From Candidatus Nitrosotenuis aquarius (lineage in GTDB: Archaea; Thermoproteota; Nitrososphaeria; Nitrososphaerales; Nitrosopumilaceae), in the NCBI RefSeq assembly GCF_002787055.1, contig NZ_CP024808.1, positions 1,142,328 through 1,206,327 on the forward strand: a stretch of 64,000 nucleotides of DNA, read 5' to 3'. The position numbers and the translations under genes were made by a program. Shown here one piece after another: positions 1-64,000 of this stretch; within the stretch, counting starts at the first letter, position 1; every line of letters starts with the position of its first letter. The notes under the pieces are model-generated. The model searched no databases, had not been told where the DNA came from, and saw nothing but the letters and a program-made list of their open reading frames with translations.

Positions 1-210
1 CTTTGCTGCAATGATTGTGGTTTTCTCGGTGGATATTTTTTTCAGATCGTCATTGCTTAGGTGATCAAAATGATTGTGTGATACTAGAACAATGTCAGCG
101 TTGATTTTTTTTTCTAGCTGGTATGGATCAATGTAGATAGTCAGGCTGCTATATGATAATGTAAAGGTGTCATGGCCGTACCACTTGATTTGCACTCCAT
201 TGTACTCCAT
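1..210 (-). CDS. MBL-fold metal-dependent hydrolase, N-terminal part (3' end beyond window)
   Basis: The gene starts with ATG at 208-210 and runs off the left edge, so only the first 70 residues are visible. They contain the metallo-beta-lactamase signature HNHFDH at residues 45-50, preceded by YGHDTF and an IDPY strand, as in the UPF0173-type MBL hydrolases. Such proteins bind two metal ions and hydrolyse varied substrates; the substrate here cannot be told. It lies 19 nt downstream of the PIN-domain gene on the same strand and may be the last gene of the aIF2-gamma operon. Confidence 0.85.
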   Translation of the reverse strand, partial: MEYNGVQIKWYGHDTFTLSYSSLTIYIDPYQLEKKINADIVLVSHNHFDHLSNDDLKKISTEKTTIIAAK

Positions 211-229
211 GGGTATTATTCTGGAATAA

Positions 230-613
230 TCAAGTTAAACCTTTGCTGGCTTCAAGCACTATTCTGTTGTTTGCTATGGATATGACAGAGCCGCCGTGGT
301 TTTTTATTTTGTGTTTTAGGGCCTTGTCTATTGTTGCGATTACTCCACCTGTATCTTTGACATAAGACAAAATAGAGTCATCTGCAAAACTTCCGCCAAT
401 TTTGATTGTCTGGAAATTCCTGATGTATTGTATGGTAGCGGTTGCCTCCTTGGTCTTTTCTTCTTTTTTTGCTAGATTTTTTAGCTCTGCAAGAACAATA
501 TCTGGCACCAAAAACTGGATTTCCCCAATGTCTGTATCAAGTGTGGCTAGATTTTTGATTCGGTGATTAGCTAGATGGATTAGAAAGCTCGTATCGCATA
601 TTACCTTAACCAA
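230..613 (-). CDS. PIN-domain protein, Fcf1/COG1412-like
   Basis: This 127-residue protein is essentially one PIN nuclease domain. The acidic residues expected for metal binding are visible: D7 in CDTSF, E43 in LAELKNL, D78/D79 in FADDS and D96 in ATIDKAL. Archaeal homologs of this type are grouped with the rRNA-processing factor Fcf1; a VapC-like toxin is less likely because there is no antitoxin gene and the neighbour is a translation factor. It starts with TTG at 611-613 and overlaps the end of the aIF2-gamma gene by 8 nt, so translation is probably coupled. An RNA-processing role is inferred from family and context. Confidence 0.85.
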   Translation of the reverse strand: MVKVICDTSFLIHLANHRIKNLATLDTDIGEIQFLVPDIVLAELKNLAKKEEKTKEATATIQYIRNFQTIKIGGSFADDSILSYVKDTGGVIATIDKALKHKIKNHGGSVISIANNRIVLEASKGLT

Positions 614-1868
614 CTATTCCTGCACCAATTAGTCTCCATCTGTCCTCTATTTTGCGGCTCAGTGCAACATTGCTTTTCTCAAAAAGGCATACTGGTCGCT
701 TGAACTGGACCTCGATTTTTTCTGATTTGACTTTGGCTACTTTTGCCAAGACCGGGGCTGTGCCAATGTTTAATCGCAAGGATTCTCCTACCTGTATTGG
801 CAGTACTTTGATGTCATTCATTGTTCCAACTGCAGAATCAAAGAGGCTTACCTCCAGTCGTGCATCGGATGCATTCTCTGGTAGTGTTTCTGGCTTGCCA
901 ATAACGCTTCCGACAAACGAGTCGCTTCGCGTCATTGATGGATCAAGTTTTGTGCCAATTGCCACTAGGCCTCCAGGCTTTACATTATCTACAATTCCTG
1001 CAGCCGTGCCCAAAGAGATGATTTGGGTTCGGATTGGCTCGTAAGAGTTCTTTTTGGGATTAAGGATTCCTGGCTTTATCTCGATTTCATCACCTATTGA
1101 GAATGTTCCCTGTGTGAGGCTTCCTCCAATTACACCTCCTTTGATGTCTTTTATTTTGGTTCCAGGCTTGTTTACATCAAATGATCTTAACACGTGCATT
1201 ACCGGCTCTTTGGATTCTGCCCTAGCCGGAGTAGGAATTGTTTCCTCTATTGCGCCAATTAAAGCATCAATGTTTAGTCTTGATTGGGCAGAAATTGGAA
1301 TTATTGGGGACTTTGCTGCCTTGGTTCCCTTGACAAACTTTACAATGTCGGCATAATTTGCAGTCGCATCCTGATATGATATTAGATCAACTTTGTTTTG
1401 AATAATGACAATTTGCTGGATTCCAAGAATTTGCAATGCTAGGAGGTGCTCTTTTGTCTGGGGCTGAGGGACCTTTTGGTTTGCCGCAACTAGCAATAGT
1501 GCGCCATCCATTAGTGCAGCGCCAGAGAGCATGTTTGCCATGAGGCTTTCGTGTCCAGGACTGTCCACAAAACTGACTACTCGGGACAGCTCGCTTTCCT
1601 TTCCGCAATTTGGACAGGTCGGCGTTGTGGAATAGCCTAGCGGCACCTCGCACTTTTTGCACTTGTAAAATGCTGCATCGGAATAGCCAACGCGAATAGT
1701 GATTCCTCGTTTTAGTTCTTGACTGTGAACGCTAGTCCACTGACCTGTAAGTGCCTGGATTAGCGTTGTTTTGCCGTGATCTACATGTCCTGCAGTGCCA
1801 ATGTTGACACATGGTTGGTAACCATATTTTTTTACATACCAATCAGGTAAAGTTTCACGCCAATGCAA
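606..1868 (-). CDS. eif2g: Translation initiation factor aIF2 subunit gamma
   Basis: This is the GTP-binding subunit of the aIF2 heterotrimer, which carries Met-tRNAi to the small ribosomal subunit. The G1 motif GHVDHGKT is at residues 27-34, DSPGHE at 102-107 and NKVD at 158-161. A zinc knuckle with cysteines 70, 73, 85 and 88 is diagnostic for the gamma subunit and separates it from EF-1A and SelB. Beta-barrel domains II and III follow, and the length (420 aa) is normal. It starts with TTG at 1866-1868, and the N-terminal HWRETLPDWYVKKYGYQPC matches the usual archaeal start. Confidence 0.97.
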   Translation of the reverse strand: MHWRETLPDWYVKKYGYQPCVNIGTAGHVDHGKTTLIQALTGQWTSVHSQELKRGITIRVGYSDAAFYKCKKCEVPLGYSTTPTCPNCGKESELSRVVSFVDSPGHESLMANMLSGAALMDGALLLVAANQKVPQPQTKEHLLALQILGIQQIVIIQNKVDLISYQDATANYADIVKFVKGTKAAKSPIIPISAQSRLNIDALIGAIEETIPTPARAESKEPVMHVLRSFDVNKPGTKIKDIKGGVIGGSLTQGTFSIGDEIEIKPGILNPKKNSYEPIRTQIISLGTAAGIVDNVKPGGLVAIGTKLDPSMTRSDSFVGSVIGKPETLPENASDARLEVSLFDSAVGTMNDIKVLPIQVGESLRLNIGTAPVLAKVAKVKSEKIEVQFKRPVCLFEKSNVALSRKIEDRWRLIGAGIVG

Positions 1869-1899
1869 TGAAAAACTTCGAAAACTGTACTATGTTAAG

Positions 1900-2280
1900 T
1901 TATGCCTTGTTTTCTGCCGGAGGTGCTTCTTCTATTTTGAGCTCGCCATCATAGGAGCAGTTCAGCTGATAGATCTCTTCGGAAATTGTGTTTCCTCGCA
2001 TTAGTCGTCTTTTGCGTTGGCCGTCGCTGACTCGCTTGAGGCCGACTCCCTTTGAGATGAGGACTTGCTTTCTTGCAGAGCCATAAATGTCTGCGCGCAT
2101 TGGAATTCCGGACTTGTCGCTGCCTCCTGTGATTTTGAGTTTTCCTGCAAGGCCTGCAATTGCCGCGTCAACCTCTCCGCCAAGATGCAGTCCAATGAAG
2201 GCATTTGCCTCTTTGTCCTTGATTTCTTTGGAGACTGACTTTCCCTTCTTGTCCGATATTGTTAGCTTAAAGTTAGCCAA
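1900..2280 (-). CDS. rps6e: 30S ribosomal protein S6e
   Basis: This 126-residue small-subunit protein has the archaeal/eukaryotic S6e signature: an N-terminal ANFKLTISD, a GLHLGGEVD segment and the GSDKSGIPMR motif, followed by a basic RKRRLMRG stretch. It lacks the C-terminal extension of eukaryotic S6. The start is TTG at 2278-2280. A TATA-like TTTTATTT lies about 40 nt upstream on the minus strand. It is 31 nt upstream of the aIF2-gamma gene and may form a translation operon with it. Confidence 0.95.
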   Translation of the reverse strand: MANFKLTISDKKGKSVSKEIKDKEANAFIGLHLGGEVDAAIAGLAGKLKITGGSDKSGIPMRADIYGSARKQVLISKGVGLKRVSDGQRKRRLMRGNTISEEIYQLNCSYDGELKIEEAPPAENKA

Positions 2281-2353
2281 GTATTGCTCAGTTTTTTTGG
2301 CCTGCTAATAAACCATGTGAAAAAATAAAAGCAAATGATCCACAATAAACACC

Positions 2354-2476
2354 ATGAAAGAAGAAATCGCATGCCCCAGATGCAACAACAAAATGGACGA
2401 CATGCAAGCATGCCACATGGTTTGTAGTAATTGTGGTGCTCACCTTGACTGCTCAGACAAGGGCTCTTTCTGGTAG
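2354..2476 (+). CDS. Tiny zinc-ribbon protein (40 aa)
   Basis: A short gene with ATG at 2354 and TAG at 2474-2476. The 40-residue product has CPRC near the N-terminus and CSNCG later, spaced like one treble-clef or rubredoxin-type zinc ribbon, and ends in GSFW. It is divergent from rps6e and nearly abuts the next zinc-ribbon gene tail to tail, with one base between the stop codons. Function unknown; single zinc-ribbon proteins of this size in archaea may bind nucleic acid or act as adaptors. The cysteine pattern argues for a real gene despite the length. Confidence 0.7.
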   Translation: MKEEIACPRCNNKMDDMQACHMVCSNCGAHLDCSDKGSFW

Positions 2477-2477
2477 A

Positions 2478-2651
2478 TTATAGTCCTGGCCTTTTTGGCA
2501 GATAATCAATCGACATGTTGACTGCCTTGTCCTTCATTATTTCCAAATAAGTGTCATAGTCTGCTTCAAAATTGCAGTGCGGGCATTTTACCTGCGTTAC
2601 ATCATCGTCTAGCTTTGCAACCCTGTCGCATTCTGGGCACTTTGCATCCAT
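2478..2651 (-). CDS. Small zinc-ribbon protein (57 aa)
   Basis: Starts with ATG at 2649-2651 and stops at 2478-2480. The 57-residue product carries CPEC at residues 5-8 and CPHC at 23-26, one zinc ribbon, followed by an acidic then helical tail ending in YLPKRPGL. It resembles the lysine-biosynthesis carrier LysW only in having a short N-terminal zinc ribbon; the C-terminal Glu-rich EDWGE tail that defines LysW is absent, so I do not call it LysW. It converges on the 40-aa zinc-ribbon gene. Function unknown. Confidence 0.75.
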   Translation of the reverse strand: MDAKCPECDRVAKLDDDVTQVKCPHCNFEADYDTYLEIMKDKAVNMSIDYLPKRPGL

Positions 2652-2672
2652 GGTAGTGTAATATTCTCAAAA

Positions 2673-2680
2673 CTATATTA
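2673..2680 (+). promoter_or_regulatory. TATA box for tRNA-Gly
   Basis: CTATATTA lies about 27-34 nt before the first base of the mature tRNA-Gly, the usual distance for an archaeal TATA box. Seen by position only. Confidence 0.55.
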
Positions 2681-2706
2681 ACGCTAATTAGAAAAACTCG
2701 ATCTGC

Positions 2707-2780
2707 GCGGTGTTAGTCCAGCCTGGCAGGACGTCAGCTTCCCAAGCTGAAGGTCGCGGGTTCAATTCCCGCACTCCGCA
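2707..2780 (+). tRNA. trnG: tRNA-Gly (anticodon CCC)
   Basis: A 74-nt cloverleaf can be folded by eye. The acceptor GCGGTGT pairs with ACTCCGC with one T-T mismatch and an A discriminator. The anticodon stem TCAGC/GCTGA holds the loop TTCCCAA with CCC at the anticodon. The T stem GCGGG/CCCGC holds TTCAATT. No CCA is encoded and I see no intron. It decodes GGG glycine codons. Confidence 0.93.
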
Positions 2781-3722
2781 CTAGAGTTCCTTTATTGCTT
2801 GTAGTATGTCTGCTTTGTCTTTGGCGTTTGGGGAATATTTTAGATAGTTTTCAAAGTCCTGTTTTGCTTGCTTGTTTTTGTTTTGCGACATGTACACAAT
2901 TCCGCGGTTTTTGTAAATTGGGCCAAACCTGCTTTCGTTTATTTCTATTGCGGAAGAATAGTTTGATTCTGCCTTGTCGTACTGTTTTGTTTTGAGGTAA
3001 TAGTTGCCTAGGCCCCTATACGCCAGATAGCATTTTTTGTTAGAGTCTATGCTTTTTTGGTAATATGAGACGCACTCTGCCAAGTTTTTCTCATTGTATA
3101 TTCCGCCTAAAAGGCACAATGCAGTAGAGTTAGAGGCATCAAGTGTGATTGCCTCCTTTAGTGATTTTATTGCCTCGTCTGGTTTTGCCTGCAAGTTTAG
3201 CTTCTCAGATACAAAGCAGAGCCGGTTTGATTTTTCCTTGGACTTGTTTTCTACATGTATTTTGGATATGATGTCTGGCGGGGCAAGCAGTATCATCAGC
3301 ATGCCGTCTTCTTGCCAGAGTTTTTCAAATTGTTTTTGAGGTATTGCGCCAATTTGGTCCTGCTGTGGGATATAATGGATGATTGTCTTTTCAGAATCAT
3401 CATAGCCGGAAATCACTGATGCGTGCTGGACTGTCTCGTACAGTCCTGGTAAAATAACAATTGGTGGAATTCCCATGTCGATTATTTTTTTTAGCTCTGG
3501 TATGGTAGAGTGCAGAATTAGGCTGCCTAGGCCGTGTCGCTCTGCAAGCTCGATTCCCTCAATTAGAATACTTCCCCGGACGTTTGGGTATTTTTTTGCA
3601 ATTTCCTTTGCCTCCGATATTGGCAGGTTAACGTTCCAATATTTTGAGACAGCACTTATTGCCAAAGGAAGACAAATGTTTTCCTCGGTTACCTGTGGAA
3701 GTAAGAGTTCGTGCTCACTCAT
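2781..3722 (-). CDS. C39-like papain-fold domain with C-terminal TPR repeats
   Basis: A 313-residue protein in two parts. Residues 1-150 look like a C39/papain-like peptidase domain: candidate nucleophile C17 in EENICLPLA and candidate histidine H100 in VQHASVISGYDD. Residues about 170-310 form TPR repeats (SNSTALCLLGGIYNEKN, CYLAYRGLGNYYLKTKQYDK and similar). No signal peptide or membrane segment is visible, so it is probably cytoplasmic, unlike bacteriocin-exporting C39 proteins. The TPR part suggests a protein partner. Whether it cleaves peptides is not shown. It begins one base after the tRNA-Gly, tail to tail. Confidence 0.75.
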   Translation of the reverse strand: MSEHELLLPQVTEENICLPLAISAVSKYWNVNLPISEAKEIAKKYPNVRGSILIEGIELAERHGLGSLILHSTIPELKKIIDMGIPPIVILPGLYETVQHASVISGYDDSEKTIIHYIPQQDQIGAIPQKQFEKLWQEDGMLMILLAPPDIISKIHVENKSKEKSNRLCFVSEKLNLQAKPDEAIKSLKEAITLDASNSTALCLLGGIYNEKNLAECVSYYQKSIDSNKKCYLAYRGLGNYYLKTKQYDKAESNYSSAIEINESRFGPIYKNRGIVYMSQNKNKQAKQDFENYLKYSPNAKDKADILQAIKEL

Positions 3723-3757
3723 TATTTTTTGAGCCTGGTGTTTTGTATTAATACTGA

Positions 3758-4300
3758 TCAGAGTTTGATGAATTTCTCAATTAGGAATAGTCCGTCGTGG
3801 GTCATTTCTGGATGGAATTGTGTTCCATAGATTTTGGAATTCTTGTATTGGATTATCTCATATTTGCAGGAATCAGAGTGTGCTAGCTGTATGAGTGATT
3901 TGCCTAGTGTGGATATCTCATAGCTGTGGCTTTGGTACACTTGCACCATACCACTACACAGAGGATTTTGCTGTGTTACTTGTATGGTGCTTGGTCCCTT
4001 TTGTATTGAGGACATTTTACGAATGGTGCCACCTACCGTTAGTGCAAGAATTTCTGCTCCGTAACAGATCCCAAGCATTGGTTTGTTTTGTACTATACAA
4101 TGGTTGATGATTTTGGAGTTTAGTGCATTCATTTTCTGGTCGTTGTGTCGTCGCCCGGAAAGAATTATGGAATCAGATTTGTTAAGATCATTTGGGTTTA
4201 TTTTATCAAATGGCGAGGAAACATGATCTGTTTTTGCAAAATCCAAAAACTCGACAATCTTTTTTGTAAATACGGATCCATTATCCACTAGTAATAACAT
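3758..4300 (-). CDS. Class I glutamine amidotransferase, GuaA glutaminase-subunit-like
   Basis: A stand-alone 180-residue glutaminase domain. The nucleophile C79 lies in GICYG, and the other triad members H163 and E165 are in QFHPEM. This is the size of the archaeal GMP synthase glutaminase subunit, where amidotransferase and ATP pyrophosphatase are separate genes. Identity as GuaA subunit A is likely but other GATase partners (TrpG, PabA) share these motifs, and no partner synthase is adjacent. SHSYEI at 124-129 fits the GuaA group (SHxDxV is usual). Confidence 0.8.
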   Translation of the reverse strand: MLLLVDNGSVFTKKIVEFLDFAKTDHVSSPFDKINPNDLNKSDSIILSGRRHNDQKMNALNSKIINHCIVQNKPMLGICYGAEILALTVGGTIRKMSSIQKGPSTIQVTQQNPLCSGMVQVYQSHSYEISTLGKSLIQLAHSDSCKYEIIQYKNSKIYGTQFHPEMTHDGLFLIEKFIKL

Positions 4301-4336
4301 TAGAGAAGTTTAGGAAAATACTTCTTTTATTTGTGA

Positions 4337-7189
4337 TTACTTGCCTACAATCACAGAGATATAGTGGAGCTCAGGCACGCCTTCGACTGTGGATAGGACA
4401 CCAATGTTGATGGTGTCTTGTTCTTGCCATATCAGGACTCGCCTTGTCTTTTGCAGGACAAATTCGTCTAGGAATTTATCTAGTAGCTTGTCTGTTGCCT
4501 CGGCGTCAATTTGTGAGAACAGTGATACTTCACCCTCCTTAAACGACAAAGGAACAGATAGGCTTGTAGGTGTGACTATCTCCAGTCCTTTTTCCTCAAA
4601 TGCTGACTTTAATTTCGCAATTCTTGCCTCTTTGTCAAATCCTGGCTCTGGCTTGGATGCTGTAGATGACGGAACTACTCCTGCCAGCTTTTGCAAATAT
4701 GCCTCAAAGGCCTCTTGTTGCGTACTGCCCAACCCGACATAGTATTCTCCGTTAAATGCGGCGCCGACTGCGGCAATTGTTCCTAGCTGGGCCACTACTC
4801 CTTCTCCAGAGCCTGCTGTATACACCGGAATGAAATACACGTCATGCTCACCCACCTTGTACAAGATGTTGTCGCCAATTCTTGGGGTTCGAAGCAATGT
4901 CTTTAGCTGTGCAAAATTATTGTCTTTTTCTAGCGCTTCTCTTACTGCTGTTGGGCCGATAAGCTTTGTAGTAGAGTTGAGCGGGACTTGATAGAAATGC
5001 ATGTTGCCAAGTGTTGGCAAGTCATTTTCCACTATCATGTATCCAGAGAGGTTTTTTCCTCTAGAATCTCGGAGCTCCAAAGACAATAATCCTAGGAATT
5101 GAGTACTGTCAAATCCCGGCGGTTTTGCCTGAATATAGTATGCGTCTATTTTTTCTGGAATCTGGAAGAACGTGTTTGCCTGGATGAACGTCTCAGTGTC
5201 AGTTACGTGGTAAATGTTGAACATCTCTGTCTTCCACGTGAATAGTTCCTGCGGATAGCGAATCTGCTCGGTAAGCCAAGACGGAATTGGCAAAAACTTG
5301 TCTCCATATTGGGATTCCAATATATCTGCAAAATAATCATCGCCGTGCTTGAGCAGAGTAATGTCGCCGTCGTATGTATCAACAAGGGCAAAGCCTACCA
5401 ATCTGAGATACGGATTGCCCATGGACCAAGGTACCGAATGAGTGTCAAATCCGATTATTAGCGGCACTAGCCAATATGTGCTTGTGCCATCGGTGACTGG
5501 ATAGATGTCTAGCTTTTGTCCAAATAGATTATACAGGAAATACGGATATAGTGTTTCCATTCTGTCATAGACGTCCTTGTATCTCATGACATGGACTGAT
5601 GTGTTTGGATATGAGAGCAAAAAGTTTGGCTCAAAGACCCAGCTTAGTGGCGGAGCTAGTGTTATTCCGCCTGCGCCTGAGTACAAGGCATTGGTAATTT
5701 CTGCACTTGTGCCTTCACGATTGGTTGGAAATGCAGACCATGTTTCTTGGAACAGGCCGCCCTCTCCATAATAGATGGACCTTTGTGAAAAGAGGTCCTG
5801 AGCTTGAACCGACTGGCCCGTCGTTGCCTCCAGAGTAAGGAATCCTTCTGGTACGTGTGTGTAAACTAGGTGTTCGTTGTACCACCGATTTTCAAGACTT
5901 ACTGTGCTAGGTATTACTGGCTTCATTGATGCAGTCCAGTACAGGGTATTGTTGAATCGCAAAATGTCATTGTCTCCAAATGTGATATACGGGATTAGAC
6001 CGATTTCCGGCTTTAGCTTGGCAAACGCAGCCTCCCAGTCCCAGATCCTAACAGAATCCAAGACATCTCGGTTTTGCTCCATGTAGGACTTGATGTTGTT
6101 TGGAGAAATTGATGTAAGCTTGACATCATTTGTTGTTACAGTAATTTTGTCTAGCTCTCCTAGGTATCTGTTGAGTGTGATTTGTTGCTGGGTGTATGGG
6201 CCTAGGTACTCGATTTTGCGGGTATCTGCAATACTGTTGTTTACCGCCATTATTGTTCCAGCGATGATTCCAATCGCAATTAGCGCAAAAACCCTGATGT
6301 AGATGTCGCGCTTGATTGGGTGAGTCAGGACCTTGGAGCGAATCTTATCATAGATTGCAAATGCAATTAGGATAAAGCCTGCACCTAGTGTTCCGCCAAT
6401 TACATATTTTGTGTTGTAATCGATTTGTTCTGTAAAGAACATGTTGATTCCGGCCCAGATTATGCCTATTCCTATGACTGCCTCTATAGTGGAAACATAA
6501 TTGAGGAACTTGGGCTTGCCTTGGGACGAATCAGAAATGTAAGACGTAATTACCTTGACTATAGAGTGTAGCCCGACGTATAGTCCCAGCCTTATTCCAA
6601 TTACTCCTAAAAGGGGTGGGACTAGAATCGTTAGTGCCGGAATTAGTTCTATTACTGTGAGTGCGGCATTGGATGATTGCGGGGTATTAAACGGCAGTGA
6701 AAACAGATTTGGAAGCTTGTCTACTCCAAGATCGTTTCCATCTAGGAGATGTGTCAGTGCAAGGCCGAACATGATATTGACAAAGAATGCGCCAAAGAGG
6801 AGGATCTTGGTGATCTGCCAAATTGCAAACTGCGGGACACTTAGCTTGTAATCCCTAAAACTGGAAATGTTTTTTGTTACCGGATCGTGTGTTGTTCTGT
6901 TCAGGAATGTCACCATCACATGAATTGAATACCATACAATTGAGGAGCGGTTCTTGGCATCTACGTTGACTAGCGCTATTGCGGCCAAGACCACCGCAGA
7001 GATCAAGGAATATTGGAGTGGTTTTGTGAACTGGTCGCCAAACTCTGTCATGTTCATTGACAATATGACGCCCTGATTTCCAACCATGACTAGCACAATA
7101 ATTCCAATTATGCCGACTATGCCAAGTCGGATTAGCTTGCCTGCGCCTGGGGGCGATGAACTAGACTGCGAGGAACTGTACAAATTCAA
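4337..7189 (-). CDS. UPF0182 (COG1615) large membrane protein
   Basis: A 950-residue protein of the UPF0182 family, whose members have about seven N-terminal membrane helices and a large outside domain. Here hydrophobic segments are seen near residues 20-40, 55-75, 125-150, 185-225, 235-255, 265-285 and 300-320. A long soluble domain follows with family-like phrases such as DVYDRMETLYPYFLYN and YWTASMKPV. The last 100 residues are acidic and helical. Function in the family is not established. It stands alone, 36 nt after the amidotransferase gene start and downstream of the primase genes. Confidence 0.88.
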   Translation of the reverse strand: MNLYSSSQSSSSPPGAGKLIRLGIVGIIGIIVLVMVGNQGVILSMNMTEFGDQFTKPLQYSLISAVVLAAIALVNVDAKNRSSIVWYSIHVMVTFLNRTTHDPVTKNISSFRDYKLSVPQFAIWQITKILLFGAFFVNIMFGLALTHLLDGNDLGVDKLPNLFSLPFNTPQSSNAALTVIELIPALTILVPPLLGVIGIRLGLYVGLHSIVKVITSYISDSSQGKPKFLNYVSTIEAVIGIGIIWAGINMFFTEQIDYNTKYVIGGTLGAGFILIAFAIYDKIRSKVLTHPIKRDIYIRVFALIAIGIIAGTIMAVNNSIADTRKIEYLGPYTQQQITLNRYLGELDKITVTTNDVKLTSISPNNIKSYMEQNRDVLDSVRIWDWEAAFAKLKPEIGLIPYITFGDNDILRFNNTLYWTASMKPVIPSTVSLENRWYNEHLVYTHVPEGFLTLEATTGQSVQAQDLFSQRSIYYGEGGLFQETWSAFPTNREGTSAEITNALYSGAGGITLAPPLSWVFEPNFLLSYPNTSVHVMRYKDVYDRMETLYPYFLYNLFGQKLDIYPVTDGTSTYWLVPLIIGFDTHSVPWSMGNPYLRLVGFALVDTYDGDITLLKHGDDYFADILESQYGDKFLPIPSWLTEQIRYPQELFTWKTEMFNIYHVTDTETFIQANTFFQIPEKIDAYYIQAKPPGFDSTQFLGLLSLELRDSRGKNLSGYMIVENDLPTLGNMHFYQVPLNSTTKLIGPTAVREALEKDNNFAQLKTLLRTPRIGDNILYKVGEHDVYFIPVYTAGSGEGVVAQLGTIAAVGAAFNGEYYVGLGSTQQEAFEAYLQKLAGVVPSSTASKPEPGFDKEARIAKLKSAFEEKGLEIVTPTSLSVPLSFKEGEVSLFSQIDAEATDKLLDKFLDEFVLQKTRRVLIWQEQDTINIGVLSTVEGVPELHYISVIVGK

Positions 7190-7237
7190 AATTTGCTCAA
7201 TTTTAGATAAATTAATGTCTTGGGGATAGTTTTGCGC

Positions 7238-8371
7238 CTAGGAAACACTGGCACAGCCCTTGCAAATCATGTAGACTGCGGCGTATTTTGGCACGCTTGT
7301 CCGCTCTTTGTGGTAGGGCCCGAACTTTTTGTTTCTGAGCCTAAACGATACTGGACAGTCGGCAAGCACGGAAACTTCGCTTTCGTCAATAAAGCAGGCG
7401 TCCATACCTGGATTGAATTTGGCAATATCCGTGCAAAGCGTCTTGGTTAGTCCTGACTTGGAGTTGATTGTGCCGCCCAGTCGAAATATTCGGTGAACAT
7501 CGATTGTGACATTTGGGTCTATTTGCGCACCCAACTCTTTTTGTAGTGACTCTATCTTTTTTTTGAAAGGGAAATATCCTTCAGATATTATCTGCTTTGA
7601 TATTTTGGCCTTGTTTGATTTTGCTCCAAAGACTGCCTTTGATACTCGGCCCAGCCAGCCCTTGTCGTCAAGGTCTGGGAATACTGACTTTGCGAAATTT
7701 GTCCGGGCGCCAAAGGTTTCTGGAATTGCTCCGCGAAATGTCAGATAATCTACGAGCTCTGCTCTGTGCCTGGAATCTAGGGTTTCATATGCTGAAGTGA
7801 CATGGACATGAAACCCCTCGTTTCCTGAAAAATACACAGTAATGTTTTGCCTTGGTATGCCAAGATCATTTGTCAGAATTGTAATCAGCTTGTTGAGCTC
7901 TTTTTTTGCCCCGGCAATGCAGTCATTGCACAACACCGATACTGTGTCAAACTTGGTTGCATTGCATTGTGTGCATGATTCGGAATTGCCAATATTACCG
8001 CAAGAGGTGCATTTTTTGATGGTGTGGTTTTGCCTGCAAGGCAGCTGCAGGTCTTTTGCGTCAATGTCAAATATTAGATCGGCATTTTGCCAGTCTTTTT
8101 CTGCCATTGGCAAATTTGGGAATGAATAACGCGCATTGGAGCAATACACATCAGACGGAATGTTTTTCATCAACAACAGATGCAGTTCCTTGTCTGATTT
8201 TAGCGAGATGTGCCTAGTCATGCCGGAATTGAATTTTTGATAGCCAAACTCGCGCATCTCGGGGTTTTTTGGCGTATGAATCAGATCAAAATGATCAAAA
8301 TAATATTTCTTGAATGCATCCTCTAGGAATTTTACGTCTTTGTCATGCATTTGGGATCTTTTTCCTCCCAA
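7238..8371 (-). CDS. priS: DNA primase small (catalytic) subunit PriS
   Basis: The catalytic subunit of the archaeal/eukaryotic primase, which makes RNA primers for replication. Metal-binding D102 and D104 lie in LIFDIDAKD, and the nucleotide-binding FSGNEGFHVHV is at 181-191. Between them is a cysteine-rich insert (C112, C121, C124, C133, C136, C148, C151), richer than the single zinc knuckle usual in PriS, so an extra zinc ribbon is likely. The ATG lies inside the end of priL (29-nt overlap), and the two subunits are surely co-translated. Length 377 aa is typical to slightly long. Confidence 0.95.
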   Translation of the reverse strand: MGGKRSQMHDKDVKFLEDAFKKYYFDHFDLIHTPKNPEMREFGYQKFNSGMTRHISLKSDKELHLLLMKNIPSDVYCSNARYSFPNLPMAEKDWQNADLIFDIDAKDLQLPCRQNHTIKKCTSCGNIGNSESCTQCNATKFDTVSVLCNDCIAGAKKELNKLITILTNDLGIPRQNITVYFSGNEGFHVHVTSAYETLDSRHRAELVDYLTFRGAIPETFGARTNFAKSVFPDLDDKGWLGRVSKAVFGAKSNKAKISKQIISEGYFPFKKKIESLQKELGAQIDPNVTIDVHRIFRLGGTINSKSGLTKTLCTDIAKFNPGMDACFIDESEVSVLADCPVSFRLRNKKFGPYHKERTSVPKYAAVYMICKGCASVS

Positions 8372-9350
8372 ACTGTAATGGATTGATTATGCCTGCGCAT
8401 TCTGGCGTGGCAAAGCAAAGATTTTCGCTTTTTAGCTTTTCGCATGAAGGGCATGCGTATTTGGTGCCACTTCCAAAGTTTCCTGCCAGGTGCTTTAGCT
8501 GGTATAGTGTGATTTTTTCGTTATAGTCTGGCGCATTTTTGAAAAGCGGTGCGATCTCCTCTATTGTTTGGCCCTTGTTGAGAAGATACGTTGCGAGCAT
8601 GAACCTGCCGGAATGCGGTAGGTTTTCACTCTTGTGTAGTATTTCTAGGGCGTGCTTGATGCATGGAGGCTGTTCTGTCGTTTCCACAATTTGGACTGTG
8701 AATTTTTTTGCCAGTGTCAGTAATGTGTCAATTGGTTTTCTAAATGACTCTGGTATACTAGGAATGCTTGCGGATTGGATTTTTTTTGCAATAAAATTGT
8801 CAAGCTCTTTTCGTATCAAGCGGACGGTTTCATGTGCGGAAAGGAAGACCTTGCCGCCATCGACTAGCCTGTTGACCAGCTTCCATTCTTGTTCGTGAAA
8901 ATGCACCGAATGCATCAGATAATCAGATGCAGGTATGACAAAATAATCTCCGGACTTTGTGACATTCATTGAGAACAGATCTTTGATTATTTTGATTGCA
9001 AGCTCCTCGTTTGTATGGGAGTTGATTAGGTCTTTTTCTAGGAATTTTTCTGCACGTCTTGCCTCTGCCAGAGAGAATCTTTTGATTAGCGTATTCATGT
9101 TGGTCTGCTTGAGCAGTATTACTGCTACAAGAAAGGAAAAGACTTCAATGTCTAGGTTTTTGATGGAAAAATCGGAATTGAATATTTTGCCGTCTGCTGC
9201 TGTCTGGATTCGAGATAGCGCCAGATCAATTATTGGCTTGAGATCCGCATCATTACCAAACTGCTCTAGTGTGAATCCTTTTTCGCGCAGGTAATTTCCT
9301 GCCTCTGTAAGAAACGGATATTTTGCAATCTCTTCTGTTCCGAGCTTCAC
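8343..9350 (-). CDS. priL: DNA primase large subunit PriL
   Basis: The regulatory subunit of primase, 335 aa, with an all-helical N-terminal part and a C-terminal iron-sulfur domain. Cysteines at 230, 300, 303, 312 and 318, with HSGRF at 246-250, match the PriL-CTD that binds a 4Fe-4S cluster through four cysteines. It starts with GTG at 9348-9350 and overlaps priS. The 76-nt gap to the divergent endonuclease IV gene holds AT-rich promoter sequence for both directions. Confidence 0.93.
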   Translation of the reverse strand: MKLGTEEIAKYPFLTEAGNYLREKGFTLEQFGNDADLKPIIDLALSRIQTAADGKIFNSDFSIKNLDIEVFSFLVAVILLKQTNMNTLIKRFSLAEARRAEKFLEKDLINSHTNEELAIKIIKDLFSMNVTKSGDYFVIPASDYLMHSVHFHEQEWKLVNRLVDGGKVFLSAHETVRLIRKELDNFIAKKIQSASIPSIPESFRKPIDTLLTLAKKFTVQIVETTEQPPCIKHALEILHKSENLPHSGRFMLATYLLNKGQTIEEIAPLFKNAPDYNEKITLYQLKHLAGNFGSGTKYACPSCEKLKSENLCFATPECAGIINPLQFGRKKIPNA

Positions 9351-9426
9351 AAATGATATAACATAATTTCTAGTTAAAAATCAGAGCCTGATTTTGGTTT
9401 AAATTATGATGGTATAGGAAAACAAT

Positions 9427-10266
9427 ATGCGAGTGGGACTTCATGTATCCATTTCTGGCTCGCTTTCTGCAGCAATTGATAATGCAGTAGAACGTGAGTG
9501 TTCTGCATTTCAGATATTTACTCGCAGTCCAAGAATGTGGACTGCAAAAGACATTTCAAAAAAAGATGCTCAGGAATTCAAGGACAAACTATCTGCAAGC
9601 AAAATAGACAGACTTGCAACCGTTGCTCACATGCCATACTTGCCAAACTTGGCATCGCCAAACTCTGCTACACATGCAAAATCCGTTTCTGTCTTGGTAA
9701 AAGAAGTACAGAGATGCGGGGAGATTGGTATTCCATATTTGGTTGCACATTTGGGAAGCCATATGGGTGAGGGAGAGGAAAAAGGGATTTCTCAATTGGT
9801 GAAAGCATTTGAAAAAGCAGCCGAGGTGAAAAACGATGTCACCATACTACTAGAAAATACCGCGGGGCAGAAAAACTCTGTTGGCTCTGAGTTTGCCCAG
9901 TGGTCGGAAATATTTTCCAAGTTAAAGCCAAAGAACAGATTTGGAGTTTGTCTTGATACGTGTCATGCGTTTGCATATGGGTATGATCTTCGAACAGAAA
10001 AAGACGTGTCTGAGACATTCAAAAAATTTGATGAAACAGTAGGATTTGAGAACTTGAAGATCTTGCACCTAAATGACTCCAAGGGCGAACTTGGATCAAA
10101 TCTGGACAGACATGAGCACATTGGCTTGGGCAAAATAGGCGAGCGTGGAATGGCGGCTGTAGTCAAGCTTGCAAACAAAAAAGACATTCCAATAATTCTG
10201 GAAACTCCGATTGATGGTACACGTGATGATTTTGGCAATATTAAAAAGGTAAAAGAGATTGCATAG
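9427..10266 (+). CDS. nfo: Endonuclease IV (AP endonuclease)
   Basis: A 279-residue TIM-barrel AP endonuclease of the Nfo family, which nicks DNA 5' of abasic sites in base excision repair. Zinc-site motifs are visible in order: VGLHVSISGS at the start, VAHLGSHMG near 110, ILLENTAGQ near 140, GVCLDTCHAFAYG near 180, LHLNDSKGELGSNLDRHEH near 215-235, and PIILETP near 258. All key segments are present and length is normal. It is divergent from the primase genes and 34 nt upstream of glyS on the same strand. Confidence 0.96.
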   Translation: MRVGLHVSISGSLSAAIDNAVERECSAFQIFTRSPRMWTAKDISKKDAQEFKDKLSASKIDRLATVAHMPYLPNLASPNSATHAKSVSVLVKEVQRCGEIGIPYLVAHLGSHMGEGEEKGISQLVKAFEKAAEVKNDVTILLENTAGQKNSVGSEFAQWSEIFSKLKPKNRFGVCLDTCHAFAYGYDLRTEKDVSETFKKFDETVGFENLKILHLNDSKGELGSNLDRHEHIGLGKIGERGMAAVVKLANKKDIPIILETPIDGTRDDFGNIKKVKEIA

Positions 10267-10300
10267 CTTGAAATTTATTCCGACATAGGATAGTATAGCA

Positions 10301-11758
10301 ATGAATTATGATAGTGTAATGCAGCTTGCGCTGGAGCGTGGATTTTACTTTCCTAGCTGTGAGATTTATGCAGACGCACAGGCCGGATTTTGGGAATATG
10401 GTCCGTCTGGCGTATCAATGAAGACCAAGTTCATTGAATTGTGGAGACGAGAACTACTAAGGCGTGATGGAATGCTGGAAATAGATGGCTCGCAGATAAT
10501 GTCAAAGTCTGTCTTTGAGGCATCAGGTCATCTGGCAAGCTTTGCAGACCCTGTTGTACGCTGTATTAGCTGCAAGCTGAATTACAGGGTGGACAAGCTT
10601 ATCTTTGAGCAGACAAGAATAGAGATTCCGGAAAGCGCTGACCTGCCAGAATTCGACAAGGTTGTAACAGAGAAAAACATTCGATGCCCAAAATGCAAGG
10701 GCGAGTTTGAGCGGGCACGAAAGTTCAACATGATGTTCAAAGTAGAGATTGGTCCTGAGGCAGAGGCTGCATATCTACGACCAGAGACATGTCAGTCCAT
10801 TTTTGTAGATTTTCCAAGACTCTTCAAGACAATGAGGGGTAAATTACCACTAGGTATTGCCCAAATTGGGAAAAGCTTTCGAAACGAGATCTCTCCTAGA
10901 CAGTCATTATTGAGATTGCGCGAATTTTATCAGGCGGAAATTGAGGTGTTTTGCAATCCCGCCAAGCTGAACGACTTGGATAGATTCACCCAAGTACAAA
11001 ACACCACGATTCGACTATGGATTGACAATTCGCTCAAGGCGATGACATGCCAGGAGGCAGTTGATTCTGGAATTCTGCCAAACAAGTTTGTTGCGTATTA
11101 TCTTGGCTTGCTGACAGAATTCTACGAAAAAACTGGAATCGATATGACCAAATCAAGATTCCGTAGACTGGGAGAAAAGGAAAAGGCGTTCTATGCTACA
11201 GTTGCCTTTGACTTTGAGGTGCAGACCACAATAGGCTGGCTGGAGCTTGTTGCATGCAACTATAGATCTGACTATGACTTGACCAGTCATGCTACAAAAT
11301 CCAAGGAAAAATTCGAGGTGCTAGACGATGAGCAAAAGGTCTTGCCGCATGTGTTTGAGATATCAATGGGGATTGACCGTTCCTTGTATACGATACTAGA
11401 GCATGGTTTGCGAGAGGAAAAGGAAAACGACAGAATTGTGCTTTCTATTAGGCCGTACTTGGCGCCAGTCCACGTAGGGGTTTTGTCTTTGGTCAAAAAG
11501 GACGGTTTGAAGGAGAAAACTGACGAGATATTTCTTGCAATAAAACGAAAGTATGATGCGTTTTTGGATCATTCTGGTGCTATAGGCAGAAGATACCGGA
11601 GGTTAGACGAGGTTGGAGCCCCATTTGCAATAACAATAGATCATCAAACATTGGAAGATGAAACAGTAACTTTGAGAAGACGTGACTCTATGAGTCAAGA
11701 TAGAATAAAGATTTCAGAGCTTGACTCAGTATTATTAAAAGAGACCGCGTTTCCTTAG
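10301..11758 (+). CDS. glyS: Glycyl-tRNA synthetase (archaeal/eukaryotic alpha2 type)
   Basis: A class II synthetase of 485 residues that charges tRNA-Gly. It opens with the catalytic-core phrase RGFYFPSCEIY and GFWEYGPSGV. A zinc-ribbon pair, RCISCKLN and RCPKCKGEF, is inserted after motif 1. Motif 2 (QIGKSFRNEISPR) and motif 3 (SMGIDRSLYTILEHG) are intact, followed by the anticodon-binding domain (YLAPVHVGVL). Its last 4 nt overlap the tail of the convergent giant surface gene. The same window encodes a tRNA-Gly. Confidence 0.96.
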   Translation: MNYDSVMQLALERGFYFPSCEIYADAQAGFWEYGPSGVSMKTKFIELWRRELLRRDGMLEIDGSQIMSKSVFEASGHLASFADPVVRCISCKLNYRVDKLIFEQTRIEIPESADLPEFDKVVTEKNIRCPKCKGEFERARKFNMMFKVEIGPEAEAAYLRPETCQSIFVDFPRLFKTMRGKLPLGIAQIGKSFRNEISPRQSLLRLREFYQAEIEVFCNPAKLNDLDRFTQVQNTTIRLWIDNSLKAMTCQEAVDSGILPNKFVAYYLGLLTEFYEKTGIDMTKSRFRRLGEKEKAFYATVAFDFEVQTTIGWLELVACNYRSDYDLTSHATKSKEKFEVLDDEQKVLPHVFEISMGIDRSLYTILEHGLREEKENDRIVLSIRPYLAPVHVGVLSLVKKDGLKEKTDEIFLAIKRKYDAFLDHSGAIGRRYRRLDEVGAPFAITIDHQTLEDETVTLRRRDSMSQDRIKISELDSVLLKETAFP

Positions 11759-14700
11759 CTCATTCCAAATGATGTATCGATTCTAAAGTTAGACTCGGTA
11801 GTTTGTCTTTCTGCAAAGAAGATATCCATTTGGTATGTTTGTCCAGGAGTTAGGCCTAATGCTACTAGATTAGCAGAGGTAATTGTTTTGGAGCTCTCTG
11901 GATGTACACCACCAAGATCCATTACAAGTTTTTTGTCTACAAAGACCCACAGATCATCGTCTCCTGTGAACTTGAACATTTGTCCATTTTGGAACTGGAA
12001 TGTAGAGTGCAATTCTAGAGTAAAGTGATAATTATGGTTCCTTCTCTCATTTCCAAACAATTCATCATCTATTGGGAAGAATCCATCACCGGAATCGAAT
12101 GTGTAAATGTTAGGATCTGAGTTTGATTGTTTGAGCGTTACTGTAAATGGCTTTGCCATGTTGGTTCCAGAAACATCATTGTACCATTTGTTAAAGTTCG
12201 TAGCTCCGTTTGTTGACGGTTTTTCTTGGTTGAACACTGGTTTGTTGTCTGAGCCAAGGGTATTCTTGACTATTCCGAGTTCAACTCCATCACACAATAA
12301 ACCACTACATCCTTGTTCCATGTCTGGGAAGGATGCCTTGAAATCCCTAATTGTTCCTGTCAGTCTTTTTGTGCTTCCAGTATTCTGATCTCCCTTTTCA
12401 CATTGCAGTATGGTATTGTTGCCATTTCCACCCTTGCACTCGTCCTTGTTGTTTCCTCCATCAATTAGGTCGTCTCCATTTCCGCCTTCTATTTTATCGT
12501 CATTGTCTTCACCGTACAAACTGTCATCATCATTATTTCCTGAAATGTTGTCTTTGCCAGATCCGCCATAAATCGTATCGTTTCCATTGTTACCGTTTAG
12601 TTTGTCATCTCCATCTCCTCCATAGATACAGTCATCTCCTCCAAGTCCTTCTATGTTGTCCTTGCCTCCATTTCCTAGGATCAGATCATTTTGTTGTGTT
12701 CCAACTAGGTTGTCGTTACCGTTTGTTCCTCTTATTACCTTAAAGTATGATGATTCTGGTAATCCACAATAGAGCTGTACTGGTGGTCCCACAGTGATTA
12801 TGATGGTTGCAGTGTCTGATGCACCACTGGTGTTGACACCCTCGTAAGTAAGATATTCAGTTCCTGCAAATCCTGAGGCTGGAGTATAAACTATTGATGT
12901 TCCAGAGATTACTGCAGTACCACTTGTTGGAGCAGTAATAGAGTTGATTGTAGTTATTCCAGAATCATTGGATAATGCATTAATTGTTACTGGAATTCCA
13001 TTAGTAGTTGCGCTGTCATTTACAGCATCTACTGCCTTGCATTGTCCTGCTGGGACTGGTGTAAACTGGACATTAGTAGAGACCCCAAGATCTGACTGTG
13101 TAGTCTGTCTTTCTGCAAAGAATAGTGCAAAGTCATAAGTTTGTCCAGATGTCAATCCTAGTGTATCAAGTCGTATTGTAGCTGACTGAATAGGATGAAC
13201 CCCTCCCAAATCGATGACTCGATTTCCATTGATAAAGACCCATATGTCATCATCACCGCTCAGTGTGATGAATTGATTCTGGCCTGACTGGTATGTGAAT
13301 TTGGCATTTACTTGGTATGTGAAATGGTAGTTGTGTGGTTTTCCTTCATTGCCAAATAGCTGTCCATCAATTGGGAAGAATGAAGTGTTGTTGTAGACAA
13401 ATATGTTTGGATTGGAAGTTGAGCCGTTTAGTGTAATGTCGTATGTAGTACAGTCATTTATTGTATTTACGTGGTTATACCATTGATTATAGTTGACAAG
13501 TCCAGATGTGGTTCTTGTGCCAGTTGTTGGGTTTCCATTGTAAATTGGTTCTTTATCTGTGGCAAGCGCAGTTTGCACTATTCCAAGATCAGTAAAGATT
13601 TCATTTTCTTCAAAGTCTGGGTGTGAGATCTTAAAGTCGCGGATTATACCTGATAATACAATATTGTTTGGTACTGAGATGATGGTCAACAGAACCGGTA
13701 CGGATGGCAAGCTTGTATTTCCTGCTTGATCAACTTGGGTTGCCGTAAATGTATGTGTACCATCAGGCAAGGTCGCGGTGATAAACGACCAAGTTCCATC
13801 TGGTTGTACTATAGTTGTACCAAGAGATATTGTTCCGTCAAAGACATTAATTGTTGCGCCTATTTCTCCAGTTCCAGTGATTGTTGGGGTGTTATCAGAT
13901 GTAGTTGTTCCATCAATAGGACTTGTTATAACTGGTGCGCTTGGCGGAATAGTATCCAGTGTTGAGGTGACCTCGACTGATATTTCGTTGCCGTTGGTGG
14001 CAGCATCAATAGCCGAGCCGGCTGGAAGCGATACAGAGTTGAATCCTTCTGTCAGTGTTACTTGGATTTGGTAGGTGGCGCCAGAGCCGGATAAGCTGTC
14101 AATTGTCAGTCCTAATGTTGCAAAGTCGGATGCGTCTAGTCCTGTTACCGGCTCGCTAAATGTAACATCAAGTGTGTGAGATATGATGCCTGTTATGGCT
14201 GGGAGTGACTCTATTATGACGGTGGGGGCTGTAGTGTCTATTGTTAATGTGATGAATGCAGGAGATTCGTCAATATTGCCTAACGAGTCCTCGCCTGCTG
14301 CCTCAATTGTATAAGTATCATCAGAAAGCGGCGTGGTTATTGGAAATGACCAAGAGCCATCAGGTTCTGCGATAGTAGTTCCGATTTCGGTGTTGTCAAC
14401 AAATACGTGTACTATTGCATTAGGTTCGGTCAAACCTGTGATGGTAGGTGTGGAAATATTTGTAACAGAATTATCTGCAGGTGATGTTATCGTAGTGTCA
14501 GGTGCCTGTGTATCTATTGTAACTGTTACAAAATTAGATTGTGGGGATTCGTTGTTTATTGCATCATATGCTCTTGCAACGAATTGATAGGTGTTATCTG
14601 CCAGCGAGAGATCCAATTCCCATGTTCCGTCTGGTTGAACTGTTGTAGTGCCATGAGATATTCCATTTACAAATACATCAATTGTAGCTCCTGGTTCGTT

Positions 14701-17685
14701 ATGAGTTCCAGTTATACTAACTAGATTAGTTCCAAGAAATGCACCATTACTTGGAGTCGTGATTACTGGTGCGCTTGGCGGAATAGTATCCAGTGTTGAG
14801 GTGACCTCGACTGATATTTCGTTGCCGTTGGTGGCAGCATCAATAGCCGAGCCGGCTGGAAGCGATACAGAGTTGAATCCTTCTGTCAGTGTTACTTGGA
14901 TTTGGTAGGTGGCGCCAGAGCCGGATAAGCTGTCAATTGTCAGTCCTAATGTTGCAAAGTCGGATGCGTCTAGTCCTGTTACCGGCTCGCTAAATGTAAC
15001 ATCAAGTGTGTGAGATATGATGCCTGTTATGGCTGGGAGTGACTCTATTATGACGGTGGGGGCTGTAGTGTCTATTGTTAATTCATTTAGTGTATTATCA
15101 GTTCCAACATTTCCAATAGAGTCTGTTGCTGTTACTTGTACATCATAAGTACCCTCCAAGAGAGATGTTGCAAAGTCAATTGTCCATGTGCTGCCTTCAT
15201 TGGTGGCTGTATGAGTATTGCTATTTATTGTAACTGAGATGGTAGCTGATGGATCATTAATTGTGCCAGTAAGAGTTGGGGTAGAATCATTTGTGAAGAT
15301 ATAGTCCACCGTTACTACTGGTGGAGTAATGTTTACAGTAAACGATTGTGGTGTTGCAGTACCAATATTTCCCGCCTGATCTACTGCTGATGCGTTTATG
15401 GTAAATGTGCCATCACCAAGCGGTGCAGTTGGTCCTACTGACCATATGCCTGATGGGGCCACCGTTATTGGTCCAAATATCTGTGTTCCAACCGTCACTG
15501 TGAGTATGGAGCCAGGTTCTGCAGTACCAGTGATTGTCGGGGTTTGGTTGCTTGTTGGGGACGTCACTGGATCAATTGTTACTGATGGCTGGATGGTATC
15601 TACAGTAAACGATTGTGGTGTTGCAGTACCAATATTTCCCGCCTGATCTACTGCTGATGCGTTTATGGTAAATGTGCCATCACCAAGCGGTGCAGTTGGT
15701 CCTACTGACCATATGCCTGATGGGGCCACCGTTATTGGTCCAAATATCTGTGTTCCAACCGTCACTGTGAGTATGGAGCCAGGTTCTGCAGTACCAGTGA
15801 TTGTCGGGGTTTGGTTGCTTGTTGGGGACGTCACTGGATCAATTGTTACTGATGGCTGGATGGTATCTACAGTAAACGATTGTGGTGTTGCAGTACCAAT
15901 ATTTCCCGCCTGATCTACTGCTGATGCGTTTATGGTAAATGTGCCATCACCAAGCGGTGCAGTTGGTCCTACTGACCATATGCCTGATGGGGCCACCGTT
16001 ATTGGTCCAAATATCTGTGTTCCAACCGTCACTGTGAGTATGGAGCCAGGTTCTGCAGTACCAGTGATTGTCGGGGTTTGGTTGCTTGTTGGGGACGTCA
16101 CTGGATCAATTGTTACTGATGGCTGGATGGTATCCAGTGTTGAGGTGACCTCGACTGATATTTCGTTGCCGTTGGTGGCAGCATCAATAGCCGAGCCGGC
16201 TGGAAGCGATACAGAGTTGAATCCTTCTGTCAGTGTTACTTGGATTTGGTAGGTGGCGCCAGAGCCGGATAAGCTGTCAATTGTCAGTCCTAATGTTGCA
16301 AAGTCGGATGCGTCTAGTCCTGTTACCGGCTCGCTAAATGTAACATCAAGTGTGTGAGATATGATGCCTGTTATGGCTGGGAGTGACTCTATTATGACGG
16401 TGGGGGCTGTAGTGTCTTCTATTGTTATGATTTGAGTAGCCGTCGAAGAATGGCCCGAAGTATCTGTTGCGGTCCATGTTATTGTTGTATCGCCAAGCGG
16501 GAATTCTGATGGAGCATTGTTTGTTATGGTTACTGGTAGAGCATCTGTTGCTGTTGCAGTGCCATAATCTGTCTCGTCAAGTGGAGTTAGTATGTCGGTT
16601 GCTTGGAATGTTTGATCTGGGGGCGCCTGAATGATTGGTGGTTGTGTATCTTCTACAGTTATTGTGAACGATATGGTTGCTTGGTTTCCGGCAGCATCCT
16701 CCGCAGTACAGCTCACTGCGTAGTCCCCTAATGCAGATACTTGGACTGGTGGTGCTGGGATGCTTCCTTCAACTAGGATACATGCTACTGGGACTAATCC
16801 ATCAACATCATCATTAGCTTCTGGAGTTACAAAGATTACTTCGTTATTTGGTGGAAATGCCTCTACTGTAAAGCTTGCAGGTACAGTTAGAGGATCAAAC
16901 ACTGGAGGAGTTACATCAACATCGCAATCATCTTCTTGTGGTGCAGAGCCAATTATGTTACCACCTATTGGGCTATCACAATCTACGCTAATTGTTCCAT
17001 TATTTTCAATGGTACCATCATTTACAAAAGTACCTTCATTTCTCATGTCACCGCTATTGGTAATTGTGCCAAAATTGTTAAAGATTCCATAATTATTTAG
17101 ATTATCCAAGTTGGTAATGATGCCATAATTATCAGTAGTCGAAGTATTGTCGTTATCAAAAGAACCATTGTTATTGTTTAATTGCGCGGTATTGATAAAA
17201 TGAATGCGAACTACAAAGTTTTCTTCGTTTGTTATCACACCATGGTTGATAATATTATCGACGGTAAGATCGGTGAAAATATTCACAGTACCATAGTTGA
17301 GGATCTCATCAGCAGTCACCTGTCCCTGTATTTCTATTGTACCATCATTTGCCAAGTCACCGTTTGATAATACAAGATTGTTTACTGTCAGAATAGCTCC
17401 ACTATCAACGTTAAGGGTAACGCCTGGATCAACTTCAAGAATACTGTCTACTGTAAAATCTGAAGTCATGTTGACAATTGGACTTGAAGGAACAAATGGG
17501 ATTCCAATTATTTCTCCACTATCTGGAAGTCGGCCTAGATCCCAGTTATTGACATTAAACCAATCAGTGTCACCACCTGCTCCAGTCCAGATTATATCGG
17601 GATCTTCGTTTAGAGCAAAGACATTATGAGCTGGCATTACAAATGCAGAAGATAATATCAAGTAGAGTAACGCCCAAGACTTCAT
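11755..17685 (-). CDS. Giant exported adhesin-like protein with HYR, Ig-like, fibro-slime and RTX modules (1976 aa)
   Basis: A secreted multidomain protein. Residues 1-25 are a signal peptide ending near VFA. Residues 26-240 repeat short NDGTI/NYGTV/NFGTI units, probably a beta-helix. Two HYR-like domains lie at about 255-345 and 347-422. Ig-like modules fill 423-1340, including three identical 89-aa tandem copies (about 517-784) and three near-identical copies of a module with SEPVTGLDASDF. A fibro-slime/PA14-like domain is at about 1340-1555 (GDDDIWVFINGNRVIDLGG), then a cadherin-like module, RTX calcium-binding nonapeptides (GGDGDDKLNGNNGNDTIYGG) at about 1650-1765, and a second fibro-slime domain at 1770-1976. 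No C-terminal anchor is visible. A role in attachment or cell envelope is inferred. TATA-like ATTTAATAG lies about 30 nt before the start. Confidence 0.85.
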   Translation of the reverse strand: MKSWALLYLILSSAFVMPAHNVFALNEDPDIIWTGAGGDTDWFNVNNWDLGRLPDSGEIIGIPFVPSSPIVNMTSDFTVDSILEVDPGVTLNVDSGAILTVNNLVLSNGDLANDGTIEIQGQVTADEILNYGTVNIFTDLTVDNIINHGVITNEENFVVRIHFINTAQLNNNNGSFDNDNTSTTDNYGIITNLDNLNNYGIFNNFGTITNSGDMRNEGTFVNDGTIENNGTISVDCDSPIGGNIIGSAPQEDDCDVDVTPPVFDPLTVPASFTVEAFPPNNEVIFVTPEANDDVDGLVPVACILVEGSIPAPPVQVSALGDYAVSCTAEDAAGNQATISFTITVEDTQPPIIQAPPDQTFQATDILTPLDETDYGTATATDALPVTITNNAPSEFPLGDTTITWTATDTSGHSSTATQIITIEDTTAPTVIIESLPAITGIISHTLDVTFSEPVTGLDASDFATLGLTIDSLSGSGATYQIQVTLTEGFNSVSLPAGSAIDAATNGNEISVEVTSTLDTIQPSVTIDPVTSPTSNQTPTITGTAEPGSILTVTVGTQIFGPITVAPSGIWSVGPTAPLGDGTFTINASAVDQAGNIGTATPQSFTVDTIQPSVTIDPVTSPTSNQTPTITGTAEPGSILTVTVGTQIFGPITVAPSGIWSVGPTAPLGDGTFTINASAVDQAGNIGTATPQSFTVDTIQPSVTIDPVTSPTSNQTPTITGTAEPGSILTVTVGTQIFGPITVAPSGIWSVGPTAPLGDGTFTINASAVDQAGNIGTATPQSFTVNITPPVVTVDYIFTNDSTPTLTGTINDPSATISVTINSNTHTATNEGSTWTIDFATSLLEGTYDVQVTATDSIGNVGTDNTLNELTIDTTAPTVIIESLPAITGIISHTLDVTFSEPVTGLDASDFATLGLTIDSLSGSGATYQIQVTLTEGFNSVSLPAGSAIDAATNGNEISVEVTSTLDTIPPSAPVITTPSNGAFLGTNLVSITGTHNEPGATIDVFVNGISHGTTTVQPDGTWELDLSLADNTYQFVARAYDAINNESPQSNFVTVTIDTQAPDTTITSPADNSVTNISTPTITGLTEPNAIVHVFVDNTEIGTTIAEPDGSWSFPITTPLSDDTYTIEAAGEDSLGNIDESPAFITLTIDTTAPTVIIESLPAITGIISHTLDVTFSEPVTGLDASDFATLGLTIDSLSGSGATYQIQVTLTEGFNSVSLPAGSAIDAATNGNEISVEVTSTLDTIPPSAPVITSPIDGTTTSDNTPTITGTGEIGATINVFDGTISLGTTIVQPDGTWSFITATLPDGTHTFTATQVDQAGNTSLPSVPVLLTIISVPNNIVLSGIIRDFKISHPDFEENEIFTDLGIVQTALATDKEPIYNGNPTTGTRTTSGLVNYNQWYNHVNTINDCTTYDITLNGSTSNPNIFVYNNTSFFPIDGQLFGNEGKPHNYHFTYQVNAKFTYQSGQNQFITLSGDDDIWVFINGNRVIDLGGVHPIQSATIRLDTLGLTSGQTYDFALFFAERQTTQSDLGVSTNVQFTPVPAGQCKAVDAVNDSATTNGIPVTINALSNDSGITTINSITAPTSGTAVISGTSIVYTPASGFAGTEYLTYEGVNTSGASDTATIIITVGPPVQLYCGLPESSYFKVIRGTNGNDNLVGTQQNDLILGNGGKDNIEGLGGDDCIYGGDGDDKLNGNNGNDTIYGGSGKDNISGNNDDDSLYGEDNDDKIEGGNGDDLIDGGNNKDECKGGNGNNTILQCEKGDQNTGSTKRLTGTIRDFKASFPDMEQGCSGLLCDGVELGIVKNTLGSDNKPVFNQEKPSTNGATNFNKWYNDVSGTNMAKPFTVTLKQSNSDPNIYTFDSGDGFFPIDDELFGNERRNHNYHFTLELHSTFQFQNGQMFKFTGDDDLWVFVDKKLVMDLGGVHPESSKTITSANLVALGLTPGQTYQMDIFFAERQTTESNFRIDTSFGMS
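13931..14244. repeat. Dispersed Ig-module repeat, copy near the 3' end of the 1976-aa gene
   Basis: About 314 bp that recurs, by eye without differences, at about 14765-15078, and as a shorter copy of about 284 bp at 16134-16417. It encodes the Ig-like module with SEPVTGLDASDF and AGSAIDAATNGNEIS. Identity at third codon positions points to recent duplication or gene conversion. Confidence 0.85.
14765..15078. repeat. Dispersed Ig-module repeat, middle copy
   Basis: Second copy of the module described at 13931-14244; it shares also the upstream ACTGGTGCGCTTGGCGGAAT, so the duplicated unit with the first copy is longer than with the third. Confidence 0.85.
15334..16134. repeat. Three identical 267-bp tandem repeats
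   Basis: Three head-to-tail copies beginning at 15334, 15601 and 15868, each 267 bp (89 codons), and identical wherever I compared them. They encode an Ig-like module with PTITGTAEPGSILTV and SAVDQAGNIGTATP. The exact period is visible because the same antisense open frames recur every 267 bp. Confidence 0.93.
16134..16417. repeat. Dispersed Ig-module repeat, 5' copy
   Basis: Third copy of the SEPVTGLDASDF module, directly next to the 267-bp tandem array; it lacks the extra upstream 30 bp shared by the other two copies. Confidence 0.8.
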
Positions 17686-17845
17686 TGTATGTGAGCTCCT
17701 ACGGAATCTATTAAATCTGTGTTATCAAATCCCAGAATTGGAAATGCCAAATTGGGCCAGTCAGACCTCATTACGCACGATTACAACCTAGGTAATATAG
17801 GATCTACGGAATTGCGACTAGATTTTTGGTTCCAAAACGGAAAAT
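17686..17845 (-). promoter_or_regulatory. Promoter region of the 1976-aa surface gene
   Basis: On the minus strand a TATA-like ATTTAATAG sits near 17711-17719, about 30 nt before the start at 17685, and GTAGGAG 9-15 nt before the ATG could act as a ribosome binding site. The gap separates the stop of the 3040-aa gene from the next gene on the same strand; no other gene is seen in it. Confidence 0.5.
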
Positions 17846-20800
17846 TTAGGAGCCATAGTCCGAGGTCAGCGTGATCGGCTTGGCAAACAATGTCCTGTAC
17901 TTTATCTTGATTTGAGTGTCCTCTGAGGCATGCGCTTCAGGTACAATGCTATCCGATTCTAGTGATACACTCCAGACTCCCTCGATTGGGTCAACTGAGG
18001 TGATGCTGAATCTCTCCAGCGGGCTGTTTTGGCCGGAATATCTTACTCTGAAGATTTGGCCGTCAATCTCGATGCTTTCTGCATTTCCTCTCTTGCCTAG
18101 AGTGGAGTGTTTTACCATGCAAGAGTCAGAATCTCCAATGACACACTTGCCGTCTGGTGATACTACTCTATAATGCAGATTTGGATTTGCATCTGATGAG
18201 TATAGCAATCCAGCTCTTGCCACTAGCTTTTGCTGCTCATCTACTATAGACTGGACATTTATCACATCAGATATGGAATATGACTTTGTAGACTTGAATG
18301 TGTTGACTGTTGTGGATCCAGTGTCAATCTCTTTGTCGTAGAGGTTTAGTCTTGCCTTGATGTCATAGCTTGTCTGTGAATCTAGTTCCGGTACGTTCCA
18401 TGCAAGGTCAATTGCAGTGATATCTTTAAAGACATATTCGCTTGATGTGAATTCTACCTTGCCATTTACTAATAACGACACTGAGCCAAAGAGTGGCTTG
18501 CCTTCATTGTATACATATGCAGATGGTCTAAGAGTTGATCCTTGTGACTTTGCAATTGGTGTGTCTAGCTCTAGTCTTGCATCTAGTGGATAGGTTGGCT
18601 TGACGCCTAGATAGTATTTTTCTGATGCTTGGATCTTTTCTTCCTGATTCACTACATGTATCCAGTAGATTATAGCTGGAGTTTGCAGGAATGTTGTTGG
18701 CAATTCTGCAGATACAATGTACGTGTTTGCAACACCAGCTAGTGGTGCAACATCCATCTTTACTGCCGCATAGTCGGTATAGTTGTTTCCGCCTGTGACT
18801 ACACGTAGTTCTGCACGTCTAAGCTCGGTTTGTGAGTCAATTATGCCTGTTACTGTGACTTTTTCGTTGCCTTGGATGTACTGGTTTACTGCAGTGGATG
18901 GCACTGGCTTGCCAGATTCTATCTGGAATTTAACATCAAAGATGTTTGGTCTGCCCTCTTCGACGACAGTATCCACACGTATTTTATCCAAGTCAGTCAT
19001 TGGGTTGATGATTATTGTGTCAGAACAACCATAGATGTTTACCAAGTATGATGTAGATGTTGCAATTCTTCCGTTGACCTGCTCTGCGGTAATTACAAAG
19101 TATTTGAGGTCTCTATTGATTGGTGCTTCATAGACATATCTGCTTACTTGGAGTATCTTGTTGTGTTCTAGGTATGGCTGGTCCTTTGCTAGTGTTGCTG
19201 AATATACCTCTCTGTCTGGGGTTCTTATCTTGACATGTGGTGGTGGGGCTTCAGAGCCATAGACACCTGCGATGATTCTGACCATGTTTCTATCACAAAC
19301 ATCGTATTGTGCTTGGTAGAGTACAATTGGGTTTGCAACTGTTCCTGGAGCACCAACTGTGCCTATAGATCCACCACTTGTTCCTCCTCCACCTCCGCTT
19401 CCACCTGCATCTCCTCCCGATGTACTTGCTCCACTTGATGTGCTTGCCTTTGTCTTTGATGATAATGCAAATTCGCTAAAGTGTGGAGTTGATAGGATTA
19501 CATCACAGCTGTTCGAGTTTACTGAAGATGGTGTTGTAATCGATATTCCAGTTTGTATCCAAGTGCTAGTTGCTCTGTTCAGAGTGTATGCAGTCATAAT
19601 TGGACATCCATTTGCATCAGATTCTACTGTGCTTGATTTTGCAACTCTCAATGTGAGTGTTGGTTTTGTAGCAAAATTGTTTTCAACACTCCAGTTGAAT
19701 CCTTTATTGCTTATTTCGTATTGATAGCTAACATCCACAAATAGATTAATGCGATCATTTGAAATTCCTGAGGTTCCAAGTGTACTTGGAATTGTTGATG
19801 CAGTTTCTACTACAAACCAATCGTTTTTGGCATTTCCAATTGAAGATGATCCATCAGCTGCATCAACTGAAAGCTGGACCAGTCCACCATAGGATGGTAA
19901 AAGAGATGTTTCTACCGGTACTACTACTGCCTGACCAGGTACGAAACCAGTCAATGGTGGAGTTGCCACAAATTGTGAAGATGTCCCTGAGGGTGCTGTT
20001 ACCATACTTGGAATTACTGATGTAGTAAATGGTGAGGTTGAAACGGTGTAATTTTGTACGCCCAAAGAATTGATGATTGTTTGGCCTGATGTCTGTGATG
20101 TAAATGAGGTACTGAGCCTAATTGATGCTTGTTTTGTGATTGCGTCACTTAGTTGACTAGTTGCATTTCCTACAGAGACAATTGGTGGCAGTTGATTTAC
20201 TGCGTTAATGGTTGTAGTAGATGAGCCATTAACTATGGTTGCACTAAATGTGCTAGTCCAAGCAGTGTAGGTAGTACTGTTTAACATTGGAGCGGTTGTA
20301 ATTACAGTTGGCGCCAATTGAGATAGTGAAGAGCTTTGTAGTGCTACTCTGAATACAGATGTTCCATGAATGTTTGTTGCATGTACTTCGTGCATGGTAC
20401 TGTTACCAAGCACATTGTATGCCGAGGGTATTATAGTCATGGTTATGTTATAGGTGCCAAGAGGTGCTTGCGAGAATCCAACTCTACCTACGGTAGAATC
20501 AAGATCATTTGAGTCATTGTCTGTTACAATGAATGCTGAGCTTCCACCATTTGGATTTGGAGATATTCTGTATGTTGCTCCGCCGATTAGTGCATTTGTT
20601 GTATTTCTTGCCTCAATTTCCCATCCTCCCTTAAATGCAATTGTATCTTTGAAGCCAAGTTTTTCTGTTAATGATTTGACTGTAGTTCTTGTTATAGTGT
20701 CTGTGAATCCTAGGTTTTCTGTTAGTCGCTTGGTTGCTGTCCTTGCGGTGTTGTCAGTAAAGCCGAGGTTCTCTGAGAGTGTCTTGGTTGCTGTCCTTGC

Positions 20801-23800
20801 GGTGTTGTCTGTGAATCCTAGGTTTTCTGAGAGGATCTTAGTTGGGGTGCGAGCTGTGTTGTCTGTGAATCCTAGGTTTTCTGTTAGTCGCTTGGTTGCT
20901 GTCCTTGCGGTGTTGTCAGTAAAGCCGAGGTTCTCTGAGAGTGTCTTGGTTGCTGTCCTTGCGGTGTTGTCTGTGAATCCTAGGTTTTCTGAGAGGATCT
21001 TAGTTGGGGTGCGAGCTGTGTTGTCTGTGAATCCTAGGTTTTCTGTTAGTCGCTTGGTTGCTGTCCTTGCGGTGTTGTCAGTAAAGCCGAGGTTCTCTGA
21101 GAGTGTCTTGGTTGCTGTCCTTGCGGTGTTGTCTGTGAATCCTAGGTTTTCTGAGAGGATCTTAGTTGGGGTGCGAGCTGTGTTGTCTGTGAATCCTAGG
21201 TTTTCTGTTAGTCGCTTGGTTTGTGTTTTTCCTGCAATGTCTTGGAAGCCAAGTTTTTCGGAGAGGGTCTTAGTTGGAGTTTTTACTATGGTGTCTTTGA
21301 AGCCAAGTTTTTCTGACAATAGCACTAGTTTTGTTTTTATTCGTTGAGTGTTGTCTTTGAGGCCAAGTTTTTCGGAGAGGGTCTTAGTTGGAGTTTTTAC
21401 TATGGTGTCTTTGAAGCCAAGTTTTTCGGAGAGGGTCTTACTTTGTGTTTTTCCTGCAATGTCTTTGAGGCCAAGTTTTTCGGAGAGGGTCTTAGTTGGA
21501 GTTTTTACTATGGTGTCTTTGAAGCCAAGTTTTTCGGAGAGAGATTTTGTCAAAGTCGTTCTTATAGTGTCTTTGAAACCTAAATTCTCTGATAAAGCAG
21601 CGTATTTTGGCTGATTCCTAAAAGCAAGAGAGTACAGATCAAATGTAGATGTTTGAGTATTAGTTGTGATACTTCCATCCCCATAGGTCGTGGCATTTAG
21701 ATTGAAGTTGATTCTAAATCCAGACAGAACGTTTACACTGTTTAGTCGTATGCCTAAGATATTTGCGTTAGAATCACCTGCATCATAGTTTGTATATAGG
21801 GACATCCATCTTCCAGTACCAGAATACGTAGCATTCGATTGTTGTGTTGCAGTACATTTAGGAGAACAGACTACGAATTCAACGTTTGTTCCAGTTCCAT
21901 CGGTTTCCCATGCAAGAATACCTCTATTCAAAGTCGGCATCCAAGCAAAGTCTGCAACTCTTGTACCTGCATTATCAACCGCATTGTCATGTCCAGCAAG
22001 ACTTGTTGGAATTGCAGTCCACGCTCGACCATCCCAATATGCCGTAGCCAAGTCAGAACCGGTATATTGCAACACGGCCATTACATCATCAGAATTCGGA
22101 TCTGCCTTTAGTGTAACCCATTGTAAGTCTAATGTGCCACTGAGAGGATCAAAGCCAGAGTGAACTGACCATGTGGATCCGTTCCATGTAGCATTGACTA
22201 TGTTTCCACTAGCACCAGAACCTGCAAGAACTATGGCATTTCCACCATCAGACTCGTACTCTACTGCCTGGCCTTCTCCCCTTGTAGCTGGATCAGTTGC
22301 AGCGTTTGTTATTTCTTGTTGATTGCCCCAGCTGTTTCCATTCCACACCCATGCATTTACATCATCATTAGTATTATCAAATCCCACCAAAGTTAACTCC
22401 TCACTGTTTGATATAGGATCTCTTGCTACATCAAGCCAGGTATATTGAACATCTGCTGCCTCTGTAGAATCATTGATGTATTGTTCTGAACCCCATGTTG
22501 TAGATCCTGCAGGAAGAATCCTATAGGCCAGATCCCTTGATGCATTAGTACTTACTAATGAATAAACGAGGATGGCATCTCCAGTGGCACTCTCAAATGC
22601 AAAATCAAATTTCTTTGCTGACACAGATGTTGCGGCTCCGATGTTATTTGTCACAGACCAGTTACTGGATGTTGTACAGTTTCCGTCACAAACATATGCA
22701 TCCAAGTTATCATCCGCGCTAGAAGTAATTAGTACTAGCCTGTTTGCAGCAGGTGAATATTTGAGCTCCACAAATTCAATATTAGATCCAGTAGTGGGAA
22801 GCTCTACCTCATTTCCCCATGTTCCTTTATTATCCGAAGTCCATGCCCTGATTTTGGGAATTGCTCTGGAAGATGCTGCACTTGATCCATATGCAATAAA
22901 TGCGTCGTCGTTTGATATTATGGGTGGATCAGCTGCGACGTACCAGTTTCTTGCCTCTGTGAATGCGACATTTTCTTGTTTGATTTCCATTTTGCCTAAT
23001 GCATATAATCTTGGGAATTCAAGCGGTATGGAATATTCGTACGAAACACTGGTCTTATTTTGATCTAGGTTTCTAGTCCAGGCGATTATCTTGGTACCGT
23101 TGATTTCTTGTACTAGTCCATCAGTAGTTACATTCAGTTGTGCTGGAACAAATTCACGAATGGTTACTTGTTGGCCCCCAACAAACGATTCAATGTCGAT
23201 TTTCACTGCAAAAGAGTTGGGATTTGTGATTGGATCGATTTTGCTTTGTGCAGTTCGGATTATGTCATATTCATAGAGTGATTTTACCGCAAAGTCAGTC
23301 TCAAATGTAGTTATTCCAGATGGCGTGGTTGCTGAGATTTCTATTTGGTGTGTTCCTTCTAAGGATGTTTGATATTTAGCATCATAAACTCCGCAATCTT
23401 CATTTGGAATAATTCCATCATGACTGGTTAGTGTTTGATTGTTCAGTAATGGATCAGTTACTATCAATGAAATATTTGCGTCACATACTGGATGTCCTTC
23501 GTTATCGAGTACAACAATTTCCAAATTGGCGATTTCACCAGGCTTGTAAATGCTCTTTTTGGTGTTTAGTGATACAAGACCCCAGGCAAATTCGCCATAC
23601 ACTACAAACTGTTGATCATCTACCTGAAGAATTGTTGCTATTTTGTATACTCCAGGAGTTATGATTTGTTCAGGATTTAGTTTAATGTTGAATTTGCCAT
23701 CTCTGAGTTTTTCGTATTTTGTACTAGTCTGTATGAGCTGTCCCTGTGGTGAATAGATCTGGGTTGTAATGGTGCTGTTGTCTTGCTGCCATATTTCATA

Positions 23801-26800
23801 CTGGACTTCTTTTACTGTTTCGGTAGTGTTGAGATATTCATTGAGATCATCTGTTCTTTCTGGCAAAACAGAATCTGTGACATTTTGGTTTATGATTGTC
23901 AAGTCATTTGAGATTTCCTTGATTTCATCCTTAAGATCCGATACCACGGTGTTGTTTTGTTTTGTTTGTACTAGTTTTTCACGCAGTTGTTTGAGTTTTT
24001 GTTTTGTCTGTACAATTTGTTCCAATACCGCGTCTTTTTCAGTTTGTTCTGCGTCGGCGAATGGCAAAAATGCCGCAATCAAGTATCCGATTGGGTCTAT
24101 TGCAGTATTGTTTTGACTTGACACAGCATCAGTAGAGTTTGCTTGTTGTTCTACTGAGGTTGTAATGTCATTTGATGTTGAATTTGTTTGCGGCAATACA
24201 ATGACGTTATTTGTGGGGTTGGTGTCAATCTGCTCACTGTTATCTGTTTCTTGTTCTTCAATAAGCTCAGCTAGTGTGTTTTCAAGTTCTGCTATCTGCA
24301 TAAGCAGGATTTCAGATTCATCATAGTATTCTAGCTGGAATTCAACTTCCTCGTTGATTAGATAACTTGGTTTTGTTTGTGTAAGTGTTGGATCTGCAAT
24401 AATGTCTACGCTGGTCTTGTTCGTATCCAGCATGATATCGGTTTGATTGACATCTTGGATTCCAGTAACATTGTATAACTTGACATAGTCTTCTGTGATG
24501 TCAATTGATTCCAGAAGATCAAGGTTGTGGTTTTGTGCAAATCTGATGTTGTACATCAGTCTGATCTCATCAGCGCTTAGTGCTCTTGGATAGACTGTTG
24601 TAGTGTCTATTATTCCTGCAAATTTGTTTTCCAGTTTTGGCTCTGAACGCAGTGTAGACTGATACGCGCCTATTATAACTTGAGAATCAGAGTCAGCGAC
24701 TCCACCCACTCTTGGTTGAATTCTATGTTCCGTTATCTCAAAGATGTCATCAAGAATTTTGTTGTTTTGTTTTGTGCCGTTCACGTACAGCATAATTTCT
24801 GTTCCATTGATAACTGCGGCCAGATGACTGGTGCTTTGAATTTCATCCAAACCAAAAATGTCAGTCCATTTGAAACCATCAAAGACGGAGAATTTTGCGA
24901 CATGTGTTGGCTCCAGAATGTTGTTTATGGATAGTACAAATGATTTTTCTTTTGATACTATGGTCATTTCGTCTGATGCTGCAGAATAATCCGGATCAAC
25001 CCATGCAGTTATGGTTAACTCATTTGTGACATTCACTTGTGGAGCTGTGATTATTTGTGTAGCGTTGGCGTTCAGTGTTCCATTGATGTTTAGTGTTCCA
25101 TTAAACGAAGTGTTGTTGAGCAGATTAATTGGAGCTAATTCAATTGTAGGGATTGTTGCATTGATTATTGGGTTTGTGAGTTTGGTAGCTAGCATTTGAT
25201 TATAAATTTGGAAGATTTGTTCTTCTGTTAGATGTTTATCATAGATTTGCAGTTCATCTATCTTGCCTGAGAATAATGCATTTCCAGTATCTACTGTTCT
25301 TGAGTCAAGAGAAGCGCCCACTATGATGTCAGCATTCGAATCTGGAATTTGTACAAACATTTCTTCTACCAATCCAGTAGTCGTGTTTAGTGACTTGATT
25401 TTTTCTGATTTTGAGAGCGTTCCATTTGTGAATATGGAAATGTCGGAGCCGTTAAATGAAGCACCTATGTGCGACCAACCGCTTCCCAACTTGTCATTTC
25501 CTTCTATGCTATGCCATTTTATGCCATCAAATATAGAAAATGATGCTATTTGTTGTGGATCAAGTATGTTGTTTAGTGTAAATTTGAATTGTCCTTCTTT
25601 TGAGATTATGGTAAATGTAGACGAGCCAGAAGTATAGTCTGGCTTGATCCATGCTGTGATAGAAAGTGATGTGGAGTTTGTTTCAGTCGTGTTTGATTTG
25701 ACAAATCCTCCGTCTAGGATGATGCCTGTTTCATTTACAAAAACGTCTCCAATCAGTTCGGAGCCATTAACAGAATCCCAAATCGGCGTTGTAGGTATGA
25801 TTGTGATATCAAATACATCATCTAGGTTCAGATTTTCGGCTAGTATGATGGTCTGAGTGGAGTTGGTGGCTGGGATGGTCTGAGTGGAGTTGGTGGCTGG
25901 GATGGTCTGAGTGGAGTTGGTGGCTGGGATGGTCTGAGTGGAGTTGGTGGCTGGGATGGTCTGAGTGGAGTTGGTGGCTGGGATGGTCTGAGTGTCTAAT
26001 TCAAGAACAGTCTCAATATTTTCAATGGCAGGCTGAGCATCAGGAATTAGTTCTAGCGGCATAACAGGTTCCAGTGTAGTCGACTCTTCAGTGTCTATAG
26101 AGGCCGGTTCTTGCGGACCAAACGAGGTGGAGGATGATCCCATAGCCTCAAGAGAATCTTGAGCCTCCTGGGCATACGCATAGTAGCTATCAGATATTGA
26201 TAGAGGAATAGTAACGGTAGACGAGAGCAGAATTACCACAAATGCAAGACAGAGAATCTGTCTGTAACTTTGAATTTTGATTTTATGATCTTCAGATCTA
26301 ATAATTAGATAACAGGCCGAAAGGGCAAAAATAAACAACACCGGTGATGTCGGATGTAGTGTTTTTTGGATTAGCTCCAACTGCGGTCCGATAATAGATA
26401 GATCATCAATATCGACAGATATGAGATTGTAAAACGAGGGTTGCAATGCAGCAACATGATTAGTTAAAGCTAATGAAATACCCCATAGAGACTCTATGTT
26501 GGTATCACGGTATACACCCATACCATCATCAGATTGCATGGGTGCATCATCAAAGGATAGATCAATTGGACCAGTATACTGTGATATACCAATAACATTG
26601 TCCAGTTGATCCTTTCTCTTACCAAAGATTCGATCAAGCAATGCAAGATTGTTTTCTTTTTTGATTAGGTGTAGTGATGTTTCACCATCTTTGGTATTTG
26701 TCATCGTCATTTTCTCCGTTACAAAAATTGTTTTTGTGATTTGAGGTTTTTTGACAATTGAAAGTGTTACTTCGTTAAATCTAAACTTAGTAGGCTTTTC

Positions 26801-26968
26801 TTCCAGGTTGATCATTGTGTTGATTGTCGGTTTTTGTGTTGAAATCACTGAATCAGAAATTTCAGTTTTTTCTTGATTAGTTATTTCAATAGAGGAATAG
26901 GCCGGGTTAAGGAATTGTATTGCAAACATTGCAAGTAATGCAGCTACCACAAGTTTTTGTCTAGTCAA
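17846..26968 (-). CDS. Giant exported/membrane repeat protein with LamG, macroglobulin-like and 18-aa repeats (3040 aa)
   Basis: The longest gene here. The N-terminus has a signal-like helix (residues 5-23). Two more hydrophobic helices at about 208-226 and 236-256 are followed by YYAYAQEAQ, which looks like a second export boundary. Then come a TQTIPATNS repeat (325-374), two LamG/concanavalin-like domains (about 430-590 and 646-812), a coiled coil (880-1040), a macroglobulin MG2-like segment with KSIYKPGE (about 1073-1230), a beta-propeller-like region (about 1356-1740), 18 units of an 18-aa repeat with LSENLGFTDN (about 1788-2106), a Gly/Ser linker (2509-2540) and Ig-like domains to the end. 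It probably sits on the cell surface. Function unknown; domain names come from reading motifs. Confidence 0.8.
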   Translation of the reverse strand: MTRQKLVVAALLAMFAIQFLNPAYSSIEITNQEKTEISDSVISTQKPTINTMINLEEKPTKFRFNEVTLSIVKKPQITKTIFVTEKMTMTNTKDGETSLHLIKKENNLALLDRIFGKRKDQLDNVIGISQYTGPIDLSFDDAPMQSDDGMGVYRDTNIESLWGISLALTNHVAALQPSFYNLISVDIDDLSIIGPQLELIQKTLHPTSPVLFIFALSACYLIIRSEDHKIKIQSYRQILCLAFVVILLSSTVTIPLSISDSYYAYAQEAQDSLEAMGSSSTSFGPQEPASIDTEESTTLEPVMPLELIPDAQPAIENIETVLELDTQTIPATNSTQTIPATNSTQTIPATNSTQTIPATNSTQTIPATNSTQTIILAENLNLDDVFDITIIPTTPIWDSVNGSELIGDVFVNETGIILDGGFVKSNTTETNSTSLSITAWIKPDYTSGSSTFTIISKEGQFKFTLNNILDPQQIASFSIFDGIKWHSIEGNDKLGSGWSHIGASFNGSDISIFTNGTLSKSEKIKSLNTTTGLVEEMFVQIPDSNADIIVGASLDSRTVDTGNALFSGKIDELQIYDKHLTEEQIFQIYNQMLATKLTNPIINATIPTIELAPINLLNNTSFNGTLNINGTLNANATQIITAPQVNVTNELTITAWVDPDYSAASDEMTIVSKEKSFVLSINNILEPTHVAKFSVFDGFKWTDIFGLDEIQSTSHLAAVINGTEIMLYVNGTKQNNKILDDIFEITEHRIQPRVGGVADSDSQVIIGAYQSTLRSEPKLENKFAGIIDTTTVYPRALSADEIRLMYNIRFAQNHNLDLLESIDITEDYVKLYNVTGIQDVNQTDIMLDTNKTSVDIIADPTLTQTKPSYLINEEVEFQLEYYDESEILLMQIAELENTLAELIEEQETDNSEQIDTNPTNNVIVLPQTNSTSNDITTSVEQQANSTDAVSSQNNTAIDPIGYLIAAFLPFADAEQTEKDAVLEQIVQTKQKLKQLREKLVQTKQNNTVVSDLKDEIKEISNDLTIINQNVTDSVLPERTDDLNEYLNTTETVKEVQYEIWQQDNSTITTQIYSPQGQLIQTSTKYEKLRDGKFNIKLNPEQIITPGVYKIATILQVDDQQFVVYGEFAWGLVSLNTKKSIYKPGEIANLEIVVLDNEGHPVCDANISLIVTDPLLNNQTLTSHDGIIPNEDCGVYDAKYQTSLEGTHQIEISATTPSGITTFETDFAVKSLYEYDIIRTAQSKIDPITNPNSFAVKIDIESFVGGQQVTIREFVPAQLNVTTDGLVQEINGTKIIAWTRNLDQNKTSVSYEYSIPLEFPRLYALGKMEIKQENVAFTEARNWYVAADPPIISNDDAFIAYGSSAASSRAIPKIRAWTSDNKGTWGNEVELPTTGSNIEFVELKYSPAANRLVLITSSADDNLDAYVCDGNCTTSSNWSVTNNIGAATSVSAKKFDFAFESATGDAILVYSLVSTNASRDLAYRILPAGSTTWGSEQYINDSTEAADVQYTWLDVARDPISNSEELTLVGFDNTNDDVNAWVWNGNSWGNQQEITNAATDPATRGEGQAVEYESDGGNAIVLAGSGASGNIVNATWNGSTWSVHSGFDPLSGTLDLQWVTLKADPNSDDVMAVLQYTGSDLATAYWDGRAWTAIPTSLAGHDNAVDNAGTRVADFAWMPTLNRGILAWETDGTGTNVEFVVCSPKCTATQQSNATYSGTGRWMSLYTNYDAGDSNANILGIRLNSVNVLSGFRINFNLNATTYGDGSITTNTQTSTFDLYSLAFRNQPKYAALSENLGFKDTIRTTLTKSLSEKLGFKDTIVKTPTKTLSEKLGLKDIAGKTQSKTLSEKLGFKDTIVKTPTKTLSEKLGLKDNTQRIKTKLVLLSEKLGFKDTIVKTPTKTLSEKLGFQDIAGKTQTKRLTENLGFTDNTARTPTKILSENLGFTDNTARTATKTLSENLGFTDNTARTATKRLTENLGFTDNTARTPTKILSENLGFTDNTARTATKTLSENLGFTDNTARTATKRLTENLGFTDNTARTPTKILSENLGFTDNTARTATKTLSENLGFTDNTARTATKRLTENLGFTDTITRTTVKSLTEKLGFKDTIAFKGGWEIEARNTTNALIGGATYRISPNPNGGSSAFIVTDNDSNDLDSTVGRVGFSQAPLGTYNITMTIIPSAYNVLGNSTMHEVHATNIHGTSVFRVALQSSSLSQLAPTVITTAPMLNSTTYTAWTSTFSATIVNGSSTTTINAVNQLPPIVSVGNATSQLSDAITKQASIRLSTSFTSQTSGQTIINSLGVQNYTVSTSPFTTSVIPSMVTAPSGTSSQFVATPPLTGFVPGQAVVVPVETSLLPSYGGLVQLSVDAADGSSSIGNAKNDWFVVETASTIPSTLGTSGISNDRINLFVDVSYQYEISNKGFNWSVENNFATKPTLTLRVAKSSTVESDANGCPIMTAYTLNRATSTWIQTGISITTPSSVNSNSCDVILSTPHFSEFALSSKTKASTSSGASTSGGDAGGSGGGGGTSGGSIGTVGAPGTVANPIVLYQAQYDVCDRNMVRIIAGVYGSEAPPPHVKIRTPDREVYSATLAKDQPYLEHNKILQVSRYVYEAPINRDLKYFVITAEQVNGRIATSTSYLVNIYGCSDTIIINPMTDLDKIRVDTVVEEGRPNIFDVKFQIESGKPVPSTAVNQYIQGNEKVTVTGIIDSQTELRRAELRVVTGGNNYTDYAAVKMDVAPLAGVANTYIVSAELPTTFLQTPAIIYWIHVVNQEEKIQASEKYYLGVKPTYPLDARLELDTPIAKSQGSTLRPSAYVYNEGKPLFGSVSLLVNGKVEFTSSEYVFKDITAIDLAWNVPELDSQTSYDIKARLNLYDKEIDTGSTTVNTFKSTKSYSISDVINVQSIVDEQQKLVARAGLLYSSDANPNLHYRVVSPDGKCVIGDSDSCMVKHSTLGKRGNAESIEIDGQIFRVRYSGQNSPLERFSITSVDPIEGVWSVSLESDSIVPEAHASEDTQIKIKYRTLFAKPITLTSDYGS
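20650..21605. repeat. 54-bp coding repeats with a 162-bp higher-order period
   Basis: Eighteen units of about 54 bp encode the 18-aa repeat LSEKLGFKDTIVKTPTKT and variants. In the part nearest the gene 3' end, three successive units (endings PTKI, ATKT, ATKR) recur as a block every 162 bp; the anchor GTTAGTCGCT is found at 20721, 20883, 21045 and 21207. The blocks look identical at DNA level, whereas the units near 21230-21600 are more diverged. Confidence 0.92.
25847..25994. repeat. 27-bp tandem repeat (five copies plus 13 bp)
   Basis: Identical 27-bp units start at 25847, 25874, 25901, 25928 and 25955, with a partial unit to 25994. They encode the Thr/Asn-rich nonapeptide TQTIPATNS, a probable glycosylated stalk because each unit has an N-x-S/T sequon (NST). 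Confidence 0.95.
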
Positions 26969-27249
26969 TTTTTACACCGCAGAAATTACTAAGTCAACAG
27001 AAAGTATCTGATGTTTTGAGAATAGCAAAAGCTGGGACAGTTTCGTCGAAATTTTCGTCAAATGATGTTGTAACATTATTAGAATAACTTTACAAAAAAT
27101 TCAGATAAGAAGTGAGGAAATTATATGCAAATGTCTCTTCCATGTTGGCAAAACACCTAACCAACACTTGCCAACATGGTTCTATCGATTAGCTACAATA
27201 AGATCGCAATTTTTTACAAAAATCTGCAACACGTAATCAAATTAGAAAA
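26969..27249. promoter_or_regulatory. AT-rich gap with a 12-bp perfect inverted repeat, upstream of the 3040-aa gene
   Basis: This 281-bp gap lies between two minus-strand genes. CCATGTTGGCAA (27140-27151) is repeated inverted as TTGCCAACATGG (27168-27179) around a 16-nt loop. Read on the minus strand, a TATA-like CATATAAT follows about 15 nt after the inverted repeat, at about 27119-27127. The inverted repeat could be an operator just before the promoter, or a hairpin ending the upstream transcript. No gene is seen in the gap. Confidence 0.55.
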
Positions 27250-28026
27250 TTAAAATGTCAATGATCTTACTTTGGTTTTAATTTTTAGTTTCATAAGATT
27301 TTTTTCTAGTTGTTTCGTATCGCCAGATGAAAATACTCGTAGTGAGTTTTTTGTTGATGCAGAAAAAAATTTGTTATTTACAAGCTCAGTGGCCACCTGT
27401 ATAGATGGATCCAGAAACATTATTTTTGGAAATAATTTTTTCAAGATAGGCAACAAGAATGGGAGATGTGTGCTGGATAATGTAACAACATCGATGCTAT
27501 GTTGTAAGATTTTCTTTGTAAGTGTTTGATCAATTATTGCTTTACAATATTTTTTATCAGAAAGGAATTTGCCTGATTCTACAAGATCAATAAGCTTGCT
27601 TGCATCAATCATAATAACACAGATTTTTTTTACGAGATTTTTTTGTATGAATTTTTTTGTTTCCTTGCTTGTTATTATGGCCCTACTGCCCAATATTGCA
27701 ATAGAGTTTGTTTTTGTTTTATTTTGTGCATCAGCAATAGGGGGCAACACCCCCATGATGGTCTTATCATCAAACAAGCTAGGAAATAACAATGTAGGTG
27801 TGTTTGAACCAATCACAATTACACTTGGATTGAATTTTTTCTTTAGTGATTTTATAGTGTGTTTTATTATCTTCAATAGTTCGGCATTTGTTTTTGTTCC
27901 ATATGGATAGTTTTTTTGATCAGCAAAATAGATGACATCTACTTTGGTTGTTTTCATAATTGCTCTAACAATTGATAACGATCCTAGGCCAGAATCAAAG
28001 ACAACTACTTTCCTCATGACACCCAC
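27250..28026 (-). CDS. Glutamate/aspartate racemase-family protein lacking both catalytic cysteines
   Basis: A 258-residue homolog of MurI/RacE. The substrate-site motifs FDSGLGSLS (10-18) and NYPYGTK (39-45) are kept. The two cysteines that exchange the alpha proton are replaced by serine: S74 in GSNTPT (family ACNTAT) and S185 in SSTHLP (family GCTHYP). The fold is expected intact, but ordinary racemisation is not. Archaea of this group have no peptidoglycan, so D-glutamate for a wall is not the obvious need. The gene is more AT-rich and lysine-rich than its neighbours, which may mean transfer. A methionine three residues in could be the true start. Confidence 0.8.
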   Translation of the reverse strand: MGVMRKVVVFDSGLGSLSIVRAIMKTTKVDVIYFADQKNYPYGTKTNAELLKIIKHTIKSLKKKFNPSVIVIGSNTPTLLFPSLFDDKTIMGVLPPIADAQNKTKTNSIAILGSRAIITSKETKKFIQKNLVKKICVIMIDASKLIDLVESGKFLSDKKYCKAIIDQTLTKKILQHSIDVVTLSSTHLPFLLPILKKLFPKIMFLDPSIQVATELVNNKFFSASTKNSLRVFSSGDTKQLEKNLMKLKIKTKVRSLTF

Positions 28027-28123
28027 TACCTCCCTGAGGATTTACATTTTGTTAGCTAAATTTACTCTATAGTTGATTATTCTGCACTACCCCAATTAAG
28101 AATTAAATCCTAAACGGTTCCGC

Positions 28124-28774
28124 ATGACCGGCTTCGAGAAAAATTGGGCACGTCAGGACACTGCAAGTGTGGCAGACAGACTTCGAGACTCTGTTAAACC
28201 ACAGGGTGCATTGAAACCAAGAATTCAAACCGCAGTCAACAAACTGCAATTGCAAATCTCAAAAATGGATTCAATGTTAAACAAATTGCACGAACGTGAC
28301 GCTCAACTATTCAAACGAATCGTAGCTGCAATGCAACAGCATGACACCAGCGCAAGTCGTGTCTTATCAAACGAACTAGCTGAAATACGCAAAGTCACAA
28401 AGATGCTAGGCAATGCAAGAATGGCACTAGAGCAAGTACAGTTGCGCCTGACCACCATCCATGACCTGGGTGATGCTATGGTAGCAATAGGTCCAGCAAT
28501 GTCGACAATGAAGGGCCTCAAGTCCTCACTAGGACGCTTTATGCCAGAAGCAGATGCAGAGCTAAACTCTATGACACAAACACTCAGCGGTCTGATGATG
28601 GACTCACTGGCAGGCGATGCATTCAATGTCGGATCTGACATTTCAAGCGAAGAAACTGAAAAGATCTTGCAGGAAGCATCAGCAGTTGCTGAACAGCAAA
28701 TTGGCGACAGATTCCCATCTGTTCCTTCACCATCTGGACTTTCGTCCCAATCAAGCTCCTCTACTTACGAGTAG
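28124..28774 (+). CDS. cdvB: CdvB-family ESCRT-III-like cell division protein (paralog 1)
   Basis: A 216-residue Snf7/ESCRT-III protein. The basic N-terminal helices (KPQGALKPRIQTAVNKLQLQ) and the ELAEIRKVTKMLG segment are typical of thaumarchaeal CdvB. CdvB polymers constrict the membrane during division with CdvA and the ATPase CdvC. A C-terminal stretch SSEETEKILQEASAVAEQQ resembles the MIM-bearing helix that meets CdvC, followed by a Ser/Pro-rich tail. No CdvA or CdvC gene is adjacent. A paralog lies at 54639-55280. The gene is divergent from the racemase homolog. Confidence 0.93.
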   Translation: MTGFEKNWARQDTASVADRLRDSVKPQGALKPRIQTAVNKLQLQISKMDSMLNKLHERDAQLFKRIVAAMQQHDTSASRVLSNELAEIRKVTKMLGNARMALEQVQLRLTTIHDLGDAMVAIGPAMSTMKGLKSSLGRFMPEADAELNSMTQTLSGLMMDSLAGDAFNVGSDISSEETEKILQEASAVAEQQIGDRFPSVPSPSGLSSQSSSSTYE

Positions 28775-28788
28775 GTTGATCGGCGAAA

Positions 28789-28807
28789 TTCTTTTTGTTT
28801 CTTTAAT
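28789..28807 (+). terminator. T-rich terminator after cdvB
   Basis: A run TTCTTTTTGTTTCTTTAATT begins 14 nt after the cdvB stop, the form usual for archaeal intrinsic termination. It overlaps the tail of the convergent UDG gene. Confidence 0.4.
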
Positions 28808-29477
28808 TACACATGTTTTTTGCTAGTTTTTTAGCTGCAACAAATATAGAATTCCACTGATCCCACTGTAGCCTACCTGTCTGAGTGTTCTGCCTACTTG
28901 GATGATAACTACACACGACAACACAGTTTTGTGCATTCACCACATTCCCATGAGCAAACTTTGCCCTTTTTATGCCTAAAATCTTGCATACCGCATCAAA
29001 TGCAATTTTTCCTAGGCATACAATCACACGAATACTTTGTAAATATTCAATTTCTTTTTCTAGATAGATAGAACAGTTTTGCATTTCTTCTCCAGTGGGC
29101 TTGTTATCTGGAGGCGCACACCGAACTGCTGCTGTGATATAGCAATTAATTAGAAAAAACCCATCATTTAGATCTTGACTTGTCGGCTTTGTCGCAAGCT
29201 TATTCTCGTATAATACTTTGGCTACCCAATCACCTGAGCTGTCACCTGTAAACATTCTACCTGTCCTGTTTCCACCGTGCGCGGCAGGCGCTAGGCCAAC
29301 AATCAGTATCTCGGCATTGGCATCACCAAAACTTGGTAGCGGCCTACCCCAGTACACCTTGTCTGAGAACCGCCTGACTTTGGTTTTGGCAATTTCCCTA
29401 GTATAGTGATAGAGTCGCGGGCATTTTTTACATTTTATTACTTTGTCGTTTAACTCCAGTAATCTTGATTTTTTCAT
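28803..29477 (-). CDS. Family 5 (UDGb-type) uracil-DNA glycosylase
   Basis: A 224-residue iron-sulfur uracil-DNA glycosylase. Motif 1 GLAPAAHGGNRTGRMFTGD marks family 5, whose motif lacks the aspartate/glutamate of family 4. Cysteines in CKKCPRL near residue 16, plus C118 and C134 regions (VRCAPP, MQNCSIY), suit the 4Fe-4S site. Motif 2 is CSYHPSRQNTQTGRL. It removes uracil and other deaminated bases. The gene is convergent with cdvB. Confidence 0.9.
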   Translation of the reverse strand: MKKSRLLELNDKVIKCKKCPRLYHYTREIAKTKVRRFSDKVYWGRPLPSFGDANAEILIVGLAPAAHGGNRTGRMFTGDSSGDWVAKVLYENKLATKPTSQDLNDGFFLINCYITAAVRCAPPDNKPTGEEMQNCSIYLEKEIEYLQSIRVIVCLGKIAFDAVCKILGIKRAKFAHGNVVNAQNCVVVCSYHPSRQNTQTGRLQWDQWNSIFVAAKKLAKNMCN

Positions 29478-29479
29478 TG

Positions 29480-30244
29480 TCAGGCATATTGTCTGAATAG
29501 TTTTGATCTATTCATAGATATCACAAGTGCAAACCCAAGGACAATTATCAAAAATGGCACATAGAACTCAGGGAGGGATTTATCTGGAGAATATATCTCA
29601 CCCCAAGTGTCCGGTGTAGAGATCTCGCCGTCGGAAGACAGTTGGATTGGATATGAATAGTATTTTTGAGTATGAGCGTCATAAACTAGAAAATAAAATC
29701 CATAAATGTTATTTCTTCCTATCAAGTCGGTTGGAATTCTGAACTCGTAGCTTGCATGCGGCACGCCTGAGTATCTGTCATTTTGATCAGAAGTTCCACC
29801 TATTGCTATAAGATCAGGATGGTTTTCTACTTGCTTGAATTCTTCTTTCTGATCCCCCTGCAGTGTCACAGCAGTACTACTGCCAAGTATTGCCGTAAAA
29901 CAACGATCATCAGAGTCCGGAATTGTATTTTTATCATTTTTTGAGTCAAAACATATTGTTGCATAGTCCAAATTTTTATCCAGTGACTCATCCGTTACTA
30001 CATCAATGAAAAAATAAACATAGTTTTCTTGATGTGCAGATCGCAATATGATGTTCTTGTTTTGGTTTTCATACCAGTATGTATTTAGGCTTGATTGTTT
30101 CCATTCCTGCTCAAAGGTCCATTTACCATCAAAGATGATTTTATTCATGGTCCCAGAAAGTGTGATTTGGATGGACTCCTCTGCATCTGCAAAAACAGAT
30201 CCAAATCCAATCAACAATACAAGTATTGATACGAGTTCTATCAT
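29480..30244 (-). CDS. Exported protein with C-terminal membrane anchor, beta-rich (DOMON/CBM9-like)
   Basis: An exported protein of about 254 residues from the ATG at 30242-30244. That start leaves a clean signal peptide (MIELVSILVLLIGFGSVFADA) and places a TTTTTATT promoter element about 25-30 nt upstream; an open frame to 30307 exists but its first 21 residues are not signal-like. The body is beta-rich with IIFDGKWTFEQEW and an ATICFD segment, like DOMON/CBM9-type sugar or haem-binding folds. A final helix (VPFLIIVLGFALVISM) with basic residues after it anchors it. Function unknown. Its last gene base lies two bases from the UDG start. Confidence 0.7.
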   Translation of the reverse strand: MIELVSILVLLIGFGSVFADAEESIQITLSGTMNKIIFDGKWTFEQEWKQSSLNTYWYENQNKNIILRSAHQENYVYFFIDVVTDESLDKNLDYATICFDSKNDKNTIPDSDDRCFTAILGSSTAVTLQGDQKEEFKQVENHPDLIAIGGTSDQNDRYSGVPHASYEFRIPTDLIGRNNIYGFYFLVYDAHTQKYYSYPIQLSSDGEISTPDTWGEIYSPDKSLPEFYVPFLIIVLGFALVISMNRSKLFRQYA

Positions 30245-30375
30245 ATTTCCGTCATGCGGCATATTTGAATAAAAACTACTTAGTCGTATTTCAATATACC
30301 AACACACGCGAATTCAAGGTGATTTTTGCCAAAAATTACCAATTTGGAGCTATTTGTCAATAAAAAATTCCATCA

Positions 30376-30385
30376 TTTCTATATA
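30376..30385 (+). promoter_or_regulatory. TATA box for the exported 228-aa protein
   Basis: TTTCTATATA sits about 23-32 nt upstream of the ATG at 30408, a near-ideal archaeal TATA box for a leaderless or short-leader transcript. Confidence 0.6.
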
Positions 30386-30407
30386 CAGGAATTGGATCTG
30401 ATGAATA

Positions 30408-31094
30408 ATGAAAACTAGTAGGAATACTCTATTTCTTGGAGTTGCCTTAGCAGTAGTTGCAGGAATGTTCACAGCCAATGTTTCAGGCTTAATGAGTATC
30501 AGCCCAGTCCAAGTATCAACTAATACACAGACTGGTGCTTACATGATGGGACATGTTGAAACTATACTAAGAGATTCTGAAGGAAATGTTAAAGAGTATA
30601 GACAAAGCGACAACGTGATTACCAATGTTGGTGAGAACTGTGTTGCCAAGCTCTTGTTCCAAGATGACGGCGCAGGTGCTGGTCTAGGTTCTGGTACAGG
30701 CACAGGTGCATGCACAGGTGCACTGAGTCAACCATGGCATGTAATTGCTATTGGTGTAGGTACTACAGCTGCAAACGGCACAGATGTTGTTTTGGGCACG
30801 GAACTAACTTCACCAGCAGGACTTGCAAGGGGAGTAGCTACAACCAAAACATGGACAAACTCAACAGGAACAGCAGGTAATACAGCTGCCACAGTAGTTC
30901 TGGCTAAGACATTTAGCAATACAGGATCTTCTGTTTCAGTTTCCGAGTCTGGATTGTTCAACAGCACTACTGTAGCTGGAAGCGGATTGTTTGCAAGACA
31001 ACAATTTACTGGAATCACAGTAGGTAACGGCGACTCTTTGACAGTACAGTGGACTATCAACATAGGCGGAACTCAGTTCAACCTAGCACAATAG
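30408..31094 (+). CDS. Exported Gly/Thr-rich beta protein, phage-fibre-like C-terminus
   Basis: A 228-residue protein with a signal peptide (GVALAVVAGMFTANVSG, residues 11-27). The mature part has one Cys pair (C77 and C102 regions), a Gly/Ala-rich stretch and a beta-rich end with FARQQFTGITVGNGDSLTV. Such LFARQ-F-x-(3)-V-x-(3)-DSLTV-x-W endings remind me of virion or tail-fibre structural proteins, but that is recognition by eye only. It has a strong TATA box and a clear T-rich terminator, so it is probably a single, well-expressed gene for a surface component. Function unknown. Confidence 0.7.
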   Translation: MKTSRNTLFLGVALAVVAGMFTANVSGLMSISPVQVSTNTQTGAYMMGHVETILRDSEGNVKEYRQSDNVITNVGENCVAKLLFQDDGAGAGLGSGTGTGACTGALSQPWHVIAIGVGTTAANGTDVVLGTELTSPAGLARGVATTKTWTNSTGTAGNTAATVVLAKTFSNTGSSVSVSESGLFNSTTVAGSGLFARQQFTGITVGNGDSLTVQWTINIGGTQFNLAQ

Positions 31095-31101
31095 TCACAT
31101 A

Positions 31102-31119
31102 TTTTTTCTTTTTATTTTT
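31102..31119 (+). terminator. T-rich terminator after the exported 228-aa gene
   Basis: ATTTTTTCTTTTTATTTTT begins 7 nt past the stop codon; an archaeal-type oligo-T terminator. Confidence 0.5.
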
Positions 31120-31142
31120 GATATCTCGAGCTAGTCAAGTGA

Positions 31143-31907
31143 CTAGTTCTTTTTGGCCTTTCTGTATCCATGGCTAAATGTCTTATCATAGAGCTTGGAA
31201 TATTCATACGACTTGGGCTGTATCACATCACCAATTATAACAATTGCAGTTCGCGTAATTTTTTGCGCCCAGACCTTTTTGGTTATGTCTTCTAGTGTTC
31301 CTGTAATGATTTTTTGGTCCGGCCAGCTTGCCCTGTACACAACGGCCGCAGGCGTAGTTTTTGGATAACCCCCCTTGATTGCCTCCTTTACTATGTCAGA
31401 TAGCAAATGCACACTCAGATAGAAAATCATGGTGGACTTGTGCTTGGCCAGTTCAGATATTTGCTCTTCCTTTGGCACCTTGGTGCGCTTTTCTGCGCGT
31501 GTTATAATCATAGTTTGAGTAACACCCGGCAGTGTCAGCTGCAATCCCAAAGCGGCAGATGAGGCCAAAAACGACGTCACGCCTGGAATCACAACACACT
31601 CTATTCCTTCTTTTTGCAAATTGTCTGTCTGCTCGCGAATGGCACCATAAATTGCAGGATCGCCGTCGTGGAGTCGTATTGTAAGTTTTTTTTGGATGGC
31701 GCCTTGCTTTAGGATCTCAAATATTTCTTCGCGCACTAGGCCAGCTGCGTCGTGCATCTTTGCCTTTTTGCAAATCTTCAGTATTGCATCCGGAATCAAA
31801 GAACCAGAATACACCACAATGTCTGCCCTTTGCAGTAATTTTTTTGCCTTGACTGTTATGAGATCGGGGTCGCCTGGGCCGCACCCAACAAAGTAAACCC
31901 TAGACAC
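31143..31907 (-). CDS. cobM: Precorrin-4 / cobalt-precorrin-4 C11-methyltransferase
   Basis: A 254-residue SAM-dependent tetrapyrrole methylase of corrin-ring synthesis. The family start VYFVGCGPGDPDLITVKA and the following VYSGSLIP identify CobM/CbiF. The second signature, RLHDGDPAIYGA with a proline loop, is intact. It overlaps cobI by 8 nt at its start, so the two are translated together. Members of this phylum are known cobalamin makers, and the anaerobic (cobalt-early) pathway is expected. Confidence 0.93.
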   Translation of the reverse strand: MSRVYFVGCGPGDPDLITVKAKKLLQRADIVVYSGSLIPDAILKICKKAKMHDAAGLVREEIFEILKQGAIQKKLTIRLHDGDPAIYGAIREQTDNLQKEGIECVVIPGVTSFLASSAALGLQLTLPGVTQTMIITRAEKRTKVPKEEQISELAKHKSTMIFYLSVHLLSDIVKEAIKGGYPKTTPAAVVYRASWPDQKIITGTLEDITKKVWAQKITRTAIVIIGDVIQPKSYEYSKLYDKTFSHGYRKAKKN

Positions 31908-32622
31908 GCTTTACCACCATTATGGAAAAATATTTTGTAGTCATGGTATTTTCGTTTACCTCGCCTAGCGTCATTTTGCGGACTATTTCATTTGGTGTTC
32001 CCAAGTCTTGGCCTATTGCAAATATTGAATTATCTGAAAAGCCAGCCTCCTTGAGTAATTTTATTACCTGATCAAAATATCTGCCATCCTTGAGAAATAT
32101 CATAGTGTCACAGTTCCTTGCTGTCTCTTTAACTCGCGACAGATCATAACAAGATGGGATTACCGCCATGGTCTCCGCTCCTTCTGCCAGACTTATTCCG
32201 GCCTTTGATGCAAACGTAAACATCGATACTATTCCAGGAATGACATTGATCTTGATGTTCGGATATTTTGTCTGCAATTCCCGATGTAGGTAAATCCAGG
32301 TGCTGTACAGGTACGGGTCGCCCACTGTCAGATATACGACCTTTTTTCCCTCCATGACTTTATTGGCTAAAATTTTCGTGTTTTTCTCCCAGGTTGTTTC
32401 AAGTGTGTCCTTGTCCTTTACCATTGGAAAGACCAGATTCACAATTTCTGGCATTTTTGATTTATCTAGTAGTGATTCTACTACCGAAAGCGCAATGCTT
32501 GGCTTGTCTTCTTTTGCAGTGGGACACGCAATGATTTCTGCGTCTTGAATTGCCTTTACTCCTTTGACTGTAAGCAGCTCAGGATCGCCAGGCCCGCATC
32601 CAACACAAATCAAGTCATGCAT
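31900..32622 (-). CDS. cobI: Precorrin-2 / cobalt-factor II C20-methyltransferase
   Basis: A 240-residue tetrapyrrole methylase. ICVGCGPGDPELLTVKGVKAI is the family N-terminus (split here as GCGPGDPELLTVKG), TVGDPYLYSTW is the SAM-site loop, and the C-terminal EIVRKMTLGEV matches CobI/CbiL. It acts two steps before CobM in corrin methylation. It lies between cbiT (35-nt gap) and cobM (8-nt overlap). Confidence 0.92.
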   Translation of the reverse strand: MHDLICVGCGPGDPELLTVKGVKAIQDAEIIACPTAKEDKPSIALSVVESLLDKSKMPEIVNLVFPMVKDKDTLETTWEKNTKILANKVMEGKKVVYLTVGDPYLYSTWIYLHRELQTKYPNIKINVIPGIVSMFTFASKAGISLAEGAETMAVIPSCYDLSRVKETARNCDTMIFLKDGRYFDQVIKLLKEAGFSDNSIFAIGQDLGTPNEIVRKMTLGEVNENTMTTKYFSIMVVKRV

Positions 32623-32657
32623 GTAAGACCAAAAAATTTTCCTAGTTAAAAGCGAAT

Positions 32658-33248
32658 CTAGGTCTTTGTTGCAGAAATTATTGTCACCGGATTTCTTGCA
32701 AGCATCATTGTTCCGGTGCTGGTCTTTTTGCTTTTGGATATTGTGACTTGAATAATATCAACATCAGATAATCCCAGCTTGTATATTACATCCAGCACAG
32801 CATACAGGGTTTCAATCAGTATTACTCCGATTACTATTCTTGCACCTGGCTTTAGTTTATCATTGCACAATGTTACAATATCCTTGGTGTCGCCTCCCGT
32901 TCCCCCGATGAAGATTGCGTCAGCTGGTGGTAATTCTGGGATTTTCTGCTTGGCATCAGATAGTATTAGCTCCACATTTGCAACTCCAAATTTGTCAAGG
33001 TTTTTTCCGGTAAGCTCTATTGCGTTTTTGTCAATGTCTATTGCGTAAATTTTGCCGGACTTCCCTATTTGGATGCCGGCCTCTACTGTTATGGAGCCAC
33101 TGCCGCACCCAATGTCATAGACAGTATCCCCCTCTGACAGCCGTGCCTTGCTGATCTGTATTGCGCGCACCTCTTCTTTTGTTATTGGGACATCTTCTGT
33201 TCTGAAAAATTCCTCGTCAGGTATTCCGTGGGTCTTGTGGTTCCACAT
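32658..33248 (-). CDS. cbiT: Cobalt-precorrin-6B C15-methyltransferase (decarboxylating)
   Basis: A 196-residue Rossmann methyltransferase. The N-terminal GIPDEEFFRTEDVPITKEEVRA and SAM motif VYDIGCGSGSITVEA (about residues 43-57) are diagnostic of CbiT. It methylates C15 and removes the acetate carboxyl of ring C; the C5 methylase CbiE is a separate gene not seen here. First corrin gene of the run and one base from the upstream membrane protein. Confidence 0.93.
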   Translation of the reverse strand: MWNHKTHGIPDEEFFRTEDVPITKEEVRAIQISKARLSEGDTVYDIGCGSGSITVEAGIQIGKSGKIYAIDIDKNAIELTGKNLDKFGVANVELILSDAKQKIPELPPADAIFIGGTGGDTKDIVTLCNDKLKPGARIVIGVILIETLYAVLDVIYKLGLSDVDIIQVTISKSKKTSTGTMMLARNPVTIISATKT

Positions 33249-33249
33249 G

Positions 33250-33669
33250 TTAAATTGGGTTTAGCGGGGCAGCGCCGGTTGCCGGCAGGTGTACCAGTGT
33301 ATATGATAAAATCCACATGAACAAGTACAAGAACACGTACGTTCCCATGCCTGTAGTCACTAGTTTTTTCCTATCAGAGGATGGTAGGCCTATCTTCATG
33401 CTTTTGCCAATTACGGCAGATGCAATAAACACTATAATCATAAATCCAATTGAGGCCCATCTTCGCTCCTCGCCCTCGATTGACTCGAAGAGAAATGTCG
33501 CAATCACGCCGCCAATTGCAGCCATCCCTATTCGTATCCAGAATAATTTGTCCAATAGTTTTTTGCGCCTGTCAAGCTCGTCTTGGCTGTCTGTTGGCGA
33601 TGCGACCTCTGGTTTTTTATCGTCAGCAGGATCCGAAGGATTTGGCGATTTCTTTTTTGGATGCTTCAA
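33250..33669 (-). CDS. EMC6-like small membrane protein
   Basis: A 139-residue protein with a polar, Pro/Lys-rich N-terminus (1-35) and three hydrophobic helices at about 46-63, 73-92 and 107-126. The first has KLFWIRIGMAAIGGVIATFL, which resembles archaeal EMC6-like proteins, a proposed relative of a subunit of the ER membrane complex. I make this match from memory of the family and hold it loosely. It is one base upstream of cbiT, which may be coincidence, and divergent from rqcH. Confidence 0.6.
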   Translation of the reverse strand: MKHPKKKSPNPSDPADDKKPEVASPTDSQDELDRRKKLLDKLFWIRIGMAAIGGVIATFLFESIEGEERRWASIGFMIIVFIASAVIGKSMKIGLPSSDRKKLVTTGMGTYVFLYLFMWILSYTLVHLPATGAAPLNPI

Positions 33670-33755
33670 TGAAATTTCTAAGGGTGACTCGAGCAGGTCT
33701 GGTTTAAAACGTTTGGTCGCACTCAGTTCATTAGTGGAGCACGGCTGGGATATAC

Positions 33756-35684
33756 ATGGGACTAGCTGGAATAGAGCTTGCGTTTTTGGTCAAGGACATT
33801 GCTGAGAAAACTCGAGATTACTATGTCAACAACATTTATTCAATAAACCAGAACAGTGTACTGTTCAAGCTGCACCATCCCGAAAAGCCTGACTTGTTCT
33901 TGGTGGTCTCGTCAATTGGGATGTGGTTTACTGGAATTAAAATCGAGGCATTAGAGGAAAACAAGCTTGTAAAAAGGCTGCGCGATGATCTCTTGCGGCT
34001 AAAGCTGGTTAAAATAGAGCAGATTGGCGTTGAGCGAATCGCATATCTGACGTTTTCCGGATTTGACAAAGAGTTTGTCCTGATTTGCGAGTTTTTTGGT
34101 GACGGAAATATTTTGCTTTGCAACAAAGACCTCAAGGTTTTGGCACTACTTCATTCAATACAGGTGCGACACAGGGAGCTCCGTGTAGGTACAATCTATA
34201 CACCTCCACCGCAAAAAGGCCTCAACATTTTTGAAATCAGTCCAGAGAATTTTGCCGAATTAAAATCAATTACGACGCCGATTGCAAAATGGTTTGGCAG
34301 AACATTCGGCCTGCCGACAAAATATGCAGAGGAAATACTGCGCACGGCAAATGTAAGTCCTGATCTTGCTGCAAACGCAGTCACGGATCAAAACATTGCA
34401 GATTTGGTGTCAGCTGCAAAAACCCTAATTGATACAATAATTTCCGGCAACCACACGCCTACAATTGTAAAAACAGAAGACGGTCTAGACGTGTATCCAG
34501 TTTCCGTTGCAATACCAAATTCTGAGCAAGAGCCGGCCCCAAGCTTCATGGAAGGCCTAGACAGAATATTCTCAAAGATAATACTGGAAAAGGGTAAGGA
34601 GATAAAATCCGGCTCGTTGGACAAAAAAATTGCAGACATCCAGTCCACAATAGACGAGCAAAGCAGGGCAATATCGCTGGTAAAGGAAAAGGCAGAAAAG
34701 ATCTCCAGCGTAGCAAAATCCCTGTACACATTTTCCTCTCATGGTATAACAAACATCATGGATCCCGCGGCATCTGAAATCCTAAAGTCACAAAACGCAG
34801 AACTAGTCAAGGACAGGGGAATATTGTTCCTCAAAATAGACGACGAAAAAATCCAGATAAGGGCAGACTCATCATTTCCTGCACTAGCATCCACTTTATT
34901 TAACGAGGCAAAGAGGCAGTCTTCTGCAATAGAATCAATTGAGTCACTGAGAAGAAAAAATCAAAAGGAGATTGACAAGCTCAGGTCCAAGTCGCAAGAG
35001 ACCAAAAAGGCAGTCTTCTTTACGGAATTTAAGAAAAAGGAGTGGTTTGAGAGGTACAGATGGTTTTACACCTCTGACGGCCTGCTGGCAATCGGCGGCA
35101 GGGACTCGTCATCAAACTCTGCCATAATACGAAAGCAGCTTGCAAAAAACGACAAGGTCTTTCATGCAGAGATCTTTGGCTCGCCTTTTTTTGTTCTAAA
35201 GGATGTTCCAGAGTCGTTGCCGTTTGATTCACTAAACGAAGTAGCTCAGGCGACTGTCTGCTTTAGTCGGGCATGGCGCGAGGCAATGTACGGCATGAGC
35301 GCATACTGGATAAATCCGGATCAGGTAAAAAAGGCGGCACCAAGCGGACAGTTCCTCTCCAGAGGATCGTTTGTCTTGGAAGGCCACAAAAATTTCATCA
35401 AGGCGCCAAACCTGAAGCTGGCAGTTGGGATATTGTATCACGATGAGCGATACATCATAATGTGCGGCCCCCCAGAGCCTGTCAAAAAAATCTGTATCTG
35501 TTATGCAGTAATAGAACCTGGACTAGATGAAATGACAGAATGCGCAAAGAGATTGCGAGTGGAATTCATCAAATTGCAGGAAGACATTGCAAAACAGTTC
35601 ACCATTGACGATTTTGTGCGGGCGCTTCCTGCAGGCGAGAGCCACATTACGGAATCAGGCAACAGCAAAGTTGAATCGCCCTAG
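33756..35684 (+). CDS. rqcH: RqcH / NFACT-family ribosome quality control protein
   Basis: A 642-residue homolog of Rqc2/NEMF and bacterial RqcH, which binds stalled 50S subunits with peptidyl-tRNA and adds a C-terminal tail to the nascent chain. The NFACT-N domain starts at GLAGIELAFLVKDI and includes FFGDGNILLCN; a helix-hairpin-helix region is near 190-220; a coiled coil covers about 285-430; the NFACT-R domain has WFERYRWFYTSDGLLAIGGRD near 425-445. It overlaps the next gene by 14 nt. Confidence 0.93.
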   Translation: MGLAGIELAFLVKDIAEKTRDYYVNNIYSINQNSVLFKLHHPEKPDLFLVVSSIGMWFTGIKIEALEENKLVKRLRDDLLRLKLVKIEQIGVERIAYLTFSGFDKEFVLICEFFGDGNILLCNKDLKVLALLHSIQVRHRELRVGTIYTPPPQKGLNIFEISPENFAELKSITTPIAKWFGRTFGLPTKYAEEILRTANVSPDLAANAVTDQNIADLVSAAKTLIDTIISGNHTPTIVKTEDGLDVYPVSVAIPNSEQEPAPSFMEGLDRIFSKIILEKGKEIKSGSLDKKIADIQSTIDEQSRAISLVKEKAEKISSVAKSLYTFSSHGITNIMDPAASEILKSQNAELVKDRGILFLKIDDEKIQIRADSSFPALASTLFNEAKRQSSAIESIESLRRKNQKEIDKLRSKSQETKKAVFFTEFKKKEWFERYRWFYTSDGLLAIGGRDSSSNSAIIRKQLAKNDKVFHAEIFGSPFFVLKDVPESLPFDSLNEVAQATVCFSRAWREAMYGMSAYWINPDQVKKAAPSGQFLSRGSFVLEGHKNFIKAPNLKLAVGILYHDERYIIMCGPPEPVKKICICYAVIEPGLDEMTECAKRLRVEFIKLQEDIAKQFTIDDFVRALPAGESHITESGNSKVESP

Positions 35685-36144
35685 CTTTTTAGCGGATGCA
35701 ATGCTTGGAACAATAGCAAAAAAGCTACGAATTTTTGGCTTTGACTGCAAATATCACAGCACAATGTCTGATGATGACCTGATACTTGCTGCAAAAAAGG
35801 AAAACCGCATCATAATAACCAAGGATTCCAGGCTTGCGACAAACGCAGTCCAGCATGATATCACAACAATAAAGCTGGAAACCAGTACAGAAAAAGAACA
35901 GCTAGTCGAGATTGCCCGCAAAATAGGCTTGGAGGAATTTGCTATTGACTATTCCAGATGTTCATTATGTAATGGTATGCTAGAACAAATAGAAAAACAC
36001 ACAATATTGAAAAAAATTCCTCCAAGAATTGCAGAATCTGTGGAAAAGTTCTGGCAGTGCAAGGACTGTAACCACATCTATTGGGTGGGAACTCATATTA
36101 GAAACTTGGAAAAATTAATTGCAGAAATAAATGGCATCATTTAA
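35671..36144 (+). CDS. Mut7-C RNase-domain protein with zinc ribbon
   Basis: I choose the TTG at 35671, giving 157 residues that begin NRPSFLADAMLGTIAKKLR, the normal start of Mut7-C proteins; an open frame extends back to 35587 inside rqcH but is probably not translated. The domain is a PIN-like nuclease fold with D9, D40-D41 in MSDDDLI and D56 in ITKDSRL. A zinc ribbon follows (CSLCNG and CKDCNH). Family role in RNA cleavage is inferred. It sits between rqcH and AMMECR1 with 14-nt overlaps on both sides, which suggests one operon. Confidence 0.85.
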   Translation: MNRPSFLADAMLGTIAKKLRIFGFDCKYHSTMSDDDLILAAKKENRIIITKDSRLATNAVQHDITTIKLETSTEKEQLVEIARKIGLEEFAIDYSRCSLCNGMLEQIEKHTILKKIPPRIAESVEKFWQCKDCNHIYWVGTHIRNLEKLIAEINGII

Positions 36145-36736
36145 CATAACAGACCAGGACGGCCAGCTTCTAGTATCTAGTGCAAGAAAAATTGTAACGG
36201 AATTTGTCACTACTGGCCACAGACTAGCTCTGGGCAAAGACATTGAAGCAAAACTGTCCTTTGATGCCGGGATCTTTGTCACACTAAACTCTAGAAATGA
36301 TCTGCGGGGTTGCATTGGATTTCCCCTGCCAAGAAAGATCTCCGAGGCATTGCCAGAGGCGGCAATTGCAGCTGCAACAGAAGACCCAAGGTTTCCTCCT
36401 GTACAAAAAACAGAGCTTGATACCATCACATTTGAGGTGACGGTGCTTACCCCTCCAGAGCAAATACACGTAGATGATCCTGCCACGCTTCCAGACAAGA
36501 TCAAAGTGGGGCGACACGGCCTGATAATAAAACAAGGATACAATTCTGGGTTGTTATTGCCGCAGGTACCGGTGGAATATGGTTGGTCAGAAAAAGAATT
36601 CCTAGATCACACTTGCCAAAAGGCAGGCCTGCCCTCAAAATGCTGGATGCAAAAACAAACCAGAGTATTTGCATTTGAGGGAATAATCTTCAAGGAAACA
36701 AAGCCAAATGGAATAATAATTAGAGAAGAGCTATAG
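36131..36736 (+). CDS. AMMECR1-domain protein
   Basis: A 201-residue protein that is a whole AMMECR1 domain. The invariant LRGCIGF motif (near residues 57-63) and the PVEYGWSEKEFLDHTCQKAGL segment are present. The family is found in archaea, bacteria and eukaryotes; biochemical function is not settled, though a cysteine-centred activity has been suggested. Last gene of the rqcH run; its tail overlaps the convergent aconitase X small-subunit gene by 6 nt. Confidence 0.93.
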   Translation: MASFNITDQDGQLLVSSARKIVTEFVTTGHRLALGKDIEAKLSFDAGIFVTLNSRNDLRGCIGFPLPRKISEALPEAAIAAATEDPRFPPVQKTELDTITFEVTVLTPPEQIHVDDPATLPDKIKVGRHGLIIKQGYNSGLLLPQVPVEYGWSEKEFLDHTCQKAGLPSKCWMQKQTRVFAFEGIIFKETKPNGIIIREEL

Positions 36737-37105
36737 CTTGCCAGAATCAGTATCCAGTGTAAGGCTAGAGCCGTTTTGCAGTCTGTCATATTCCTGCTCG
36801 CTTGCAATTACAAGCGGGATGTTTGCAAGAGCACATCCAGAGGCAACAGTCAGGTCGACTTTTTTGCAGATCATGGCAGCCGGCGCAGAATGGTTTGATT
36901 TTATTGAATATATTGTATAGGCACCGACACTGCTTCCAACTCCGTTTGGAAAAACAAGAATAGAGTCCTTCATTGGCATGTTAAACAAGTCATGCTTTGA
37001 ATCATGAATTATTCCTGTTTTTTTGTCGACTGTGCCAAGAAAGTTAATTGGAGTGTTTGTCTTGAGAATTTTCCCCTGTGCCTTTCCTGCAACGATAACC
37101 TTCAT
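36731..37105 (-). CDS. Phosphomevalonate dehydratase (aconitase X) small subunit
   Basis: A 124-residue DUF126 swivel-domain protein. The FPNGVGSSVGAYTIYSI motif and the C-terminal ASGCALANIPLVIAS are typical. With the large subunit it dehydrates (R)-5-phosphomevalonate to trans-anhydromevalonate phosphate in the archaeal mevalonate pathway, so it supplies isoprenoids for membrane lipids. It overlaps the large-subunit gene by 4 nt. Confidence 0.9.
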   Translation of the reverse strand: MKVIVAGKAQGKILKTNTPINFLGTVDKKTGIIHDSKHDLFNMPMKDSILVFPNGVGSSVGAYTIYSIKSNHSAPAAMICKKVDLTVASGCALANIPLVIASEQEYDRLQNGSSLTLDTDSGKL

Positions 37106-38256
37106 CTTGTTTCATCTGATATTATTTGCGACAGTGGCTTGAGGTTTACGCCAACGCCATTAGAATTATTCAGATAGTATGCTCCCTTGATGCTGTTTGT
37201 AGTAACAGAGTCTATCTCGTTTTTGTCTACAAGTGGAGACAGACACGTACAACAGTCAGAGAGAATTTCGCAGCCTGCCCTCTCTATTTCGTTTGTGTAT
37301 CCTAGCTTTCTTGCCTGCTCTTGGACTGACCTTGGGCAAAAAACCATGCAGCGCTTTGAGAACTCTCGTCCCTTGAGCATTGAGGAAAGATCGGCAATTT
37401 CCTGCAGTCCTAGCTGCGGGCTACCCAGAGTTATGATATCTCCCTTGTCTGCTGTGTTTAGCTCATCATGGATTTTTTGCATTTCCTTTTTGTCAAAGTC
37501 GACTTTTTCTGCGCCCGGCTTTTCCTCTCCTAGAATGAACTTGCCGCACCTGCCGGATGTGCCCATGCCACCGCACAATGCCTTGCATTTTCGCCTGTCC
37601 ATGTCTGAAATACCCGATAGTTGCACTGCATTATCAGCTGTTTTGCCTGCAAAATAGCCAAGCATTCCAAATTCAAGCTCGTTTGGGTTTTCTAGCTTCA
37701 TTCGTATTGTAAGATTTGGTGTATCGTCAATTCTAAGATCCGAATATGGAGATTTGCCTGTCAGTGCGCTAGCTAAAGCAGAAAATGCGCTTTCCTTGTT
37801 TGTCTTTAGGTTGCCAATCGAATTTGCATAGATTGCCGCATTGCTTTCCGCAAAAGAGACCTGTGTTCCCTTTTCCGGCAGATCAAATATTTCGTATGGG
37901 ATGCATGAAAAAGAAGGGATAACTCCCATTTTCTTGTACGAGTCTGCAATGCTTTTTTGTTTTTGCACAAATTCGTCTGATAAATTATATTTTGATACGG
38001 AATCAAAGTCAAAGCCCATTGGGTTTACTGTAGTCATCACTTTTACCTTGGCGTCTTGCGATAGTTTTGATAGAAATTCTTCTCCTGCATCGCCTATGGT
38101 GTTATAGTTGACGCCAGAAAGGTGCGCCCACTGGATTGGAACTAGTTTTTGCGCATTTGTTGCCTGGCCTGTTGCAACCAAGATTCGATATGCAGTCTCT
38201 AGTGTTTCTCCATATTCTCCCTTTAGTGCAAGCTCTTCTTCTTTTGTTAGCTCCAT
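37102..38256 (-). CDS. Phosphomevalonate dehydratase (aconitase X) large subunit
   Basis: A 384-residue DUF521/AcnX protein with the iron-sulfur catalytic domain. Visible features are HLSGVNYNTIGDAGEEFL near residues 45-62, FSCIPYEI near 120, ALCGGMGTSGRCGKF near 230, and cysteines in DCCTCLSPL near 342. In archaea, AcnX large and small subunits make the phosphomevalonate dehydratase. G1P dehydrogenase for the same lipids is at the right end of this window, not linked. Confidence 0.9.
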   Translation of the reverse strand: MELTKEEELALKGEYGETLETAYRILVATGQATNAQKLVPIQWAHLSGVNYNTIGDAGEEFLSKLSQDAKVKVMTTVNPMGFDFDSVSKYNLSDEFVQKQKSIADSYKKMGVIPSFSCIPYEIFDLPEKGTQVSFAESNAAIYANSIGNLKTNKESAFSALASALTGKSPYSDLRIDDTPNLTIRMKLENPNELEFGMLGYFAGKTADNAVQLSGISDMDRRKCKALCGGMGTSGRCGKFILGEEKPGAEKVDFDKKEMQKIHDELNTADKGDIITLGSPQLGLQEIADLSSMLKGREFSKRCMVFCPRSVQEQARKLGYTNEIERAGCEILSDCCTCLSPLVDKNEIDSVTTNSIKGAYYLNNSNGVGVNLKPLSQIISDETR

Positions 38257-38325
38257 GGTATGAATTGCGCCTTAGCAGTATAATACTTGTTGCAGGTTTA
38301 TTATTGGATTTGCACAAAAAAAATC

Positions 38326-38979
38326 ATGCAAAAGATTCTCTCCGGCATGATTCAAACCATGAATGCAGTCAAGCCCCCAAGAATGACTGCACTGCGGGAG
38401 TTGCGCGAATCCGAGCAGGGAGATCCGTTTGCAATATTGATTGGCACCATTTTGTCGGCAAGGACCAAGGATGAAAATACTGCTAAGGTAGTAAAATCAC
38501 TGTTTTTGCGCTACAAAAACGCAAAGGAATTGGCAGGGGCCAAAGTAAAGGACGTTGAAAAAATAATCCACTCCATTGGGTTTTATCACGTCAAGGCAAG
38601 GCGAATCATACAAGTAGCAAAGATAATTCATGCCCAATACAAGGGCAAGGTCCCAGAAAACATGGATGCACTGGTGGGCCTGCCAGGGGTAGGCCGAAAG
38701 ACAGCAAACTGTGTCTTGGTGTATGCGTTTGAGCAGCCGGCAATACCCGTAGACATTCACGTGCACCGAATCTCAAACAGGTTAGGGCTCGTCCAGACCA
38801 AGACGCCAGAGCAGACAGAGCAAGAACTAATGGAGAAAATCCCAAAAAAGTTCTGGCTTCAGATAAACGATACCTTTGTCATGTATGGCCAAAACATTTG
38901 CAAGCCAGTTTCCCCAATGTGCAATGTCTGCAAAATAAAAAATCTCTGCAAGTATTATTCTATGAAGAACGGCGCTTAG
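38326..38979 (+). CDS. nth: Endonuclease III (HhH-GPD DNA glycosylase)
   Basis: A 217-residue Nth homolog from ATG 38326; an upstream TTG at 38287 would add 13 residues unlike the family. The helix-hairpin-helix LVGLPGVGRKTAN contains the catalytic lysine, IPVDIHVHRISNRLG the catalytic aspartate, and CKPVSPMCNVCKIKNLC the 4Fe-4S loop (C-x6-C-x2-C-x5-C). It removes oxidised pyrimidines and has AP-lyase activity. It converges on the exported protein gene with a 20-nt overlap. Confidence 0.94.
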   Translation: MQKILSGMIQTMNAVKPPRMTALRELRESEQGDPFAILIGTILSARTKDENTAKVVKSLFLRYKNAKELAGAKVKDVEKIIHSIGFYHVKARRIIQVAKIIHAQYKGKVPENMDALVGLPGVGRKTANCVLVYAFEQPAIPVDIHVHRISNRLGLVQTKTPEQTEQELMEKIPKKFWLQINDTFVMYGQNICKPVSPMCNVCKIKNLCKYYSMKNGA

Positions 38980-39628
38980 TCAGCAATAGCACGCCGATCA
39001 GGGCGCCAACTCCGCCTGCCACAAAGAACGGATAATAATGAAATGGATTCTTTGATGCGTCACCAGACATAATATCCATAGTAAACGTTCCAGAGTTTAT
39101 TGCCGGAGGATCGGTTGGCTCGTTCATTCCATATACGGAATAGCTTCCAATTACAAAGTTTTTCAGATCAATTCCGCTGACTACAACTCTTTGGCCGTTG
39201 TTCACCGTGATTCCCTGCGAGTCGCTGTATGCTGCAACCACTTTGGCTCCATCAAACCATCCGTTCTTGTCCAGTCTTGTTGCTGGCAGATATCCTTCTT
39301 CTGGAAAGTTGAGTGCAACCCAGAACTTTCGCTCAGGCGGACTTCCCATGCCTATTTCGACGAACTTGTTTTCTATTTTTGCATCGTATAGCCGCAGTAT
39401 GGCGTTTCCGTTTGGATTTGAATAAAGAAGATCATTTTTGATGGTGACTTGCCAAGACACAGGATGTTCTTCTTTTAGTGGAATTATTGTAATGTCTTCT
39501 TGTATTTTGTTAAAATCACTTGCTGGAACGCTGATGTTTTCTAATAACAACGATGGATTGCTGTGTTCCTGTGCATATGCAGGAATGACCAAAGACATTG
39601 CAAGGAAAGATAAAGCTAGGAGTTTCAT
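38960..39628 (-). CDS. Exported protein with C-terminal membrane anchor
   Basis: A 222-residue protein with signal peptide ([19 protein letters not shown], residues 3-21), a beta-rich body, and a C-terminal helix ([16 protein letters not shown]) followed by KRRSS, the pattern of a lipid- or membrane-anchored outside protein. No named domain recognised. Its start overlaps the sat stop by 4 nt, so it belongs to the sulfate-assimilation operon; a role there is not obvious. Confidence 0.75.
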
Positions 39629-40755
39629 TCTACAAACGGCTTTTTGAATGACTGGATTACCTTGACCACTTCGGGCCTCATGATAAATTCGGATGGAGAC
39701 TTGCCCTCATCTATGATTTGTCGGAGCTTGGTTCCGCTGATTTGCTCATGAAAGTCTGGTGAGTGAGGGCATGCGCGCTCATTTGTAAATGCAAGGCATT
39801 TTTTGCAATAATAAAATGCCGGGAAGAACAAGGGCTTGATGTCCAAGTCTGGATAGTCAGAGAAGATTTCTTGTGCTGCAAACGGGGAATAGTATTTGCC
39901 TACTCCTGCATGGTCTCGGCCGATTATGATATTGGTGCAGCCATAGTTTTGTCTCATTATGGCGTGGTGAATTGCTTCTTTTGGCCCTGCATATCTCATT
40001 TCTGTGTGCAGGGTTGCAAGCGTGCACCTGTTCTTTGGGTAATAATTCTCAATCATGGCAATGTATGACTCCAAAATAACTTCGTCTACAAAGTCACCGG
40101 ATTTTTTCTTGCCTATCAGTGGATTTACAAATACGCCGTCGCATGACAAAAACGACTCTTTTTGAAGCATTTCGTGCGCAACATGTGGTGGATTTCTTGT
40201 CTGAAATGCAGCTATGGTCTTCCAGCCAGCGTCTGAGAATGCCTTTCTTGTATCAGTTGGAATTAGTCTGTATTTTCGAATTGGGTCTGCGCTTGGTCTT
40301 TTGATATAGTCGATTTTGCCGCCGACAAGATAGTCATTCATGGACATTGTTTTTGCAACGCCTGGGTGATTCACATCAGTTGTGCCATAGACTGCCTGTG
40401 ACGTTTTTGTTTTATCAAAGGTGTAGATTTCCTCTACGTGCAATACGGCAAACTCGCCATGAGTTGTCTTTAACGCAACATCGCCTGAATCCTTTGCCTT
40501 TTGCGCGGTTTCCTTGTCCACATCAAGCACTATTGGAACGGTCCATGCAAGATCACTTGCCAGCCTTCCCTTTGATACAACACCATCAAAGTCTGATTTT
40601 ACCAGAAATCCCTCCAGTGGGCTGAAAATTCCGTCTGCAATGTTTTCAACGTCGTTTGCCAGATCTTCGCTGACAGAAATGGAAAATATTCCTGCCGTGT
40701 TTTTTTGCGAAATTCGGCTTACCAGTCTTCCGCCGTGTGGTCGTATTGCGTCCAT
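39625..40755 (-). CDS. sat: Sulfate adenylyltransferase (ATP sulfurylase)
   Basis: A 376-residue enzyme making APS from sulfate and ATP. The [13 protein letters not shown] motif and [11 protein letters not shown] motif are intact, and a metal-binding CKKCLAF with CPHSPDFH lies near the C-terminus, as in archaeal Sat. With cysH 4 nt upstream it forms the first two steps of assimilatory sulfate reduction. No sulfate transporter or sulfite reductase is seen in the window. Confidence 0.95.
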
Positions 40756-40759
40756 GTCT

Positions 40760-41515
40760 TCAGTGTTTCATGTGCAAGCCACACTCTTTATGTGTATCAG
40801 ACTCCCACCACCACCTCCCTGCACGGAGGTCCTCGCCTGGCTTGATCGCTCTGGTGCACGGCTCACAGCCAATGCTGGTGTAGCCGCGGTCTAGGAGTTT
40901 GTTATATGGCAAATTGCGCTCTTTGATGTACGATAACACTTGGTCCCATGTCCACTCTATGATCGGGTTTACCTTTACTATTCCGCCATGAAGGTGGTCT
41001 AGCTCCACCATTGCTGCATGGGATCGGTTTTCGTTTTGGTCCCGTCGCAGGCCTGTAACCCAGGCATCCAGCGTTGAGAGAATTTTGTTCAAGGGGCGGA
41101 CCTTTCTTATTTCACAGCAGAGCTTTCTGTTTTCTACCGAGTCATAGAACAGGTTGATCCCCTTTGTGCGGACCATTTCTTCTACTGCTGCCGTCTCTGG
41201 GAACATTACCTCAAAATTGATATTGTATTTTTTTGCTATGGCGTCCATCACGTCATAGGTTTCCTGGTTTAGTCGGCCAGTATCCAGTGTGAAAAATCTC
41301 GCCTTTGGGTTTATTTTTATGATCATGTCGGTGACAACGCTGTCTTCTGGGCCAAAGCTTGATGCTTTGGCAATTTTGTCGCCAAATGTTTCATACGCCC
41401 ACCTTAGTGCATCTTCTGGAGTTTTGAGTCGGGCGTTTACCTTGTCGATTTCTTCTTGCGTGTACAACTGTAGGTAATGGTCGAAATTTGTCTTATAATT
41501 ATTTGGAGGGATCAT
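40760..41515 (-). CDS. cysH: Assimilatory APS reductase (CysH family, 4Fe-4S type)
   Basis: A 251-residue PP-loop reductase. The iron-sulfur cysteine pairs C133/C134 (KLCCEIRK) and C217/C220 (GCEPCTRA) mark the APS-reducing type, not the cluster-free PAPS type. The catalytic C245 lies in [14 protein letters not shown] at 52-59 is the degenerate PP-loop normal for CysH, and FFTLDTGRL follows. It converts APS to sulfite and AMP. Divergent from the ThiI-like gene by 35 nt. Confidence 0.93.
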
Positions 41516-41550
41516 TGAGAATTATAAGCAGGGTTTTGGCATGAAAAAAA

Positions 41551-42669
41551 ATGAACGAGCCTGCATTTGTCGTTGTTTTTCCGTCGATTTTTGCCAAAAA
41601 CAAACAAAGCCTGCTAGTATCAAACATTAAAAAAATTCTCAAAATTCAGAACCAGAGATATTCCACAATTACAAAGGACGATGATCTCATAATAATAGAT
41701 GCAAACGATCCAGTCTTTGCATCGTCTGCAATAAATCAGCTTTTTGGTGTAGGCCAAGTCTCCATTGCAAGACGAACTGAGAACAAGTTCAATGGAATAG
41801 TGTCCACTGTTGCAAAAATCGGTACCAGCCTTTTGTTGCGTGGTGAGGTTTTCTATGTCAAAGTGGAAGGCCATGCATCTGGTTATTTGCCAAAAGACGT
41901 AGAGATTGCTGCAACATCTGCACTAATTGAAAAGACTGTAGACATGGACTGCAAGCCGGGAACTGAGGCAAAACATGACAAGTTAATCCATTGTTATCTT
42001 ACCAAAAAGAATGCATATGTTTCGATATTTTTGGAAAAAGGCCACGGCGGAGTTCCATACAATTCCCAAGAGGAACAGATTTTGTGTTGTATTTTTGATG
42101 AGCTTTCTGCGATTTCCTGCCTTGAGGCAATAAAGCAGGGATTTGATGTTAGAATCTTGGTTTGCTACACCACGGATGCAAACTTGATGGAGCTAGTCAA
42201 GATGACAAATAGGATCATCCCAAGACTGCCAAGCTCGTCAGTAACACTTGACTTTTGCCAAATTGCAATAAAAGATACTGCAAAGACGCTGCAGCAAAAA
42301 ATTCTTGTGACATCTGGAGTTTTGTGCCAGCTTGCAAAAAAGCAAAAGATCCAGCGGGTTTGCCTTTCCCTATCGCCACTTGTGTTTCCAGTTTGGCTAA
42401 TTGAGCAAAGCCTAGACATTGTGACAAAAAGCAAGTTGATTCCGTGGATTGCGCTTGCCGGGCTGGATCAGGCAATCATAGACACTGCAAAAGAAATCGG
42501 CCTTGGAAAATATCTGTCCAGAATAGAAAAGCTTGGCTCACTCAGATTCACCAAGAGCAAAGACGATGTATCTGGAATCATACAAAAGGCGGTCAAGTCA
42601 CACCAATCAGTCACAGTCAAGATTGGCCCAAACAATATTCACGACATTTTGGATTCTCTTGAGCACTGA
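41551..42669 (+). CDS. ThiI-like protein with THUMP domain and degraded PP-loop
   Basis: A 372-residue protein with the layout of ThiI (tRNA 4-thiouridine synthase): N-terminal ferredoxin-like domain, THUMP domain (about 60-165), then a Rossmann ATP-pyrophosphatase-like domain. The linker GHGGVPYNS and the late LIPWIALAGLDQAIIDTAKEIG-type region match ThiI, but the ATP-binding SGGIDS is replaced by IFDELS at residues 181-186, keeping only the final serine. ATP activation is therefore doubtful. It may bind tRNA through THUMP without thiolating it, or act with a second active protein. Confidence 0.78.
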   Translation: MNEPAFVVVFPSIFAKNKQSLLVSNIKKILKIQNQRYSTITKDDDLIIIDANDPVFASSAINQLFGVGQVSIARRTENKFNGIVSTVAKIGTSLLLRGEVFYVKVEGHASGYLPKDVEIAATSALIEKTVDMDCKPGTEAKHDKLIHCYLTKKNAYVSIFLEKGHGGVPYNSQEEQILCCIFDELSAISCLEAIKQGFDVRILVCYTTDANLMELVKMTNRIIPRLPSSSVTLDFCQIAIKDTAKTLQQKILVTSGVLCQLAKKQKIQRVCLSLSPLVFPVWLIEQSLDIVTKSKLIPWIALAGLDQAIIDTAKEIGLGKYLSRIEKLGSLRFTKSKDDVSGIIQKAVKSHQSVTVKIGPNNIHDILDSLEH

Positions 42670-42700
42670 AAATTTATTGTGCAGAATTTGAGGTGTTGCA

Positions 42701-43918
42701 ATGAAAAAGATAGGCCAGTTCATCTATTCGTGGGGAAACGGTCACTATTCCCGGATGATGTCTCTAAATGAGGAGCTGCCAAACTTTATTCCACAGTATG
42801 AGGCTCATTTTGCAAGTAAGGACGAAATCTACCAAAAACTGCTGCAAAAATTCCCCAAGGAAAATGTGCATAAAGCACTTGCCCCGACCCCAATTGACGG
42901 CAAATATGGGCCTGACGTGTTCTTATCAATGGTTAACGCATTATTGCCAGTACGAGGCAACCCACCAGTAGTAAAACAGGTTGCAAGCTACCTAAAAGAA
43001 GAGCGCGCACTTTTTGATTCGCTAAAATTTGATCTTGTGATTAATGATGGAGATATGGGCCCAAACGTTTTAGCAAAAAACAGAAACATTCCCTCCATAT
43101 TCATAACAAACCAGTTTAGGCCAAGGCTTTGGAAGTCCAGATTTTACTTTTATCCAGGAGTATGGTACGTATCAAAACAAATTGCCAAGGCAACAAAGAT
43201 AGCAGTTGCCGACTCACCGCCTCCATATACCATGTGCGAATATAATCTCAATTTTCCAGAAAAACTCAAAGAAAAAGTAGTGTATGTGGGCCATTTTGCA
43301 TCTGACAAAAAGAAAAAATCCGACGTAAAATCTGATCTTGAAAAGCTGATTGAAGGCCATAAGTTTGGTTATTGGATGAGAACTGGCAACAAGAGCACAA
43401 ACGACATCACCGGAAAAAAATATGAGGAAGCGTTTTCCCAGATGAAAAAGGAAAAGCGAATCATCTCGCATGCAAGAGCAGACCAATCAATTGACAAAGT
43501 AAAGGATGCAGACGGCAAGACACATTCCATTTCAGAGGCGCTGGAAAAGAAAATAGACTGGATTCAAATCGACGTAGGATTCCTATCAGAATCGCAAAAA
43601 GAAACAGTCTTGGAAGAATGTGACTATGCAGTAATCAACGGCTCACATACCGTGATGGGCGAAATTATTGGAATAAAGGCAAAGCCAATAATCGGCATCC
43701 CTGTGTATGACGAGCAGACAAACCAGATCCAGTGGGCGCAAGAGCACAGACTTGGCATATTGGCAAACAACACAAAGCAGCTTGTTTTTGGCATTTCGCA
43801 TCTAAAGGAAAACTATGATTCCTTTGTGGACACAGTAAAACAATACCAAAAGAACTTTGTGGCAAACGGCGCTAGGACCACTGCCAAGCTAGCTGCAGAG
43901 ATGCTAGAATCACGATAA
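42701..43918 (+). CDS. GT-B glycosyltransferase, MJ1255/VC2487-like
   Basis: A 405-residue protein of GT-B form. The N-terminal SWGNGHYSRM is the Gly-rich acceptor-side loop, INDGDMGPNVLA lies near 115, and the donor-side end has VINGSHTVMGEIIGIKAKPIIG, where the family binds nucleotide sugar. It resembles the MJ1255/VC2487 family of uncharacterised glycosyltransferases. Substrate unknown. It starts 31 nt after the ThiI-like gene on the same strand. Confidence 0.8.
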   Translation: MKKIGQFIYSWGNGHYSRMMSLNEELPNFIPQYEAHFASKDEIYQKLLQKFPKENVHKALAPTPIDGKYGPDVFLSMVNALLPVRGNPPVVKQVASYLKEERALFDSLKFDLVINDGDMGPNVLAKNRNIPSIFITNQFRPRLWKSRFYFYPGVWYVSKQIAKATKIAVADSPPPYTMCEYNLNFPEKLKEKVVYVGHFASDKKKKSDVKSDLEKLIEGHKFGYWMRTGNKSTNDITGKKYEEAFSQMKKEKRIISHARADQSIDKVKDADGKTHSISEALEKKIDWIQIDVGFLSESQKETVLEECDYAVINGSHTVMGEIIGIKAKPIIGIPVYDEQTNQIQWAQEHRLGILANNTKQLVFGISHLKENYDSFVDTVKQYQKNFVANGARTTAKLAAEMLESR

Positions 43919-43951
43919 GAGATAATAGCTTTTTTGATCGCAGTAGAATGG

Positions 43952-44018
43952 TCTGGTACGCGGTATTTCGATGGGCGAAATGACCGAAAGGGATGATGAT
44001 AATGATCCGCGTACCAGA
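43952..44018 (+). ncRNA. Candidate structured RNA (12-bp closing stem)
   Basis: TCTGGTACGCGG (43952-43963) pairs perfectly with CCGCGTACCAGA (44007-44018). Inside, ATTTCG (43965-43970) and CGAAAT (43976-43981) form a 6-bp hairpin with loop ATGGG, and CCGAAAGG offers a GNRA-like mini-hairpin. ATGATGATAATGA beside the closing stem resembles a C box, but I find no CTGA D box, so a C/D guide is not supported. It lies in a 152-bp gap between two same-strand genes, upstream of the next gene's TATA-like CTTTTATGG. It could be an RNA or an operator. Confidence 0.35.
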
Positions 44019-44070
44019 TTTTGGCTTTCCAGTGGGAACGCTTTTATGGAAAAATTTTCTGGCAAACTCA

Positions 44071-44358
44071 TTGGTTAATTGCCCAGAATGTGTAGCAAGA
44101 GAACGCAAAGCAGTAATTGAGCGAGAGGCTGCCAGTGGAAGCCAGGAAGGAGTCCAAAAGCTCCTAGAGCAAATAGAAATCCCCATGAAGTTTGATCCAG
44201 TAACAAAGCACTACATCTGCAAAAGATGTGGTCTGTATGCCACACGAGAGCAAGTAGGCGACATTCGCGAAAAGGTGAACAGACGAGATCCAACCAAAGA
44301 AGACAAGCACTATGACTACTTGGATTGGTGGCAAAAAAGTAAAAAAGACAAGCTATAG
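44071..44358 (+). CDS. Small zinc-ribbon protein
   Basis: I place the start at TTG 44071, giving 95 residues beginning VNCPECVARERKA; a TATA-like CTTTTATGG 22-30 nt before it supports this over an ATG at 43993, which falls in the inverted repeat. The two metal-binding pairs are CPEC at the start and CKRCG near residue 58, joined by a charged helix. The C-terminus is polar with DYLDWWQKSKKDK. Function unknown; it is probably co-transcribed with the next gene, 12 nt on. Confidence 0.7.
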   Translation: MVNCPECVARERKAVIEREAASGSQEGVQKLLEQIEIPMKFDPVTKHYICKRCGLYATREQVGDIREKVNRRDPTKEDKHYDYLDWWQKSKKDKL

Positions 44359-44370
44359 GATTGGTGTTTC

Positions 44371-44769
44371 TTGGTAAAAAAGAAGGACGAGCTCCCAGAC
44401 TGGGTTTTAGATGACATAAAGAATGCCAAGTTTGCCAAGCCAGAACTGCTAACAAGAATTGGCTATATTCTTGAGGTGTATGAGGCTGACAAAAAAATTG
44501 ATGCGCAATTATACGAGGCAGTAGAGGACGGTCGCCACATAGTGACGCTTGATTTGCCAAAAAATGTCAAGCCGGCTGAGTGCCAGACAGGAGTCGTGTA
44601 TGAATTTGCAATAAACATGCTCAAGGCGCCACTTGCAAAAAAGACAGTTGAATTTCTAAAAAAGGAAAAAGAAATTGAAATGTCGGCAATATACCAGTTT
44701 GAGCTGCAAAAGCTAACACCGATGGATGTCGCATCAGATGATTCTGGCTCGGAAGAATCAGAAGAATAG
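44371..44769 (+). CDS. Conserved small acidic-tailed protein, function unknown
   Basis: A 132-residue protein from TTG 44371. Residues 1-35 are helical (PDWVLDDIKNAKF), residues 45-115 look beta-rich with DGRHIVTLDLP and MSAIYQFELQKLTP, which could be an OB-like fold, and the tail is acidic (SDDSGSEESEE). No catalytic motif is visible. It follows the zinc-ribbon gene by 12 nt, so the pair may act together. I do not recognise the family. Confidence 0.7.
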   Translation: MVKKKDELPDWVLDDIKNAKFAKPELLTRIGYILEVYEADKKIDAQLYEAVEDGRHIVTLDLPKNVKPAECQTGVVYEFAINMLKAPLAKKTVEFLKKEKEIEMSAIYQFELQKLTPMDVASDDSGSEESEE

Positions 44770-44771
44770 GA

Positions 44772-45548
44772 TTATTTTTGCAGTTTTCTAAATGCCGCAC
44801 CCATGACTGGATTTATCACAAACGGAATTGTGTGTTTTAGCCAGACTCCGATTCGCACTATATTTGGTACAATGATTTCCAGTCTTGATGATTCGGATGC
44901 TCTCAGAATTGCCTTTGCCACTATTTTTGGATCTAGCGAGGTTGGGGAATATTTTGGCATTTTGCTAAATGACTCATGATCAAAGAAATGGGTTCTAACC
45001 ATTATTGGGCTGACTACAGTTACACCAATGTTTGTTCCCTTTAGTTCGTGTTTTAGTCCCTCAGAAAAGCCAAGCATTGCAAACTTTGATGCGCAGTACG
45101 AGGCAATCCCTGGCAGGCCAAACGAAGCTGCAACAGATGCTACATTCACAATACGGCCGGAATTTTGCTTTTGAAATATTGGAAGAAAATTCTTTGTGCA
45201 GTATACCATTCCTAGATAGTTTGTCCTCATTTGGGATTCAATTTCTTCTATGGAAAGATCCGATACTGTCCCGTAGATTGCAAAGCCTGCATTGTTTACT
45301 AAAATGTCGACTTTGCCGAATTTATCCAAGACTTGGGCTGCCATTGTCTTGACTTGGTCCTTATCAGAGACATCGCATGGACAGACTAAGGTATCAGATT
45401 TTAGCAATTGTTGCAGTTCTTCTAGCTTTTCCTTTCTTCGCGATACCAGAACTAGCTTTGCACTCTTGTTTGCAAACTCGATTGCAGCTGATCTGCCAAT
45501 CCCACTTGATGCGCCGGTAATCACTACGACTTTGTCTTTGAATGGCAT
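44772..45548 (-). CDS. Short-chain dehydrogenase/reductase (classical SDR)
   Basis: A 258-residue SDR. Cofactor motif TGASSGIGRS is at residues 11-20, with SRRKEK after beta-2 suggesting NADPH. NNAG is at about 85-88, and catalytic Ser/YCASK are at about 138-156. A C-terminal hydrophobic stretch could touch membrane. The substrate is not evident. It converges with the acidic-tailed gene, 2 nt apart. Confidence 0.88.
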   Translation of the reverse strand: MPFKDKVVVITGASSGIGRSAAIEFANKSAKLVLVSRRKEKLEELQQLLKSDTLVCPCDVSDKDQVKTMAAQVLDKFGKVDILVNNAGFAIYGTVSDLSIEEIESQMRTNYLGMVYCTKNFLPIFQKQNSGRIVNVASVAASFGLPGIASYCASKFAMLGFSEGLKHELKGTNIGVTVVSPIMVRTHFFDHESFSKMPKYSPTSLDPKIVAKAILRASESSRLEIIVPNIVRIGVWLKHTIPFVINPVMGAAFRKLQK

Positions 45549-45584
45549 GTTTTGTGGAATTATACAGTAACGATATGTTGCTTT

Positions 45585-46598
45585 CTATTCAGATGGTTTT
45601 TGGTATTTGCGCAGCGCCATCTTCATTAGCAAAAACCATGCAATCGGAATTGGCAATTGATATGTCGCAATTCTCCAAGCAATGATTGCGTCCCATTCTA
45701 CGCTGTCGCTTGGCAGCTCCAGCTTGAACTCATCTAAATGCGATAAATACGCCCACGTTCCAAATTCCGCAAGACCCGAACCCCCAACCGTGATAGGCAT
45801 GTTTCCAATTGCGTTGCCTGCCATTACTGCCAAAATAGAGTCTATTGCGCTTACTGTCTGCTCGGTTCCAAATGAAATGAACATGAACGAGATTCCAAAG
45901 ACGAGCCAAGACGCAAGTGAGATCAAAAACGATATCACAAATGCCTTTTTTGCGTGTGGTGCACGAATGTTTTGGCGCGTCATGGTACATACATCGGCCA
46001 TCCACTCGTTGGTCTTGTCCAAATATTCCTGGCCTTTTTCCTTGCGTAATCGCAATACCAGATTTACAAAGATTTTTGGCACCTGAAAGTCTCGCTTGGC
46101 AGTCAAAAAGAATAATCCCGTCCACAATCCAACAACTGGAATCGTGGTGCCTAGGACAATTGCGCCAATTATTGCATGTCCAGCTAAAATGGCTACTATT
46201 CCAGCAGTCAATGACAAGACGCCTGCTGCCAAGACCTCTGTTACAATCTCAAATATTCCAAGCCAGGATGCCTTTGATGTGGGCATGCCACGCTTGTTCA
46301 TCCAGTAGATTCTGACCACTTCTCCACCGACAAACATAGGTGTAGTCATTGTTACAAATTCAGAGCCAATTCTCACAAAGATGGTTCTCCAAAGCGATTC
46401 TATTTTTCCGTGAAACACACCTATGATATAATGGAACTTTATTCCCTGCAGGAATAATTTTCCCATCATTGCCGCAAAGGCTGCAAGAAAGTTCACAATT
46501 CCTACCGCAAAGACGTCCTCCGGCTTTACATCAAAGGATATGGCAATTATCAAAAACGGAACAAGGCTAGCTGCAAATGCAACGATTCGCCATTTCAT
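45585..46598 (-). CDS. UPF0104/LPG-synthase-TM-like membrane protein
   Basis: A 337-residue polytopic protein with about eight hydrophobic helices. The family motif around ITTTPMFVGGEVVRIYW (here TMTTPMFVGGEVVRIYW) and the later MPITVGGSGLAEFGTWAY are characteristic of the UPF0104 membrane family related to the flippase part of lysylphosphatidylglycerol synthase. No transferase domain is fused. It might move lipids, which is inference. Divergent from the GPN gene. Confidence 0.85.
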   Translation of the reverse strand: MKWRIVAFAASLVPFLIIAISFDVKPEDVFAVGIVNFLAAFAAMMGKLFLQGIKFHYIIGVFHGKIESLWRTIFVRIGSEFVTMTTPMFVGGEVVRIYWMNKRGMPTSKASWLGIFEIVTEVLAAGVLSLTAGIVAILAGHAIIGAIVLGTTIPVVGLWTGLFFLTAKRDFQVPKIFVNLVLRLRKEKGQEYLDKTNEWMADVCTMTRQNIRAPHAKKAFVISFLISLASWLVFGISFMFISFGTEQTVSAIDSILAVMAGNAIGNMPITVGGSGLAEFGTWAYLSHLDEFKLELPSDSVEWDAIIAWRIATYQLPIPIAWFLLMKMALRKYQKPSE

Positions 46599-46653
46599 TT
46601 TAGCAGGTTTCTAACTGAATCAAATATAAGCCAACAACTCTGACATTTACAAA

Positions 46654-47412
46654 TTGAAAGCAATTTTTGTTGCGGGAACTGCAGGCTCTGGAAAATCACT
46701 GCTCACATCTAAAATTCACGAATATTACACCAGAAACGGAGCGTTTACCGCTATTTTGAATTTGGATCCAGGTGTGATCTCACTACCATACACGCCAGAT
46801 ATTGACATCAGGGATTCTGTAGATATTGTATCCATAATGAAGCAGTACGATCTTGGCCCAAATGGTGCACTGATGATGGCAAACGATTTGATTGCGTCCA
46901 AGCTTGACGAGCTGCAAGAGGAAGCGGACAAGATAAATCCGGATTATTTGATTGTTGACACACCAGGACAAATTGAGCTGTTTGCATATAGAACAAGCGG
47001 CCCGTATTTTGTGAATAATTTTATGGCAGATCAAAAGTCGGCATTGTTTTTGTATGACGGAGTCCTAGTCACAACTGCGGTCAATTTTGTGTCCATGGCA
47101 CTTCTTGCCACATCCATCAGACTGCGAATGGGAATGCCGACAATCAATGTACTAACAAAAACAGACTTGATTGCAGACAAGATTTCCGAAATATTGCGCT
47201 GGACTACAAATCTGAAAACGCTGGAAAATGCTATCTCTGCAGAAGCAGACGGTGAGACCTATGTGCTTGTGACAAACATTTTGCGCAGCTTGAACCTGTC
47301 TGGCTTTGCGCAGGGGCTGATTCCAGTATCCAATGCAACAGGTGAGGGAATGGTGAACTTGGAAGGCTCGCTGAGCAGAATTCTTAACCAAGGAGAGGAG
47401 ATTGAAGACTGA
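46654..47412 (+). CDS. GPN-loop GTPase
   Basis: A 252-residue GTPase from TTG 46654. P-loop GTAGSGKS is at residues 8-15, the GPN insertion is in YDLGPNGALM near 65-74, and VDTPGQIELF (Walker B/G3) and NVLTKTDLI (G4) follow. Eukaryotic GPN proteins help assemble RNA polymerase II; archaeal homologs are dimers of less certain role. Its TGA overlaps the ATG of thrB by one base. Confidence 0.93.
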   Translation: MKAIFVAGTAGSGKSLLTSKIHEYYTRNGAFTAILNLDPGVISLPYTPDIDIRDSVDIVSIMKQYDLGPNGALMMANDLIASKLDELQEEADKINPDYLIVDTPGQIELFAYRTSGPYFVNNFMADQKSALFLYDGVLVTTAVNFVSMALLATSIRLRMGMPTINVLTKTDLIADKISEILRWTTNLKTLENAISAEADGETYVLVTNILRSLNLSGFAQGLIPVSNATGEGMVNLEGSLSRILNQGEEIED

Positions 47413-48326
47413 TGAACTCTATTACTGCTAAAGCGCCATCATCTACTGCCAATTTGGGCCCAGGCTTTGACGTGTTTGGCCTTGCACTGGATGCATTTTA
47501 TGATACGGTTACTTTGACTAGGCAAAAAAATGGCATTTCAATAATTACTGGCGATTCCATTCCTGTTTCCCCAAGCAAGAACACCGCAGGACTGGTAGTC
47601 CAGTACATGAAGAAAAAATTCAAGATAAAAAGCGGAATCCAAATCAAGATCAAAAAAGGAGTCCCGGCCGGATTTGGGATGGGAAGTAGTGCGGCCTCTG
47701 CAGCCGCCACTGCGATTGCGTTTGATAGGTTGTTTGGCCTAAAGCTGGACGGAAACACCTTAGTAGAATGTGCAGGGGTTGGCGAGCGTGCAAGTGCAGG
47801 CTCTATTCACTATGATAATGTGTCTGCGTCTGTTTTGGGTGGATTTGTCATAGTTAGGACCAAGCCTCTTGATGTGCTCAAAGTTTTGCCTCCGTCCGAT
47901 CTGAGACTGGTTGTGGCTGTGCCAAAGATGGTGGTTCCTGCAAAAAAGACCCAAGTCTCCAGAAGCGTTGTGCCAAAGCAAATAGCGCTTGCAGATTCGG
48001 TGGTTAATCTGTCAAATGCAGCTGCAATCGTTGCGGGATTTGTGAGTAAAGACTCGGAGCTGATTGGTCGATCAATTCAGGATATCATAGTAGAGCCCGC
48101 AAGAGCACACCTGATTCCGGGGTTCAATTCGGTCAAGAAAAACGCTCTGAGGGCAGGAGCACTAGGCGTTACAATTTCCGGCGCTGGGCCTTCTGTTATT
48201 TCATTTGCCACAAAAAAAGCAAACTTGGCCAAAATATCAAGTGCAATGAAAAAGGGATTTGCTTCTGCAAAGACAGATTGTACGGTTGTGATTTGCAAGC
48301 CAAGCGGCGGCGCAAAGACGATCTAA
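47412..48326 (+). CDS. thrB: Homoserine kinase
   Basis: A 304-residue GHMP kinase. APSSTANLGPGFDVFGLAL is split here as SSTANLGPGFDVFGLAL at the start; the ATP loop GVPAGFGMGSSAASAAAT is near 85-102; the C-terminal VTISGAGPSVISF is the third motif. The pattern fits homoserine kinase of threonine synthesis better than mevalonate kinase. Its neighbours are a GPN GTPase and QueC, so this is a mixed operon. Confidence 0.93.
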   Translation: MNSITAKAPSSTANLGPGFDVFGLALDAFYDTVTLTRQKNGISIITGDSIPVSPSKNTAGLVVQYMKKKFKIKSGIQIKIKKGVPAGFGMGSSAASAAATAIAFDRLFGLKLDGNTLVECAGVGERASAGSIHYDNVSASVLGGFVIVRTKPLDVLKVLPPSDLRLVVAVPKMVVPAKKTQVSRSVVPKQIALADSVVNLSNAAAIVAGFVSKDSELIGRSIQDIIVEPARAHLIPGFNSVKKNALRAGALGVTISGAGPSVISFATKKANLAKISSAMKKGFASAKTDCTVVICKPSGGAKTI

Positions 48327-48327
48327 A

Positions 48328-49011
48328 TTGAAAAAAGCAGTCCTGGTTCTCAGTGGCGGACTGGACTCGTTATGTCTTGGGGCTCATCTGGCCAAAAAAT
48401 ATGACTTGTATGGAATCACGTTTTCATACGGACAAAGAGCATCAAAGGAGCTAGAGGCGGCAAAAAAAGTAGGAAAGACACTTCACCTCAAAGAACACAA
48501 AATAATTCCACTTGACTTTATGAAATCACTCTATGGGACAAGCAATGTACTTACCAGCTCCAAAAGGGCGCTCCCATCAAAATTTGAATATTCCATTGTG
48601 GTGCCAATCAGAAATGCAATTTTTGTAACAATTGCAACTGCGTGGGCTTTTTCACTCAAGGCATCCCTTGTCGCATATGGCGCCCACACAGACGATACAA
48701 AATACCCAGACTGCAGGCCTATATTTGCAAAAAAACTGGAATCTGCCCTAAATCAGGGAGAAATTGATGGAATCAATCTAGGAATTAGAAACAAAATTCA
48801 GATCTGGTCGCCGTATTCCACAGGCATATCAAAGAGCACGCTAATCAAGTCAGGCTATGAAAAATTTGGCGGCAAGATATTTCAGACGTGGAGTTGTTAT
48901 GCAAACGCAAAACATCATTGCGGAAAATGCGAGTCCTGCAATAACAGAAAGTCTGCATTTGTGCAGGCAAAAATTAAGGACAAGACAAAATATCTAGTAT
49001 CTGGTTTCTAG
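48328..49011 (+). CDS. queC: 7-cyano-7-deazaguanine synthase QueC
   Basis: A 227-residue PP-loop enzyme from TTG 48328 that makes preQ0 from CDG. The ATP loop LSGGLDSLC is at residues 8-16, followed by ITFSYGQRASKE. The zinc site is formed by CYANAKHHCGKCESC near 190-204. In archaea preQ0 is inserted in tRNA by TGT and becomes archaeosine. folE and queE lie just downstream on the other strand, while queD is not in the window. Confidence 0.96.
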   Translation: MKKAVLVLSGGLDSLCLGAHLAKKYDLYGITFSYGQRASKELEAAKKVGKTLHLKEHKIIPLDFMKSLYGTSNVLTSSKRALPSKFEYSIVVPIRNAIFVTIATAWAFSLKASLVAYGAHTDDTKYPDCRPIFAKKLESALNQGEIDGINLGIRNKIQIWSPYSTGISKSTLIKSGYEKFGGKIFQTWSCYANAKHHCGKCESCNNRKSAFVQAKIKDKTKYLVSGF

Positions 49012-49248
49012 GACTTTTTTGCGCAAAATTCCGTGTCGTATTCCCATGTACCAGCCAAGAACAATTGCCGCAATTATTCCAAAAAAGTACCAGTTTTGCA
49101 TTGCAGGAGCTGCATCTTTTGCTATAATATTTGTAAGCTCACGTGAACTCAGGGCTGCTATTGCCAGAACGACAAAGAACTCTATTGCAAGCCACGTAAA
49201 GTGAGGCCAAGATTCCCCTGGAACATGAACGTTGTTGTGTACTCCCAC
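48994..49248 (-). CDS. Small two-helix membrane protein
   Basis: An 84-residue protein with hydrophobic helices at about 20-36 and 53-68, an N-terminal HNNVHVPGESWPHFTW segment and a basic end (RHGILRKKV). Convergent with queC and overlapping it by 18 nt. No family recognised. Confidence 0.65.
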   Translation of the reverse strand: MGVHNNVHVPGESWPHFTWLAIEFFVVLAIAALSSRELTNIIAKDAAPAMQNWYFFGIIAAIVLGWYMGIRHGILRKKVLETRY

Positions 49249-49283
49249 AAAAAGCTAACCTCGCACTTGATTATTTATCTTTT

Positions 49284-49838
49284 TCAAAGAAGCGATGATT
49301 TAGAATTGCGAATTATGGCGACAACATCCTCGCGGTTTTCCTTTCTTTCATAGTATCCTCGATATGCAGCCGAAGTCATTGTTGCATCGTTTTTGACTCC
49401 TCTCATTTTCATGCAAAAATGTTCTGCATCGGATAATACCATTACTCCCTTTACTCCCTGAGCATATAGCTCATCTGCAATGTCTTTTGTCATGCGTTCC
49501 TGAATTTGGAGACGTTTTGCGTATTTTTCCACAAGCCTTACTAGCTTGGATACGCCAAAGACTCGGCCATTTGGAAGATACGCGATGCTGATTTTGCCAA
49601 AGAATGGAAGCATGTGATGCTCGCACATGGAATAGAACTTGATGTCTTTTACTACAACTGCGTCCGAGTCCTCTGAGAATTGGACAGATAGTTCCGAATC
49701 TGAATCATAGCCTGAAAAGATTTCCTCATACATGTCTGCAATTCTTTCTGGTGTTCCTCGTAGTCCTTCGCGTGTTGGATCTTCGCCTAATTCTATGATT
49801 AGCTCGCGGACTAGCTTGCGCACTCGTTCTTTGTTCAT
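49284..49838 (-). CDS. folE: GTP cyclohydrolase I
   Basis: A 184-residue FolE making dihydroneopterin triphosphate, first step toward preQ0 and archaeosine. The motifs MCEHHMLPFFGK, RLQIQERMTKDIAD and HFCMKMRGVK hold the zinc Cys/His ligands and catalytic histidine. Archaea often use the MptA/type IB enzyme instead; this is the classical type IA. Overlaps the end of queE by 4 nt. Confidence 0.95.
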   Translation of the reverse strand: MNKERVRKLVRELIIELGEDPTREGLRGTPERIADMYEEIFSGYDSDSELSVQFSEDSDAVVVKDIKFYSMCEHHMLPFFGKISIAYLPNGRVFGVSKLVRLVEKYAKRLQIQERMTKDIADELYAQGVKGVMVLSDAEHFCMKMRGVKNDATMTSAAYRGYYERKENREDVVAIIRNSKSSLL

Positions 49839-50548
49839 GGTGCACCTATCAGCTTGTGTAGTTGCGGTACGACACGTACGTCACTATAGTAAGAATAAAC
49901 TGCATCGTAAAAGCTCAAAAGTTTCTGCAATGTTGGTTCTGCTATTCCGTAGGTCGGTTGTATTATAAAACCCTTAAGATCCCTAGTGCCAACAGTTTTG
50001 AAAATTTTCTTCACTAAATCTGAAAATGTTTCCAGTTCTGTTTTTGATGAAACGACAATTTTGATGTATGTTGGTTTTTTTGCTACAACTGATTGTCTTA
50101 GGCAATCCAGTGCATTTTCTATGAGCGTAGAATAATGTTTTGCATCGACAAATTCCGAGTCTTTGGTTTTGAGCTCAATTTTGATGTAATCAATAAACGG
50201 CAGAACCTTGGCAAATTTTTTTGAATCAAAGCATGATGATTCCAGATATGTTGGGATTTTTTTTGACTGGATGAATTTTGCCATTTCTGAAACTGCCTCT
50301 GCCTGCACTAGTGGATCACCTCCTGTGAAATTGACCTTGTAGGTGTTTTCTGCGAGATTTTTTTCAATCAGTGCGCAGGCATCTGCAATTTCGTATTCTT
50401 GCCCAGAATCCATCGGAAGTGATTCCTTGGTATCGCAGTAAAAGCAGGTAAAGGGGCATCCTGCCAGCCTTACAAAGAGGGTTTTTGTTCCGTAAAGAAT
50501 TCCTTCTCCTTCAAGGGATGTGAATATCTCATAGAGCCTTACTTTCAA
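49835..50548 (-). CDS. queE: 7-carboxy-7-deazaguanine synthase QueE (radical SAM)
   Basis: A 237-residue radical SAM enzyme turning carboxy-tetrahydropterin into CDG. The cluster motif GCPFTCFYC (C-x3-C-x2-C) is at about residues 31-38, preceded by SLEGEGILYGTKTLFVRLAG and followed by NFTGGDPLVQ. With folE (overlapping) and the nearby queC it gives three of the four preQ0 steps. Confidence 0.94.
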   Translation of the reverse strand: MKVRLYEIFTSLEGEGILYGTKTLFVRLAGCPFTCFYCDTKESLPMDSGQEYEIADACALIEKNLAENTYKVNFTGGDPLVQAEAVSEMAKFIQSKKIPTYLESSCFDSKKFAKVLPFIDYIKIELKTKDSEFVDAKHYSTLIENALDCLRQSVVAKKPTYIKIVVSSKTELETFSDLVKKIFKTVGTRDLKGFIIQPTYGIAEPTLQKLLSFYDAVYSYYSDVRVVPQLHKLIGAP

Positions 50549-50584
50549 GTAGACGATCTAATTACAATCATTATTTAATTCAGA

Positions 50585-50779
50585 CTAGGTCAGAACAGGC
50601 TGCTTTGTATACATGAGGCCTGCCACAAAAAAGATAACGCCAAGAATTCCAATTAGGCCGCCGACAAACTCGATTGTCTCAATCCATTCTGCGTTTGTTG
50701 GTGCCCACAAAAATGCCATCAATGCGCCCACTATTATCATCGGTATGCCGACGCCAACAGAGATCTGCTTTGATGCCAT
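50585..50779 (-). CDS. Small two-helix membrane protein (64 aa)
   Basis: A 64-residue protein with two hydrophobic helices (GIPMIIVGALMAFLW and FVGGLIGILGVIFFVAGLM). It lies between queE and the exported coiled-coil gene. Function unknown. Confidence 0.6.
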   Translation of the reverse strand: MASKQISVGVGIPMIIVGALMAFLWAPTNAEWIETIEFVGGLIGILGVIFFVAGLMYTKQPVLT

Positions 50780-50817
50780 GCAAATTTGCTGTTCTTCAAA
50801 ATCTATATGAAGTTTTG

Positions 50818-52248
50818 TTAGGGTCTGTCAGAGTCTTCAGAATCTGCCGACTCGATGTGCTCTACAATCTCGTCAATTAACGCGTTGATTGCCCGGATTG
50901 TCTTTTTTGACTCTGCACCGGTCTCCTTGAGCTTAGCAAGCATTGATTTCGCAGAATCGAACTTTGGTTTGATGGAATCATCTATTTGTGGTTCTAGTTC
51001 AGCTAGCTTTGCCTCTAGCTTTGATATTTCGGCTGCGTTTCTTTGCGATTTTTGGTCCTTTGCCTTTTGTTTTTCTTGTTTTAGGGCCTTTTCTTGCTGC
51101 TTTGTGTCTGCTTTTAGCGCTTCAGGTTCTGATTTTGGCGTCTCTGATAACTGGAATGTTTCCTGTTTTGGTGTCTCTTTTGGCGCCTCTACTTGTTCTG
51201 ATGCACTTTGTTCTGATGCAGCACTTGTTGGCTGGGTTTGTGATAAAAAGTACGACTCGATTGATTTTATTGTAGAGTCTAGCGCCCTTAGTAGTTTTAT
51301 TGGATTCTCATTGGATGTTGGGTCTTTGAGTAATGCCAGAATTGATTTTGCTTCATCAAACTTGGGTCTGATGGTATCATCGATTTTTGGCTCTAATAGT
51401 AATAGTCTGCTTTCAAGCTTGGATATCTCTGAGATAATTTTTTGGTTCTTGGCGTCAAGCAGGTCCAAGTTGATTTGGTAGACTCGCTTTATTTTGATGA
51501 CGATTTGGGATGGATCGCCTCCACTTGATGCCAATTCTTCTTTTGCCTTTTGGAGTTTTGTAATTTGTTCCTCAGATAGGTTTAGCTCCTTGGCTTGTGC
51601 GAGAACTGCGTCAATTTTGGTTATGTACTTGTTTGCAAAAGAGACTGCCCTTGTGTTGGAGCGCTCTGTTACCATGTTTTTGATGGTTGCTTGGAGCTCA
51701 GTTCCGGTTGTCTTTAGTTCTACGAATGTTTTTTCAAGTGAGGCCATATCTCCATTTGCGAGATGTGTTTTGGCTGTCTGCAAAAGACTGTCGAATTTGG
51801 TAAAGTCAATTGGTAGATTATTTTTGTTGGCACTTGCTTTTAGTATGTTGATGTTTGACTCGAATCTTTTGAGTGCATTACTATAATCAAAATCAGCTAC
51901 TGGTGCTGCCATCTTTGATGCTGCTGGTTCAGGGGTTGGGATTGTTTCAGAGAATACTTGGGTTACTTGTCTGAATGCCTTCATTGCAGCCAAAAAGTGC
52001 TTTTTTGCATCTACGGCATCATCTGCCTTGACAGCTGCGATTAGTTGCTCAGTTTCTGAATCACCTTGCGCATACAATGCCTTGGCCTCTTCTGATACAG
52101 AAGGCATTCTGTCTAGCTGGATCTTTACTTGGTCTCTTGCCTTTGTTGCTAGATTTACAAACGAGTCTAGTTTGGAATCTGCAAATGCAGGTGCTGCAAT
52201 CATGCTAGCAACTAGGGCAAACAATGCAAGTGTCAGTACGGTTTTCAT
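50818..52248 (-). CDS. Exported helical/coiled-coil protein with an internal duplication
   Basis: A 476-residue protein with a signal peptide (LALFALVASMIAAPAFA, residues 6-22). The rest is nearly all helix and highly charged. A 37-residue segment with ISKLESRLLLLEPKIDD (about 283-300) recurs as ISKLEAKLAELEPQIDD (about 414-430), each followed by KPKFD-like text, with a Glu/Lys/Pro-rich linker between. It overlaps the upstream TM/winged-helix gene by 4 nt and so is likely its partner. No enzymatic motif. Function unknown. Confidence 0.8.
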   Translation of the reverse strand: MKTVLTLALFALVASMIAAPAFADSKLDSFVNLATKARDQVKIQLDRMPSVSEEAKALYAQGDSETEQLIAAVKADDAVDAKKHFLAAMKAFRQVTQVFSETIPTPEPAASKMAAPVADFDYSNALKRFESNINILKASANKNNLPIDFTKFDSLLQTAKTHLANGDMASLEKTFVELKTTGTELQATIKNMVTERSNTRAVSFANKYITKIDAVLAQAKELNLSEEQITKLQKAKEELASSGGDPSQIVIKIKRVYQINLDLLDAKNQKIISEISKLESRLLLLEPKIDDTIRPKFDEAKSILALLKDPTSNENPIKLLRALDSTIKSIESYFLSQTQPTSAASEQSASEQVEAPKETPKQETFQLSETPKSEPEALKADTKQQEKALKQEKQKAKDQKSQRNAAEISKLEAKLAELEPQIDDSIKPKFDSAKSMLAKLKETGAESKKTIRAINALIDEIVEHIESADSEDSDRP

Positions 52249-53471
52249 GCGGATTCCTCCTTTTTCTTTAGTCGAACCAAATTCTGAAAGTCTTTTTTCT
52301 CTATCTCTATAACACCTTGTCGTTCAAGTCGTTTTACTGCTCGCCACATTGTGGTTCTAGGTAAGAGGAATTTCTTTCGCAGGTCACGCTCAAAGGCTTG
52401 GCCTCCGTTTTTCTCCAAATACGCTACTAGCTGCTTGTCGTCTTCTCTCATTTCCTGGGTTACTAGCTCGTCTGAATCTACCTCTGGTTCTGGCTCTGAA
52501 TCCTCCTCGTCTTTGCTGAGCAGTGGTCCCATTGTCTTTTTGACTGCGCTCTTGGTCTTTTTGAGAAGAAGTGTAAGTACAGAGACTGCGCCGCCTATTG
52601 CCACAATCGAGGTTGCGATTCCTGCGATATTGTCTTTGAACCAGTCTACTGGGTTTGTTACCGAGTTTTGGCTGTTTTTCTCAAATTCGTCTATTTTTTG
52701 CTGTGCCAGTGCACTTGCTTCTAGCGCCAAATCCTCGGCATCGACGTATTTTTTGTTGTCATATGCAAAGATCGCCAGATCTAGCTTTTCTTGTGCTGAT
52801 GTTACATCAATGTTTTTAGTAGTAGCTTCTTCAAGAATTGATCTTACTTCGTTTATTGCGTTTAGTGCAGAAAGTGCTGGACCTGACGTGCTAAAGAAAT
52901 ACTCTATCTGGTTTTTGCCTTTGAGTAATGAGATGCGTTTTTCATCTATAGTGTCAATGCTGTCTGGATTTGCAATATCGACTACAGTTGCCTCGTCCGG
53001 CATTGTGATGGTATAGTCGATTGGAGAATCTATTGCAAATGTCCAGATCTTGCCCTTCTTTGAAACTAGGTCATAGCTGTCATATTCGATAGAAACGGAG
53101 GATGCGCCAAAGGTCTGGATTGTGGCGCCCTTGCTATCTATTTCAAACGATAACAGCAAGCCATCCTCGTCTTGGACTACGAAATTATCAATGGATTTGC
53201 CAAAAAGCGGGACCTTTAGTTCTGGTTCTGTTGGGTCGGCAGACGATTGTTGAGAAATATGAGTAGTGCCATCTGGGTAAATTGTAAAGTCAACGGCTCG
53301 AAGGGAACCAAAAGATTGCGTAGGCAGTACTACTGTAAGAAGAAGTCCTATTGCCAGTAGCGGTGCTTTTACCATTCTAATGAGGATATCTGTAATCCTT
53401 ACAAAAAGCATTCCTTCTAGATTAGGAACGATTTCCTCTTGGATACAGAGTACTGCCTCTTGGTTATTCAT
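52245..53471 (-). CDS. Transmembrane protein: outside domain, membrane helix, cytoplasmic winged helix
   Basis: A 408-residue protein. A leading helix (VKAPLLAIGLLLTVVLPTQSFG, near 34-55) looks like a signal or anchor. An outside beta-domain (60-190) and a helical part (195-265) follow. A membrane helix at about 277-300 (IAGIATSIVAIGGAVSVLTLL) precedes an acidic linker and a C-terminal winged helix (about 335-402; FERDLRKKFLLPRTTMWRAVKRLE), placed inside the cell. This is the form of a one-piece membrane transcription regulator. Start is uncertain; methionines at 21 and 33 are also possible. It follows a second winged-helix gene by 2 nt. Confidence 0.8.
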   Translation of the reverse strand: MNNQEAVLCIQEEIVPNLEGMLFVRITDILIRMVKAPLLAIGLLLTVVLPTQSFGSLRAVDFTIYPDGTTHISQQSSADPTEPELKVPLFGKSIDNFVVQDEDGLLLSFEIDSKGATIQTFGASSVSIEYDSYDLVSKKGKIWTFAIDSPIDYTITMPDEATVVDIANPDSIDTIDEKRISLLKGKNQIEYFFSTSGPALSALNAINEVRSILEEATTKNIDVTSAQEKLDLAIFAYDNKKYVDAEDLALEASALAQQKIDEFEKNSQNSVTNPVDWFKDNIAGIATSIVAIGGAVSVLTLLLKKTKSAVKKTMGPLLSKDEEDSEPEPEVDSDELVTQEMREDDKQLVAYLEKNGGQAFERDLRKKFLLPRTTMWRAVKRLERQGVIEIEKKDFQNLVRLKKKEESA

Positions 53472-53473
53472 GG

Positions 53474-53776
53474 TTAATACCTCAAATTCAGTGTGTCTAG
53501 GATGGACTGGAACTTGCGGAACTCTTGGACGAACTCGATGCCTTTTTCGGTGATTGTATATAGTCGGTTCTTGTCGGTTTTGACGGTTTGGACCAAGCCT
53601 GCGGTAGAGAGCTTTTCACACTTGTCAATTACGGCATAGTGCGAAAGGTTTGCTCTTCTAGATATTGCAGAGACAATAGTTCCTTGTCTGCCCCCTTCCA
53701 TGGTGACATTGAGGATATCTCCCATTATGCCCATTTCGGACCTGTATTGTTGTTTTGACATGGTATGGTAATACAC
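53474..53776 (-). CDS. Winged-helix DNA-binding protein (100 aa)
   Basis: A single winged helix with the pattern ISRRANLSHYAVIDKCEKLSTAGLV (recognition helix) and wing YTITEKGIEFVQEFR. It is like the archaeal ArnR/PadR-style regulators. As first gene of the unit with the TM regulator and exported coiled-coil protein, it probably regulates that unit or works with it. Methionine 5 is an alternative start. Confidence 0.85.
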   Translation of the reverse strand: MYYHTMSKQQYRSEMGIMGDILNVTMEGGRQGTIVSAISRRANLSHYAVIDKCEKLSTAGLVQTVKTDKNRLYTITEKGIEFVQEFRKFQSILDTLNLRY

Positions 53777-53945
53777 TGCAGTCTAGATTAGGGACATTTT
53801 GAAACCTCAAAGCGGAACGCACGGCGGAATGGGTGTTTCATGTGTCTGAAACGGCTGGAATTGGGCATTTTTTGATGCGGGGGAGCAAAAATGGGCCTCA
53901 AAAACCAGGGTTGGAAATTTTTGCCACTTGTGGGATTTTGTCTTA

Positions 53946-53969
53946 CTTTATCTTTATTAGGAATAAAAT
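53946..53969 (+). promoter_or_regulatory. Promoter of the coiled-coil gene
   Basis: CTTTATCTTTATTA (53946-53959) and AATAAAAT (53962-53969) are AT-rich TATA-like elements 27-50 nt before the ATG at 53996; they support that start over an earlier in-frame ATG at 53891. Confidence 0.45.
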
Positions 53970-53995
53970 GGCAACATTATCATAACCGATACAAA

Positions 53996-54469
53996 ATGTT
54001 TGAAAAATTTAAGAAGACGGAGGAATTTGAACAGGATACTGGTATGTTAGAGCAGGAAAAACCACGAGTTGAAGCGGAACGCACAGCGGAACAGGCTCCA
54101 TCTGGCTCTGAAATCGGCATTGCAGACCTGATGAACAAGCGCGCAAAGCTGGAAGAAGCCATTGATTATGTGGGATTAATGATAAAGAACCTAAAGGACA
54201 AGCGAACCAGGCTAGTCAAGGAAATAGAGGACGAATCCGTAGATATTCAGAATTTAAAGGATAAACTAGTCAAAGTTGGCGAATACATAGAAGAAGAGGG
54301 TCGCGGAATCCGGGATCTGTCCAACAAGCGTGCCCAGGTAGAAAAGCAGGCAGACGAGGTTGGCGCCCTAATAGGCAACCTACGAAGCAAACTTGCCAGC
54401 ATCGACAGCGTAGTCGAAGGCGAGGAAAACAAGGTCAAGTCCATCAAGGAATCTAGGCAAAAACTATAG
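53996..54469 (+). CDS. Coiled-coil protein, function unknown
   Basis: About 157 residues from the preferred ATG at 53996; an open frame reaches back to 53891 and would add a hydrophobic segment (LVGFCLTLSLLGI). The body is one long coiled coil with repeated patterns such as DLMNKRAKLEEAIDYVG, DLSNKRAQVEKQADEVG and LIGNLRSKLASID. No PRC barrel is present, so it is not CdvA. It converges on the second cdvB gene; a role in division is only suggested by place. Confidence 0.65.
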   Translation: MFEKFKKTEEFEQDTGMLEQEKPRVEAERTAEQAPSGSEIGIADLMNKRAKLEEAIDYVGLMIKNLKDKRTRLVKEIEDESVDIQNLKDKLVKVGEYIEEEGRGIRDLSNKRAQVEKQADEVGALIGNLRSKLASIDSVVEGEENKVKSIKESRQKL

Positions 54470-54638
54470 CCATTTCACAGCGGAACACAGTTGGAACGGG
54501 GTATTTTTGGCACAAATTGGTGTAAAAGTAGGCAAAATTGCAGGTTTATACCATAACTAGACAGAACTAGACAATTTTGGGATTGTAAACTATGCAGAAC
54601 TAGGCAGTTTTTGGAATAAAAGAAGGAAAAGAGATACT

Positions 54639-55280
54639 TTAGAGGTATCTTGTTGAGGTTGCTGTCTTGGAGCTTACTGGCGTAGATGGGAATCTGTCGC
54701 CCACGGACGCTTCGGCTACGGCTGCGGCTTCCTCTAGAATCCTTTCGGACTCTTCGTTTGTGCTTTGATCCATGCCAAACGCTCCCTCGCCTGAGAAGGA
54801 CTCCGCCATTAGTCCGTTTAGCATCTCGGTCATCATACCTAGTTCGTGGTCTGCCTCTGGCATGAACTTGCCCAGCGAAGACTTGAGGCTTCTCATTAGG
54901 CCGATTGTCGGTGCTATTGTGACTACGGTGTCTCCTAGGTCGTGGAATGTTGTTAGTCTTAGTTCGATTTGTTCTAGCGCCATTCTGCAGTTTCCTAGCA
55001 TCTTGGTGACCTTTCGGACTTCAGCTAGTTCGTTGGCTAAAACTTTGCTAGTGTGAGTATCGTGTTTTTGGGTTGCTTGGACTACTCTTTGGAATAGTTT
55101 TTCCTCCCTTTGCTTTAGTTTGGTCAGCATTCCGTCAAGTTTTGAGATTTGGTTCTGTAGGCTTCTTGTTGCCTGCTCAATTCTTGGCTTTAATGCGCCT
55201 TTAGGCTTGAGGACGTCGCCCAACTTTTCAGATACGCTTGGTGTTGTTGGTTTGGACCAGGAATTCTGGAAGTTTGTCAT
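54639..55280 (-). CDS. cdvB: CdvB-family ESCRT-III-like cell division protein (paralog 2)
   Basis: A 213-residue paralog of the protein at 28124-28774. The same N-terminal segment (KPKGALKPRIEQATRSLQNQ), ELAEVRKVTKMLG and SLKSSLGKFMPEAD are kept, and the C-terminal helix is ESERILEEAAAVAE. Thaumarchaeota usually hold several CdvB paralogs that assemble in turn at the division site. The tails differ most, as expected for partner choice. Confidence 0.92.
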   Translation of the reverse strand: MTNFQNSWSKPTTPSVSEKLGDVLKPKGALKPRIEQATRSLQNQISKLDGMLTKLKQREEKLFQRVVQATQKHDTHTSKVLANELAEVRKVTKMLGNCRMALEQIELRLTTFHDLGDTVVTIAPTIGLMRSLKSSLGKFMPEADHELGMMTEMLNGLMAESFSGEGAFGMDQSTNEESERILEEAAAVAEASVGDRFPSTPVSSKTATSTRYL

Positions 55281-55422
55281 GGCTGACTTTTAGTAGTTTA
55301 TTGAAATTGAAAGGTGTGAAATCTATTTTACCAAAAGATCTAATGGGTAACTTTTGAGGCTAATTCTGCCTCGTACAGCGTAGGCTAGGAGGCATTAGAA
55401 AATAAAAAACAATTCGCCTAGT

Positions 55423-55521
55423 TTACTGGGCTAGAATGCTTTGCGGGTGCATTTTCTTGATGTGAGAATGCACTCCGTGTGATGCTGTGACTGCTTCGCC
55501 ACATAATGGACATGTTTCCAT
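55423..55521 (-). CDS. Tiny C2H2 zinc-finger protein (32 aa)
   Basis: ATG at 55519-55521, stop at 55423-55425. The 32-residue product has CPLCGE at residues 4-9 and then HSHIKKMH at 18-25, a C2H2 finger. The preceding minus-strand sequence has TTAAATACTATATATAG, a strong TATA box about 25-40 nt before the ATG, which supports expression. It may bind DNA or a protein. Function unknown. Confidence 0.7.
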   Translation of the reverse strand: METCPLCGEAVTASHGVHSHIKKMHPQSILAQ

Positions 55522-55901
55522 TTTTATAGTAGTCCGTTCTATATATAGTATTTAAGGTTTACGTTTTTCGAATCTGTAGAGCTCTAGAATGCGGATCAGG
55601 ACTCATCTTGAGATAGAGCAGATCAGTGAAGATCGTAATCTGGAAAAAATCTTGGCGGGAAAATTTTGGCAATAGAATTTTCACGGGAAAAAAATTCTGC
55701 AAAATTAATTTTTCAAAATGCAAAAATTTTTTAATTTCATTAAGGTAGGAAATTCATCCTGTAGTATATAGAAACAATCTGTTTGGAACCATGATTTCTA
55801 GTCCAGACGTAAGGGAGCCTAAAAATCGATTTTCGTATGTCTGTTCATAGATAAATCTTGTGTAATGTTTATATGTAGAGTCCAAAAATGCATTACACCT
55901 T
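55522..55901. other. Intergenic gap between the small zinc-finger gene and TFB
   Basis: A 380-bp AT-rich gap. It holds divergent promoters at both ends: TATATATAG near 55537-55548 for the zinc finger, and TTTATATG at 55868-55875 for TFB. The middle has A/T runs and the palindrome TAGAGCTCTA near 55577. I see no gene or RNA in it. Confidence 0.5.
55868..55875 (+). promoter_or_regulatory. TATA box of the TFB gene
   Basis: TTTATATG centred about 30 nt before the ATG at 55902. Confidence 0.6.
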
Positions 55902-56813
55902 ATGACACAAACAGCACGAAATAGCGACCGTTGTCCTCGTTGCGCAAAAGGTGCAATGCTAACTGATGGCAGCACAGGCGAGATGTTTTGTAACACATGT
56001 GGATTTGTTGCAACAGAGCGAGTTGAAGAAGAAGGACCAGAGTGGCGTTCCTTTTCCAAAGAAGAGGGAGAGAACCGAACTCGAACAGGTACACCGACTT
56101 CACTTGCGATGCACGACATGGGTCTTGCAACAATTATCGGCCAGGCTGACAAAGACGCATCTGGAAAACCACTGACATCTTCGATGAAGAGCACCATTGA
56201 AAGGCTACGAACTTGGGACTCGCGAAGCCAAGTCCACGAACCAGTGGATAGGAACTTTAGGCAGGCATTCTCGGAGCTGGACAGACTCAAGGACAAGCTG
56301 GCACTTTCTGATGCAGTCATTGAAAAGACGGCATACATCTACAGAAAGGCACTTGACAAAGGGCTTGTTCGAGGACGTTCAATTCCTGGACTAGTAGCTG
56401 CTGCCCTTTATGCGGCATGCAGAAACACAGAGACCCCAAGAACTCTAACCGATGTGGCAAACGGCATCAACATCAAGCGAAAAGACGTAGCTCGATGTTA
56501 TAGATTGCTCCTTCGAGAACTGGACCTAAAAATGCCAGTAGTCGATCCAATCAAGGGAGTCGCAAGAATTGCAAGCATTGCTGACTTGTCTGAAAAGACA
56601 AAGAGAAAGGCACTTGAATTCCTAAAGGAGGCGAGCCGAATTGAGGTATCTGCTGGAAAGGACCCAATGGGTCTTGCGGCAGCTGCTTTGTACTTGGCTT
56701 GCGTGATGCTAGGCGAGAACAAAACCCAAAAAGACATTGCCCAGGCAGCAGGCGTAACTGAGGTTACCATCCGAAACAGGTACAAGGGCCTCAAAGAAGC
56801 ATTAAAGCTCTAA
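55902..56813 (+). CDS. tfb: Transcription initiation factor IIB (TFB)
   Basis: A 303-residue TFB that bridges TBP at the promoter and RNA polymerase. The N-terminal zinc ribbon has C11, C14, C30 and C33. The B-finger region follows (EGPEWRSFSKEE), and two cyclin folds lie at about 105-195 and 200-300, with a helix-turn-helix at the end (QKDIAQAAGVTEVTIRNRYK) that reads the BRE. All parts intact. Organisms of this phylum often carry several TFBs. Confidence 0.96.
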   Translation: MTQTARNSDRCPRCAKGAMLTDGSTGEMFCNTCGFVATERVEEEGPEWRSFSKEEGENRTRTGTPTSLAMHDMGLATIIGQADKDASGKPLTSSMKSTIERLRTWDSRSQVHEPVDRNFRQAFSELDRLKDKLALSDAVIEKTAYIYRKALDKGLVRGRSIPGLVAAALYAACRNTETPRTLTDVANGINIKRKDVARCYRLLLRELDLKMPVVDPIKGVARIASIADLSEKTKRKALEFLKEASRIEVSAGKDPMGLAAAALYLACVMLGENKTQKDIAQAAGVTEVTIRNRYKGLKEALKL

Positions 56814-56872
56814 AACCTCTCTTTTTGTTGTTTTTTGCAAATTTTAATAGGAATTGCATAAAGCTAGATTTT

Positions 56873-57307
56873 GTGAAAAAGAAAAACATCATTGGCCTTG
56901 GACTGGTGGGAATTGCAATGGCGGTTGTGTTTGGCCTAATTTTGACTGCCCCTTCTGGGGAAGGCGGGCTCGAGAAGATCTATCATGCAAGACTAGCTGA
57001 TCCAAAGCAATACCAGGACGGAGTTTTTTCTGACACGTTTTTTATCAAGCAAGGCAAGTATGAGTTTCGATTTGTGCCAAACGGCGACAGCCCGCAAAAA
57101 CTGTCAATTGCACTAAAGGGGCCGTCATTTTCGTTTGCAGAGGACTTCATCTTAGAGTCAACTGAACATGGAGACGTTGGAAAATACTATACTTGGGAGT
57201 ATTTGGGCCAGGACAAAATCGAAATACCTGAAGACCAGGAACTGCAAATCAGAATCAATCCAAATGGCAATGTGCTAGGACCGGTCTCTGTGTATTTGGT
57301 AAAATAG
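56873..57307 (+). CDS. Membrane-anchored exported beta-protein
   Basis: I place the start at GTG 56873, giving 144 residues whose first helix is IIGLGLVGIAMAVVFGLIL after three lysines, an N-terminal anchor. An open frame starts earlier, at 56825, but its leader is not signal-like, and AATTTTAATAG at about 56840 could be the TATA box. The body is beta-rich with GKYEFRFVPNGD, like a small jelly-roll or copper-type fold, without visible metal ligands. Function unknown. Confidence 0.7.
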   Translation: MKKKNIIGLGLVGIAMAVVFGLILTAPSGEGGLEKIYHARLADPKQYQDGVFSDTFFIKQGKYEFRFVPNGDSPQKLSIALKGPSFSFAEDFILESTEHGDVGKYYTWEYLGQDKIEIPEDQELQIRINPNGNVLGPVSVYLVK

Positions 57308-57311
57308 GACT

Positions 57312-57411
57312 GGCGTGACCCCAAGCGCAGAACCATGAGAGAACACCTCTCTTATCCATAGCGCCAATGCGCTTTTTTGGGACACAAATCAGTTCTGCTG
57401 GGTCACGCGCC
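57312..57411 (+). ncRNA. Candidate structured RNA with nested hairpins
   Basis: The 267-bp gap between 57307 and 57575 opens with a strongly foldable stretch. GGCG/TGACCC (57312-57321) pairs with GGGTCA/CGCC (57400-57405 and 57408-57411) leaving a 2-nt bulge. GCAGAAC (57327-57333) pairs with GTTCTGC (57392-57398). Inside lie GAGAG-AACAC-CTCTC (57337-57351) and AGCGC-CAAT-GCGCT (57360-57373), followed by a T run. The whole is a closed multi-branch fold of about 100 nt. It does not match tRNA, 5S, SRP or RNase P features that I know. No gene is seen in 57412-57574. Confidence 0.45.
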
Positions 57412-57574
57412 CATTAGTCGATAGGATTTATGTCCTTTCGCATCATTTTGTATAGGAATTTATCTTATTTAAGATTTAGCGTGAATTTTTACATCAAAGA
57501 TCTACATATAATAAAATTATTTTTGGCTGGATTTTTCAAACAGCCATATTAGCTGGAATAATCCTAGACAACAA

Positions 57575-58318
57575 ATGAAGCTCTCAGGCAAAATCGCAAT
57601 CATAACTGGCGGAAGCAGGGGAATAGGAAAGGCAATTGCAAAGGAATTTGCTGTAAACGGCGCAAGCGTTGTGATTTCTGGGAGAGACCAAGAAAAGCTG
57701 GACGAGACAGCAAAGGAGATCGGCGCAGTTGCCATACAAGCCGACATTAGAAAGGAATCTGAAGTTAAAAACCTCATAGAAAGAACAGTGGAGAAGTTTG
57801 GCAGACTGGACATTTTGGTAAACAACGCCGGGGTTTTTCCCAAGATCAAGCTCCTCCATGAGATTTCGGATTCGGAATGGAGGGATGTCTTGGATGTCAA
57901 TCTCAACGGCCCATTTTATGCCACAAAACATTCCATACCGCACTTGCAAAAAAACGGGGGCGCAATAATCAATATTGCCTCGTCTGCCGGCATAAAGGCA
58001 TATGAGAACTTTAATGCGGATGCATATTCTGCGTCAAAGGCTGCTCTGGTTTTGCTGACCAAATGCTGGGCTTTGGAATATGCAAAAAACAAGATTCGTG
58101 TTAACTGTATTTGTCCAGGCGTTGTGGAAACGGACATGACGTCGGAATTTCTCTCAACTCCTGCAACCAGAGAGATGATGAACTATGCATATCCCATAGG
58201 CAGATTTGGGACAGTAGACGATGTTGCAAAGGCCGCCCTGTATTTTGCATCAGAGCAAGACGCGCCTTGGGCTACTGGCGCTGTTTTGCCTTTGGACGGC
58301 GGCGAATCCCTAAAGTAA
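57575..58318 (+). CDS. Short-chain dehydrogenase/reductase, FabG-like
   Basis: A 247-residue classical SDR with TGGSRGIGKA at 11-20, NNAG near 85, and Ser/YSASK (YSASKAALV) catalytic residues intact; the end GAVLPLDGGESLK is typical. It could reduce a ketone or oxoacyl group; substrate unknown. The only fully typical FabG-like protein of the three SDRs here. Confidence 0.9.
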   Translation: MKLSGKIAIITGGSRGIGKAIAKEFAVNGASVVISGRDQEKLDETAKEIGAVAIQADIRKESEVKNLIERTVEKFGRLDILVNNAGVFPKIKLLHEISDSEWRDVLDVNLNGPFYATKHSIPHLQKNGGAIINIASSAGIKAYENFNADAYSASKAALVLLTKCWALEYAKNKIRVNCICPGVVETDMTSEFLSTPATREMMNYAYPIGRFGTVDDVAKAALYFASEQDAPWATGAVLPLDGGESLK

Positions 58319-58352
58319 ATCAATTTAATACACAAAGATTCAGGCAGAGACA

Positions 58353-58562
58353 TTGGAATCAATAAAGAAAAGGCGCGCAAAGACACTCATTTTGCTTTCA
58401 GCCATATGGTTTGCAGTCGCCATACCATTGCCGTTTTTGTTTAGTGTGCCGGAGGAAGCAACACCGCAATATTTCACGCTGATTCAGATTTTGGGCTTCA
58501 TCTCAATTCCATTTGTAGCACTTGGAATTGCATGGACACTCAAGCCAGAGCTAGCGCAATAA
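58353..58562 (+). CDS. Small two-helix membrane protein (69 aa)
   Basis: From TTG 58353, basic start (KKRRAK), two hydrophobic helices (LILLSAIWFAVAIPLPFLF and ILGFISIPFVALGIAWTL). It lies 34 nt after the SDR and 1 nt before the CysQ-like gene, so one transcript is likely. Function unknown. Confidence 0.65.
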   Translation: MESIKKRRAKTLILLSAIWFAVAIPLPFLFSVPEEATPQYFTLIQILGFISIPFVALGIAWTLKPELAQ

Positions 58563-58563
58563 C

Positions 58564-59376
58564 ATGTCCAATAGCCTACCATTCTCAAATCCCATCAGCG
58601 AAGCCCGTCTTGCCTTGGATGCTGCAAAAAAGGCAAGCACAGCTGTGATGAGAGTGTATGGGGAAGAATTTACGTCTCACCTAAAGGATGACGATTCCCC
58701 AATAACAAAGGCAGACCTGCAAAGCAATGAAATAATCAAGCAGGCTTTGGCATCATCTGGTCATCACGTTCTATCGGAAGAAGATGCGGACGATACATCT
58801 AGGCTTGGCCAGGAAAAGATTTGGATTGTGGATCCGCTTGATGGGACAAGCGACTTTGTCAACAGGACTGGTGAGTTTACCATTATGATTGCCCTAGTAC
58901 ACAACAAGGTTCCAGTTCTTGGTGTGATTAGCAGGCCCACAACCGACACAATATTTTTGGCGCAGAAAAATTCCGGCGCATTCAAGCTTGAAAATGAAAA
59001 ATGGTCAAGACTTCAGGTCAGCAATACAAGAAACTTGGCGCAATGCAAGGCTGTAGGAAGCAGATTTCACCTAACAGAACAAGAAAAAGAGTTTTTCAAA
59101 AAACTCGGCGTTGCAAGCTTTGAGAGCCGGGGCAGCTCACTGAAAGTAGCGGAGATCTGTCAGGGCTTGGCAGACCTGTATCTTACCACATCAAACAAGA
59201 TAAAACAATGGGATACGTGCGCCTCGCACTGCCTGATTACAGAGTCTGGGGGAAAAATTACCGACATGTATGGCAATCTGGTATTATACAATACTGAAAA
59301 GCTAAACCATGAAAACGGCCTAGTTGTGACAAACGGCTTGGTCCACGAAGAGATAATTCGAAAATATAGCAGCTAG
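58564..59376 (+). CDS. Inositol-monophosphatase-family phosphatase, CysQ-like
   Basis: A 270-residue phosphatase. Metal-binding motifs are LSEEDADD near 75-80 and WIVDPLDGTSDF near 94-105, with QWDTCASHCLI near 215. The best match is the 3'(2'),5'-bisphosphate nucleotidase CysQ, which removes PAP left by PAPS-using enzymes; inositol or fructose bisphosphatase cannot be excluded. It meets the APS kinase gene tail to tail with a 4-nt overlap, which supports the PAP reading. Confidence 0.85.
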   Translation: MSNSLPFSNPISEARLALDAAKKASTAVMRVYGEEFTSHLKDDDSPITKADLQSNEIIKQALASSGHHVLSEEDADDTSRLGQEKIWIVDPLDGTSDFVNRTGEFTIMIALVHNKVPVLGVISRPTTDTIFLAQKNSGAFKLENEKWSRLQVSNTRNLAQCKAVGSRFHLTEQEKEFFKKLGVASFESRGSSLKVAEICQGLADLYLTTSNKIKQWDTCASHCLITESGGKITDMYGNLVLYNTEKLNHENGLVVTNGLVHEEIIRKYSS

Positions 59377-59885
59377 ACTACGTTTTTTGATTTTAGAAAG
59401 CTTAGCATTTTTTGCACCGACTCGTCCAGTGTTTCCTTGTCTGTTTCTACCACAAAGTCTGGGTTTGTCGGTATGTCGTATGGGTCTGAAACACCAGTGA
59501 ATTGCTTGATTTCGTTTGCTCGTGCCTTTTTGTACATGCCTTTGACGTCCCTAGTTTCGCATTCCTCTAGGGAGCACTTGACATAGACTTCAAAGAATTT
59601 TGAGTCGTCTCCTACAATTTTTCTTGCGTCTGCTCGATTCTCAAAGAACGGAGAAACCAGAGACACTCCTACTGGTACGTTGTGCTTGAGCAATAGTTTT
59701 GCTAGGTGGGCGACCTTTTTGTTGTGCTCTACTCTTCCTTCTTTTGAAAAGTCCTTTGGCGAGAGCCATTCTCTTAGCTCATCTCCATCTAGAATGGCAA
59801 GGTTTGGTACGACTTTTTGCATTGCGCGAACTATGGTTGTCTTGCCAGAGCAGGGGAGTCCTGTCATCCATACTACAAATGCCAT
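59373..59885 (-). CDS. cysC: Adenylylsulfate (APS) kinase
   Basis: A 170-residue P-loop kinase making PAPS from APS. P-loop TGLPCSGKTT is at 8-17, LDGDELREWL follows, and VSLVSPFFENRADAR carries the phosphoryl-acceptor loop. The C-terminal DPYDIPTNPD is family-typical. Since the CysH here looks APS-specific, PAPS may serve another use such as sulfotransfer. Confidence 0.92.
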   Translation of the reverse strand: MAFVVWMTGLPCSGKTTIVRAMQKVVPNLAILDGDELREWLSPKDFSKEGRVEHNKKVAHLAKLLLKHNVPVGVSLVSPFFENRADARKIVGDDSKFFEVYVKCSLEECETRDVKGMYKKARANEIKQFTGVSDPYDIPTNPDFVVETDKETLDESVQKMLSFLKSKNVV

Positions 59886-59921
59886 TTTCAGATTGCCTGC
59901 CTTTTGTAGCTCTTAAAGACT

Positions 59922-60464
59922 TTACGACACAAACCAGTCCTGTTTTTCCAGATAGTCGATCTGCTGCAGTATGGTCTCCATTTTTGTTGAAACTGCCATT
60001 ACTGACTGGAACTGCTCATACATTGCCTGCTCTTCTTCTTTTGATATGATTTGAGCTTCTGCCTTGTTAAAGAACTCGTCTTCTTTTTTTAGGTGGTCCT
60101 CTAGGTATATGGAATAAGTTCTAAGGAATCTAGCTACTGGCTCGCGCGAGTCTTTGCCGTTCTTCCACTCTTGGAGATATTTGTTGATGTTTTTTGCAAT
60201 CCTGCGGGAAAACTCGTGCTCTATCATGAATTTTCTGATTTCATCCTTGAGAGAATCATAGCTTGCAACACAGGCAAAATACGAGTCCTCCTCTCTAGAA
60301 TAATGGATTGAATCCAGAAATTCAGCAATTACAAAGTTGATTTTTTCTATATCAGATAATGGAATGTTTCTTCCTGCATAGAGGTCTTGGTAGCACTTTA
60401 GAATTATTTTTTCTAGTCTCTTTATTTTGAGGTGGTCTTGCCTTAGGATGTCTGTTGCGCTCAT
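59922..60464 (-). CDS. Hemerythrin-like HHE-domain protein
   Basis: A 180-residue four-helix protein. Candidate iron ligands are H11 (RQDHLKI), H54 (SIHYSREED), H82 (IEHEFSRR) and H124 with E128 (DHLKKEDEFF), as in HHE domains that bind two irons with oxygen or NO. Its start overlaps the SDR gene stop by 4 nt. An oxygen/NO-sensing or iron-handling role is inference. Confidence 0.8.
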   Translation of the reverse strand: MSATDILRQDHLKIKRLEKIILKCYQDLYAGRNIPLSDIEKINFVIAEFLDSIHYSREEDSYFACVASYDSLKDEIRKFMIEHEFSRRIAKNINKYLQEWKNGKDSREPVARFLRTYSIYLEDHLKKEDEFFNKAEAQIISKEEEQAMYEQFQSVMAVSTKMETILQQIDYLEKQDWFVS

Positions 60465-61102
60465 ACTACAAAATTAGAATTTGCACCGTCAAACGGAATG
60501 GTAACACCAGAGAGATACTTGATTTTGTTTTCAATTATACCTTTTACAAAATCTCCAATTTCTCTTGGCTCGCCAAGTCTTTTCATTGGAATGTTTTTTG
60601 CCATGTCTACCGCATTGCCAAGGTCGCGCACCCGATCTGTATTGATCAATCCAGGCGCAATGTTTACACAGCTTACCTTTCTTGCTGCCAGCTCCTTGCT
60701 TGCAAGCTTGAAAACGGCGGTAAACGCCAATCTGTATGCACTAGAAATAATCAGCCTTGGATTTGGCTCCTTGATGACGCCAGACGTTATCACAAAGATG
60801 TACCCGCCATCTCGTACCTTTAGTTTTTGAAGCAAGAGGCAAAATCCCAAAAACAGTTGGTTGTGGTATTTTTGCCACTCTTTTTCGGTTACCTCGGAGA
60901 ACTGCTTTGGTGGCGGGCCACCTGTGTTTAGAACCAAGATGTCTGTCTGCTTTTGTTTTTTTATGAATCGCTTGACACTTGATAGATTTGCAGTGTCGAT
61001 TTCTTTTCTGGATGTTGCTACAACATCACATCCAATTGATGATAAAGAATCTGCAATTGCCTTTCCTATTCCCTTAGATCCACCAAGAACAATTGCCTTC
61101 AT
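60461..61102 (-). CDS. Atypical short-chain dehydrogenase
   Basis: A 213-residue SDR fold with GGSKGIGKAIA at 7-17 and NTGGPPP in place of NNAG. At the catalytic place the usual Tyr/Lys of YxxxK are missing: the region reads LIISSAYRLAF, with Ser where Tyr is expected and Arg four places on where Lys is expected. It belongs to a divergent SDR group whose activity is uncertain. It overlaps the hemerythrin-like gene by 4 nt. Confidence 0.8.
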   Translation of the reverse strand: MKAIVLGGSKGIGKAIADSLSSIGCDVVATSRKEIDTANLSSVKRFIKKQKQTDILVLNTGGPPPKQFSEVTEKEWQKYHNQLFLGFCLLLQKLKVRDGGYIFVITSGVIKEPNPRLIISSAYRLAFTAVFKLASKELAARKVSCVNIAPGLINTDRVRDLGNAVDMAKNIPMKRLGEPREIGDFVKGIIENKIKYLSGVTIPFDGANSNFVV

Positions 61103-61141
61103 TGTATCAGGGTATAATCATAATTGATTTTAATCTAGTGG

Positions 61142-61969
61142 CTATTCCAGCTCAAAGAATATCACTTGTCTTGGATCGTCTTGTATGATTCCAAAGTGAG
61201 GCCTGGCAAATCCTCCTCCATAGTATCCTTGTGGGCCGCCAAGACCCGTCCTTACCAGATAGTTTGAATTTTTCTCAATTGGGATCTGCCTTTTTCGTAG
61301 AGTGTATTGTGAGATTTTTTCCGTTTCATATCTGGACGGCAAAATGTTCGTGATTTCATCCCCGGTTTGCCTGATGGCTGCCTCCATGTGCTGGTGTCCG
61401 CACAGAATTAGGAAATTGTCCAGCTCGGCCTTTGCCTCGCCAAATGCAGACTCTGCCTTGTAGTGATACCCGGAATAGCTGAAAAACTCATAGTCTTCTT
61501 CTGAGAGTCTCTGCCAGGTTCGCTGGTACAGCCATGGATCATCTCCTTTCTTTGCTATTTTGTCCGGATTTACCGGTCCACCGTGAACGCAGAAAAGTCT
61601 GTCCTTTCTGTCTATTACAAACTGGTCCCCAAATGTGCCGTCCTTGTTTTGCCTAAAGAATTCCGTATCCTGGTTTGACAGTAATTCATGTTCCTTGAGG
61701 CTTGCATAGGAGCTTCCAGAGAGGAATTTTTTGTACAAAAACCCCTCATCATGATTGCCCATGACAGAGATCATCGGAAATGACTTGGCAAGCTCGCTCA
61801 TTTTCTGCAGTACTTGCTTTGGGCTTGTGCCACGCTCTAACAGATCTCCCAGATTGATAATCCTAGATGCTTTGCCGTATTTTTCTTCAAACTCGGAGGA
61901 AAATGCAACGTCCAGTATTGTCTCTAGTCCCTCAATGTCTGCATGAATATCAGAAAATACTAGATCCAT
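61142..61969 (-). CDS. Calcineurin-like metallophosphoesterase
   Basis: A 275-residue phosphoesterase. The metal-site motifs are in order: SDIHAD (6-11), NLGDLLERG (44-52), VMGNHDEGF (74-82), FCVHGG (near 130), and LCGHQHMEA (near 195). It resembles protein-phosphatase or diadenosine-tetraphosphatase relatives. Substrate unknown. Confidence 0.9.
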   Translation of the reverse strand: MDLVFSDIHADIEGLETILDVAFSSEFEEKYGKASRIINLGDLLERGTSPKQVLQKMSELAKSFPMISVMGNHDEGFLYKKFLSGSSYASLKEHELLSNQDTEFFRQNKDGTFGDQFVIDRKDRLFCVHGGPVNPDKIAKKGDDPWLYQRTWQRLSEEDYEFFSYSGYHYKAESAFGEAKAELDNFLILCGHQHMEAAIRQTGDEITNILPSRYETEKISQYTLRKRQIPIEKNSNYLVRTGLGGPQGYYGGGFARPHFGIIQDDPRQVIFFELE

Positions 61970-61980
61970 TGGTTTGGATT

Positions 61981-62133
61981 TTAGTTAGCTATGTTTATTC
62001 CGTTTTCTTTGGCTTCTTGTTTTATCTCTACTATCTGGTTGTTAATTTCTTCAATTTCAGCTACTAGCTCTGCGCGTCTGTCGACTAGTGTCTTGAGCAT
62101 AGCGCTGTACAGATTTGTTAGTGTTTGACTCAT
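61981..62133 (-). CDS. Short helical protein (50 aa)
   Basis: ATG at 62131-62133, stop at 61981-61983. The 50 residues form one amphipathic helix with KTLVDRRAELVAEIEEINNQ, a short coiled coil. It lies just upstream of the metallophosphoesterase on the same strand (11 nt). The coding frame is clear but no family is recognised. Confidence 0.6.
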   Translation of the reverse strand: MSQTLTNLYSAMLKTLVDRRAELVAEIEEINNQIVEIKQEAKENGINIAN

Positions 62134-62159
62134 TTTTCTTCGAATCTCCTTTACGGTTT

Positions 62160-62331
62160 TAGTCTTAAACCCTTACTAATAATTTGTACTAGTGTGTTTG
62201 TCAACAATCAGCTCATCATGAGCTTATTGCGCACAATCTCCAAATTTTCCACATTGGAATGGTGGGAATTTGCGCAATGCCAAAACGGTCTTGGTTGTTT
62301 AATAAACCAAGTACGCACAGGTTAAAGACTA
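62160..62331. other. Divergent intergenic region with nested inverted repeats
   Basis: TAGTCTTAAACC (62160-62171) can pair with GGTTAAAGACTA (62320-62331) at 11 of 12 bases. Within are AGCTCAT-C-ATGAGCT (about 62210-62224), TTGCGC (62226-62231) with GCGCAA (62272-62277) enclosing AAATTTTCCAC and GTGGGAATTT, and CTTGGTT with AACCAAG (about 62290-62312). The region also must hold promoters for the divergent genes; TTTAATAA is about 38 nt before the TTG at 62342. It could be an RNA or a set of operators. Confidence 0.35.
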
Positions 62332-62341
62332 AGCTGCTTCG

Positions 62342-62683
62342 TTGTCGCTCAGAATGTTTGAGGATGTAGTAAAGGAGGCAATCAGGGGCCAGACAGAGGC
62401 AAGGGCTGGCGCAATAATGCAGGAAAGTGTACCAGCAGAAATTCATGGCTTTATTCCTGATTTGGTCTCACAGCTGGACCAAGGAGTAGACTCGAGTGTA
62501 GTGGCAGATCAGGCACTAAACAAGACATTTGATATTGTGGAAAGCGTTGTGCTAACGGACGCTACGGCCCATGTGTTGGACAAGTTCTCGGACAGAATTG
62601 TGGATCTGCTCTTTGGGCAAGCATTTTTGAATGTATTATCACAGGCAGCCACACTTATTGCAAACAGCACATCGCCAGTCTAG
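62342..62683 (+). CDS. Conserved helical protein, function unknown
   Basis: A 113-residue mostly helical protein from TTG 62342 with SVPAEIHGFIPDLVSQLDQG and DKFSDRIVDLLFGQAFLN. No cysteine, no signal peptide, no catalytic motif. Divergent from the 50-aa helical gene, with the inverted-repeat region between. I do not recognise it. Confidence 0.65.
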   Translation: MSLRMFEDVVKEAIRGQTEARAGAIMQESVPAEIHGFIPDLVSQLDQGVDSSVVADQALNKTFDIVESVVLTDATAHVLDKFSDRIVDLLFGQAFLNVLSQAATLIANSTSPV

Positions 62684-62824
62684 GTAAAAACAGTACAGCG
62701 ACAGCCCTTGACTAGGCATTTTCCTGAGCCGTCATGTAATTTAGAATCATGAAAACAACCTGCATGGAGGTTTTTGCAGTTCAATGATCTGGATTTGGTC
62801 TTCTTACTAATCCGCTTTGCTGTT

Positions 62825-62947
62825 CTATGCTACAGCTATGCGAATTTGGCGGGATTCGTGGTTGCAAATGTTTTGGTGCAGATCTGCTAATGACTCCTCT
62901 TTGAATGTCAGATCGCATCTGTAACATTTCCATGCAGTTGTTGTCAT
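62825..62947 (-). CDS. Tiny zinc-finger protein (40 aa)
   Basis: ATG at 62945-62947, stop at 62825-62827. The 40 residues contain CYRCDLTF (8-15) and LHQNICNHE (about 23-31), a C2H2-like finger with an extra cysteine. The gene stands alone between the 113-aa gene and G1P dehydrogenase. Together with the 32-aa finger at 55423-55521 it shows a small set of single-finger genes. The 141 bp before it (62684-62824) holds nothing I can name. Confidence 0.65.
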   Translation of the reverse strand: MTTTAWKCYRCDLTFKEESLADLHQNICNHESRQIRIAVA

Positions 62948-63025
62948 GATATCACAAATGTGAATTTTGTATTTAACGCGCGCGTAGAATTTGTATGGAT
63001 AATTTCTACTAGCCCAAAAACAGGG

Positions 63026-64000
63026 CTAGATCACGCCGGTACTTTTAGCAAGCTCCAGTGCCTTCTTTTCCGTCATCTTGACCCGCTTTAGAATGGTGTA
63101 TCGCTCAGGCCGCAATGATTGCGCAATGACTAGCGCCTGAGCTAGTATTTCCTTTTTGAGGCCAATCTGCTTTGCAGTGGTTGGTGCGCCAACATTTTTG
63201 AGCGTGTTTGCAATTTTTTTCCAGTCCTGGCCTTGGAGTTTTGCCATCAAAATGGCCCCAATTCCGCATTTTTCTCCATGAAGGCCAACATTTGGCGCTA
63301 GCTTGTCCAGCGCATGAGAAAATAGATGTTCTGATCCAGAACAAGGCCTGCTACTTCCAGCAATGCACGAGGCAACTCCCGCACTGATCAGGGCTTCGAC
63401 TATTTCGCGAACGTCTGGCCGCTTTTTCTTTTCAGTTGCCTCTAGCAGAATTTTGGCACTCATTGATGCTAGATTTGATGAATAACGGCCATAGTATTCG
63501 CCGGTGTTGTCGCGTCCAAGCTGCCAGTCCTTTACTGCGGTGATTTTTGCAACCAAGTCACCGCATCCAGCTGTCAAGAGCTTCTTTGGCGCCTTTTTGA
63601 TAACATCAATATCCACAAAGACCCCAAGCGGTGCAGTCGCAACTAAGGAGTGTGGTTTTTCACCCTTGACAGATACAAATGGACTTGCTATTCCATCATG
63701 TGATGCAGCAGTCGGCACACTAACAAACGGCTTGCCCAAGTTGTAGGAGATCATTTTTGCAATGTCTACTGACCTTCCGCCCCCTACTCCAATTATGAGA
63801 TCAGCCTTGTCCTTTCTTACTTGGGCCTCTACTGCCCTAATTGATTTCTCATCGTTTGTGCTGGGCACATGCCAGGCTGACTTGATTTTAGAGCTGGCCA
63901 GTGATTTTGCAATTTTGGTTTTGACAATTTTTTGAACATGATTTCCTGCAATGATAGAGACCTTTTTTGTTGGGCCCAGGTCCAGTAGGAATTTCCCAAA
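63026..64000 (-). CDS. egsA: sn-Glycerol-1-phosphate dehydrogenase, C-terminal part (5' end beyond window)
   Basis: An NAD(P)-dependent dehydrogenase that makes G1P, the backbone of archaeal lipids. The frame is open to the right edge, so about 324 C-terminal residues are visible. The NAD loop IIGVGGGRSVDIAK, SVPTAASHDGIASPF and the zinc-site histidines in GSEHLFSHALD and LHGEKCGIG are present. It stops at 63026-63028. The usual length is about 350, so only some 25 residues are missing. Confidence 0.93.
   Translation of the reverse strand, partial: FGKFLLDLGPTKKVSIIAGNHVQKIVKTKIAKSLASSKIKSAWHVPSTNDEKSIRAVEAQVRKDKADLIIGVGGGRSVDIAKMISYNLGKPFVSVPTAASHDGIASPFVSVKGEKPHSLVATAPLGVFVDIDVIKKAPKKLLTAGCGDLVAKITAVKDWQLGRDNTGEYYGRYSSNLASMSAKILLEATEKKKRPDVREIVEALISAGVASCIAGSSRPCSGSEHLFSHALDKLAPNVGLHGEKCGIGAILMAKLQGQDWKKIANTLKNVGAPTTAKQIGLKKEILAQALVIAQSLRPERYTILKRVKMTEKKALELAKSTGVI

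Follow-up and report, generated by a model that had tools for sequence, protein, structure and literature searches.

A minus-strand gene of the window (the whole stretch of 64,000 nucleotides analysed here) encodes a protein with the fold of the glutamate racemase MurI but with serines at the positions of the two catalytic cysteines. It is a member of a distinct Ser/Ser subfamily, and such proteins are likely not ordinary racemases but either catalyse a one-sided reaction of a glutamate-like acid or act as ligand sensors. Comparison of the sequences suggests that this subfamily, which ammonia-oxidising archaea (AOA) have kept and which at least two bacteria also carry, is an ancient derivative of the MurI-type glutamate racemases, and that both cysteines were exchanged for serines once, long ago, and have never reverted.

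Gene and protein fold

Direct translation of positions 27250-28026 on the minus strand gives an open frame of 258 codons, and this reading sets the residue numbers used throughout. The ATG at 28017, three codons inside the GTG, is likely the true start and is preferred because the aligned homologues start there (Table 1). The translation places FDSGLGS at residues 10-16, NYPYG at 39-43, GSNTPT at 73-78 and SSTHLP at 184-189, and all four motif positions given in the original prediction, which had left the strand unstated, are thus exact on the minus strand. The gene is single-copy in the host genome, one contig of 1.70 Mb, and the host is regarded as an AOA because the genome contains an archaeal AmoA gene.

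Table 1. Positions of the Ser/Ser gene, its active-site codons and neighbouring features in the window
Feature	Position	Strand	Remarks
MurI-fold Ser/Ser gene	27250..28017	-	255 aa from ATG; 258 aa from GTG at 28026
His187 codon	27466..27468	-	invariant in AOA; 14/14 MurI
Ser185 codon AGC, place of second catalytic Cys	27472..27474	-	alignments, codon comparison
Glu150 codon	27577..27579	-	invariant in AOA; 14/14 MurI
Ser74 codon TCA, place of first catalytic Cys	27805..27807	-	alignments, codon comparison
Pro41-Tyr42-Gly43 codons, substrate loop	27898..27906	-	136/136 AOA; 13-14 of 14 MurI
Asp11 codon	27994..27996	-	partner of first catalytic position; 136/136 AOA, 14/14 MurI
Intergenic gap of divergent pair	28018..28123	.	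putative shared promoter region
CdvB/ESCRT-III-like gene	28124..28774	+	conserved divergent neighbour
CbiF-like tetrapyrrole methylase	31143..31907	-	usual other-side neighbour in most AOA; context only

The glutamate-racemase fold proposed earlier is borne out by several comparisons. The NCBIfam glutamate racemase model TIGR00067 matches the protein at 3e-30 with 105 bits, which is under the equivalog cut-off of 146.65, but six Nitrososphaeraceae homologues exceed this cut-off. All matches obtained with phmmer against PDB sequences (23/23) are glutamate racemases. An AlphaFold model built with 27 homologues as input has a mean pLDDT of 94.9 and a pTM of 0.90, and MurI structures make up all ten of its top fold matches in the PDB (TM 0.83-0.88), which identifies the two-domain MurI fold.

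Active site and conservation of the two serines

Profile alignment to solved MurI chains places Ser74 and Ser185, without gaps, in the columns of the catalytic cysteines (ACNTA and GCTHY), and the same placement is obtained with 14 varied MurI sequences, every one of which is Cys/Cys. The replacement of both proton-shuttle cysteines, as originally read from the motifs, therefore stands. Each serine is found in 136 of the 136 distinct AOA homologues of at least 200 aa, a set that spans the four AmoA-bearing families and consists of related rows rather than independent events; this count also answers the suggestion that conservation of Ser/Ser be checked in related archaea. Among these homologues is a genome that we take to be Nitrosopumilus maritimus SCM1, which carries ASNTPS and SSTHLP and hence is Ser/Ser. 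A replacement cysteine was sought in the same 136 sequences and none is conserved, the commonest being C161 (76 % of rows); takeover by another cysteine, the alignment check proposed with the original prediction, is ruled out, since C161 alone is common and it is not conserved.

Asp11, Ser12, Pro41, Tyr42, Gly43, Thr76, Glu150, Thr186 and His187 are each present in 136/136 AOA sequences and, together with Gly13, Gly15, Tyr33, Asp36, Asp179 and Leu183, are among the columns conserved in both the AOA and the MurI sets, so that the glutamate pocket (Asp-Ser, Pro-Tyr-Gly, Thr76, Glu150, Thr186-His187) is retained in the alignments. The columns that differ from the 14 MurI are G16S, C74S, A77P (mostly), C185S and Y/F188L. 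In these alignments, the substitutions thus cluster at the two catalytic sites and at residues close to them, with the remaining pocket intact. Of the two substrate motifs first described as kept, NYPYG has its Pro-Tyr-Gly preserved, but FDSGLGS is not fully kept, the second glycine of the MurI DSGxGG being Ser16 throughout the Ser/Ser family.

Throughout the AOA sequences, Ser74 is encoded by TCN and Ser185 by AGY. Each of these codon boxes lies one base from the cysteine codons TGY, through different changes, and this one-step distance therefore points to two separate mutations before the four families split; since then, neither serine has switched codon box or reverted to cysteine. Pairwise dN/dS has a median of 0.18 and a maximum of 0.51 (66 pairs, 80-98.5 % identical), and the family is under purifying selection. 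Decay was considered as an explanation, and pseudogenes do exist, yet the intact copies show purifying selection; the earlier argument against random decay is strengthened by the invariance of both serines, the fixed codon classes and a dN/dS of about 0.18.

Distribution in archaea and bacteria

The gene is carried by 32 of 61 relatives, all 32 in the four AmoA-bearing families, while both the gene and AmoA are missing from 18 genomes that belong to other families of the order; across the order as a whole, it is present in 176 of 300 genomes. The sole non-AOA matches in a phylum-wide scan were a Cys/Cys MurI (genome G444) and a weak superfamily member with Ala/Cys (G360), and of the loci examined with the independent TIGR00067 model, none from the AOA families encoded a Cys/Cys MurI. 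Within the phylum sample, the Ser/Ser gene is restricted to AOA, a restriction of this gene that is already reported in the relevant passages of PMC12363236. Scans for viral carriers found none.

The Ser/Ser gene is broken in G172, G190 and G152, which hold pseudogenes, and reduced to a short remnant in G175, in each case at the ancestral place, and no match at all was found in G017 and G009. The gene is cleanly absent from G017, which is presumably Cenarchaeum symbiosum, with the CdvB-like gene, CbiF, CbiL and CbiT still present. The gene is considered dispensable, because several AOA lack it or have pseudogenes. Contig 3 of G237 holds a second, frameshifted Ser/Ser copy, likewise beside a CdvB-like gene, with an intact copy elsewhere in the same genome.

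A search of a plasmid collection returned proteins of Phyllobacterium zundukense (36.7 % identical, 6e-33) and Fusobacterium vincentii (37.8 % identical, 1e-23), both much nearer to the AOA family than MurI is. Both carry ASNAPS and SSTHLP, hence Ser/Ser, and their Ser74/Ser185 codons (TCC/AGC in P. zundukense and TCA/AGT in F. vincentii) fall in the same boxes as those of AOA. Of the 39 rows of a tree, 25 were Ser/Ser, and all 25 formed one clade apart from the Cys/Cys MurI with support of 100/99, which was 98/96 after the motif columns had been removed; one clade with Ser74 in TCN and Ser185 in AGY thus unites the AOA proteins with the bacterial ones. In this unrooted tree the two bacterial proteins branch within the AOA sequences, but support for that placement is weak (82/75).

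In addition, F. vincentii possesses a normal MurI of the Cys/Cys type (ACNTAS, GCTHYP), and because of this separate enzyme its Ser/Ser protein need not serve cell-wall synthesis. The proposed link to a wall-less host consequently holds in part: the host is an archaeon of the AmoA-bearing group, but the two bacteria that share the Ser/Ser state bear peptidoglycan, F. vincentii alongside its MurI. In Phyllobacterium (locus L235, 9817-10878), the Ser/Ser gene is convergent with a PLP serine/threonine-dehydratase-like gene about 33 bases away, and F. vincentii locus L252 (1419-5169) contains PxpA-, PxpB- and PxpC-like genes and a transporter, named from sequence by eye.

Genomic neighbourhood

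The Ser/Ser gene is paired with a divergent CdvB-like gene across a gap of 84-134 bp (median 105; 138 distinct loci). The product of this neighbour matches Snf7 only weakly, and its designation as CdvB-like is tentative. A predicted protein of 3040 aa (17846-26968, minus strand), which has laminin-G-like domains and in which near-identical 'LSENLGFTDNTARTATK' repeats form a block, lies directly downstream of the Ser/Ser gene, at the place that CbiF holds in most other AOA. Comparison of neighbourhoods yielded no functional link between the Ser/Ser gene and CbiF, and no clear pathway was seen among the neighbouring genes. No match to CbiJ (precorrin-6 reductase) reached the cut-off in any of 12 genomes, G000 among them, though AOA have CbiF, CbiL and CbiT, and the CbiJ step in AOA is a possible unassigned step.

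Probable function

With its two-domain cleft and a pocket of the glutamate type retained (Asp11, Ser12, Pro41-Tyr42-Gly43, Thr76, Glu150, Thr186 and His187), the protein would most likely bind a glutamate-like dicarboxylate, but it has hydroxyls in the place of the proton-shuttle thiols, Ser74 on the Asp11 side and Ser185 on the Glu150/His187 side. Asp11, Glu150 and His187 could polarise Ser74 and Ser185, and reversible removal of the C-alpha proton from both sides at MurI rates would be unlikely with serines. Because both proton-shuttle thiols are hydroxyls, the protein is presumably not an ordinary two-base glutamate racemase, and the original prediction to this effect agrees with the loss of both thiols in every AOA sequence of the set. 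An elimination or other lyase-type step at one activated side may be assisted by a Ser185-His187-Glu150 relay, or alternatively the protein may serve in ligand binding, the invariance of the catalytic helpers slightly favouring lyase-type chemistry over sensing. The AOA protein probably performs other chemistry than glutamate racemisation, although slow racemisation by an Asp- or His-activated hydroxyl base might still occur.

The same pattern of loss and retention, with both catalytic thiols gone and the binding residues kept, as well as the conserved divergent pairing with the CdvB-like gene at 138 loci, is consistent with a catalytically dead MurI kept purely for ligand binding or regulation, such as glutamate sensing. 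This is a possible reading that we hold with reservation, as Asp11, Glu150 and His187, which are catalytic in MurI, are invariant too, and neither serine has drifted to Ala, Gly or Thr, changes that a binding-only role would tolerate. It is rather doubtful that the Ser/Ser clade constitutes an enzyme family in its own right, whose reaction would be new to the fold. In this proposal the family would have a single origin, be present in most AOA lineages and have been exchanged between archaea and bacteria, and Ser185, activated by His187/Glu150 and lying beside the oxyanion hole, would act on glutamate or a derived lactam such as 5-oxoproline, either as a base or as a nucleophile.

Towards a C-alpha proton, serine is far less basic than the thiol it replaces, and this counts against a working glutamate racemase with serine bases. 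Such an enzyme, which would give AOA access to D-glutamate as a source of carbon or nitrogen, would accord with the MurI fold and with the remaining pocket residues, all of which are kept, and the relevant passages of PMC12363236 credit the SCM1 protein with the necessary catalytic sites and propose D-Glu use. We nevertheless judge it improbable, given that 136/136 sequences lack both thiols, among them that of the genome assigned above to SCM1, and that the published claim, as set out in those passages, rests on a predicted structure and annotation.

Still harder to maintain is a partnership with a HyuA-type ATP-dependent lactam hydrolase acting on 5-oxoproline or a hydantoin. In two Nitrososphaeraceae genera, a HyuA-type gene follows the Ser/Ser gene immediately and in the same orientation, and F. 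vincentii has PxpABC-like genes some 7 kb away from its Ser/Ser gene, but other genes, apparently including an rRNA operon, intervene there, and HyuA is present in 14/27 gene-bearing versus 5/8 gene-lacking near-complete AOA genomes; with no such co-occurrence, HyuA does not track the Ser/Ser gene and the link was rejected. A role in cobalamin synthesis, in which the protein would fill the missing CbiJ step beside CbiF and CbiL, has next to no likelihood and was likewise rejected: the gene adjoins CbiF in most AOA and CbiJ is without a match over the cut-off in 12/12 genomes searched (11 of them AOA), but the gene is convergent with CbiF and outside its operon, is not directly beside cbi genes in three Nitrososphaeraceae genomes examined, and has been lost (G017) or broken (G172, G190) in genomes whose CbiF, CbiL and CbiT are intact.

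Significance and comparison with known systems

AOA are very abundant in sea and soil. According to the relevant passages of PMC12363236 (mSystems 2025), they have a typical bacterial glutamate racemase, and the GLUR of N. maritimus SCM1, the strain modelled, has the necessary catalytic sites; the enzyme is used there to argue for D-glutamate uptake and for a large share of deep-sea racemase genes. The statement on catalytic residues misfits the sequence as to the two bases, because the genome matching SCM1 is Ser/Ser. The cysteine and serine passages of that paper make no mention of replaced catalytic residues, the word 'heterologous' does not appear in its text, and the passage with 'purified' concerns DNA. 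Searches confined to the open-access literature found no description of Ser/Ser members or of a MurI pseudoenzyme and no mention of Nmar_0060, the presumed SCM1 gene. The Ser/Ser finding therefore challenges a published functional claim, and the racemase reading of the AOA protein needs a test. Should the Ser/Ser protein prove unable to racemise glutamate, the conclusion on D-glutamate would have to be corrected, as would metagenome counts that rely on K01776. The Ser/Ser pair also offers a natural test of the chemistry open to the MurI fold in the absence of thiols.

The AOA GLUR of PMC12363236 (A9A551, N. maritimus SCM1) is almost certainly of the same family as the window protein, being, in the passages concerned, a single TIGR00067-type gene restricted to AOA, as is the Ser/Ser family; those passages present it as a typical bacterial racemase, and the Ser/Ser state is unreported in them. 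MurI and RacE enzymes (TIGR00067; B. subtilis RacE 1ZUW, B. anthracis 2GZM, L. monocytogenes 3IST) have the fold, the length and the pocket residues D11, S12, P41-Y42-G43, T76, E150, T186 and H187 in common with the window protein, but they keep both catalytic cysteines, whereas the window protein has serines in their place along with G16S, A77P and Y/F188L. Arylmalonate decarboxylase, of the same superfamily, has altered catalytic cysteines and lyase chemistry; unlike the window protein, it retains one cysteine, and its substrate pocket is not glutamate-like. The original statement that both cysteines are needed in known racemases was too strong, since the aspartate/glutamate racemases EcL-DER and MMP0739, of the same superfamily as the window protein, have threonine for one of them (review PMC8142540). 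This exchange makes EcL-DER one-way, and in another racemase family, the proline type, a Cys-to-Thr change turns an epimerase into a dehydratase (PMC8142540). EcL-DER and MMP0739 thus resemble the window protein in having a hydroxyl residue for a catalytic cysteine, but they retain the other cysteine, whereas in the window protein both are replaced.

Follow-up and report, generated by a model that had tools for sequence, protein, structure and literature searches.

Three adjacent open reading frames on the - strand of the window (the whole 64,000-nucleotide stretch of the Candidatus Nitrosotenuis aquarius genome analysed here) encode a small winged-helix protein (P1), a predicted membrane-anchored regulator (P2) and a predicted exported helical protein (P3). 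The arrangement of this trio is not chance: the three genes lie side by side in 74 of 79 loci from GTDB genomes, and P2 and P3 overlap by exactly 4 nt in 71 of the 76 loci in which both are readable. Immediately upstream lies a conserved repeat element that is a candidate private operator of the trio. With confidence that is evenly balanced, we propose that the genes make up a single operon that regulates itself and serves envelope sensing without a kinase, in which P1 and P2 would act at the private operator and P3 would serve as the outside partner.

To our knowledge, little has been learned about how the abundant ammonia-oxidising archaea perceive their environment. Within the family the trio is a near-universal candidate sensor with a predicted outside partner, P2 being matched in 130 of 151 genomes (85 of the 96 of good quality) and finding no match in the other 21.

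Packing and conservation of the three genes

In the window P1 and P2 are separated by a 2-nt gap and P2 and P3 share a 4-nt overlap, as a sequence-only reading of this DNA had described (Table 1). That reading placed the end of P1 correctly, but probably not its start, for which it took the GTG at 53776. All 16 aligned orthologues become conserved from MSKQQYRSEM onwards, which favours the ATG at 53761 (MSKQQYRSEMG); starting at 53776 would add five unconserved residues. The genome that contains the window is 1.70 Mb in size.

Table 1. Features of the trio, its upstream region and two fused relatives. Positions refer to the window unless another locus is named; protein features are predictions.
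Feature	Position	Strand	Remarks
P1	53474..53761	-	95-aa soluble winged-helix protein, HTH_45 (PF14947)
P2	52245..53471	-	408-aa membrane-anchored regulator (predicted): N-terminal helix, outside domain, membrane helix, linker, winged helix
P2 N-terminal helix	residues 21-47	-	structure model
P2 outside beta-saddle domain	52893..53303 (residues 57-193)	-	pLDDT ~90
P2 outside helical hairpin	52662..52880 (residues 198-270)	-	pLDDT ~95
P2 membrane-spanning helix	52551..52652 (residues 274-307)	-	hydropathy peak 2.26 at residue 285
P2 cytoplasmic winged helix, MarR/DUF7343-like	52269..52445 (residues 343-401)	-	pLDDT ~88
P3	50818..52248	-	476-aa exported helical protein (predicted), N-terminal signal sequence
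Candidate operator, TGAAAC-(GTTCCGCT-N4-GTTCCGCT)-GTTTCA	53799..53840, core 53811-53830	-	core starts 69 nt before ATG
TCCCT-n-AT-n-A block past operator	53783..53793	-	possible TATA-like promoter region; column conservation, 73 loci
Second exact copy of operator core	54073..54092	-	262 nt upstream, inside divergent coiled-coil ORF
Degenerate third operator copy	54471..54512	-	third-best score in window (-1.9; next -8.8)
Fused P2/P3-type protein	L134 ORF 3331-5988		885 aa; CFI-box domain between parts, 69.0 bits (cut-off 40)
Fused P2/P3-type protein	L137 ORF 1884-4799		971 aa; CFI-box domain between parts, 69.3 bits (cut-off 40)

The 79 loci were drawn from the best 80 of 189 relatives, ranked by closeness to P2. 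P1 adjoined P2 in 76 of them and P3 adjoined P2 in 76, and the gap between P1 and P2 measured 2-4 nt in every one of 76 loci. Three exceptions to the trio (L094, L121 and L061) are contig ends; in L103 P2 is broken by a frameshift and P3 was scored as non-adjacent; L113 is the only locus that truly lacks both P1 and P3. From a set of 61 genomes, with which the 79 loci partly overlap, 30 P2 loci were retrieved, 28 of which have the trio adjacent; the remaining two (L022 and L030) belong to other families. Thus the synteny check proposed in the earlier reading came out in favour of the unit, which is not separated in family relatives in either set. The trio is also carried by G031. Relatives of P2, P3 and P1 were found in 47, 31 and 56 of the 61 genomes, respectively; P1 belongs to a large paralogous family.

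The wider neighbourhood is conserved as well (queC, folE, queE, a divergent coiled-coil gene and a CdvB-like gene), and adjacency alone is therefore weak evidence. The trio might be no more than part of a conserved stretch of a slowly rearranging genome, with no joint function, as would suit the presence of queE, folE and the divergent gene near it in 66 to 69 of the 79 loci. However, these neighbours shift by kilobases (the distance from P2 to queE ranges from ~2.3 to 5.6 kb), whereas the packing of the trio stays constant, and the P2-P3 pair is kept in another family (L144) amid other neighbours. We consider this explanation very improbable.

Predicted anatomy of P1, P2 and P3

The winged helix assigned to P1 in the earlier reading was borne out by its match to PF14947 (40.6 bits, cut-off 25.5), and an alignment of 16 orthologues contains 54 invariant positions out of 100. 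P2 combines a predicted transmembrane region and a DNA-binding domain in one protein, and by this predicted anatomy it is a putative transmembrane transcription regulator (TTR). Net charge is positive before the first hydrophobic helix in 47 of 60 orthologues and after the second in 57 of 60, and on the domain-facing sides of both helices in none of the 60. Because of this pattern flanking both helices, P2 fits an orientation with its N-terminus inside, the domain outside and the C-terminus inside. The outside domain, single membrane helix and cytoplasmic winged helix read from the sequence earlier likewise agree with the predicted topology and fold. The model contains a low-confidence linker between the membrane helix and the winged helix. 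The outside hairpin is missing from many orthologues, being gapped in eight of the 21 aligned (L021, L023-L029).

The P2 C-terminus is modelled as a winged helix, again as had been claimed, and its structure resembles MarR (3vod_A; Z 10.1, 65 aligned, rmsd 1.8). Family matches in this part of the protein were to MarR_2, HTH_24 and DUF7343. Profile-profile comparison with DUF7343 gave a probability of 92.7 (E 5.7e-8), and the DUF7343 model matched 46 of 60 P2 orthologues at E up to 0.1. Pfam matches of the P2 protein of the window are all under the curated cut-offs, with DUF7343 at 15.7 bits against 27.6. Eight winged-helix residues (P371, T373, T374, W376, R377, R381, L382 and R384) are invariant in 21 orthologues.

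The modelled beta domain superimposes on ribophorin I (8pn9_E; Z 11.9, rmsd 2.7, 141 aligned) and on the N-domain of M1 aminopeptidase (1z1w; Z 11.1, rmsd 3.3, 133 aligned). The outer-domain profile found no ribophorin I match among PDB sequences up to E 10, and no peptidase or OST context was seen around P2. Identity of the outer domain with DUF7345 is unsupported by sequence (profile-profile probability 0.5), and DUF7345 had no match in the genome of the window or in the seven other family genomes searched. Pentameric channels in the whole-model Foldseek list were dropped, with rmsd values of ~15-20.

P3 carries a predicted signal sequence with a hydropathy peak of 2.28 at residue 4 and an APAFA-DS junction. 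It had been described as an exported coiled coil; export and helicity stand as predictions, but the model is composed of antiparallel helical hairpins instead of a single long coiled coil. It is all-helical, with a mean pLDDT of 80.4, a pTM of 0.39 (low joint confidence) and a low-confidence stretch at ~344-385. Structural matches of P3 (DnaK lid, SCIN, PsbQ and others; best Z 11.2) were within the level for unrelated helical bundles and were set aside. Homology between the P2 hairpin and the P3 helices is not claimed, the profile comparison giving a probability below 1.5.

P2-type outer domains and P3-type domains are fused in single proteins in two genera (G018 and G019), where the P2 model matched at E 1.4e-23 and 8e-16 and the P3 model at E 2.4e-24 and 8.4e-20, respectively. 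At L135 (G009) the P2-type outer part and the P3-type part are separate neighbouring genes. At L144 (G039, with other neighbours in another family) the gene next after P2 encodes an exported P3-like protein (P3 model E 1.2e-16), and P1 is missing. Parts that are fused in one genome and adjacent in another usually belong to proteins that work jointly. Because related outer domains occur within single proteins in two genera and as adjacent genes in another, these data point to the outside parts of P2 and P3 working as partners, lending indirect support, together with adjacency, to the earlier suggestion that P3 is a ligand or partner of P2. The partnership may not concern transcription, since no winged helix is present in the fused proteins.

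P3 could instead be a plain cell-surface structural protein, with P2 regulating its dosage without contact and the operon serving co-expression. P3 is indeed strongly variable in length and sequence, with a mean column identity of 22% in 50 orthologues. However, the fused and neighbouring arrangements, which occur without a winged helix, suggest contact outside the cell, and we hold the structural explanation to be possible but doubtful.

A candidate operator upstream of P1

Alignment of the regions upstream of P1 revealed a block conserved across genera. The core GTTCCGCT-N4-GTTCCGCT was present within two mismatches in 73 of 75 regions (exact in 61, one mismatch in 10 and two in 2), the outliers being L074 with three mismatches and L071 with five; the 75 regions include the window and were taken from 77 rows after two contig-end loci had been dropped. 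The core begins 69 nt upstream of the P1 ATG in 52 loci and 68 nt in 21. It is flanked by TGAAAC and GTTTCA, and the TCCCT-n-AT-n-A block comes next. The commonest 8-N4-8 word upstream of P1 is common to 57 of 74 loci, compared with at most 26 of 66 for nine neighbouring genes used as a control. Searching the 61 genomes for the core with at most one mismatch gave 41 matches, 39 of them at the trio (the other two in G039 and G034), against five for the reversed control. The core is present in 25 of 28 trio genomes; the region is cut in G007, one 12-bp unit has been lost in G017, and the element is degenerate in G034. These results mark the element as a candidate private operator of the trio. 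The operator was absent from the sequence-only reading and is the most testable feature of the locus: since its position and sequence are known, it can be tested in vitro at once, without genetics in organisms that are hard to grow. The third copy upstream is better kept in relatives than in the window.

The idea that the element marks a wider regulon was rejected, as far as is visible in the genome of the window. At up to three mismatches this genome contains 12 matches to the core, compared with eight for the reversed control; two of the 12 are at the locus (with zero and two mismatches) and one two-mismatch site lies elsewhere. Alternatively, the element could belong to an RNA leader or be bound by some regulator unrelated to P1 and P2. 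The portions past GTTTCA resemble a promoter, which would suit this alternative, but a global regulator would not give the near-exclusive location at the trio seen in the 61 genomes. Against an RNA leader, a direct repeat cannot self-pair, and no Rfam family reached its gathering score between 50500 and 55400, where two matches at E ~0.5 were judged to be chance. Neither version seems probable to us.

The element follows P1. It is absent at the loci that have P2 without P1 (L113, L143 and L144), and it is changed in the genus of G031 and G125, in which P1 has drifted: the G031 protein is 53% identical to P1 of the window and 86% identical to its G125 counterpart. There the central repeat is altered, but TGAAAC on the outside and the block further downstream can still be recognised. 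Because of this association, the part of our proposal that gives the operator to P1 is better supported than the part in which P2 shares it. P1 is also far more conserved than its partners, with a mean column identity of 73% against 41% for P2 and 36% for P3. Accompaniment of a conserved P1 by the operator and this strong conservation would both suit an account in which P1 alone represses or activates the operon through the operator, and P2, linked to P1 only through the common transcript, has its binding site elsewhere or does its work without DNA. However, the winged helix of P2 is strongly conserved too, and we see no conserved target besides the operator; we give this account of P1 acting alone a lesser, though real, chance of being right. 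It is for the same two reasons that we guess that P2 shares the operator with P1.

Proposed circuit and known systems

In the proposed autoregulated circuit, the outside beta-saddle domain of P2 would sense the condition of the cell surface, probably by contacting exported P3. The signal would pass through the single membrane helix and the flexible linker to the P2 winged helix on DNA. P1, alone or with P2, would bind the operator just upstream of the operon promoter and set the output of all three genes, and the level of P3 (or the occupancy of P2) would feed back on its own synthesis. Operator binding by P1 and P2, a contact between P3 and P2, the nature of the signal and whether control is positive or negative are all inferred here. 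The element lies just upstream of a possible promoter, a placement known for archaeal activators; a repressor role is also possible. An operator with no other conserved targets is odd for a sensor, which would be expected to alter other genes.

A more ambitious version, which we think unlikely, is a kinase-free three-protein trans-envelope switch special to ammonia-oxidising archaea, in which tethered and soluble winged helices would jointly control one private operator, the exported helical protein would dock on a ribophorin-like outer domain and report the envelope state, and the only conserved target of the circuit would be the circuit itself. If so, the two further operator copies, lying up to ~0.7 kb upstream in some species, would allow DNA looping. 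The sequence-only reading had likewise proposed that an outside signal reaches DNA without a kinase. This fits the predicted topology, fold, operon conservation and operator described above, but the idea has precedents, TTRs being a described class.

Members of the ToxR family have an N-terminal OmpR-type winged helix, followed by a transmembrane segment and a periplasmic domain. P2 differs in having a C-terminal, MarR/DUF7343-like winged helix and a beta-saddle outside domain. It was not assigned to the ToxR family proper because of the C-terminal position and because no OmpR-type model appears among the families shown for its winged helix. Among the papers returned by searches of the open PMC literature, none described the trio or its operator, as judged by titles and the beginnings of abstracts.

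TTRs are widespread, with 1,384 archaeal examples reported in a survey that mined 404 archaeal species (PMC10269533), and several have an associated protein, for example ToxR-ToxS and TcpP-TcpH in Table 1 of that survey. These two systems resemble P2 in joining a DNA-binding domain and a membrane helix in one protein that has an associated protein (PMC10269533). The trio is unlike ToxR-ToxS in that its partner protein appears to be soluble and secreted, and in the additional soluble winged helix encoded by its first gene. The precedent within archaea is ArnR: ArnR and ArnR1 of Sulfolobus are, like P2, archaeal membrane-bound regulators, and are described as one-component (PMC6396743). The HTH of ArnR lies in its N-terminal region (PMC13286277), in contrast to the C-terminal winged helix of P2. 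ArnR is phosphorylated by ArnC and targets the pili and archaellum promoters. Table 1 of the TTR survey lists no associated protein for ArnR (PMC10269533), whereas the trio has P3.

Archaeal DUF7345-TM-DUF7343 proteins share with P2 the predicted order of outside domain, membrane helix and C-terminal winged helix, and the winged helices appear related by profile; the outer domains are unrelated by sequence profile, a comparison of sequence only. From the model, the outside domain of P2 appears to adopt the beta-saddle fold seen in ribophorin I/Ost1 and the M1 aminopeptidase N-domain, but a PDB profile search gave no sequence match to either. P1 resembles the Sso10a/HTH_45 proteins in scoring above the PF14947 cut-off; it falls under the Sso10a family cut-off (NF053610, 35.6 against 60 bits) and sits in a regulator operon. 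Taken together, the class to which the trio belongs, a transmembrane transcription regulator with a neighbouring partner, is already known from ToxR-ToxS, and what is new is the C-terminal winged helix, the beta-saddle sensor, the exported partner, the leading soluble winged helix and the private operator. If the proposed circuit is correct, the ToxR-ToxS logic of a membrane regulator with a neighbouring partner would extend to archaea, with a different anatomy.

Gene neighbourhood of the trio

Here we consider the surroundings of the trio encoding P1 (soluble winged helix), P2 (membrane-anchored regulator) and P3 (exported helical protein). Among the 79 named P2 loci, drawn from the best 80 of 189 relatives ranked by closeness to P2, a CdvB/ESCRT-III-like homologue was found near the trio in 59, and a relative of the divergent coiled-coil protein was close to it in 69, at a distance of ~1 to 5 kb. 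The CdvB/ESCRT-III-like protein of the window scored 26.1 bits against Snf7, under the cut-off of 27.3. Separately, two ORFs on opposite strands of L135 (genome G009) share repeats very rich in Asp/Ser/Asn.

Features around the trio and in loci of relatives
Feature	Position	Strand	Remark
CdvB/ESCRT-III-like gene	window 54639-55280	-	adjoins trio
Divergent coiled-coil protein gene	window 53999-54469	+	near trio
queC, GTP cyclohydrolase I, queE-like radical SAM gene	window 48328-50548		conserved neighbourhood flanking trio
Extra copy of candidate operator core	window 54073-54092	-	~262 nt upstream of first copy, same orientation
Extra copy of candidate operator core	window 54471-54512	-	~660 nt upstream of first copy, same orientation
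Fused protein	L134 3331-5988	+	885 aa
Fused protein	L137 1884-4799	-	971 aa
P2-type outer domain protein	L136 3222-4115	+	297 aa
Shared repeats	L135 2103-4065

Further copies of the candidate operator core

The candidate operator core upstream of P1 recurs twice, and the middle copy falls inside the ORF of the divergent coiled-coil protein. Copies in related genomes are spaced by ~250-262 and 402-407 nt.

P2-type and P3-type domains in other proteins

Two proteins of relatives unite a P2-type outer domain with a CFI-box domain, hydrophobic segments and a helical domain of the P3 type. In a third, the P2-type outer domain is accompanied by a PEFG-CTERM-like tail (22.1 bits, slightly below the cut-off of 25), suggesting that this domain may serve surface proteins too.
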